Positions 1 through 36,179 of a DNA stretch of 36,179 bases are shown here, piece after piece (position 1 is the stretch's first letter; every line of letters begins with the position of its first letter). The position numbers were made by a program, and so were the translations under genes. This DNA comes from a virus, in IMG/VR virus record IMGVR_UViG_3300020470_000077, positions 1 through 36,179 of that record. One strand, 5' to 3'. Below the pieces are notes generated by a model, which was given only the letters and a program-made list of their open reading frames with translations, was not told the origin of the DNA and did not search any database.

Positions 1-3000
1 GCTGTAGACCAAATTCAAGGTCAAACAGTTGCTTCTTTGTCTTGTAACACTCCAAAGAACAATTATTTCACTTGTGACACAAATATCTTCCTAAATCACA
101 ATGCTACGATCACTCAACCGTTTACAGGAGCAACTGCAACGGTAATTGGTCTAATTGAGGAATCTGACAAGTTTGTTGTTAAGAATGTCACTGGTACATT
201 CGATTTAGTTAATACAATTCAATCTGACACTGAAATCTACAATTTAACCTTTGATAATACAGTTGTAGCTTCAGTTGGAGATAAAGTAGTATATCAAGTA
301 CAAGATGGTGGTGTTGCTCACGAAGCAGCAATAGGTAAGGTTCTGCGTAACGTTTTTGATAAAAATACCGTTATTGTCGAATTGCAACCTGCTAACCCTA
401 ATTTATTGACATCTACGGATAATCAGGGTAACACAATTACACTTCCATCTAATCAGTACGTTGATATCGGATATTTCGCTACAGGCAACGGTATAGCGTT
501 AGGATCAGACGCTGCGACTATCGTTAACGTTAAATCATTATCTAAAGGGTTCAAATTATTAGATATTGAGGATAACATTGCCGTCCTTAGGACATCAGTC
601 GAAAAACACGGACTAGCAGTAGGCGATGAAGTTATTGTCACCGTCGAACCAAATGCTGCTATTGCCACTCAGACATATGCAGTAGAGACTAAGAAGTATC
701 ATACTGTCCAACTACAAGAACCCACCAAAACCACTAGTATTAATGGTTCTGGGGTAGCAAGACTTCAATTAGTCAACTCTGGACAAGGATTTACTGCAGA
801 TGCCACTTTCCAAGCTGTCACATTAACTTCTACATCTGGTTCTGGTACTGCTGCTACTGTAGATGTTACAACAGATTCTAGTGGTCGTGTCGCATCCTTT
901 ACTATTGCTAGTAAGGGTGATGGATACAAGTATGGAGACACCTTAACAGTTACACCTGCTCAGTTGGGTGGAAATGTTGGTGCTCAGTTATGTACATTCT
1001 TTGTAGATGCTGCAGGATGTGCTAAGAATGATACTGTTATTACTGTTCTCAACAGTACAGGTATTGCTCAAGGTGATATCCTTAAGATTACTGATGAATT
1101 GGTACAAGTTACCAATGTGACTGGTCAATATCTAACTGTTAGCCGTGGTGTTAATGGTTCAGAGGCAGATGACCATATTGAAGGTGCTAGTGTTGAGTTA
1201 AGATCGAATTTCTACAGATTTACGAAGGATGCTAATATTTCCTTCTCTAACAACACTGCTTATATCGATAGTTACGATGCAGATACCCATAAACTGATTG
1301 TATACTATACAAATGAGATTGATACTGAGATAGATGCAACTTCAACCTTCTTGGATGGTAGTACACCAGCGAGACAGGTTGCTATCACTAGTGTTGAACC
1401 AACAGACCTAAGATTTAGATTTAAGAAGGATGGAACTCTAGAATGGTTCCGTAATATCAGTTTAGACGTACAAAAAACGTATCGTTACGTTTTCGATACC
1501 AGTGATGCTTCATTAGTAGATAGAAACCTTAAATTCTACGAAAACGTTTATAGAACGACAGAATTAGTTCAAGCTTTTGAATCAGTAGCAAAACCAGGTA
1601 ATTCTGATTCATATACTTCATTCCAATTGGGTTATGGTATACCTATTGATGGTGTTACTTGGAATAGTACACCTGTACTAGATAGTCCAACCAAAATTTA
1701 CTATGGAGAGGTATCTAATAAGATTAATAGCGAAGATCAGTTCTTTAGTCTTGTAGAAGACCCATTTGCAGGTAAGCACGCTGTATTCTATGGATATGAG
1801 TACGAATTTGCTTATAGGCTAAATTCTGTTCCTCAGAATGAAGGATTTACGAATGTACAGTATTATACCGACTCTCTATACGCTGTAGGAGCGATTAAGA
1901 GAGTTAAAGTCATCTCAGGTGGTAAAAACTATACGATGCCTCCTCAGATCCCTGGAGTGTTCTTAAACAAGCGTTTTAGAGGCGATTTTACTCCAGTTAT
2001 CGAAAGTGGAAGGATTACTTCAGTCACAGTTGGAAATACTGGTCTGAATTATTCTAAACCCGTTGTTTTACTCGAAAATGAAGGTGATGGAGTAAATGCT
2101 GAGTTTAATATCGAATTAAGAGCAGATGGTAGCGTAAGTCGTATTATTCCGACTAATGAAGGATCTCTTTACGATGAGAACACTACTTTGCGTCTTTATG
2201 AGTCCGATGTTAAGTTATTTGCTCACGGAGAGGATATTGGTAAGTTAGCAACCCTAGAAATCATTTCTTCGGGTAAAGACTTCAATAATGACCCAACTTT
2301 GATTCCTCAGGTCAATCCACCCATTGTAATGACTCTAAAAGATATGCCAGACAAGGCATTCTTGAATGGAGAGCTTATTACCCAAAGAAGTGCTGGTGGA
2401 GACTTACTTGCTTCGGGTAGAGTCGATTATTGGATTGATGGAATGAATATCCTTCGTTTGAAAGGATTATTCGGAAAATTCGTTCAAGACCGTCCACTTT
2501 ACGGTGCAACACTTCGTAGTACCGCAAATATCCAAAAAATCTTTGTTGCGAACATAACTCCCGAAATTGGACCTACAAGTACTTCAGTTGGTTCATATGG
2601 AAGTGATAGAAGCAAATTAAGTGCTATTTCGCAGAAAATTCAAGATGGAGTCTATTATCAAGATTATTCTTACGTAGTTAAGTCTACAGTCTCAATTAAC
2701 GACTGGAGAGACTTTGTTAAGACATTTACCCACCCTGCTGGATTTAACCTCTTTGGAGAGGTCTTAATCGAGTCAGATGGTGATGGAACGCAACCAGAGA
2801 CCATTGACACCCCACAATCGGGTATTAAGGATAATGGCTTCGGTGCTGTTATGAGTATCCTTGAACCAGGCGTTTTAGGTGTTCAATCTGCTCATAAGTC
2901 AAGAAGAATTACACAATCCCACGTTAGAGTTGATTCCTTCGAGAAACAGCGTGGTCAAGGTACTATTAACTATAGTGAACAGAATAATGTTGAGATTGAG

Positions 3001-6000
3001 GTATTTGACCTTGATATCTCACCAGATTTCGATGGTGCAGTTCAGGTGGACGGTACCATAACTGGCACAAAGACATTTACTCTGTTTAAGAAAGATATTA
3101 ACGAGATTCTATCTCCATACAGAGCACAGCAATTATTAGTCACTTTGGATGGTGTTTTACAGGATCCAGATACTGCTTATACTATTAGTGGATCTACGAT
3201 TACATTTGCTGAAGCACCATTAGGGCCATATACAGATCCTAGTACTGGTATATTTGTACCAGGTGTTACGTTTTATGGCAAATCATTAAGGTTCCAAGAT
3301 GACGCGAATAATGCACGTTATATGTTGGAATCAAACAACATAACGAGCCTTTTCGACGGCACAACGACAGAATTCGACTTAGGAATCGAAATTGTTGAAG
3401 GTGATCATATGTTCATCTCCTTGGATGGTGTTATCCAAGAACCTGATGTAGCATTTACATTAACGACAAATCCTGGTAATGGTAAGGTTACTTTCACAGA
3501 ACCACCTCGTCAGGTTGGTAAGATTGTAGAACTAGAAATAGGCGATGCAACAGATTGGTTAGTAAATGATTTTGTTGTAGGACAAACCACAGGTGCACGT
3601 GGTGAAATCGTTTCTAAACGCTATTTCCAAGATGATAGATTCCTAGATGCATCAAATATCATTGAAGATAACTCTGCTGTATTAGCAGAAGAAGCAGTTG
3701 GTATTCTTGATGATACCAGTAAATTCTCATCTGAATATTTCACATATCCAGGATTAGGAAGGAATCAGTGTATTGTTGACCTTAAGTCTGTTCTTAAGGC
3801 AATGGCAAATGACCTAAGTCTTGGTGGTAACAGTAATGTATATGATGCTGCTAAAGAGTATCTACTAGATCCTGCATCAACTACTTCTGATATTAAGCAC
3901 ATTGAGGGTGAAGTAGAGGCAACTCTCTGGGCTATGAAGTATTTGAAGGATATGACAATAATGTCTGTCCGTAATAAGTTTGGTATTGATAATCTATATG
4001 GATATCAAAGAGCTGCTGCTGCAGTCTTTAACCTTACTCCTACAAACGCTACTTATAGTGCTGCGACTGGAAATCTGGTTCTTACGATACCTGATCACGA
4101 CCTTACTACCTCTTCTTATATTGCTATTGCTACTAATGCTTTGACATTCACCTGCAATATGGATGCCAATGGTAGTAATCACACTTATCCTCGTGTTGGA
4201 GACCCCGCACACAATACAGTATTGCCTGTAACTGCTATAACTGACAATACAGTTACTGTAAATGTTGGTGCTTCTCCAATTGTTAACTATACACCTACTG
4301 ATGCAACATATGATCCTGCAACGGGTCTTATGGAACTTACTATTGGATCACATAAGTTATCCTCTGGTACTAGTATCAAGTTAGTAAACGATTCTATATC
4401 ATTTACTTGTGAGATGGATGATCGTGCGACGGTTCATACCTATCCACGTTCTACTGATCCAGTATCAGACACTGCGATTAATATTGTAAGTACAGGAACC
4501 ACGTCTCATACTGCGATTAATGCGTCTTATACTCCTGTGACTGGTGTAATGAATATTGTAGTACCAGATCACGGATTTAATGATGGTGATAAGATTAAGA
4601 TTGTCGATAACTCATTCACATTCACTTGTGAGATGGATAACAAGTATGGCAATCATACTTATCCTAGATCTACAGATCCAGCCAGTGACACTTGGTTAGA
4701 GATTAGTGGTAAAACTAATGATTCATTCAATGTTAATGTTGGAACTACAAATTTAAAGAATCATAATGTTTCATCTGCGACATATAACCCTGTAACTGGT
4801 GACTTAAGTCTTAATATAGGAAATCATACCTTAACTTCAGGTACTAGCATTAAGATTGCAGATAATTCTTTGATGTTTACCTGTGCTCAGGATGATCACT
4901 ATACAGTTCATAGTTATCCTAGGGCAACTGACCCATATCATAATGAGCCTATTACTATCACTGGTACTACTTCAGACAGTATTACTGTTAATGTAGGAAC
5001 CACCCAGAATGCAGGTTATACTCCTCAGACCGCTTCATATGATCCTACAACGGGTCTTATGGATATTACCATAGGAAACCATACATTTAGGGAACCAGAA
5101 CAATTAACACCTACATTTGCTACCTATAATGCTGGTACTGGTATTATGGAGGTAACTGTTGCTGGACACGAGATGTCTGTAGGTGACAGAGTTAAGTTTG
5201 CTGCTAATTCTCTCACATTTGAGTGTGAGATGGATGGACAACAGTCTCAGAAGACATATCCTCGTGCTTCAGATCCTTGGGTAGACCAATGGATGCCAAT
5301 TAGCGAAGTTACGACTGATACCTTTAAAGTATTTGTTGGTTCATCACCTCTTAAGACATTTGATGTAAGTGCTGCTACATATGATCCAAATACAGGTGAT
5401 TTAGAACTTACTATTGGTACTCACGGTCTTGTACAGAACGATAGTATCAAACTTGCAGCAGATTCATTAACCTTTACTTGTGATTTTAATGGCGATGGTA
5501 ACACAACTAATAAGACGTATCCACGAGCTACTGGATCCGCAGCCACTGGAACAGGTGGGTCTGATTACGTTTATAATACTGCTATCCCTATTACTGGGGT
5601 AACGGCAACAACGATTATAGTCAATGTAAACGGTGGACAGGGTGCTATTACAGACACTACTGGTCACAATTTCGTATCTGCAACTGCAGGTGCTGTAATT
5701 ACTGGTGGTAACTACACTCACCACTTCTCTTCTGCTTCTGCTAATGCTATTACTAAAGCAGGAGAATCATTAAGAATTGTTGAGGATGGAATATCCTTCC
5801 AGTGTGCTATGGATGGCAATACTGCTACCAAGGCATATCCACGTGGTGATATTGATACTCATACTGCAACTGATGCTGTATATGATCCTGCTACAGGTGT
5901 CATTACTATAACTACATTCTCTGATCACCGTATGGATAATGGTGATTGGATTAAGTTAGCAGATGATTCGTTGACATTTACTTGTCAGCAAGATAATGAT

Positions 6001-9000
6001 GCTACTAATCATTCATATCCACGTGCTACTGATCCTATAAGTGGTAAATGGATACAAATCTTTGATGCTGTAGAAGTTACTAATCAGTTCTCTATTAGAG
6101 TATTAGATTCTGTTCCTTCTACTAATACAACAATTCATACATTTGTTTCTGCTACTGCTAATGGTATCAGTCAGAAACGTGATAGAGCATTTGAAGCTGC
6201 TTTACCAGTAGAATCTGTAGGTTCATCAATTCATACAGTTGAAAATGCTGCATATGATCCTGTAACTGGTATTATGACTATTACCATTACTGGACACTCA
6301 TTTGCTAATGGAAATTATGTCAAACTGGAAAAAGAATGCCTTACGTTTAATTGCACTAAAAATAGCGGTGCTACCACTCATTCTTATCCTCGCTCAACAG
6401 ACCCAACTTATAAAGATTGGTTAGTCATTTCCAATATACAGACAGATACATTTGATGTTAACGTTGGTATTTCTGGACCTAATGATGTATATGCTCATAC
6501 ATTTGTACCTGGCGCAGAAAATACTAATTGTTTAAAGAGACAAACTGGTGTTGTTACTGTTGATGTAGGTGAATCACCTATTAAAGAATTTACTCCTGGT
6601 GCTGGTACCACATATGATCCTGTTAGTGGTGACTTAGTACTAGCAATTGGTCCTCATAGTCTTGCGGTTGGTACTGCAATTAAGATTGCTACAAATTCAT
6701 TGACCTTTGAGTGCGATAACGGTGGAGTTAGCACTGGGGTCTATCCTCGACCAAATGGTGCTAATACAGGTAATGGTGAGGATTATGCATACGACACATC
6801 CCTTGCTATCACTGCAGTTTCAGCGAATTCAATCACTGTAAATGTTAATGGTGGACAGGGTACTATTAGTCATAACTATCCACACACTTTTGTTTCTTCA
6901 CTTGCTGGTGCTGTTAAGACTGGTGGTAACTATGCTCATACCTTCTCAAGTGCTTTAGTTGGTGCAGTTATACAGGGTGGAAATTATGCTCACACATTCG
7001 TTAGTGCTAATCCTAATGCTGTAGTTTCTGGAGGAAACTATGCTCACGAGTTTGTAACTGCTGCTGATAATGGTATTATACTAGAGAAAGGTAAGATTAC
7101 ACTTAATGTTGGTGCATCTCCTCTTGTTAATCACGACGTAACAAATGCTACATACGATCCTCAGACAGGTGATGTAGTTCTAACTATTGGTGCTCATAGC
7201 TTGACAACAGGTGAGAGTATTAAACTTAAAGAGAATGCCTTAACATTTACTTGTGCACAAGGTTCTGGTAATTACAGTTATCCGAGATCTGATGTCGAAT
7301 CATTAACAGCAACTACTGGTACTACTTACAATCCAACAACAGGTGTGATGCAGATCACAACAACTGCTGCACACAACCTTGTAAATGGCGATTGGGTTAA
7401 GTTTGCTGCAAACTCATTAACCTTCAGTTGTGCTTTTGGTGGAACACCAACTGATAAAACTTATCCTAGATCTACAGATTATCCAAACGATAGATGGTTA
7501 CAGATTTCTAATGTTACTGCAGACACATTTGAAGTAACTGTATTGGATGTAATTCCTTCTACTAATACTGATGCTCATACATTTGTCTCTGCTACTGCAG
7601 ATGGTATCAGTGCTAAGAAGGATCCTTATTTCGATACTGCTATTCCTATTACTGGAACCTCTACAACAACAATTACAATTAATATTCTTAAGAGTGCTCC
7701 ATCCACTAACACTACAGTACATACATTTGTTTCAGCACTTCCTGGAGCAGTAATTAGTGGTGGTAACTATGCTCATACATTCAAGTCTGCAACTGCAGAT
7801 GCAGTAATTTCTGGTGGTGCTTACGATCATACATTTGTAAGTGCTACATCAAATTCAATTGGTGTATACAACGATCCTTATAGAGTTTCTAATCCTGTTG
7901 CTAATACATTCATCGATGCTGCTGGATTACTTAATTCTAATAAGACCTTCATTGCTAAGGAATCAGTCGCAAGAATGGTTGCTGCTAATGGAACAATACC
8001 TGATCCTGTGTATAAGGATTCAGTTTACATCAAATATGAAGGTACTCCTTTCACTGCTACAACTGGTACGACATATGATCCATCAACGGGTATTATGTCA
8101 GTCACTACAACTGTTGCTCACGGATTGAGTAATAATGACTGGATCAAGTTTGTAGATGGTGCTGTAACATTCAAGTGTGCTCACGATGGTAATCAAACTA
8201 ATCACGCTTATCCTCGTTCTAGCGATCCTGTGGCTGGAAAGTGGTTGGAAGTCTCGAACGTAACTGCTACTACGTTCCAAGTTCAGGTTCTAGATGCAGT
8301 TCCTTCCACTAACGAAACTGCTCATACTTTCGTTTCTGGTCTTACAAATGGAATCATAAGGAAGGACGGATATATTACTCTTAACGTTGGTAAGTCTTCT
8401 AATACTAGTGCTCATACCTTCGTTCCTCAAGTAGGTAAGACACCTACTAATGCCACCTATAATCCTAATACTGGTGTAATGAACCTAGTGGTTCCTGATC
8501 ACGGATGGGATGAAGGTGATTGGATTCAACTAGATGATAATGCTATTACATTTACTTGTCAGCAAGGTGCAGGAAATCATAGTTATCCAAGACCTATTAC
8601 TAACACATTTACAGCAACTGGTCCTACCTCATATGATCCTAGTACAGGTGTACTATCCATAACAACCACTACTGCACACGGATTTGCTAATGGTGATTGG
8701 ATTAAGTTAGCTGATAATTCATTAACATTTGAGTGCGATCAAGATGGTCGTGGTACTCAACATTCCTATCCTCGTTATGGTGATCCTATTAGTGATACTT
8801 GGTTAGAAGTTACTGTAGTTGACAATGATACATTCAATGTTAATTGCTTAGAGATTATTCCTTCTACTAATGTAACTACTCATTACTTTATGTCTGCTAC
8901 TGCAGATGGTATTACACATAAGGTGGATCCTGCTAGTGGTGGATGGTTGCAGATTACTAATGTAACACCAGATTATTTTGATGTACAAGTTAATACAACT

Positions 9001-12000
9001 GTACCATCAAGCAATACTACTACACACACCTTCGTTTCTGCTGCTGCAAATAGTGTAAAGAGAGCAGCAATTGTAACAGGTGGTGCTTATGTTCATACAT
9101 TTGATAGAGCACTTACTGGTGCAGTTAATGCTAATACAGGTGCTCAGATAACTCCTACTGGAGTTGCGTATGATCCTGCTACTGGTGATATGGTAATCAC
9201 TAAGACAGGACATAACTTAACAACATCAAATACTGTAAGCTTTGATCCTTTATCCATCATATTAAGATGTGAGATGGATCAGAATGCTTCACCACACGCA
9301 TATCCACGTCCTACAGACCCTGTTGCTGGAAGGGATTTGGTAATTAAGGCAGCAGATGCAGATACATTTACTGTGTTTGTTGGTAAGTCACTTGCTCAAC
9401 CATTTGAACCAAGTGCTGCTACCTATGATCCTGCTACAGGTGATATGGTTCTTAATATAGGAGCACATAAGTTAGGTAGAGGAACAGGAATTAGATTTGC
9501 CACAGATTCAGTAGCATTTACTTGTGCTATGGATGGTGGTAATGCTGTTAAGACATATCCTAGAGCATCCTCTGGTGATGCACACGATGATTGTGTAGAT
9601 GACGTAGTTGATATTTTAGATGGTATTATCTTTAACCTTAAGTATGGTGGTAACAACCGTGTTTGGGATGCTGCAGATCTTTATGTTGATAGGTCTGGAT
9701 TCCTAGAGCATATCACACAACAGGTTTCACAAGTACTTACTGTATTCTCCGAAGTTAAGGATATTACTAAGGATGTTATACGTAATGATGCTGTTAATAT
9801 AGTTGGTACTCACGGTTTAACACAGATTGTTAATACTAGTATTACACTTGAAACAGGACAATGTGCTGTTGTTGAACAAGCAATCAATACTTTTGTTCAA
9901 ATTGTTGAGACTGCAGTACAAAACCCAAGTACATTTGAAGCAAGTGTTACTAGAACACTTCCAGAACTTTGGCCAATTGAGCATAGTACATTAGTTGCTA
10001 ATAGGGATACAACAATCACTGTTGATTCTAATCCTCAATGTGCTCAGGTTGAATCTGCTATTAATACACTCTTTAGTATTGTTACTACAACTATTCAGGA
10101 AGCATATTACAACAATAACAATTATCTACTACAGTTATCTCAAGACTTCCCTAATCCTAATAGGATTCAGGTTGAGATGAGTAAGAAGGAGTTTGTTGCT
10201 GGTGAAGATATTCAAAGTGAAGCAACATTGAATACAATAGGTGTTACTAGTACTACTGTTGTTGCTCCAGGTGTTCAACAGAAATACTTTGGATTTAAAC
10301 AAGGTAAGTACTACAAACTTGATAGCATTGAGTCTCAGTTCAATGATGCACAGACTATATTTGAACTAGAACGTGGTGGTGTTCCTTTCTATGCTGAAAG
10401 AAACCAAAATATTGTAGTTATATTGAATGGTGTTATACAGGTTAACCAAGTTGCATATAGAATTGAAGATAATATCATAGTTTTCACTGAACCTCCTTCA
10501 ACTGGTTCTGCTTGCTTCATCCTATACTTCTATGGTTTAGATCCTGAGCGTGTTCTTTTAGGATATAACATTGAATCTCCTGGTACCTTCAAGAAGTTCT
10601 TTAGATTGACTGTTGACCAGCAAATCGTTCTTCCTGTTGAGGGTGCAGACTGTTGGGTATCTACTGATCCTCAATCTAATCCTCATACTTACGTTAATTC
10701 CTACTCTAGAGGTAGAATCTATAAGCAATCTTGGACTCCAGGACAACAGAACCTTCTATTCGTTGAGGGTGTTACTGCACAGAAAGCTAACTGGTTGAAT
10801 GGTACTTTAAGTATTACTAGAGATAGGGGTGCAAGTCCTTCCATATTAGATGTAACAATTAATGCAGTTGAAGAAATTGTTGATTCTGATTTAAGAGAGA
10901 AATTATTCAATAGAAATGACAGATTTGAGTCTAACTTGAATCCTGGTGATCTTATTCAGATTGATGGTGAGGCAGATACACGTTCTATTATTCGTGCTGC
11001 TAGAGAAGCATTGGTAACTTCTGGATATGACTCAGACACTAGTGGTGCAGTGGGTTCATTCTTCAGATCTTATGAGTATGAAGTTGTAATTAACGTTGGT
11101 GCTTATTCTGGTCAGATTGAAGGTCAGGGTGCACAGGCAGTTGCACGTATTGATGCTGAACTAAGATTCCATACTTTAACATCTTCCAGATCTGCTGGAT
11201 TAGAATTCCTTCCTGGTGATACTGTTGTACAGTATACAGATCAAAATGATACAAGTTCAGCAATAGTCTGGTCTGCTGAAGTTAAGAACTATGTTCCAGA
11301 AAGAAAGACTATTGAACTTAAGAGTCTCTATATTGATGGTGGTGCTAATACTGATCCAGTAGCTGCTAACTTCCGTCCAGGTGAAAAGGTATACATTGAT
11401 GGTGTAGTAGGCACTGAAGCAACTGCATTACAATATCTGAAGCCAGGTGGTGTTAATAGTATCGTTCTTTCTAAGAGAGATAACTCTACTTACTTCGATA
11501 ATATTAATGCTTGGAGACAAGATAATGTATTAAACAAAGGTCAGAATTTACTTGGTGGTGCATTTGTACCGAATAATGCTAGTGCATCTGATGTATCGCA
11601 AGAATATGACTTTAGTTCATCACTATTCTCTAGTGATTTACAATCACAGATTTCAAAGAATTATCGTGAACCACCCAGAATGATCTTCCGTAGTCAACCA
11701 TTGGTTGATTCAAACGGTGATGCAGTAGGTTCTCCTACAGGTGGTGGTGCACGTGCTAATGCAATCGTAGTTAGAGGCGAGGTTGCTGATACTGAGATCA
11801 TTACAACTGGTTCTGGATATAAGGTTCCACCTCAAATCTTGTTTACCAGAGGATACTTTGTTATCCGTAAGGACTCATTAGATATTACTACTCTGACTAC
11901 ATTCGGTGTTGAACCTGTTACTATTGATGGTTCTTCAACACTGAAATCCTTCCTTACAGCAATCAAGAAAGGTGGTTCTGGTGTTCCGTTTGCTCAATTT

Positions 12001-13374
12001 GCTTCCTATATGCCATTAGGCGACACACTCGTCTTTGGTAATGGTGGATCTCCAGCATACAGAATAAACAGATCCTATGATGGCACTATAATCTGGCATA
12101 AGGTTATAGACGCAAGTATAGAGGTCAAGCCACAACCAGAGATATATGTAAACCTTTCTCCTGAACAAGCTTTAGTAAGTTATCAGGGAACTAAGGTTAC
12201 TAATACACAATGCACAGGTGGTGTTCAGGGCATCTCTGTTGCAATGACCAAGTACAAGAATACAGAGACTAAACTTTCTTGTAATGCTGGTGCTGTTGAG
12301 AAACAAGCAGGTAATAATCCTCAGATGATAGGTAATGTTTCCTATTCTGCTGGAAATCTTGGTCCTCATCTTAACTTCCTACAGAATTTCAAGTTTGAAA
12401 TTCAACCTCAGTCAATTAGTTCTAGCGGATTAGCGGGATCATATACTGATGGTCAAGGAAGGACAATTAATTACGTAATGGGTGATATGACAATTGGATT
12501 CTTCTCTGATCGTTATCCAAACCTTACAGTTGGTGATTTTGAGAATCCTGAGGTATATAATTCACAGGTGAATGATCCTGGTGATACGAATAACTTCGTA
12601 TTCCAACAGGGTTCAGAGATACACTTCGGTACTACACTGAAGTATGCTGCATTAGATAATCCTATTGGCGCAGATATTCTATTGGTAGAATCAACTGCTG
12701 GATTCCCTGCTTCAGGTGGATCTGTAATATTGGGATCTGGTGCTGATCAAACAAAAGTTGAAAAACTAACATATACACAAGCACTTCCTGGACGTTTAGT
12801 CGGGTGTACTCGTGTTAATCCTATTGGTGTTGTAGAGAAAGGATTCAACACCTACGATATGGATATACAGACATTTGTTGGTACTGCCAAAGTTTCGACA
12901 GGAACTGGTTCTGGTGGTACTACTAATGGATTCCTTTCAAATATAAATTATGTGGCATTTGGTGGTGTTAATATGAGCACCCCAAGAGAGGCAACATTCG
13001 GTGCACTCGACTTGACTACATACAGTACTGTGACCTTTAGTGCAATTAGAGGAAATGGTAGTAACGGTGGGGATGCACCTGCTGCTTCTGCTAATGACTT
13101 ACTTGCTCGTTACAGTATTGACGGTGGTAATACATTCGTAGATATTGGAACCATTGTGGCTTTCGATGATACGAGTTTTGATACTTGGAACACGGTCAGT
13201 TTGACCATCCCATCTGCAGCACAGACCGCTACCACCATACTACAAGTTTACCAAGCTGCAGCTACAAGTACGAACACCGATGCGTTTGGTGTGCGCTTTA
13301 TGTGGTTTGACGATGCGAATACAGACTCTTATATCGCGGGAGACTATGTAATCACCGCAGATTTAGATCTATAA
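1..13374 (+). CDS. Giant virion structural protein (5'-truncated), YPR-repeat array, gp7 position
   Basis: The frame is open from base 1, so the gene starts outside the window; a TTG at 37 is not a credible start. The visible part is 4457 residues (numbered here from the first codon). I recognise no named family for the whole protein. Visible parts in order: mixed beta modules (residues 1-870), with GxGY-type segments near 255-325 and 635-740; a conserved-looking core near 880-921 with YYQDYSYVVKS and HPAGFNLFGEV, a pattern I associate with large T4-like phage structural proteins; two DGVxQ modules (about 1025-1180); a helical module (1257-1327); the YPR array (about 1345-3190); a second helical module (3198-3262); two QC-helix repeats (about 3285-3375); a third DGVxQ module (about 3470-3515); and a jelly-roll-like C terminus (about 4305-4457). 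It lies directly before gp8, where gene 7 lies in T4, so a baseplate-wedge or peripheral role is inferred from position only. The stop codon lies inside a late promoter box. Confidence 0.9.
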   Translation, partial: AVDQIQGQTVASLSCNTPKNNYFTCDTNIFLNHNATITQPFTGATATVIGLIEESDKFVVKNVTGTFDLVNTIQSDTEIYNLTFDNTVVASVGDKVVYQVQDGGVAHEAAIGKVLRNVFDKNTVIVELQPANPNLLTSTDNQGNTITLPSNQYVDIGYFATGNGIALGSDAATIVNVKSLSKGFKLLDIEDNIAVLRTSVEKHGLAVGDEVIVTVEPNAAIATQTYAVETKKYHTVQLQEPTKTTSINGSGVARLQLVNSGQGFTADATFQAVTLTSTSGSGTAATVDVTTDSSGRVASFTIASKGDGYKYGDTLTVTPAQLGGNVGAQLCTFFVDAAGCAKNDTVITVLNSTGIAQGDILKITDELVQVTNVTGQYLTVSRGVNGSEADDHIEGASVELRSNFYRFTKDANISFSNNTAYIDSYDADTHKLIVYYTNEIDTEIDATSTFLDGSTPARQVAITSVEPTDLRFRFKKDGTLEWFRNISLDVQKTYRYVFDTSDASLVDRNLKFYENVYRTTELVQAFESVAKPGNSDSYTSFQLGYGIPIDGVTWNSTPVLDSPTKIYYGEVSNKINSEDQFFSLVEDPFAGKHAVFYGYEYEFAYRLNSVPQNEGFTNVQYYTDSLYAVGAIKRVKVISGGKNYTMPPQIPGVFLNKRFRGDFTPVIESGRITSVTVGNTGLNYSKPVVLLENEGDGVNAEFNIELRADGSVSRIIPTNEGSLYDENTTLRLYESDVKLFAHGEDIGKLATLEIISSGKDFNNDPTLIPQVNPPIVMTLKDMPDKAFLNGELITQRSAGGDLLASGRVDYWIDGMNILRLKGLFGKFVQDRPLYGATLRSTANIQKIFVANITPEIGPTSTSVGSYGSDRSKLSAISQKIQDGVYYQDYSYVVKSTVSINDWRDFVKTFTHPAGFNLFGEVLIESDGDGTQPETIDTPQSGIKDNGFGAVMSILEPGVLGVQSAHKSRRITQSHVRVDSFEKQRGQGTINYSEQNNVEIEVFDLDISPDFDGAVQVDGTITGTKTFTLFKKDINEILSPYRAQQLLVTLDGVLQDPDTAYTISGSTITFAEAPLGPYTDPSTGIFVPGVTFYGKSLRFQDDANNARYMLESNNITSLFDGTTTEFDLGIEIVEGDHMFISLDGVIQEPDVAFTLTTNPGNGKVTFTEPPRQVGKIVELEIGDATDWLVNDFVVGQTTGARGEIVSKRYFQDDRFLDASNIIEDNSAVLAEEAVGILDDTSKFSSEYFTYPGLGRNQCIVDLKSVLKAMANDLSLGGNSNVYDAAKEYLLDPASTTSDIKHIEGEVEATLWAMKYLKDMTIMSVRNKFGIDNLYGYQRAAAAVFNLTPTNATYSAATGNLVLTIPDHDLTTSSYIAIATNALTFTCNMDANGSNHTYPRVGDPAHNTVLPVTAITDNTVTVNVGASPIVNYTPTDATYDPATGLMELTIGSHKLSSGTSIKLVNDSISFTCEMDDRATVHTYPRSTDPVSDTAINIVSTGTTSHTAINASYTPVTGVMNIVVPDHGFNDGDKIKIVDNSFTFTCEMDNKYGNHTYPRSTDPASDTWLEISGKTNDSFNVNVGTTNLKNHNVSSATYNPVTGDLSLNIGNHTLTSGTSIKIADNSLMFTCAQDDHYTVHSYPRATDPYHNEPITITGTTSDSITVNVGTTQNAGYTPQTASYDPTTGLMDITIGNHTFREPEQLTPTFATYNAGTGIMEVTVAGHEMSVGDRVKFAANSLTFECEMDGQQSQKTYPRASDPWVDQWMPISEVTTDTFKVFVGSSPLKTFDVSAATYDPNTGDLELTIGTHGLVQNDSIKLAADSLTFTCDFNGDGNTTNKTYPRATGSAATGTGGSDYVYNTAIPITGVTATTIIVNVNGGQGAITDTTGHNFVSATAGAVITGGNYTHHFSSASANAITKAGESLRIVEDGISFQCAMDGNTATKAYPRGDIDTHTATDAVYDPATGVITITTFSDHRMDNGDWIKLADDSLTFTCQQDNDATNHSYPRATDPISGKWIQIFDAVEVTNQFSIRVLDSVPSTNTTIHTFVSATANGISQKRDRAFEAALPVESVGSSIHTVENAAYDPVTGIMTITITGHSFANGNYVKLEKECLTFNCTKNSGATTHSYPRSTDPTYKDWLVISNIQTDTFDVNVGISGPNDVYAHTFVPGAENTNCLKRQTGVVTVDVGESPIKEFTPGAGTTYDPVSGDLVLAIGPHSLAVGTAIKIATNSLTFECDNGGVSTGVYPRPNGANTGNGEDYAYDTSLAITAVSANSITVNVNGGQGTISHNYPHTFVSSLAGAVKTGGNYAHTFSSALVGAVIQGGNYAHTFVSANPNAVVSGGNYAHEFVTAADNGIILEKGKITLNVGASPLVNHDVTNATYDPQTGDVVLTIGAHSLTTGESIKLKENALTFTCAQGSGNYSYPRSDVESLTATTGTTYNPTTGVMQITTTAAHNLVNGDWVKFAANSLTFSCAFGGTPTDKTYPRSTDYPNDRWLQISNVTADTFEVTVLDVIPSTNTDAHTFVSATADGISAKKDPYFDTAIPITGTSTTTITINILKSAPSTNTTVHTFVSALPGAVISGGNYAHTFKSATADAVISGGAYDHTFVSATSNSIGVYNDPYRVSNPVANTFIDAAGLLNSNKTFIAKESVARMVAANGTIPDPVYKDSVYIKYEGTPFTATTGTTYDPSTGIMSVTTTVAHGLSNNDWIKFVDGAVTFKCAHDGNQTNHAYPRSSDPVAGKWLEVSNVTATTFQVQVLDAVPSTNETAHTFVSGLTNGIIRKDGYITLNVGKSSNTSAHTFVPQVGKTPTNATYNPNTGVMNLVVPDHGWDEGDWIQLDDNAITFTCQQGAGNHSYPRPITNTFTATGPTSYDPSTGVLSITTTTAHGFANGDWIKLADNSLTFECDQDGRGTQHSYPRYGDPISDTWLEVTVVDNDTFNVNCLEIIPSTNVTTHYFMSATADGITHKVDPASGGWLQITNVTPDYFDVQVNTTVPSSNTTTHTFVSAAANSVKRAAIVTGGAYVHTFDRALTGAVNANTGAQITPTGVAYDPATGDMVITKTGHNLTTSNTVSFDPLSIILRCEMDQNASPHAYPRPTDPVAGRDLVIKAADADTFTVFVGKSLAQPFEPSAATYDPATGDMVLNIGAHKLGRGTGIRFATDSVAFTCAMDGGNAVKTYPRASSGDAHDDCVDDVVDILDGIIFNLKYGGNNRVWDAADLYVDRSGFLEHITQQVSQVLTVFSEVKDITKDVIRNDAVNIVGTHGLTQIVNTSITLETGQCAVVEQAINTFVQIVETAVQNPSTFEASVTRTLPELWPIEHSTLVANRDTTITVDSNPQCAQVESAINTLFSIVTTTIQEAYYNNNNYLLQLSQDFPNPNRIQVEMSKKEFVAGEDIQSEATLNTIGVTSTTVVAPGVQQKYFGFKQGKYYKLDSIESQFNDAQTIFELERGGVPFYAERNQNIVVILNGVIQVNQVAYRIEDNIIVFTEPPSTGSACFILYFYGLDPERVLLGYNIESPGTFKKFFRLTVDQQIVLPVEGADCWVSTDPQSNPHTYVNSYSRGRIYKQSWTPGQQNLLFVEGVTAQKANWLNGTLSITRDRGASPSILDVTINAVEEIVDSDLREKLFNRNDRFESNLNPGDLIQIDGEADTRSIIRAAREALVTSGYDSDTSGAVGSFFRSYEYEVVINVGAYSGQIEGQGAQAVARIDAELRFHTLTSSRSAGLEFLPGDTVVQYTDQNDTSSAIVWSAEVKNYVPERKTIELKSLYIDGGANTDPVAANFRPGEKVYIDGVVGTEATALQYLKPGGVNSIVLSKRDNSTYFDNINAWRQDNVLNKGQNLLGGAFVPNNASASDVSQEYDFSSSLFSSDLQSQISKNYREPPRMIFRSQPLVDSNGDAVGSPTGGGARANAIVVRGEVADTEIITTGSGYKVPPQILFTRGYFVIRKDSLDITTLTTFGVEPVTIDGSSTLKSFLTAIKKGGSGVPFAQFASYMPLGDTLVFGNGGSPAYRINRSYDGTIIWHKVIDASIEVKPQPEIYVNLSPEQALVSYQGTKVTNTQCTGGVQGISVAMTKYKNTETKLSCNAGAVEKQAGNNPQMIGNVSYSAGNLGPHLNFLQNFKFEIQPQSISSSGLAGSYTDGQGRTINYVMGDMTIGFFSDRYPNLTVGDFENPEVYNSQVNDPGDTNNFVFQQGSEIHFGTTLKYAALDNPIGADILLVESTAGFPASGGSVILGSGADQTKVEKLTYTQALPGRLVGCTRVNPIGVVEKGFNTYDMDIQTFVGTAKVSTGTGSGGTTNGFLSNINYVAFGGVNMSTPREATFGALDLTTYSTVTFSAIRGNGSNGGDAPAASANDLLARYSIDGGNTFVDIGTIVAFDDTSFDTWNTVSLTIPSAAQTATTILQVYQAAATSTNTDAFGVRFMWFDDANTDSYIAGDYVITADLDL
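3769..3981 (+). repeat. Helical module, copy A (left flank of YPR array)
   Basis: Residues 1257-1327 of the giant protein. The order of conserved positions is Cys-x2-Asp, a hydrophobic helix, GGN-x2-V-x-DAA-x2-Y, an HI-x2-EV helix, then VRN. The same order appears in copy B at 9592-9786. The spacing and residues match too well for chance, so this is an internal duplication that brackets the repeat array. Confidence 0.7.
5665..5760 (+). repeat. 18-residue HTFxSA...GGNY repeats, first block (2 copies)
   Basis: Two adjacent copies of the pattern HxFxSAxxxAxxxGGNY, starting at 5665 and 5719 (54 bases apart); the second copy degrades after about 14 residues. They sit inside the seventh YPR unit, after its VNVNGGQG strand. 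Confidence 0.7.
6883..7083 (+). repeat. 54-base tandem repeat (18 residues), 3 full copies plus 1 degenerate
   Basis: Copies start at 6883, 6937, 6991 and 7045, exactly 54 bases apart. Consensus is HTFxSAxxGAVxxGGNYA. The fourth copy loses the GGNY part. The DNA is similar but not identical between copies, so the array is diverged rather than freshly amplified. Confidence 0.88.
7720..7869 (+). repeat. 54-base tandem repeat, second array (2 full copies plus partial)
   Basis: Copies start at 7720, 7774 and 7828, again 54 bases apart, with the same HTFxSA...GGNY consensus as the array near 6.9 kb. A single further GGAYVHTF copy is found near 9079-9130. Confidence 0.82.
9592..9786 (+). repeat. 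Helical module, copy B (right flank of YPR array)
   Basis: Residues 3198-3262 of the giant protein. Shares Cys-x2-Asp, GGN-x2-V-x-DAA-x2-Y, a leucine-HI-x2-xV helix and a terminal (I/V)RN with copy A at 3769-3981. It is followed by two further QC-helix repeats (QCAVVEQAINTF near 9859, QCAQVESAINTL near 10036) that may be shorter relatives of the first helix. Confidence 0.7.
12913..13371 (+). other. C-terminal jelly-roll-like domain of the giant protein
   Basis: Residues about 4305-4457 read like a lectin or reelin-type jelly roll: an ATFGALDLTTYSTVTF strand pair, a gapped ARYSIDGGNTFVDIGTI segment, a W-x-T-x-SLTIP strand and an FGVRFMWFDDAN end. The order 'ordinary strand, Asp-Gly-Gly-x-x-(F/W), W, IP, D...W' is typical of such folds. 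Codons here use more C-ending and G-containing triplets (ACC, GTG, GCG) than the repeat array, by eye. Carbohydrate binding is only a guess. Confidence 0.5.
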
Positions 13375-13377
13375 ATA
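13370..13377 (+). promoter_or_regulatory. T4-type late promoter box
   Basis: Exact TATAAATA. The TAA stop of the giant gene (13372-13374) lies inside it, and the gp8 start is 46 bases further on. T4-like late promoters consist of this -10 element alone, read by the gp55 sigma factor with gp33 and the sliding clamp; no -35 element is needed. Confidence 0.8.
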
Positions 13378-13423
13378 TAAATAACTTTCGGAAACCAGTC
13401 TCAGAAACTTCTTTTAGAAAACA

Positions 13424-15241
13424 ATGTCCGCTATTATCACTGATCTGTTCAGGATACATAATGCCCAACAGTTCGTCGAGGCATTATCTGAACCAACAAC
13501 CTCCACACCTGCAGAAGAGTCAGCAGCTGAGGCTGGTACCCAACGAACTAGACTCTACTTCTTTATAGGTAGGCCGCAAGAGTGGCGTGCTTATTTAGAA
13601 TTGTATGCTATAAACAATACTTTCCAAGAAGGAGAAATTGTTTATCAAGGTTCATCTTATCCTGGTGGTGCCACAGTATATGGTACTGTCGAAAAAGTAT
13701 TCCCCAATTCCGTCCTCCTTTCTGGTGTAAACGGAACTAATGGTCAGAACTCCAACTTTGTTGCTGGTACTACTGTAACAGGTAATACTGGTGGTGCTAC
13801 TGCAAAAGCAGGTGTATGGAGAGTTGGTTCTGAGAACGTTCCCACACAACCATTTGACTCTCAGGAAGAGAAATTCGAGATCTACGATGATATGATCTCA
13901 CTTAAGAGAGTTAAGAAGGATGATCTAACATTCGTAGTTAAGCGTTATAACTTCGGTGCGAACACAGTGTACGATATGTACAAGCCCGATTATTCTAGCG
14001 CAAAAACTTCTGCAACTGGTTCTACCTCACTATTTGCTTCCACATTCTATGTGATGAACAGCAGTTACGAGGTGTTCAAGTGTTTATATAATGGTCAAAC
14101 ACCTACCGATCCTAACGGTGTAGTTTCTGTAACAGAACCAACTAAGGTTCAGTCTATCTCTGGTATCTTTATCGAACCTGAGGATGCTGGTAACCCTGGC
14201 TATAGGACTGATGGTAAGCGTCCTTATGTTTGGAAGTATATGTACACTATCCCAACTGACAGTGTATTGAAATTCCTTTCTACTGACTTCCTACCAATTA
14301 TTGAAGAAACTGCAGTAACATCTGCTGCTGTAGATGGTGCAATTGACACTATCCTTATTACAGACGCTGGTACTAACTATGACGCTGGTACTTACTATAC
14401 TCCTATTAAAGGAGATGGTGCATCTGGTGTTGCTAAGTTAACTGTTGCAACTGGTGCAATTACTGAAGCTAGTGTACAAACTGCTGGTACTGGATACACA
14501 TATGCTTCGCTTGATTTAAGCGATGTGTACAGTGATGCTGCTCTTACCACTGCTTCTAACATTGACGCTAACACAGACGCTACTGGTGGTGCTCTAGAGG
14601 TTGTTATTGTTCCTCAGGGTGGTCACGGTAAGGATCCAGTGGAAGAACTGGGTGGTAAGCGAGTTATGATTAACACTCGTTTAACCTATGATGAAGGAGA
14701 AGGTGACTTCCCAACAGACAACGACTTCCGTCGTATTGGTCTAATTCGTGATCCATTTAACTACGGTACTACAGACTTCGCAACCGCTGATAACCTAAGT
14801 GCTACTGCTGCTCTTAAGTTACAAAGTCCATCTGGTGATTTCTTTGTTGACGAGGAAATTTCTCAGACATACACCTCTGGTGGTCAATCTGTAACTGCTA
14901 AAGGTACAGTTGTTTCTTGGAAGGGAACTGTAAGTGGTGTTACATATAACATCATTAAGTACTTCCAGTCTCCTGATCGTCACACCCATAACGGTAAAGT
15001 TTACCCATTCAGCAATGGTTCTGATACCATATCTGGTGCAGGATCACTTTCTACTGCTACGGTAAATAGTACATATAATACTCCTGGTGGACAGACAGAT
15101 GGTGGTGTAATCTTTGCAAGTGGTCTCGCTAACGCAGAAATTTCTAAAAATTCTGGCGATATCATATACATTGAGAACCGTCGTGCTATCTCTCGTGCTT
15201 CTGACCAGATTGAAGATATCAAACTCGTAGTCGAGTTCTAA
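13424..15241 (+). CDS. gp8: Baseplate wedge subunit gp8
   Basis: 605 residues. It matches T4 gp8 in order and spacing of key segments: FFIGRPQEW (residues 46-54) against the T4 ITFGRSEPW region; YVWKYMYTIP around W270 against YVWEYLFEIP; RRIGLIRDPF against RQISIITNPL; and the C-terminal segment IIYIENRRAISRASDQIEDI, near identical in pattern to the T4 end (MIYMENR...MDQTEEI). T4 gp8 is 334 residues; the excess is explained by inserted beta modules: an 'EGE...GGATVYG' module near 65-130, a GxGY module near 295-390 and a TSGG module near 475-520. gp8 is a dimer in each baseplate wedge, contacting gp7, gp10 and gp6 in T4. It starts at ATG 13424, with only a weak ribosome binding site (TTTTAGAAAACA), under the late promoter at 13370. 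The DUF4815 giant follows after 20 bases. Confidence 0.93.
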   Translation: MSAIITDLFRIHNAQQFVEALSEPTTSTPAEESAAEAGTQRTRLYFFIGRPQEWRAYLELYAINNTFQEGEIVYQGSSYPGGATVYGTVEKVFPNSVLLSGVNGTNGQNSNFVAGTTVTGNTGGATAKAGVWRVGSENVPTQPFDSQEEKFEIYDDMISLKRVKKDDLTFVVKRYNFGANTVYDMYKPDYSSAKTSATGSTSLFASTFYVMNSSYEVFKCLYNGQTPTDPNGVVSVTEPTKVQSISGIFIEPEDAGNPGYRTDGKRPYVWKYMYTIPTDSVLKFLSTDFLPIIEETAVTSAAVDGAIDTILITDAGTNYDAGTYYTPIKGDGASGVAKLTVATGAITEASVQTAGTGYTYASLDLSDVYSDAALTTASNIDANTDATGGALEVVIVPQGGHGKDPVEELGGKRVMINTRLTYDEGEGDFPTDNDFRRIGLIRDPFNYGTTDFATADNLSATAALKLQSPSGDFFVDEEISQTYTSGGQSVTAKGTVVSWKGTVSGVTYNIIKYFQSPDRHTHNGKVYPFSNGSDTISGAGSLSTATVNSTYNTPGGQTDGGVIFASGLANAEISKNSGDIIYIENRRAISRASDQIEDIKLVVEF

Positions 15242-15261
15242 TTAAACAGAGTCGTTTAGAG

Positions 15262-18200
15262 ATGCCGCAAAATACTAATCTGAATAGAACCCCGTATTAT
15301 GATGACTTCGATGCGGGGAAGAATTTCTATAGGATCCTGTTCCGTCCAGGGTACTCCATTCAAGCAAGGGAGCTTACCCAACTGCAGTCTATGCTGCAGG
15401 ATCAATGTGAACAGATAGGTAACAGTATGTTCAAACAGGGTCAGATGGTGATCCCTGGTGAAGTTTCATATACTGATACTTACGAGTATGTAAAATTAAG
15501 TAGCATCTCTCAAGTTGCTCAAAGTGTTGACGGAGAAATTAACTTCGTCAAATATGATATTAAGCAATTAGTAGGTAAGATTCTAGTAGGTCAAACATCT
15601 GGTGTTAAAGCATATGTTGATAACTATGCTTATGAAACAACACTAGATGCTGACACTATTTTTGTTAAGTATGTAAGTTCTGGTTCTGATAATATTGACG
15701 TTAAATTCCGTCAAGGTGAATCACTTAAATTAGAAAACGCAACAACAGATAATGACCCAACTTTAGTTGTAGGTTCTGATGGTATTAAACCATCCAGTAG
15801 TCTTGCAATGGGGTATGGATCTGCTGTAAACGTTCAAAGAGGTATTTACTTTATAAATGGTCACTTCGTTCAAAACGATGCTCAGACCTTGATTCTATCG
15901 AAGTATACGACTAACACTTCATATAAGGTTGGTTGGTCTATTACTGAGAGTATCATTACTCCTGAGGATGATATATCCCTTAAGGATAATGCACAAGGAT
16001 ATTCTAACTTCTCTGCTCCTGGAGCACATAGATTGAAGATTACTCTTCAGCTTGAGAAGTTTGCAATCGAAAGTCCTTCAAATAAGAATTTTGTACAATT
16101 AGTTTATCTGCAACAAGGTAAGATACAAAGGCAGATCAAACAAACTGCTCCTAGCCAGATAGAAGAAATATTGGCAAGGAGAACATATGATGAATCTGGT
16201 GATTATGTAGTTAAAGCATTTACATCTGACATCAAGAACTACTATCATAGTGATGGTAGTGGATTTTATAATGAGGATGCATCTACAGGTTTAGTAAATG
16301 GTATTAGTAAGGAAGACGCACTTAATAAACTAGTTCTTAATGTAGGACCAGGTAAAGCATATATTCGTGGTTATGAAGTAGAGAATGTTGATCCTAATTA
16401 TATTGAATTAGATAAAGCAAAGCAAACTCAAAAGAGAGATAATACTCGTTTGTATGCTTCTCCTTTATCTCGTTTATCACTTCGTTCAGTATCAGGTTCT
16501 GTTCCTGTCAGTGCTACTGCTGATGGTGAAGCTACTCCATTTAAGAAGGTAGATCTATATCGTAAGTTCATTGATTCATATCTAGGTATCAATGGTAGAG
16601 AGAATGATTCAAGTACTGGTGTATACAGCGTTAAAGATTTAAGAGGATCTATCTATAATAATGACATTGGTGTAATGACCGTTTGGTGTTATAACGGTGT
16701 TGTTCCTGGAAATGGTGATGAGATTGATCTATCATCTATTTCAGATATTGTTGCTTTTGAATTAAATAATGGAGTCAAGAAAACTCTTTACCACTATAAT
16801 GGGTCAACTTATGATCCTGTGGATGTTATTGCTGCTCGCTTTAACCTTAAATATAACAAAGATTCCGATGGTGTCTTAGCTTGGTCTCAAGAGACTGGAT
16901 CCAACGGAATGAATGAGAATTCTGGTGGTAACCCAACTCACTTTATACAAGAATTTATTTTAAGAGCACCTATTAAGACTCTTAATAGTATCCACGCTTC
17001 ATATCAGTCACACGGTCCTGTTAAAACTGGTGCATCTGGTGGTGGACAGCAGAATGGTATTACTTTATATGGTAATGATTCTGGTAGCATTTACTATGGT
17101 ATGATCCTTGATTATACAATGGGTGTCACACCTATTATTGGTCGTGCTATAGCAAGAGATTTCAAATTTAATTCTGTTCCTAGTGGATTTGATAAGACTA
17201 AGAATGTTGTTGCTTCTGCAACTCAGCAAGATACTACATTCGATCTTTCTTATACAAACCCAATTCTATTCACTAAACTTAAGTTAACTGGTAATCACGC
17301 ATTTGAAACTGGTTCTAATATAATTGGTTCTATCACTGGTAGTACTGCTGTTGTAGAAGGTGGTCTATCTGTTGGTGCAAATGATCCTGAGAATGCTACT
17401 CTATCTCACGGTCAGAACCTTATGCTTTCCAACGTAGTTGGTGAGTTCCAAGAAGGTGAGGAAATATACGATGCTGATAATAGCGAGAAGTCTGCTGTTA
17501 TTGCAACAAATGGACGTATCAGTCACTTTGTAGTTCCTTATGGTGGATCTAACTATGGAGCTAGTGAGAACCTTTCATTGAAGATTGGTGATAGAGAATA
17601 TCAGAGTAATTATATTGTTGTAAGTAGAGAGACTACTGCTGGTCTTGGTATTAATGGTCAAAGTAATTATGTTCACAATGTTCGTTTAACTGAACTTGGT
17701 AGAAGAGAAATCATTGATAGGTTTAACGTTCCTCCTATTTGTAGTGTAATTGATACTGGTACACATAGTGCTAGTGATCCAGATGCTTATGTAAGAGCTG
17801 TATTATACACAAATACTATACAGAATTTTGGTACTGAAGACATTCGTTCCGTTGGTATGCAACACGGAGCAACCAGTAAACTCTTTACTGGTGATATTCA
17901 GTATTCTTCAACAGATGCTGCTGAGTTAGTTACTATCACTAACAGTTTACAGTATTCTGGTCTCGCAGATTGTGATTATATTGAAGCAACAAACTTTACT
18001 GCACGTCCTGGTGATGAATTAAGAGAAGATGATTTAATTCAGATCACTGTTGACGGTAAGACATATCGTTATGAGGTTTATAGGGCTTGTAACCCATCTA
18101 CTGAACGTACAGGTAGAATCTATATCAAACAACGTTTACTAGTTGGATTTAATTCTAATACTGTCACACGTATTAGAGCAAAGGTTACTAATGCTGGTAA

Positions 18201-21200
18201 ATCAACCCTTATTCTTCCTCTAGCGAATTCAAAGATTGCTGGAACTATTGCTTCTGATGATGATAGTGGTATTACATACTACTCTAGAAGACAGTTTATT
18301 GAGTCTGTAACAATTAATGGTTCAGATAATACCGTTAGTATTGCAGCACAATTAGATTATGGTCAACAGCAATTTGTACCATTTAGTCAAGGAGATTATG
18401 TCCTTGAAGTATACGAAGCTGGTACGAGTACTGTTCGTTATGGTAGTGCAACAGGTGAACTTATTAAAGATGGTGACTTGTTGTACTTAGATTCATCTAT
18501 GGTGGATGTAACTAGTGGATCATCAACTAATAATGCTGGTGCTCTAACTATTACTTTACCTGAGGGATATCTCTATGAGGGTGGTGGATTATCGTTAACC
18601 AATTTGAAGTTAAAGATATCTGCAACTATTGAGACTACTAAAGCAAAACCAAAATTAAAGACTTCAGTTAAGAATAAGAGAATTGTTCTTACTGCTGACT
18701 TAGATAACGATGTTATTCCTTTAAGAGGTGATGACTATGACAATCCAACTGGACAGGTCAAGTCATTCTCTGATGTTTATAAACTACGTTACATCTATGA
18801 AGGTGGTCCTGGTATAGCACCTACAGTTGATGAAGATGGTAACATCTTAGGAAATACTGGTACTAATATCACTGATCATTTCCTCTTTGATGATGGTCAA
18901 AGAGACAACTTATATGATACTTCTTCTATTGTTAGGAAGCCTGGAGTCAGAACTCCAACTGGCACATTGGTTATAGGATTTGATCACTTCAGTCATTCTG
19001 AGGGTGATTTCTTCACTGTAGATTCCTATTTGCACGAAAATGGTGTACCATATGATGAAATTCCTAAGTTTACCTCACTAGTACACGGTAAGAAATCTCT
19101 TTCAGACGTTGTTGATTTCCGTCCTCTAGTTGGTACTTCTGCAAGTATTCCTGGCTACGTTAACGCCAGTGTGATGGATCCTAACTCAAATGTCTCAGAA
19201 GTGTATACGATCGGTGGTGTTACTGCTGCTCTTCCTGCTGATACTAAGACTAGTGTGGGCACTCCTTTTACATTTAGTTGTACCTATAATTATTATGTTG
19301 ATCGTATTGATACTGTATATCTAAAGAAAGATGGTGCTTTCATCGTTAAGAAAGGTGCAGGATCAACCAACCCTCAATCTGCTGAAACTGTAGATGAGGC
19401 AATAAAAGTATTCAAAATTTATATACCTGCTTATACCGATAACCTTAAGAAGATTAAGATCTTCCCTATCGATAATAAGCGTTTCACAATGCGTGATATC
19501 TCTAAACTAGAGAAGAGAGTAGAACGTGTTGAAAGGTATGCAATGATGTCTGTTCTTGAGCAAGCTGCTCTGAACACTCAAATTAAAGACAACCAGACTG
19601 GTTTAGACAGGTTTAAGTCTGGATTTGTAGTTGATAACTTTGAGAGTTATTCTCTATCCAATATTAATAACGTTGATTACAAAGCAGCGTTAGATTTGAC
19701 TCGTGGTACTTTACGTCCAGAGTCAAAAGAGACTACTGTATCTCTAGTTGAGAAAGATCCTTCTGCTACAGCACGTGTTCTTTCCAATTATGTTGTTAAT
19801 AATGGTGTTGTAACACTACCATTTTCTGAAGCAAACCTTTGTAAGAATATATTTGCAACAAACACTGTTGCAGTTAATCCTTTCCTTATTTTCAACTATA
19901 AGGGAATCGCAGAAATTTATCCTAATGTAGATCCTTGGTTTGACGAGGATGCACTTCCATCAATCAATAATAACGATAACCAGACATTAGATCCATTAGA
20001 GATCTATACAGATGGTGATGATGCATTATCTCAAATTCATAATGTTACTCAGATTGCAGTAACTGGTTCTAGTACAGAGTTTAGTAACGTTAACTCTTTG
20101 AGTTCTGATGCTCCTGATATGTCAGAATCAGAAGTTATAAACTCTTCTGTAACTAGTAGTTCTAATATTGCTGCTCAGAATACTGAGATACCATTACAAC
20201 AGTCATCTACTACTATAGGAGAACAAGTAGTTAGTACTGCATTAACACTTTATATCAAGGAACAGTATATTACTTTCCATCTTCGTAGGATGAAGCCTAA
20301 CACTAGGATCTATCCTTTCATCGATGGTTTGGATGTTTCTGGTTATATGGTACCAGACCGTAATTATTCTGGTCTGCCTAATTCTTCACTTAGAAAGTTT
20401 GGTGATGAGTTAGTCACAGATGATTCTGGTAATGCAACTGGTGTTCTTTTAATTCCAGGTGGTAGGTTACCAACCAAAGGAAGTTCTTATGAAGAGAACC
20501 CTAACGATCTAACATTTGATACTACACCTGGGCTTCACTTCCCATTAGGTGATAAGAAGATTAAGTTTACAAGTAGCAGCACTAATGTAGCAAAACCAGA
20601 ATCATTTGCTGTAGTTACATTCCGTGCTTCTGCTATTAAGGAACCTGCACCTAACGATATTATCTGCTTAGAATCTCTTGATAATATTGATAAGGTAGAT
20701 GGTACTCAGTACACAGAAAACATCTTAACTCCAGAAGTTAGTGTTTCTGACCCTCTAGCGCAGACATTCCGTATTGAAAGTTTTGAAGGTGGTGTATTTG
20801 CTTCTTCTGTTGACTTATATTTCTCAGCAAAAGATGCATCTCTACCTATCACTGTTAAGTTAACAGATACTATTGCTGGTAGACCTTCCAAGAATATTAT
20901 TCCTGGATCTACTTGTGTAATGGATCCTAATACTTACATTAGAGTTATTGCTAGTGGTAGTCACACTTTAATCAGGAATGAGATAATTGAAGGTGACACT
21001 TCTAACGCACAAGGTCCGTTGATTGGTGTATTAGATTCACAGAATCAACCAGTACCTGTGGTCAATGATTCCTATACCCTAGGAACTTCACAAGTTTATA
21101 CTCTGATTCTTGGAGATCACAATAAAGAAAACTTTATTGCTGGTGAACCTATAGTTGTCACTTCATTGACTGTTGCTAATAATGCAAGGTCTGGTGATGA

Positions 21201-23520
21201 TATTGTCAAGATGAATATAGTCCTTGATTCTGGTTACGTTTCCGAGATCGTTGTTGATGATTTAGGAGATGGTTATGCTGGATCAACTACTATTACTATT
21301 GAATCTCCACAACTTCCTGGTGGTGTTACTGCTACTGCTACACCTCAAATTACAGACCAGAAAGTATATGAGATCACTCCTACTTTAGGTGGTAGTGAGT
21401 ATACTACTGCACCTAGTGTATTAATCGTAAGTAGTAATGCAACTCAACTTGCATCAGCTAAAGCGATACTGAAGATTACAAAACCCGCAGTAAGAATGGG
21501 TGTTGCAACTTCTACGAAGGCACTTATTCCAACAGAATTCAAATTCCAATATCCTGTTTATCTGGAGAATGATAGAGAGTATGCACTGATTATTGAAACT
21601 AACAGTACTCAGTACGAAACATTCATATCTAGATTGGGTGAGACAGAGATTAACTCTAATTCTACTGTTACAACTCAACCTTTACTTGGTTCTCTCTTTA
21701 AGTCTCAGAACTCTAATCTTTGGACTGCTAACCAGTATGAAGATCTTAAGTTTGATATGTATATGGCTCAATTTGACACCACTAAGTCTGGTGTAGTTGA
21801 ATTGGTCAATACTGATATGGGTTATCAACCACTTGCTAATAACCCAATTGAAACAAGTACTGCTGGTGCAAATGTTACTACAAGTCAGCTATTTGCTGCA
21901 AATAATAAGGTTATTAAGGTCAACCATAAGAATCACGGATTAAATGTAGGTTCTTACGTAGCACTTAAAGATTCCATCTCAGTTGGTGGTTTTGCTACTA
22001 CTGCCTTAAACCGTCAGATTTTGTCTGTCCTAGATTGTGGAATTGACTTCTACACACTTGGAATGACTACTATTGCTGGTGGATCAGTAATTGGTGGTGG
22101 TACCAATGTTAAAGCATTAGGGCAAATCAAGTATGAGAAAGCTTTGGTCAAGTTAGACACTTTAGACTTCCCTGAGACTTCTCTCGAAACAACGGTCACA
22201 AGTACACAAGTCAAAGCAATTGACGGACGTACTACAGATCTTGTTGATTATACTCCTGATCTTGCACTTCCAATTGTTCTGAATAAGGAATATTATTTCC
22301 CCACCCAGAGAGTTGTTGCATCTAAACTGAATGAGAAACTATTTTCATCCCGACTTAATAATAAAAAGTCGTTTGTCATTAGTGCATCACTTAGCACTAA
22401 CAATGCTAATCTTTCGCCAATAATCAATCTTAAGAATCCTAAGGCGATCCTTACAACTAATAGAGTTGAAGCAGCCAGTGGTTCTGAGACCAGATATGGT
22501 AGAAAGGTTCAAGAAGTAGAACTTAATAAGACAGTTATCCTGAGATTACTTGATAGTGCTGGATCTCCTGTTACTCTTGGTAGTACCGTTAACATTGAAG
22601 TTGGTGGTGGTATCGGACAGGCGATTAAGGGTCTAACATCTGGATGTAAGGGTACTCTCTCTTACTGGGATGCTGCAAACCCTGGCGAATTGTATGTAAG
22701 GATTACTGAAGGTGAAGGTTTTGTCCTTGGTGAGAGAATTGAATTTAGTGGTTCTTCTACTTACAATGCAGACTTTAATGGTGCTAGTGGTAACACAACA
22801 TCAGCATCAGTTGCTGGTTTCGTGAAACCTATTACTATCACTGGTACTTTGCCACTTGCTCAGTTTGACATCAGTCCTGCTGATCTAATGGCCAATAGCA
22901 CTGATACTAAGACTGGTACTGTTACACGTTGGAACCAAGAAAACTATCGTTTGATTTTCACATCTAACGATTCTGCCTTTGGATCTAGTGATTTGATTGG
23001 TGTTGGTACTGTTGGTACTGGACTCTACAATAATGGATTTGATATTATTAATAAGTCATTTAAGGTACCTGTTGGCATCAAGACAGTATTCTCAGCATAT
23101 GGTTACTTATTCACACCAGATAGACTGAAAAATTCCTCAAACGTTGCTACATATGTTACGAAGGAAATTTCTCTCGACAACCCTGGTAACGGAATTGTAC
23201 TGAAACTGAATGCTGCACTGCAAGAAATAGATGATGTAACCGTAATGTTCAAAGTGAAGCGTGCATCTCAACAGATATTCTTCAGTGATATTAACTGGTC
23301 GTACTTCAATGTGGATGGATCTCCTGACTTTGAAGTAGCACCTACCAGTGGAACTAATTTCTCTCCAACAACGGAGTCTCAATCAGACTTCAAGGAGTAT
23401 AGTTACACTGTTTCTAACATAAATGAATTTACTTCATTTGCAGTTAAAATTATAATGAAGTCAAGAAATCCTGCACTTCCTCCTAGGATTAGGGATTTGA
23501 GAGCAATTGCAACCTTCTAA
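15262..23520 (+). CDS. Giant baseplate/tail structural protein, DUF4815 family
   Basis: 2752 residues. The N terminus (residues 6-66), with YYDDFDAGKNFYRILFRPGY then QARELTQLQ, is the hallmark of DUF4815 phage structural proteins. Further landmarks: a coiled-coil stretch near 1410-1450 (DISKLEKRVERVERY) leading to GLDRFKSGFVVDNF; LPFSEANLCKNIF and NPFLIFNYKG near 1519-1545; RRMKPNTRIYPFIDGLDVSG near 1676; DPLAQTFRIESFEGGVFAS from 1830; a GxGY module near 1994-2075; PVYLENDREYALII near 2098; GSLFKSQNSNLWTANQYEDL near 2145; and a C-terminal FAVKIIMKSRNPALPPRIRD end typical of the family. At least two TSGA-type modules are inserted (near 105-175 and 675-750). It follows gp8 as in other marine T4-like phages. 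No signal or membrane segments are seen. A baseplate or fibre-base role is inferred; the exact T4 counterpart (gp9/gp10 region) cannot be assigned. Confidence 0.9.
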   Translation: MPQNTNLNRTPYYDDFDAGKNFYRILFRPGYSIQARELTQLQSMLQDQCEQIGNSMFKQGQMVIPGEVSYTDTYEYVKLSSISQVAQSVDGEINFVKYDIKQLVGKILVGQTSGVKAYVDNYAYETTLDADTIFVKYVSSGSDNIDVKFRQGESLKLENATTDNDPTLVVGSDGIKPSSSLAMGYGSAVNVQRGIYFINGHFVQNDAQTLILSKYTTNTSYKVGWSITESIITPEDDISLKDNAQGYSNFSAPGAHRLKITLQLEKFAIESPSNKNFVQLVYLQQGKIQRQIKQTAPSQIEEILARRTYDESGDYVVKAFTSDIKNYYHSDGSGFYNEDASTGLVNGISKEDALNKLVLNVGPGKAYIRGYEVENVDPNYIELDKAKQTQKRDNTRLYASPLSRLSLRSVSGSVPVSATADGEATPFKKVDLYRKFIDSYLGINGRENDSSTGVYSVKDLRGSIYNNDIGVMTVWCYNGVVPGNGDEIDLSSISDIVAFELNNGVKKTLYHYNGSTYDPVDVIAARFNLKYNKDSDGVLAWSQETGSNGMNENSGGNPTHFIQEFILRAPIKTLNSIHASYQSHGPVKTGASGGGQQNGITLYGNDSGSIYYGMILDYTMGVTPIIGRAIARDFKFNSVPSGFDKTKNVVASATQQDTTFDLSYTNPILFTKLKLTGNHAFETGSNIIGSITGSTAVVEGGLSVGANDPENATLSHGQNLMLSNVVGEFQEGEEIYDADNSEKSAVIATNGRISHFVVPYGGSNYGASENLSLKIGDREYQSNYIVVSRETTAGLGINGQSNYVHNVRLTELGRREIIDRFNVPPICSVIDTGTHSASDPDAYVRAVLYTNTIQNFGTEDIRSVGMQHGATSKLFTGDIQYSSTDAAELVTITNSLQYSGLADCDYIEATNFTARPGDELREDDLIQITVDGKTYRYEVYRACNPSTERTGRIYIKQRLLVGFNSNTVTRIRAKVTNAGKSTLILPLANSKIAGTIASDDDSGITYYSRRQFIESVTINGSDNTVSIAAQLDYGQQQFVPFSQGDYVLEVYEAGTSTVRYGSATGELIKDGDLLYLDSSMVDVTSGSSTNNAGALTITLPEGYLYEGGGLSLTNLKLKISATIETTKAKPKLKTSVKNKRIVLTADLDNDVIPLRGDDYDNPTGQVKSFSDVYKLRYIYEGGPGIAPTVDEDGNILGNTGTNITDHFLFDDGQRDNLYDTSSIVRKPGVRTPTGTLVIGFDHFSHSEGDFFTVDSYLHENGVPYDEIPKFTSLVHGKKSLSDVVDFRPLVGTSASIPGYVNASVMDPNSNVSEVYTIGGVTAALPADTKTSVGTPFTFSCTYNYYVDRIDTVYLKKDGAFIVKKGAGSTNPQSAETVDEAIKVFKIYIPAYTDNLKKIKIFPIDNKRFTMRDISKLEKRVERVERYAMMSVLEQAALNTQIKDNQTGLDRFKSGFVVDNFESYSLSNINNVDYKAALDLTRGTLRPESKETTVSLVEKDPSATARVLSNYVVNNGVVTLPFSEANLCKNIFATNTVAVNPFLIFNYKGIAEIYPNVDPWFDEDALPSINNNDNQTLDPLEIYTDGDDALSQIHNVTQIAVTGSSTEFSNVNSLSSDAPDMSESEVINSSVTSSSNIAAQNTEIPLQQSSTTIGEQVVSTALTLYIKEQYITFHLRRMKPNTRIYPFIDGLDVSGYMVPDRNYSGLPNSSLRKFGDELVTDDSGNATGVLLIPGGRLPTKGSSYEENPNDLTFDTTPGLHFPLGDKKIKFTSSSTNVAKPESFAVVTFRASAIKEPAPNDIICLESLDNIDKVDGTQYTENILTPEVSVSDPLAQTFRIESFEGGVFASSVDLYFSAKDASLPITVKLTDTIAGRPSKNIIPGSTCVMDPNTYIRVIASGSHTLIRNEIIEGDTSNAQGPLIGVLDSQNQPVPVVNDSYTLGTSQVYTLILGDHNKENFIAGEPIVVTSLTVANNARSGDDIVKMNIVLDSGYVSEIVVDDLGDGYAGSTTITIESPQLPGGVTATATPQITDQKVYEITPTLGGSEYTTAPSVLIVSSNATQLASAKAILKITKPAVRMGVATSTKALIPTEFKFQYPVYLENDREYALIIETNSTQYETFISRLGETEINSNSTVTTQPLLGSLFKSQNSNLWTANQYEDLKFDMYMAQFDTTKSGVVELVNTDMGYQPLANNPIETSTAGANVTTSQLFAANNKVIKVNHKNHGLNVGSYVALKDSISVGGFATTALNRQILSVLDCGIDFYTLGMTTIAGGSVIGGGTNVKALGQIKYEKALVKLDTLDFPETSLETTVTSTQVKAIDGRTTDLVDYTPDLALPIVLNKEYYFPTQRVVASKLNEKLFSSRLNNKKSFVISASLSTNNANLSPIINLKNPKAILTTNRVEAASGSETRYGRKVQEVELNKTVILRLLDSAGSPVTLGSTVNIEVGGGIGQAIKGLTSGCKGTLSYWDAANPGELYVRITEGEGFVLGERIEFSGSSTYNADFNGASGNTTSASVAGFVKPITITGTLPLAQFDISPADLMANSTDTKTGTVTRWNQENYRLIFTSNDSAFGSSDLIGVGTVGTGLYNNGFDIINKSFKVPVGIKTVFSAYGYLFTPDRLKNSSNVATYVTKEISLDNPGNGIVLKLNAALQEIDDVTVMFKVKRASQQIFFSDINWSYFNVDGSPDFEVAPTSGTNFSPTTESQSDFKEYSYTVSNINEFTSFAVKIIMKSRNPALPPRIRDLRAIATF

Positions 23521-23522
23521 TT

Positions 23523-23762
23523 ATGAACAATTACAGTCAGGGTACTATGATAAATTTAAGAGAGCCGATTTTAGACTCCCTTCGATCCCATTATCAAGGG
23601 CAAATTGATAAGCATAAAGCAAACGTTGAGATCTATTTGAATAATCCAGTTGGTATAGGAGAACATCCTGACGTTACTGGTGCTATAGCAGATCAAATTG
23701 CAGAAATAGCAAAGTATGACGAGCAACTTGGTATACTTGAAAAGTATTTTTTGGGTAAATGA
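23523..23762 (+). CDS. Small conserved phage protein, 79 aa
   Basis: A short protein with NLREPILDSLRSHYQGQIDK, a KHKANVEIYLNNP stretch, a GIGEH turn, and a helix ending in YDEQLGILEKYF. It looks all-helical and soluble. It resembles a small family found next to tail genes of T4-like phages, but I cannot name a function. The first ATG (23523) is two bases after the stop of the giant and has no ribosome binding site. A second ATG at 23547 (giving 71 residues starting MINLREP) follows a weak AGGG, and seems the more natural start for the conserved part. The end overlaps the next gene by ATGA. Confidence 0.75.
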   Translation: MNNYSQGTMINLREPILDSLRSHYQGQIDKHKANVEIYLNNPVGIGEHPDVTGAIADQIAEIAKYDEQLGILEKYFLGK

Positions 23763-23962
23763 AAGTTATAGGTCATCCTGATTTTCGTAAAGATGAAGTG
23801 ACTGGTGCTATTGTCAATTCAGACAAGAGTGCTTTTGAAGCATATAAGAGACAGAGAGCATTAGCTATGAAATCTCTTAGCACTGCTGAAGAATTAAATA
23901 ATCTAAAGCAGGAAATGAATGAAATAAAGTCACTTCTTAAGGAAGTACTTTCAAAACTATAA
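23759..23962 (+). CDS. Small coiled-coil protein, 67 aa
   Basis: The ATG overlaps the stop of the preceding gene (ATGA), which suggests translational coupling. The N-terminal half reads GHPDFRKDEVTGAIVNSDKS; the C-terminal half is a heptad-patterned helix (TAEELNNLKQEMNEIKSLLK) likely to form a coiled coil. Proteins of this design occur beside structural genes in many myoviruses, but their role is not known to me. The stop codon TAA (23960-23962) lies inside the late promoter box that serves the next gene. Confidence 0.78.
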   Translation: MKVIGHPDFRKDEVTGAIVNSDKSAFEAYKRQRALAMKSLSTAEELNNLKQEMNEIKSLLKEVLSKL

Positions 23963-23965
23963 ATA
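23958..23965 (+). promoter_or_regulatory. T4-type late promoter box
   Basis: Exact TATAAATA overlapping the stop of the 67-residue gene. The fibre gene start at 23990 follows 24 bases later, with AGGAAAG (23973-23979) as ribosome binding site 10 bases before the ATG. Confidence 0.8.
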
Positions 23966-23989
23966 CTCACATAGGAAAGTCTATAGAAA

Positions 23990-25531
23990 ATGGCACTTAC
24001 ACGAGTCAGGAGAACTGGTCTTAATGATGGCTTAGTTAGCGATGCTAAACTGGATAGTGGTGTAGGTACCCAAGCGGTCACCACTGCTGTTATCAGAAAC
24101 GGAGCAGTTACTACTTTAAAATTAGCAGATAACGCTATCACAACTCAGAAACTGAGTTCTAGTGGTGGGTTGGAAGCTGTTGGAACAGCAGTTATACAAG
24201 ACGGTGCAGTAACACCACCTAAGATAGATGGTACTGCAACATTTAGTTTTAACTCAGTTTCAGTTGCAACCGCACTTGCTGTAACTGGTAAGGTTTCTAG
24301 AGACGATGCTTCAGGAACTGATGTTTCAGGTTCTGATTTAATTATTGCTGGTGGAGCTGGTACTGGTTCTGCATCTGGTGGTTATGTTCGTGTAAAGACT
24401 GCAAAAGCAGGTGGTGCTAGTGGTAGTTCCGTTAATGCTTTAACAGACGCACTGGTTATCACAGGTCAAGGTAAAGTTGGTATCGGAATTGGATCACCAA
24501 CAGAAGATTTGGAAGTTGCTAATAATGTTATTATTAACGGTGAATTACAGGTACTAGGTGGTACCACAACCGTTTCTACCACTAACACAGTTGTTGGTGA
24601 TAAATTAATTGAACTTGGTAATGGAGTTCTTGGAACACCATCTGGTGACGGTGGTATTGTTCTAGAACGTGGTGATCAAGATAATGCTTTTATTGGATGG
24701 GATGAGTCGGAAGATAAGTTTGCATTAGGTACTGGTTCATTTACTGGTAGTACCTCTGGTGATCTTACATATACTATTGGTACTCTTCAGTCCAACTTAG
24801 ACGCATCTGAAATTGATGTTTCTGGTGCATCTTCATATGTGAAGTTTGATGGTGCTACTGTAACAATGGAACCAACTGGTTCTAACGTTGCACTGTTCAA
24901 GCTTGACGCAACAAACAATAAGATTGGTATTGGTCAAGATCCAAACAATGCCCTTGCTCAGATATTGCAGGTCAATGGTACCGTAGGAGCAACCGCATTT
25001 ATTGGAGATGGTAATGGATTAACTAACCTGTCTGGTTTCACTGGTGCTGGTGATGGTACCGAGAGTATTCCAGGTATTAGTTTTTACCAAGACCAAGACA
25101 ACGGTTTCTACCGTCCAGCATCTGACCAAATGGGTCTATGTTTAGGTGGAGACGAAAAGATTCGTTATAATGATCAAGCAGATTCTTTAATTACGGTTAA
25201 AGATATTCACGGTCAAGATGCAGGAACAGTTACTACTGCTGCTATAGCCGCTGCTGTGATTGATACATTTACTGCTGCTGATTATAGTAGTGGTAAATAT
25301 GTGGTTCAGTGCAAATCTGGTGCATATGTTCAGGCAAAAGAAGTCCTGATCATCCACGATGGTACTGATATCTTCATTGAGGAATATGCTACTATGACAT
25401 CTGGTGCTATTGCACAGGGTGGTCTTGGTACAATATCTGCTCAGTTTAACGGAGCAAATATTGAGGTGATCTTTACACCAGTATATGCTGTGAACACTGT
25501 CAAGTTCTTCAGATCCCTCATCACATCATAG
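23990..25531 (+). CDS. Tail fibre-like protein with shared C-terminal cap
   Basis: 513 residues. The N terminus carries short fibre-type repeats (IRNGAVTTLKLADNAITTQK, then IQDGAVTPPK). The middle has GKVGIGIGSPTEDLEV, a trimeric-fibre motif, followed by GELQVLGGTTTVSTTNTVV, DKLIELGNG and NAFIGWDESEDKFALGTG, which are typical of marine T4-like fibre shafts. The last 100 residues (about 413-513) form a module shared with the fibre at 29643-30812: KYVVQCKSGAYVQAKEV, IHDGTDIF, a SAQFNGANIEV strand and an F-x-R end. That C-terminal module may be a trimerising or receptor-facing tip. A good ribosome binding site and a late promoter precede it; the stop TAG is immediately followed by the next late promoter. 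Confidence 0.85.
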   Translation: MALTRVRRTGLNDGLVSDAKLDSGVGTQAVTTAVIRNGAVTTLKLADNAITTQKLSSSGGLEAVGTAVIQDGAVTPPKIDGTATFSFNSVSVATALAVTGKVSRDDASGTDVSGSDLIIAGGAGTGSASGGYVRVKTAKAGGASGSSVNALTDALVITGQGKVGIGIGSPTEDLEVANNVIINGELQVLGGTTTVSTTNTVVGDKLIELGNGVLGTPSGDGGIVLERGDQDNAFIGWDESEDKFALGTGSFTGSTSGDLTYTIGTLQSNLDASEIDVSGASSYVKFDGATVTMEPTGSNVALFKLDATNNKIGIGQDPNNALAQILQVNGTVGATAFIGDGNGLTNLSGFTGAGDGTESIPGISFYQDQDNGFYRPASDQMGLCLGGDEKIRYNDQADSLITVKDIHGQDAGTVTTAAIAAAVIDTFTAADYSSGKYVVQCKSGAYVQAKEVLIIHDGTDIFIEEYATMTSGAIAQGGLGTISAQFNGANIEVIFTPVYAVNTVKFFRSLITS

Positions 25532-25539
25532 TATAAATA
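25532..25539 (+). promoter_or_regulatory. T4-type late promoter box
   Basis: Exact TATAAATA, starting one base after the TAG stop of the preceding fibre gene and 29 bases before the ATG at 25569. Confidence 0.78.
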
Positions 25540-25568
25540 AAACCGAGCACACCATATCCTGAGATCTG

Positions 25569-26222
25569 ATGCCAGTCAGAAATGTAGCCAAAACTTTTAC
25601 GTTTGAACAGCAACGTGTTGAAATTAACAACATCGGTGCTGATAATGGCGACTTTTCTGATAAAATCGTCGCTCAGTCGGTTGCAAACAATATGGTTGCC
25701 CAAACCATTACTGATTGTTTGCTTGAATTGGATACGGAGTTGGGTCCAATTGCTTCACTCACGAGCGAAATTCCCGCTAATGATAAAGACAACGTTGTCG
25801 AGGCAATTAATTATATTAGTGATACTATTATCAAAGGTTTGTCTAATCTGACTACTACTGATAAAACAAGTATCGTCAATGCACTTAATGAACTTGATCA
25901 AGATGTAGGTAACTTGGGTAACTTATCTGCTAACATCGTTGATCATTCTAGTTTAGTTGCTGCTCTTAATGAAACAAAGGATATCATTGTTGGTGTTCTT
26001 TCTAACTTAAGCACAACATCTAAATCTAGTATTGTTGCTGCAATTAATGAAGTTCGTGATATTACTATTGGTAATCTCGCTAACTTAACAACTCAAAACA
26101 AAGCTAACCTCGTTAATGCGATTAATGAATTGCAGGCTGAGGTGAATACCCTTGCTGCACAGGTCGGTGTATCTGTTGAAGCGGGTCTTGACGCTACTGC
26201 ACTTGCTATCGCTCTCGGTTAA
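25569..26222 (+). CDS. Coiled-coil repeat protein, probable fibre or connector, 217 aa
   Basis: An N-terminal part (about 1-60) with FEQQRVEINNIGADNGDFSD is followed by about five imperfect repeats of the type LSNLTTTDKTSIVNALNEL, each 25-34 residues and each with an S/N-(I/L)-V-x-A-(I/L)-NE helix. This repeat is common in phage fibres and is expected to form trimeric coiled coils linked by short turns. It ends LDATALAIALG, resembling the end of the 75-residue protein at 30874 (IAALSIALGG). The role is inferred as a shaft or linker between baseplate and fibre. The ribosome binding site is weak (GAG near 25561). Confidence 0.82.
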   Translation: MPVRNVAKTFTFEQQRVEINNIGADNGDFSDKIVAQSVANNMVAQTITDCLLELDTELGPIASLTSEIPANDKDNVVEAINYISDTIIKGLSNLTTTDKTSIVNALNELDQDVGNLGNLSANIVDHSSLVAALNETKDIIVGVLSNLSTTSKSSIVAAINEVRDITIGNLANLTTQNKANLVNAINELQAEVNTLAAQVGVSVEAGLDATALAIALG

Positions 26223-26228
26223 TAACAA

Positions 26229-26873
26229 ATGGCAAATAAATTTATTTCAACCTCAAAGCAAAACGTAGGTACAACCGCAACTTCAATCTATGCTGTTGAA
26301 CTTCAAGGAACACAAACCGAGAAGCAAACTGTTGTCATTGGATGTAACCTATCAAACACCACTCAAACAGCGGTGATTGCTGAGGTACAAATCAATAGGT
26401 ATCCTGCATTTTCCATCGATCCTCAGTATCCTAAGGATGATGTTTATATTGTAAGGAACGTTCCTATTCCTGCTGGATCTGCATTTGAAGTTATGCAGGG
26501 TCAGAAAATCATTTTAGAGTATAACGAAGACGCATATAGGGCGACAACTCCTGGTGTAAGTGATACTTTAGCTGCTAACGTAGCGTCACCAAGTGTTGTT
26601 TCTATAACAATTAGCGATAATACTGGACCGAAATTAATCGCACAGGATTATATACTCATCAACAATGAGATTATGAAGATTACTTCTCTAGCAGGTGCTG
26701 GAGATACTACTCTCAACGTTGATAGAGCACAAGCAAACTCAACCCCTACTACTCATACATCTGGTGATTCTGTTACAAAGATAGATGTGGGATTGGGTGA
26801 CGAGATTTTAATTAAATCTGACACTACCAATGCGTTAGATTGTATTGCTAGTGTTATGGAGGTATCAGTCTAA
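26229..26873 (+). CDS. Small virion structural protein with an inserted beta module, 214 aa
   Basis: Residues 1-100 (SIYAVELQGTQTEKQTVVIG, EVQINRY, VRNVPIPAGSAFEVMQGQKI) and residues 187-214 (GLGDEILIKSDTTNALDCIA) look like one continuous small beta structural domain seen in tailed phages. Between them, about residues 102-186, lies a second module: PKLIAQDYILINNEIMKITS, then TTLNVDRAQANS and HTSGDSV. The same kind of module (DILKITDELVQVTNV, LTVSRGVNG, DHIEGASVE) occurs near 1024-1200 in the giant protein. The ending overlaps the next start (TAATG), and carries that gene's GGAGGT site. Confidence 0.82.
   Translation: MANKFISTSKQNVGTTATSIYAVELQGTQTEKQTVVIGCNLSNTTQTAVIAEVQINRYPAFSIDPQYPKDDVYIVRNVPIPAGSAFEVMQGQKIILEYNEDAYRATTPGVSDTLAANVASPSVVSITISDNTGPKLIAQDYILINNEIMKITSLAGAGDTTLNVDRAQANSTPTTHTSGDSVTKIDVGLGDEILIKSDTTNALDCIASVMEVSV
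26858..26863 (+). promoter_or_regulatory. Strong ribosome binding site inside upstream gene
   Basis: GGAGGT nine bases before ATG 26873, within the last codons of the 214-residue gene. It fixes the start of the next fibre gene and supports coupled translation across the TAATG overlap. Confidence 0.75.
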
Positions 26874-28240
26874 TGGCGTATCTTGGTCTTAATCCAGAAG
26901 CGTACGTATCGAAGATCCAAGAACTCCAAGATATTTCATCTAGTTTTAACGGTTCTGATACAAACTTTCCATTACGTACAACAAACAATGATGTTGTAAC
27001 AGTTGCACAATCTATGCAGCTGCAAGTCAGTTTGAATGGAGTTTTTCAACAACCGAATACAGGTAGTTCATCTTCTGCACCAGGATCATTCTGGGTTCAA
27101 GGAGATAGAATATACTTTGCTGAAGCACCTTCTACAGGTGATGTATTTTTTGGACAAGTACAGAATTCTGTAGTTAATAATATGGATCGTTCAGAGATCT
27201 TCTCTGAAACGTTTACTGCTAATGGTGTTGATTCTGACTTTGTAATGTCAAAGGCACCACCCAATGTTCACGCTATTTTGGTGACTATTGATGGTGTTGT
27301 ACAGCATAAAGAATCATATACTTTAGTATCTCAGAATTTAACTCTACGTTTAGATGCTGCTCCAGATATCAACAGTAAAGTTGAAATCACTCATATTGGA
27401 TTTTCATCTTCACTTGTTGGACCTACCAGTGCGGTATCTTCTTTCTATGGAAGATCAGGTGCTACTGAACTTCTAGCTACTGATGATATTAATGTCAGAG
27501 ACGTAGATTGTTATGGATCTATAGGTGTAGGAAACTATAGTCCAACGTTTAGGATAGATGTTGATAGTGGTGCAAGTTCTAATGCACTTCGTATCAAAGC
27601 AGATACCTTACCTAAACTTACTATCGAAGATTCCTCTACAGGAGGAAAAACAGAATTAGTTCAAAATGGTAATAACTTCCATATGTTTGCCGTGGTCAGT
27701 GGAGTATCCACTGATATTCTGGTATCTGATGGAACTTATATTACCACTGAGAACTCTTTAGGATCATTAGCTGACAGAACAACTGTTAATATCGCTTCTG
27801 GTTCTACTGGTGTAACTCAAGCACTTAATGATAATTCTACTGCAATTGCTACAACTGCTTTTGTACGTCAGGAAGTAAGCGATTTGATTGGGGCTGCGCC
27901 AGCTGCTTTGGATACATTGAATGAATTAGCCGCTGCATTGGGCAACGATGCTAACTTCAGTACAACAATTAACAATGCTATTTCATTAAAAGCAGACGCT
28001 ACTGGTGGTACTATTGGTACCGCAACTCTTAATAATGCTACTATAAATGGTGTAAGTATCCAGGCAGATCCTGGTGGTCCTACACCCAATACCATCCGTT
28101 TAGGGAACGTTATTTTCCCTGCTACTCAAGTGGCAGAAATCGGATATAACCTCGTTGTAGCGAGTAGCAACATCGATGGAACTGTTAATATGGAATTCAG
28201 TGATCGCAATGAAATGCGAGACATCTGGTTGTTCAGCTAA
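26873..28240 (+). CDS. Tail fibre-like protein with two DGVxQ modules, 455 aa
   Basis: The N terminus MAYLGLNPEAYVSKIQELQD is related to that of the fibre at 29643 (MAYLGVTPKIGNIRKLDDVA). Two DGVxQ beta modules follow: LQVSLNGVFQQPNTG with FAEAPSTGDVFFG (about 50-100), and ILVTIDGVVQHKESY (about 135-180). The middle has a fibre-type GVGNYSPTFRIDVDSGASS segment. Residues about 310-375 are the classic phage tail-fibre motif GVTQALNDNSTAIATTAFVR followed by APAALDTLNELAAALGND and NFSTTINNAI. The C terminus is a short beta domain ending DIWLFS. The likely role is host recognition on the distal tail. The start is set by GGAGGT at 26858. Confidence 0.87.
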   Translation: MAYLGLNPEAYVSKIQELQDISSSFNGSDTNFPLRTTNNDVVTVAQSMQLQVSLNGVFQQPNTGSSSSAPGSFWVQGDRIYFAEAPSTGDVFFGQVQNSVVNNMDRSEIFSETFTANGVDSDFVMSKAPPNVHAILVTIDGVVQHKESYTLVSQNLTLRLDAAPDINSKVEITHIGFSSSLVGPTSAVSSFYGRSGATELLATDDINVRDVDCYGSIGVGNYSPTFRIDVDSGASSNALRIKADTLPKLTIEDSSTGGKTELVQNGNNFHMFAVVSGVSTDILVSDGTYITTENSLGSLADRTTVNIASGSTGVTQALNDNSTAIATTAFVRQEVSDLIGAAPAALDTLNELAAALGNDANFSTTINNAISLKADATGGTIGTATLNNATINGVSIQADPGGPTPNTIRLGNVIFPATQVAEIGYNLVVASSNIDGTVNMEFSDRNEMRDIWLFS

Positions 28241-28245
28241 ATACC

Positions 28246-28252
28246 AAGGAGG
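28246..28252 (+). promoter_or_regulatory. Strong ribosome binding site
   Basis: AAGGAGG, 12 bases before ATG 28265, in the 24-base gap after the 455-residue fibre gene. It is the best Shine-Dalgarno match in the window, although the spacing is on the long side. Confidence 0.7.
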
Positions 28253-28264
28253 CTCTAGTATACA

Positions 28265-28642
28265 ATGGCTCTTTCAAGAGGAAAACTAACAGGCACGGGA
28301 GGGAAGAATATCCTATTTGTTCCATCTGGAACAGCTGGTACTCTTTATGTTAACCCTGCCACAACAAAGACTTATATAAAAGGATTTGTTCTTTTTAATA
28401 ATAATACCACAACAGAGACTGTTAACCTATATCTTGTAGAAGATAATGTAGGTGCTCTTGACACTGTTGATGCTGCAACTAAACCTCAACAGTTTGTTAG
28501 ACAGGAGTTAGCATCTGGTGAAACATTCTATGTTGAACTAAATTATCCTGTTGTATTAGAAGACGAAAATGATGCAATCTATGGTCTTACTGATACATCA
28601 AATAAAGTAACCTGTATTCTTATAGGTGATAAGGAAAGTTAA
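28265..28642 (+). CDS. Small putative structural protein, 125 aa
   Basis: I do not recognise a named family. The protein reads as a compact beta sandwich: KNILFVPSGTAGTLYVNP, a KGFVLFNNNTTTETVNLYLV strand pair, FVRQELASGETFYVELNYPV and an end VTCILIGDKES. The pattern 'NNT-ETVNLYLV ... LxSGETFxVELxYPV' resembles small phage neck or tail decoration proteins and is also similar in style to the outer domain of the 214-residue protein at 26229 (NTTQTAVIAEVQINR ... IPAGSAFEV). It lies between a fibre and the glycine-rich gene, so a virion role is inferred. Confidence 0.78.
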   Translation: MALSRGKLTGTGGKNILFVPSGTAGTLYVNPATTKTYIKGFVLFNNNTTTETVNLYLVEDNVGALDTVDAATKPQQFVRQELASGETFYVELNYPVVLEDENDAIYGLTDTSNKVTCILIGDKES

Positions 28643-28644
28643 TT

Positions 28645-29625
28645 ATGCCTTTTCGCGTCGGTAGTCTGAAGACTCTTAATTACGAAAGTCGGTTAGACAA
28701 TTTGACCGATGAAGGACATTTGCGTCCGTTTTTCGACACTACAAAAATTCGTACATCTCCATTTGAAGCAACTCGTACTATTCAAGTAGTACCTCAGAAT
28801 GGAGATCCCACTATTAATCACAATCTTGATTCACAGGGTAAACTCACACTTCAAAGGGGTGAGTATATACTAACAACTGTTGTTACTCAAGATGCTGTAT
28901 TCACTGCGCAGTTCACTATGTGGGGTGCTGGTGGAGCAGGTGGTGCAGGTACTGGTGCCATAGGTGGTGCTGGTGGTTACACTGCTGGATATTTACAATT
29001 ACAACCTGGGCAATCTTATTACATTTGTGTTGGTGGAGGGGGTGACCCTCGTGCTACTGCTGGAATCACCGCTGGTGGTGAATGTGGCGGTGGTTTAGCT
29101 GGTATAAATGGTGCACAGTATGGTGGTTGTGGAGGAGGATTTGCTGGTATATTCAGGAATTCTGCTGTTCAATCCAATGCTCTAATGATTGCTGCTGGTG
29201 GTGGAGGTGCTGGTGCTGATCAGAGAGGCGGTGCTGGTGGTGCTCTTAATGGTCAAATAGGTCAACTATTCGATCAAAGAGGAGGTGGTGGAGGTAGTCA
29301 AACCGCTGGTGGTTTTGCTGGTTTCACTGATGCTCTTGATGGTGCTTCTCTGGCGGGTGGTAGAGCAGGTATGTTGCTCGTCTATCCTGGTGGCGGGGGT
29401 GGAGCAGGCTACTACGGAGGTGGTGGCGGCGGTTCAGGAGATACCAATGGCCACGGTGGTGGTGGCGGAGCAAGCTACATAGATCAGACTAGGATTGAAG
29501 CAGGAACTACTTCAGGGGGAACTAACGAAACTCCTGGTAATAATGGTGATGCTGATAGAGGAGTCGCAGGTGAAGGGGGTGCTCAAAATGCCTCAGGCAC
29601 TGATGCCAAATTCATTATCATATAA
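28645..29625 (+). CDS. Glycine-rich putative receptor-binding adhesin, 326 aa
   Basis: Residues 1-90 form a non-repetitive N terminus (MPFRVGSLKTLNYESRLDNL; later LQRGEYILTTVVTQDAVFTA). From W93 to about 320 it is dominated by glycine runs: WGAGGAGGAG, GGYTAGYLQLQPGQSYYICV then GGGG, AAGGGGAGA, RGGGGG, YPGGGGGAGYYGGGGGG, GGGGGASYID. The W-G-x-GGxGG start, the L-x-PGQ-x-Y-x-x-VGGGG step and the GGGG-x-SYI end match the general glycine-rich domain seen in other adhesins. Gly-run stretches separated by short loops recall the polyglycine-II tip of the T4-like phage S16 adhesin gp38; that is analogy, not shown homology. It sits among fibre genes, which supports a tip role. AGGAAAG (28632-28638) is its ribosome binding site. 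Its stop overlaps a late promoter-like box. Confidence 0.85.
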   Translation: MPFRVGSLKTLNYESRLDNLTDEGHLRPFFDTTKIRTSPFEATRTIQVVPQNGDPTINHNLDSQGKLTLQRGEYILTTVVTQDAVFTAQFTMWGAGGAGGAGTGAIGGAGGYTAGYLQLQPGQSYYICVGGGGDPRATAGITAGGECGGGLAGINGAQYGGCGGGFAGIFRNSAVQSNALMIAAGGGGAGADQRGGAGGALNGQIGQLFDQRGGGGGSQTAGGFAGFTDALDGASLAGGRAGMLLVYPGGGGGAGYYGGGGGGSGDTNGHGGGGGASYIDQTRIEAGTTSGGTNETPGNNGDADRGVAGEGGAQNASGTDAKFIII

Positions 29626-29631
29626 TAAATA
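29624..29631 (+). promoter_or_regulatory. Possible late promoter box (one mismatch)
   Basis: AATAAATA overlaps the TAA stop of the glycine-rich gene (29623-29625). It is only 11 bases before ATG 29643, which would leave a leader of about five bases and no ribosome binding site, so its use for that gene is doubtful. Confidence 0.45.
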
Positions 29632-29642
29632 ATTAAAAAGCA

Positions 29643-30812
29643 ATGGCGTATCTAGGTGTCACACCAAAAATAGGTAACATCCGCAAACTGGATGACGTTG
29701 CAGCACAGTTCAACGGTGTTGCAGTAACGTTTAACCTGCGTGTTGGTGGGCAGGTAATTTATCCTGGATCTCCCTTGCAGATGCTTATATCACTTGGTGG
29801 TGTTCTGCAAGAAGCAAATACTTCATATCAGATTAATAACGATCAGATTACCTTTGCTGATCCTCCAAACCCAGGAATTGATTTCTTCGGATTGGTTATT
29901 GGTGATACTGTAGATGTTGGTGAACCTTCAGATGGTACCATCAATGCAGTTAAATTAAATCAAGGTGCCACCTTTGTAATGGGTGGATTAGAAGTTAATG
30001 GTGCTTGTGCATTTGATAGTTCAACATTAACAATCGATGCAATTAACCACTTCGTTGGTGTGGGAACTGCATCTCCTACTTCCAGACTTCACGTATCTGC
30101 TGGAGATATTCAGTTAGATGGTACTAAAGGTACACTGTATGGAACTGGTAATACTCAAGCTTCAGTAACGGGTAATACTGAAAGTTTAGTTTTAAGATGT
30201 ACTGGAGCAAGTTTGAACGGGTCTGTTCAGTTAACTCCTGCACATACTCTTGTTAATAATACCCTAAAGATTTTTGATAGTGGTGGATTTACTAAGTACG
30301 ATACATCTGCCAATATAAAGTTTACTGCAGCAGAAGGAACAGCAGCAAACTCTCAACTTACAATAGATGATACTGCAGTAACAGTTGGTAGAGCACTTAG
30401 TGCTACTGATACTATAACAGCAGTAGGAAATATTAAAACTAATGCCAATATTTTAATTGGCACAAATAACGCATCCGACCACATTAATATCACAGATAAG
30501 ACTGGTATTAGTGCTGGAACATTAACTACAACATCTGCAACAGAAACATTTGATAGTTTGACTGCTGCAAATGTACGTGGTGCAAAGTATACAGTATATG
30601 CTTCTCACGGTGGACACGTTTCTACTAGTGAGGTTATTTTAACTCACGATGGTACTGATGCATTCGTGGTAATGTTCGGAGATGTGCATTCAAATCCAGG
30701 AACTGCAGTAGCAACTTTCAGTGCAGAACTCACTGGTGGTAATTTAGAAATCAAGGCAACTGCCACTGTTGGAACATTTATTCAGTTCACACGGATTACA
30801 ATGAACGTGTAA
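29643..30812 (+). CDS. Tail fibre-like protein, paralogous cap, 389 aa
   Basis: The N terminus (MAYLGVTPKIGNIRKLDDVA, then QFNGVAVTFNLRVGG) leads into one DGVxQ-type module (MLISLGGVLQEANTSYQI, ITFADPPNPGIDFFG; about 45-100). The shaft has INHFVGVGTASPTSRLHV, GTLYGTGNTQASVTGN and several strand-turn repeats. Residues about 300-389 match the C-terminal cap of the fibre at 23990: KYTVYASHGGHVSTSEV, THDGTDAF, a SAELTGGNLEI strand and an F-T-R end. Its head therefore resembles the fibre at 26873 and its tail the fibre at 23990, which makes it look like a recombinant of the two. The ribosome binding site is poor (AAAAAG). Confidence 0.86.
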   Translation: MAYLGVTPKIGNIRKLDDVAAQFNGVAVTFNLRVGGQVIYPGSPLQMLISLGGVLQEANTSYQINNDQITFADPPNPGIDFFGLVIGDTVDVGEPSDGTINAVKLNQGATFVMGGLEVNGACAFDSSTLTIDAINHFVGVGTASPTSRLHVSAGDIQLDGTKGTLYGTGNTQASVTGNTESLVLRCTGASLNGSVQLTPAHTLVNNTLKIFDSGGFTKYDTSANIKFTAAEGTAANSQLTIDDTAVTVGRALSATDTITAVGNIKTNANILIGTNNASDHINITDKTGISAGTLTTTSATETFDSLTAANVRGAKYTVYASHGGHVSTSEVILTHDGTDAFVVMFGDVHSNPGTAVATFSAELTGGNLEIKATATVGTFIQFTRITMNV

Positions 30813-30815
30813 TTG

Positions 30816-30823
30816 TATAAATA
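30816..30823 (+). promoter_or_regulatory. T4-type late promoter box
   Basis: Exact TATAAATA three bases after the stop of the 389-residue fibre gene. It is followed by an unusually long leader of 50 bases before ATG 30874. Confidence 0.8.
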
Positions 30824-30873
30824 GAAGTTGATAACCTATATTCCGAAACCAATCGGGGGGACAGGGAACCACG

Positions 30874-31101
30874 ATGGCAACGTCAAACATTAATTTCAAC
30901 GCTAAAAACGGCTTAGCGGTCGCTGGCACCGAAGTTGTTGATGGATCCAGAAACTTGCGTAATATCGCAACTGGGAACATCACAGGAGACTTAGACATCG
31001 GTGGCGACATTGACCTAACAGGTACTAATAAAACACTGAAGATAGGTGGTGTTGGTATAACATCACAGATCGCTGCGTTGTCCATCGCTCTCGGTGGTTG
31101 A
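30874..31101 (+). CDS. Mini-fibre protein, 75 aa
   Basis: The sequence starts INFNAKNGLAVAGTEVVDGS then RNLRNIATGNITGDLDIGG, the design seen at the start of longer fibre shafts in marine T4-like phages, then ends soon after with KIGGVGITSQIAALSIALGG. The last residues resemble the end of the 217-residue coiled-coil protein (ATALAIALG). It has its own late promoter and a weak AGGGA site (30863-30867), 6 bases before the ATG. It could be a self-standing small fibre or tip protein, or the head of a fibre gene whose shaft was lost. The clean start, promoter and close packing argue it is expressed. Confidence 0.72.
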   Translation: MATSNINFNAKNGLAVAGTEVVDGSRNLRNIATGNITGDLDIGGDIDLTGTNKTLKIGGVGITSQIAALSIALGG

Positions 31102-31119
31102 GTACGCTAATATTTTCTA

Positions 31120-31127
31120 TCTAAATA
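31120..31127 (+). promoter_or_regulatory. Probable late promoter box (one mismatch)
   Basis: TCTAAATA, one mismatch from TATAAATA, 22 bases before ATG 31150 in the 48-base gap. AGGGA (31139-31143) lies six bases before the start and can act as ribosome binding site. Confidence 0.6.
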
Positions 31128-31149
31128 AAAAAAGACTTAGGGACTAAAA

Positions 31150-34100
31150 ATGGCAAAGAAACTAGTCAGCGACTATACCTTTGTGCCGTACGATCCCGTG
31201 ACCCTAACGGGTGGTACGGTTACTATTAAGGATAATGTTCAGGGGGAACGAATACTCCTGATCACAAACGTCACGGATAATGTTATTCTGTATAACTTCT
31301 CCGACCCGACAAAAGGGTTCTTACCCTCTGCAAACAAAACTGGTTGCGACTTCAACCAAGATTTTGAAGAAACAGTAATTACGCTGGCTACTGACACCAG
31401 CACTATGGATACAGCGGATCAACTCCAGATCTTCGTTGAATCCGAAGCAGCAGAGTTTGAACCATCAGAAACCCTACTCGATCCAGTATCGAAACTGAGA
31501 GTCTCTAACCCAGAGACAATGATCGACACCGACTTTGAGTACGGGCCTCAGGCAACTAAGTGGGAAACTCTACAGTTAGTTAACAACATTCCGTCAACGT
31601 ATTCTGCAACGTCTGACACCACGATTCCTTATATCGAGAGTGTTGAGTGTACTGCCAACTCTGATACAATTACAATTACTACATTATATGAGCACAGTTT
31701 AACTGCTGGTGTTCCTATTGTTGTAACTGGTCTTGCATCTACAACTGCTGAAGGTTCATACCTTATTCAGTCAGTACCTAGTGCAACTACCTTCACATAT
31801 AAGGCACGTGCTACTCAGTCAATTAGTGCTGATATATCTGGTTCTTATACAAGTATCATTCCTGGTTTGTTCTATGAGGGTTCTGCCATTTCCCTAGAAC
31901 CAAACAAAGGTATTGTTGCTGACACGTTTGAATATGTTGTTACAGTCTCAAACGTTGGTGGACAGAACTATTTTGCTATTGATGGAACAGTTCAATCTTC
32001 GACTTTGTTTACCGTTAATAAGAACGGTATGTACATCTTCAAGGTTGATGATGCATCAAACATTGGTCACCCATTCCGTGTAAGTACAACCGCTGATGGT
32101 ATTCACGGTGGTGGTGTTGCATATACCGATGGTGTTTATGTAAACGGATCTGAAGGTACTGCTGGTGCTTATGTCCGTATATACGTAACAGATAATACTC
32201 CTGCTACTTTGTATGCATATGATGCACAGGCAGGTAACACAGGTGTTGGATTTGAGATGTCCTTCGCACCTGCAACTACAACGAAGGTGGTTCTTTCAAC
32301 TGCTTATGAGAACGGTTTCGCTGACGGAACTGCACTCTACTTCGTTAACACAATTTCTCCTAAGATCTTACAGGTAACCAATACAACTGCAACAGCCGCT
32401 GACGGTCGTGCTGTAGTTGACTATGAGGATACCTTCTCTGGAACACTCAATCCTGATATGACTGAGTTCCAGCCTTATGATCATAAACCAACTGCACTTT
32501 GGACAGTCAATGATTCTAACGTTGACTACACTAACAGTACTATTACGTTAACTGGTACTAATGCTAACTACTTCCGTAACAGATACTGCTTACTGTACTA
32601 TCCAAACCCAGGTGACTACTGTATTGAAAACCTTCAGCGTAATGGTATCTACTACACTCGTGTAGAGTCTACTTCATCTGCTGATGGTGGTACTGCAGTT
32701 ATTAAACTATCAAACGCATTCTTTAGTGGTGGATCAGGTGGTAACCCAGGTCAGAATGGTATCATCAACCTAGAGAATGATGCAAGTTCCTTACAGAACA
32801 ATGCTGCTACTTACAACTTCGGTAAGCACAACTTTGCTCTAGTCCACAGGTATTGTATGGACTACAAGCCTTGGTGGGACTGGTACTGGAGGTGGAGATG
32901 GATGGCTTGGAACTACGGTTCTGACTATTCAGGTAGAGACTTCTGGGATGTTTCAAACAACAGAGGTATTTCCAACTCTGGATGGAACAAGGCATATTAT
33001 CTGACAATGAATCGTCGTCAGTACAATGGTTCAGGTGAACTGAATAACAGTAACTACGACGGAAGATTTAACAACAACTGGTACCACGGTGGTAACTCAG
33101 TTTGGGGATGGTCTCCAGGCTGGAACTACGGTGACTACCTACCAGAGTCTGAAACTACTCTAACTAACGGTCGTTGGAACCCACTATATGACCGTTCACA
33201 TTATTGGTCTAATAGGTGGCGTTACAACTACTCACTAGATGCCAACAACGGATTCCACTTCAGATATGGATACGACTGGTGGTGGGCATACTATCGTGGT
33301 CACGGATCTTGGGTTTGGAACTACAACCAAGACTACTATGGTAACGCATTCTTAATGCTAGTACAGGATCGTTCAAATGATGACGATACATTCTATGTAC
33401 CTAATCACGGTGCTGTAACTAACGACCAAGTAACTATTACTAAGACAGCAGGTAGCGACCCTCGTTACTATTCTAACGAGTCTAGTATCTCTGATCTTAC
33501 ACTTCCTGCTACAGTATACGTTGAGAAGGTTGACAACAACCGTTTCCGTATTAAGTCCAGCACAGGTTCATCTCCATATCGCTTGATTGATGCTCGCGGT
33601 ACTTATGGAATGACTGGTATCTTTGCTAACCCAACTAGAAACTCCATCTACTACGAGAATCATAACCTCTCTAACGGTGAGCGTCTATTCTATACAACTG
33701 CTGGTACCGCTATTGGTAACCTAACACCAAGCACACAGTGGTATGTTAAAGTTGTTAGCAACGATAGATTTGCATTAGGTTCATCTTCGTCCTTTACTTA
33801 TCCTGACAATGCTCAAGATCTCACATCGGCTGGTTCAGGTACTCAGGTCTTCGAGAACCAGACTGCTGCTTTTGGTGCGACTGACGGTGCTTACAACGTA
33901 TCTCTCGTCAAGGATCAAACTCAACTCGTTGTCGATGTCCCATTCCAGATCGTACCGACGACTAAGACGTTCGATGCGCGTGACACGGGCTCGGGTGGAG
34001 TTGTCGATACGACAGATAATTGGCTCCAGATTGAGAACCACTTTATGAGAACTGGTCAGCGTCTGATTTATCAGGATGCTGGAGGAACAACTATTGGTGG

Positions 34101-36179
34101 ACTAACCGATAACCGTGACTACTTCGTCATTGTTATTGACCAAGACCACATTCAACTTGCAGAAACAGCTGCCCTCGCAGAGGCAGGTACTGCAGTTGCC
34201 CTAACAACTGGTGGTTCACAGACACCTCTACAAAAACTAATCCATACTAATATGGATGGTCAGGTTGTAGGTGCTGGTACCATTGCTTGTACAACTGGTT
34301 CTCGTGTTATTACAGGTACTGATACTAACTTCACTCGTTACTTCAAGGTTAACGATAAGTTCAGGTACGTTAATAACAACTCTGCTACAACATTCACGAT
34401 CGTAGAAAGCACAATTTCTGCTATTAAGGATGACACTGAACTCCTAATAGAAGACGCTGCTTCATTCACTACGGGTGCTGTTAACTCTTCTGGTAACACC
34501 GAATACTTCATCGATACTGCGATATACGTACGACCCGATGGATACTTCCTACACAGACCGTTTGACGGTGGTATGGAAATCGGAACCAGTAAGTCACCTG
34601 ATGGTCAGATCGTCAGACAGACACGTAGATACTTCCGTTACCAGTCAGGTAAAGGTATTCAGGTATCTCTCGCTATTAACTTCTGTCCTAAGAACCCTGC
34701 GATTCGCGCATACTACTCACCATACGTTGATGGAACGACCTTCCACCGTGTTATTGTTGAGACCAAACTACCTCACAACCTTGAGGTTGGCACCAACATA
34801 TCATTCGTGGACGCAACAGATTCTACCTATAACGGATTCTGTACAGTTGCAACAGTCGATAGTGCATTCCAGTTTAGTTACATCCTAGATTCTGCACCTA
34901 CTTCTAGTGCTGCAGGTGGATTTACTGGATATCACGTACTCAACTGGTCTAACTCTAACGTACGCGCAGGTATGTTTGACTTCCAGAATGGTATGTACTT
35001 CGAGTACGATGGTCAAATTCTGAACGCCGTTCGCCGTAGTTCCACAACTCAGTTAACAGGTCGTGTATCTGTAACACGTGGTTCTAACGTTGTAACAGGT
35101 TCCGATACTGCATTCCTCTCGCAGGTAGATGTCAACGAGTACATCGTTATTCGTGGTCAGTCGCATAAGGTTATCCGCGTGGTTAACAATGATCAAATAA
35201 TCATTCAGCCACAGTACAAGGGTATCACTGCTGCTAACATCATTCTGACTAAGACAATCGATACTAAGGCACAGCAAGGTGCTTGGAATATCGATAACTG
35301 TGACGGTACTGGTAAGTCTGGATTCATACTGGATATCACTAAGATCCAGATGGCCTATATGGACTACTCTTGGTACGGTGCAGGTAAGATCCGCTATGGA
35401 TTCAAGGATCAGAATGGACACGTCAAGTACGTACACGAATTCAAGCACAACAACCGTCTAACGGAAGCATACTTCAGATCAGGTAACCTACCTGCTCGTT
35501 ACGAGATTCAGAACGTCGGAATTCCAACTTACATTCCAAGTCTGTTCCACTGGGGTACTTCTGTTATCACCGATGGTCGATTTGACTCTGACAAAGCGTA
35601 CCTCTTCACTGCATCTGGAAACCTACTTAAATTCACTAACGAAGTTTCACAGAACGCAACTACTCAGTCTAACTCCAATATCTACAGACAGTACGACTTG
35701 GGTGAAGGTTGGGCAAGAAACCAGAGGTTCTACATCAGATGTTACTTCCCAACTGGTGAAGCATCCAAGCTAACGCAGGGTACTACAGTGTATCAGGCAA
35801 GTGTAGCAAACGGATGGTACGTTGATGGTCGCGCTATCTACCGTTCTCGTGTTTCTGGAGGTAACCTAGAAGTTGACTTCCTATACATCGATTCCAACGG
35901 TAACACTACGTTCCAGTGGAACCAAGGTTATAGCATCATCAACTCCGCATTAGGCAACCCTGCAGTTCCTAACGGTACACAGTTCGCTGTTGGTGCACCA
36001 GCTGGTACAGACAACACCGTTCCTTCGCAGATACCTCTTGTATCAATTAGACTGTCACCTTCTGTTGACTCGTCTCTATCTGGTGGATTGGGTGAACGTG
36101 AAATTATCAACCGAATGCAGTTGCAGCTCAACTCTCTCGACGTTGTTAACACACACGAGTGCGAAGTAAAACTAGTACT
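31150..36179 (+). CDS. Giant virion structural protein (3'-truncated) with Trp-rich segment
   Basis: The frame runs from ATG 31150 to the window edge without a stop: at least 1676 residues. The N terminus (SDYTFVPYDPVTLTGGTVTI, then GERILLITNVTDNVILYNFS) is a start I associate with large tail proteins of marine T4-like phages. Five HGL-type beta modules recur near 180, 751, 835, 961 and 1205 (for example ENHFMRTGQRLIYQDAGG with IGGLTDNRDYFVIV). Two GSxxVTGxxTxF modules occur near 1046 and 1306. Around 1380-1440 lies a conserved-looking SGFILDITKIQMAYMDYSWY stretch with GKIRYGF and NLPARYEI. Residues 565-735 form the Trp/Tyr-rich segment. No membrane or signal segment is seen. A large adhesin or baseplate-attached fibre is inferred; the family function is unknown to me. 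Confidence 0.88.
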   Translation, partial: MAKKLVSDYTFVPYDPVTLTGGTVTIKDNVQGERILLITNVTDNVILYNFSDPTKGFLPSANKTGCDFNQDFEETVITLATDTSTMDTADQLQIFVESEAAEFEPSETLLDPVSKLRVSNPETMIDTDFEYGPQATKWETLQLVNNIPSTYSATSDTTIPYIESVECTANSDTITITTLYEHSLTAGVPIVVTGLASTTAEGSYLIQSVPSATTFTYKARATQSISADISGSYTSIIPGLFYEGSAISLEPNKGIVADTFEYVVTVSNVGGQNYFAIDGTVQSSTLFTVNKNGMYIFKVDDASNIGHPFRVSTTADGIHGGGVAYTDGVYVNGSEGTAGAYVRIYVTDNTPATLYAYDAQAGNTGVGFEMSFAPATTTKVVLSTAYENGFADGTALYFVNTISPKILQVTNTTATAADGRAVVDYEDTFSGTLNPDMTEFQPYDHKPTALWTVNDSNVDYTNSTITLTGTNANYFRNRYCLLYYPNPGDYCIENLQRNGIYYTRVESTSSADGGTAVIKLSNAFFSGGSGGNPGQNGIINLENDASSLQNNAATYNFGKHNFALVHRYCMDYKPWWDWYWRWRWMAWNYGSDYSGRDFWDVSNNRGISNSGWNKAYYLTMNRRQYNGSGELNNSNYDGRFNNNWYHGGNSVWGWSPGWNYGDYLPESETTLTNGRWNPLYDRSHYWSNRWRYNYSLDANNGFHFRYGYDWWWAYYRGHGSWVWNYNQDYYGNAFLMLVQDRSNDDDTFYVPNHGAVTNDQVTITKTAGSDPRYYSNESSISDLTLPATVYVEKVDNNRFRIKSSTGSSPYRLIDARGTYGMTGIFANPTRNSIYYENHNLSNGERLFYTTAGTAIGNLTPSTQWYVKVVSNDRFALGSSSSFTYPDNAQDLTSAGSGTQVFENQTAAFGATDGAYNVSLVKDQTQLVVDVPFQIVPTTKTFDARDTGSGGVVDTTDNWLQIENHFMRTGQRLIYQDAGGTTIGGLTDNRDYFVIVIDQDHIQLAETAALAEAGTAVALTTGGSQTPLQKLIHTNMDGQVVGAGTIACTTGSRVITGTDTNFTRYFKVNDKFRYVNNNSATTFTIVESTISAIKDDTELLIEDAASFTTGAVNSSGNTEYFIDTAIYVRPDGYFLHRPFDGGMEIGTSKSPDGQIVRQTRRYFRYQSGKGIQVSLAINFCPKNPAIRAYYSPYVDGTTFHRVIVETKLPHNLEVGTNISFVDATDSTYNGFCTVATVDSAFQFSYILDSAPTSSAAGGFTGYHVLNWSNSNVRAGMFDFQNGMYFEYDGQILNAVRRSSTTQLTGRVSVTRGSNVVTGSDTAFLSQVDVNEYIVIRGQSHKVIRVVNNDQIIIQPQYKGITAANIILTKTIDTKAQQGAWNIDNCDGTGKSGFILDITKIQMAYMDYSWYGAGKIRYGFKDQNGHVKYVHEFKHNNRLTEAYFRSGNLPARYEIQNVGIPTYIPSLFHWGTSVITDGRFDSDKAYLFTASGNLLKFTNEVSQNATTQSNSNIYRQYDLGEGWARNQRFYIRCYFPTGEASKLTQGTTVYQASVANGWYVDGRAIYRSRVSGGNLEVDFLYIDSNGNTTFQWNQGYSIINSALGNPAVPNGTQFAVGAPAGTDNTVPSQIPLVSIRLSPSVDSSLSGGLGEREIINRMQLQLNSLDVVNTHECEVKLV
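32842..33354 (+). other. Trp/Tyr/Asn-rich segment within the second giant protein
   Basis: Residues 565-735 contain 21 tryptophans by my count, against very few elsewhere in the protein. The densest run is WWDWYWRWRWMAW (575-587), followed by spaced GW/NW/RW pairs (WGWSPGWNYG, HYWSNRWRYNY), WWW at 710-712 and WVWNY at 721-725. The reading frame is continuous on both sides for kilobases, so this is not a frame artefact. Glycan stacking or a packed aromatic surface is a guess. Confidence 0.85.

Follow-up and report, generated by a model that had tools for sequence, protein, structure and literature searches.

A Tryptophan-Rich Form of an Aromatic Domain in a Large Virion Protein of T4-like Marine Phages and Its Putative Role in Host-Surface Binding

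Introduction

Little is known of how abundant marine phages, cyanophages among them, recognize their hosts, as the divergence of their adhesins defeats annotation. In T4, fibritin (wac) and gp12 share the gene position immediately ahead of gp13. In cyano- and pelagimyophages, the hypervariable host-recognition cluster is located between VrlC and gp14, and carbohydrate-binding domains have been reported among its structural proteins (PMC7029224). In the cyanophage S-PM2d, the product S-PM2d175 was called an adhesin component, and an allele within it swept to fixation in three chemostats (PMC9910659).

The gene described here belongs with phrog_5838 proteins of the cyanophages S-CAM1 (YP_007673127) and S-CAM3 (AOV58856), which share with it the N-terminal ~258 residues, the C-terminal half, and the slot ahead of gp13-gp14-gp15. 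In their middle part, S-CAM1, S-CAM3, S-PM2, the single-cell fragment AG-345-P14, MW202722, and DSL-LC01 carry other modules, and the aromatic domain that is the subject of this work is absent from all of them. The S-PM2 homologue of the protein's ends, S-PM2d173, is encoded in the same gene block as S-PM2d175 but is shorter (1095 aa). In the papers covered by our literature searches, no Trp-rich domain of a phage tail is described.

Results and Discussion

Identity and genomic setting of the gene

The window, i.e., the whole stretch of DNA that was analyzed, is an IMG/VR record of 36179 bases. Its last open reading frame (31150-36177, plus strand; 1675 aa, 1676 codons) is truncated at the 3' side by the window end, the complete relatives having ~1792 aa. 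From the list of open reading frames, the PHROG match, and the full-length frames in relatives, it was annotated as a virion structural protein gene (31150-36179). The match to phrog_5838 ("virion structural protein", E 7.6e-172) extends over four stretches in the conserved parts of the protein, with the Trp-rich segment itself lying outside the profile, and blastp showed collinearity with the proteins of S-CAM1, S-CAM3, and MW202722. The original prediction of a virion protein is supported by this match and by the neck genes located downstream of the gene in relatives. In the relative L004, the complete gene is followed by those for the head-tail adaptor Ad2, the head closure Hc2, and the tail sheath stabilizer (gp13, gp14, and gp15); in S-CAM1 and S-CAM3, it occupies the same place. 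Genes upstream of it match tail fiber, baseplate wedge, and other virion families. Comparison of the gene order in relatives with the published cluster (PMC7029224) places the window-type gene at the end of the host-recognition cluster.

The slot before gp13-gp14-gp15, as seen in L004, is also the one occupied by T4 fibritin and gp12. However, T4 fibritin is a short coiled-coil whisker, whereas the window protein is beta-rich and has ~1.8 thousand residues, and has no sequence match to fibritin, since a search of the whole protein gave no Pfam family at E up to 1. The L004 contig is near-complete (187 kb) and has genes for the photosystem reaction centre, of which one seems to be divided across the contig ends. 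The hosts of the Trp-rich clade are therefore most likely marine cyanobacteria, and by extension this would also apply to the window. Homologues of the conserved parts were also observed outside this group: the spring-water podovirus MW202722 (L021) has both the N-terminal and the C-terminal part, and the lake Actinomycetia phage OQ999401 (L025) has the C-terminal part. The scaffold therefore extends beyond the T4-like phages.

The Tyr, Asn, Asp, and Phe codons of the window gene (31150-36176) end in C more often than those of the two giant upstream genes, which suggests selection for translation and, perhaps, an abundant virion protein.

Domain organization of the protein

The protein has conserved ends and a variable middle in which the aromatic domain is situated (all features below are on the plus strand). 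The conserved N-terminal region (residues 1-258; 31150-31923), delimited by tblastn, blastp, and alignment, is common to the cyanophages S-CAM1, S-CAM3, and S-PM2 and the podovirus MW202722. It is followed by a module at residues ~259-384 (31924-32301) which, on motif comparison, we take to be cupredoxin-like; a Pfam search gave no match for it. In the sister clades L031-L037, a [YH]C..H..M pattern resembling a type-1 copper site is present upstream of the aromatic domain, and in L034 an HPF was located upstream of this pattern. The clade of the window has retained the HPF and lost the Cys, His, and Met of the putative copper site. The conserved C-terminal part, from residue 1096 onward (34435-36176, truncated by the window), was recognized by blastp to MW202722, S-CAM1, S-CAM3, and S-PM2 and contains RPDGYFLHRPFDGG and RQTRRYFRYQSGKGIQ.

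Between these parts, the Trp-rich form of the aromatic domain spans residues 553-749 (32806-33396), with 21 Trp and 25 Tyr in 197 residues. It includes the run WWDWYWRWRWMAW (residues 575-587; 32872-32910), evident in the sequence and the model, the SGRDF motif (32929-32943), defined in a 45-sequence alignment, and WWW (residues 710-712; 33277-33285), whose first two Trp (710 and 711) are present in all members of the clade. A beta-module, recognized in alignments and in the model, lies directly 5' of the domain (residues 468-552; 32551-32805). The next one, known from alignments (33397-33690), begins after the DTFY that closes the domain. The original description of an island between ordinary beta modules was thus right as to its setting; its limits (32842-33354, residues 565-735) were correctly positioned, but the domain proper is slightly wider.

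Composition and reading frame of the segment

Residues 565-735 are in frame within the window gene and include 21 Trp, 23 Tyr, 24 Asn, 18 Gly, and 14 Arg per 171 residues. The Trp count reported originally is exact, and both of the quoted Trp runs are present. Since Trp makes up 0.49% of the window's other coding sequence, only 0.84 Trp would be expected in 171 residues; the binomial P of ~7e-23 is a measure of scale only, since composition along a protein is non-independent. Among 715 non-shadow open reading frames of the fetched phage loci, the best Trp count per 171 aa had a median of 3 and a 99th percentile of 9, which confirms the presumed rarity, and the two top counts (17 and 13) belonged to relatives of the window protein. 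The whole aromatic domain is rich in Tyr, Trp, Asn, Gly, Arg, and Asp and poor in aliphatic residues (Ile/Leu/Val 8% vs. 19% in the remainder of the protein). Self-BLAST revealed no internal repeat in it.

A wrong frame, an assembly error, or a compositional accident might produce such a segment, and Trp-rich shadow frames do exist on the Gly-rich tail-fiber genes of related loci. However, the segment recurs, unchanged in frame and in sequence, in 20 contigs of numerous metagenomes, its +1 and +2 frames are interrupted by stops, and its dN/dS is ~0.11. Moreover, the endings of its Asn and Phe codons resemble those in the following part of the same gene. Given the stops and the conservation at the protein level, the segment is no shadow reading frame. 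Errors of frame or assembly and compositional drift are excluded for it, and the probability left to an artefact is negligible. A recent foreign insertion was likewise set aside, both on the codon endings and on the monophyly of the clade in the N-terminal tree, which is expected under vertical descent.

Several open reading frames in sister loci seemed even richer in Trp and were rejected as shadow frames of Gly-rich fiber genes. Such open shadow frames on GSG-type fiber genes (L037:7889-8965, L136:1012-2046, and L108:164-1249) have up to 26 Trp in 171 residues and are a trap for composition-based scans. A different case is L053, in which a separate 217-aa minus-strand frame (locus positions 7496-8146) with the Trp-rich sequence YGWYWRYWWGF...YGYGWNWWRKW is located just upstream of a family member.

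Conservation within the Trp-rich clade and database comparisons

Twenty IMG/VR loci contain the segment, with 67-89% identity and collinearity over the whole protein. An alignment scan with the clade sequences, which caught Trp-heavy patterns only, gained one further member. In 13 aligned clade sequences, 12 of the 21 Trp are invariant, and indels are almost absent within the clade. The median dN/dS (Nei-Gojobori) of the domain was ~0.11 compared to 0.10-0.13 in the remaining parts of the protein, the values being approximate because synonymous sites are near saturation. The aromatic domain is under purifying selection within the clade at a level similar to its flanks. The Trp-rich clade forms a monophyletic group (support 100/99) in a maximum-likelihood tree built from the N-terminal region, and its neighbor clade consists of moderately Trp-rich and Tyr-rich members.

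Searched alone, the segment found its IMG/VR relatives and no described domain. None of the 13 members matched a PHROG at E up to 10, and no Pfam family was hit at E up to 10, including the lectin and carbohydrate-binding folds (ConA-like, C-type lectin, and CBM). Comparison to PDB sequences gave nothing better than E 1.1, and contig scans of 84,980 prokaryote genomes with two alignment patterns found no relative. In the phage collection, single-sequence tblastn with the window segment and three relatives gave nothing, and a fourth relative (L052) recovered AG-345-E15 only, through the upstream beta-module alone. Since Pfam, PHROG, PDB, and the prokaryote genomes had no match and the named phages lack it, the domain appears on sequence comparison to be a new one, of no known family, within a known kind of protein. 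Both outcomes that would have spoken against the original prediction are absent: all close relatives carry the segment, and no well-described domain resembles it.

A wider family of aromatic domains at the same site

When the conserved N-terminal region was used for a scan, 80 loci were added, and an aromatic domain was found at the same site, between two beta-modules, in 38 more divergent representatives. A profile built from the Trp-rich clade only matched L032 at E 6e-6 (profile positions 12-202) and, more weakly, L035 and L033, in the same protein and at the matching site. Iterative profiles restricted to the aromatic domain added L094, L038, L044, L048, L050, L052, L055, L067, L088, L099, L100, L043, L053, and L056, with reversed decoys as a control reaching a best E of 0.009; a further scan yielded 17 more representatives close to L031-L037. 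An earlier profile including the flanking beta-module had its matches spread across the repeated modules and was replaced by the domain-only one. In the direct alignment of the Trp-rich and the divergent domains, the correspondence is continuous. The domain is real, in frame, poor in aliphatic residues, and homologous to the Tyr-rich domains that other clades carry at this site. By alignment and profile evidence, the segment is the Trp-richest form of an aromatic domain of ~170-230 residues in the same virion protein. The oddity first noted thus stands as regards the Trp content, but it is the extreme of a wider Tyr/Trp-rich family rather than an isolated case.

The Tyr-rich domains (L031-L037, L094, L038, L050, and others) come from a wide range of uncultured phages, and their statistically supported homology is accompanied by a shared position, SG-x-D motif, invariant Gly, and aromatic composition. 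Indeed, S594, G595, D597, and G606 are invariant in 45 of 45 aligned family sequences. Across the family, the domain contains 1-21 Trp and 15-36 Tyr; outside the Trp-rich clade (1-17 Trp), it is mostly richer in Tyr than in Trp. At the 21 Trp columns, W/Y/F account for 44% of the residues in divergent sequences, compared to 17% at the non-aromatic columns of the domain. Residue 584 is Trp in the entire clade and Thr in 31 of 34 other sequences, and at residue 580 the clade has Trp where other sequences mostly have Thr, Ala, or another small residue. In sister clades, the run 575-587 is replaced by a WYDWYAYFYTYYW-like sequence. Between clades, the domain has only 26-32% identity, whereas the N and C parts have ~55-60% in the nearest sister clades, as would be expected of a domain in contact with the host.

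A diversity-generating retroelement or a similar system of targeted hypervariation might have created the aromatic composition, as in phage tropism determinants, and both the richness in Tyr, Asn, Gly, Ser, and Trp and the divergence between clades would fit. However, reverse transcriptase PF00078 was detected in none of eight records related to the window, which is itself a fragment; these included the near-complete one of 187 kb, and a positive control was detected. The low dN/dS and near absence of indels within the clade point the same way. Such an origin is largely refuted, and we regard it as very improbable.

Predicted structure and membrane propensity

AlphaFold2 with 45 diverse sequences gave a model of medium confidence (pLDDT 62.8, pTM 0.69); a first model from 14 near-identical sequences (pLDDT 29.5) was discarded. 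The upstream beta-module was modeled best, with blocks up to pLDDT 83, followed by the first half of the aromatic domain (model residues 85-160, block pLDDT ~64-82), and the loops were lower. With this model as the query, the best Foldseek match in the PDB had an E of 3.6, and viral matches were weak and partial only. The structure prediction recommended at the outset thus points to no recognized fold, as far as a medium-confidence model can support this. Within the run 575-587, Trp and charged or polar residues alternate, with Trp at every second position from 576 to 584 as on one face of a beta-strand. Since 579-584 is modeled as a strand, Trp 580, 582, and 584 would share one face.

The proposed insertion into the host outer membrane is unlikely in the form of a whole helix: the domain has no membrane-spanning hydrophobic stretch (best 19-residue Kyte-Doolittle mean -0.10) and few aliphatic residues. 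The interface score of the run is nonetheless high, with a best 19-residue Wimley-White sum of 11.2 in WWDWYWRWRWMAWNYGSDY vs. 3.5 in the remainder of the protein. The run might therefore enter the outer leaflet only, at attachment or tail contraction. However, the octanol score does not exceed that of other parts of the protein, the run is internal to a folded domain and away from its ends, and its sister-clade counterpart is of a different type, so that we consider a membrane-interface role improbable.

A serious rival to host-surface binding is that Trp and Tyr form an aromatic core in place of the usual aliphatic one, or a close-packed interface between subunits, stiffening an appendage or baseplate component without any contact to the host. 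With so little Ile, Leu, and Val, the aromatics may have to supply the core. The 12 invariant Trp, the flank-like purifying selection, and the folding of model residues 85-160 are also consistent with it. In contrast, at positions 580 and 584, where the clade invariantly has Trp, most other family members have Thr or another small residue, which would be odd for core sites; the alternation with charged and polar residues in the run and the divergence of the domain, far above that of its flanks, also argue against a purely structural role. It is a real possibility, though we do not expect it to be the case.

Possible function in host-surface binding

Among the roles first proposed, binding of sugars on the host surface appears most plausible from the sequence data, and a putative host-surface (probably glycan) binding aromatic domain on a tail or neck appendage is given about an even chance. 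It would be a conserved globular domain in its Trp-rich version, set between beta-modules within the middle, variable part of a large virion protein of T4-like marine phages, whose gene closes their host-recognition cluster. The protein would form an external appendage of the tail or neck, on which Trp, Tyr, Asn, Arg, and Gly, if exposed, could make binding surfaces. These might hold a component of the host envelope, probably a glycan such as the LPS O-chain, via aromatic stacking and hydrogen bonds. Host-surface binding is supported by the location in the variable middle, the position in the cluster, the divergence between clades, and the aliphatic-poor composition. The S-PM2d173/S-PM2d175 adhesin block offers weak outside support by analogy; on the counter side, the S-PM2 homologue has no such domain, and the swept allele is in the neighboring gene. 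Constraint on the domain within the clade is close to that on its flanks, so that nothing at this scale points to an arms race. Moreover, a usual tail fiber has a variable C-terminal tip, whereas the window protein has conserved ends and a variable middle, which also counts against host binding.

A more far-reaching and rather doubtful version would be an aromatic receptor-binding domain of a class not described before and with a novel fold, located mid-protein on a giant marine-phage appendage. It would diverge fast from lineage to lineage, host binding being tuned by swaps of Tyr, Thr, and Trp on an otherwise constant scaffold.

Overall, a defined, conserved, and testable domain is now available in a protein of the host-recognition cluster. 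It comes with a precise alignment, and its invariant motif residues and the two Trp sites specific to the clade (580 and 584) can be probed. Its Tyr/Trp content also makes the domain an extreme example from nature in which binding surfaces or aromatic packing could be studied.

Elsewhere in the window, a 4457-aa open reading frame (1-13374) encodes a giant baseplate- or fiber-like protein. At residues ~1400-2900, it contains many diverged tandem copies of a module of the type NATYDPVTGDLELTIGxHxLxxGxSIKLxxxSLTFTCxxDxxxxxxTYPR.
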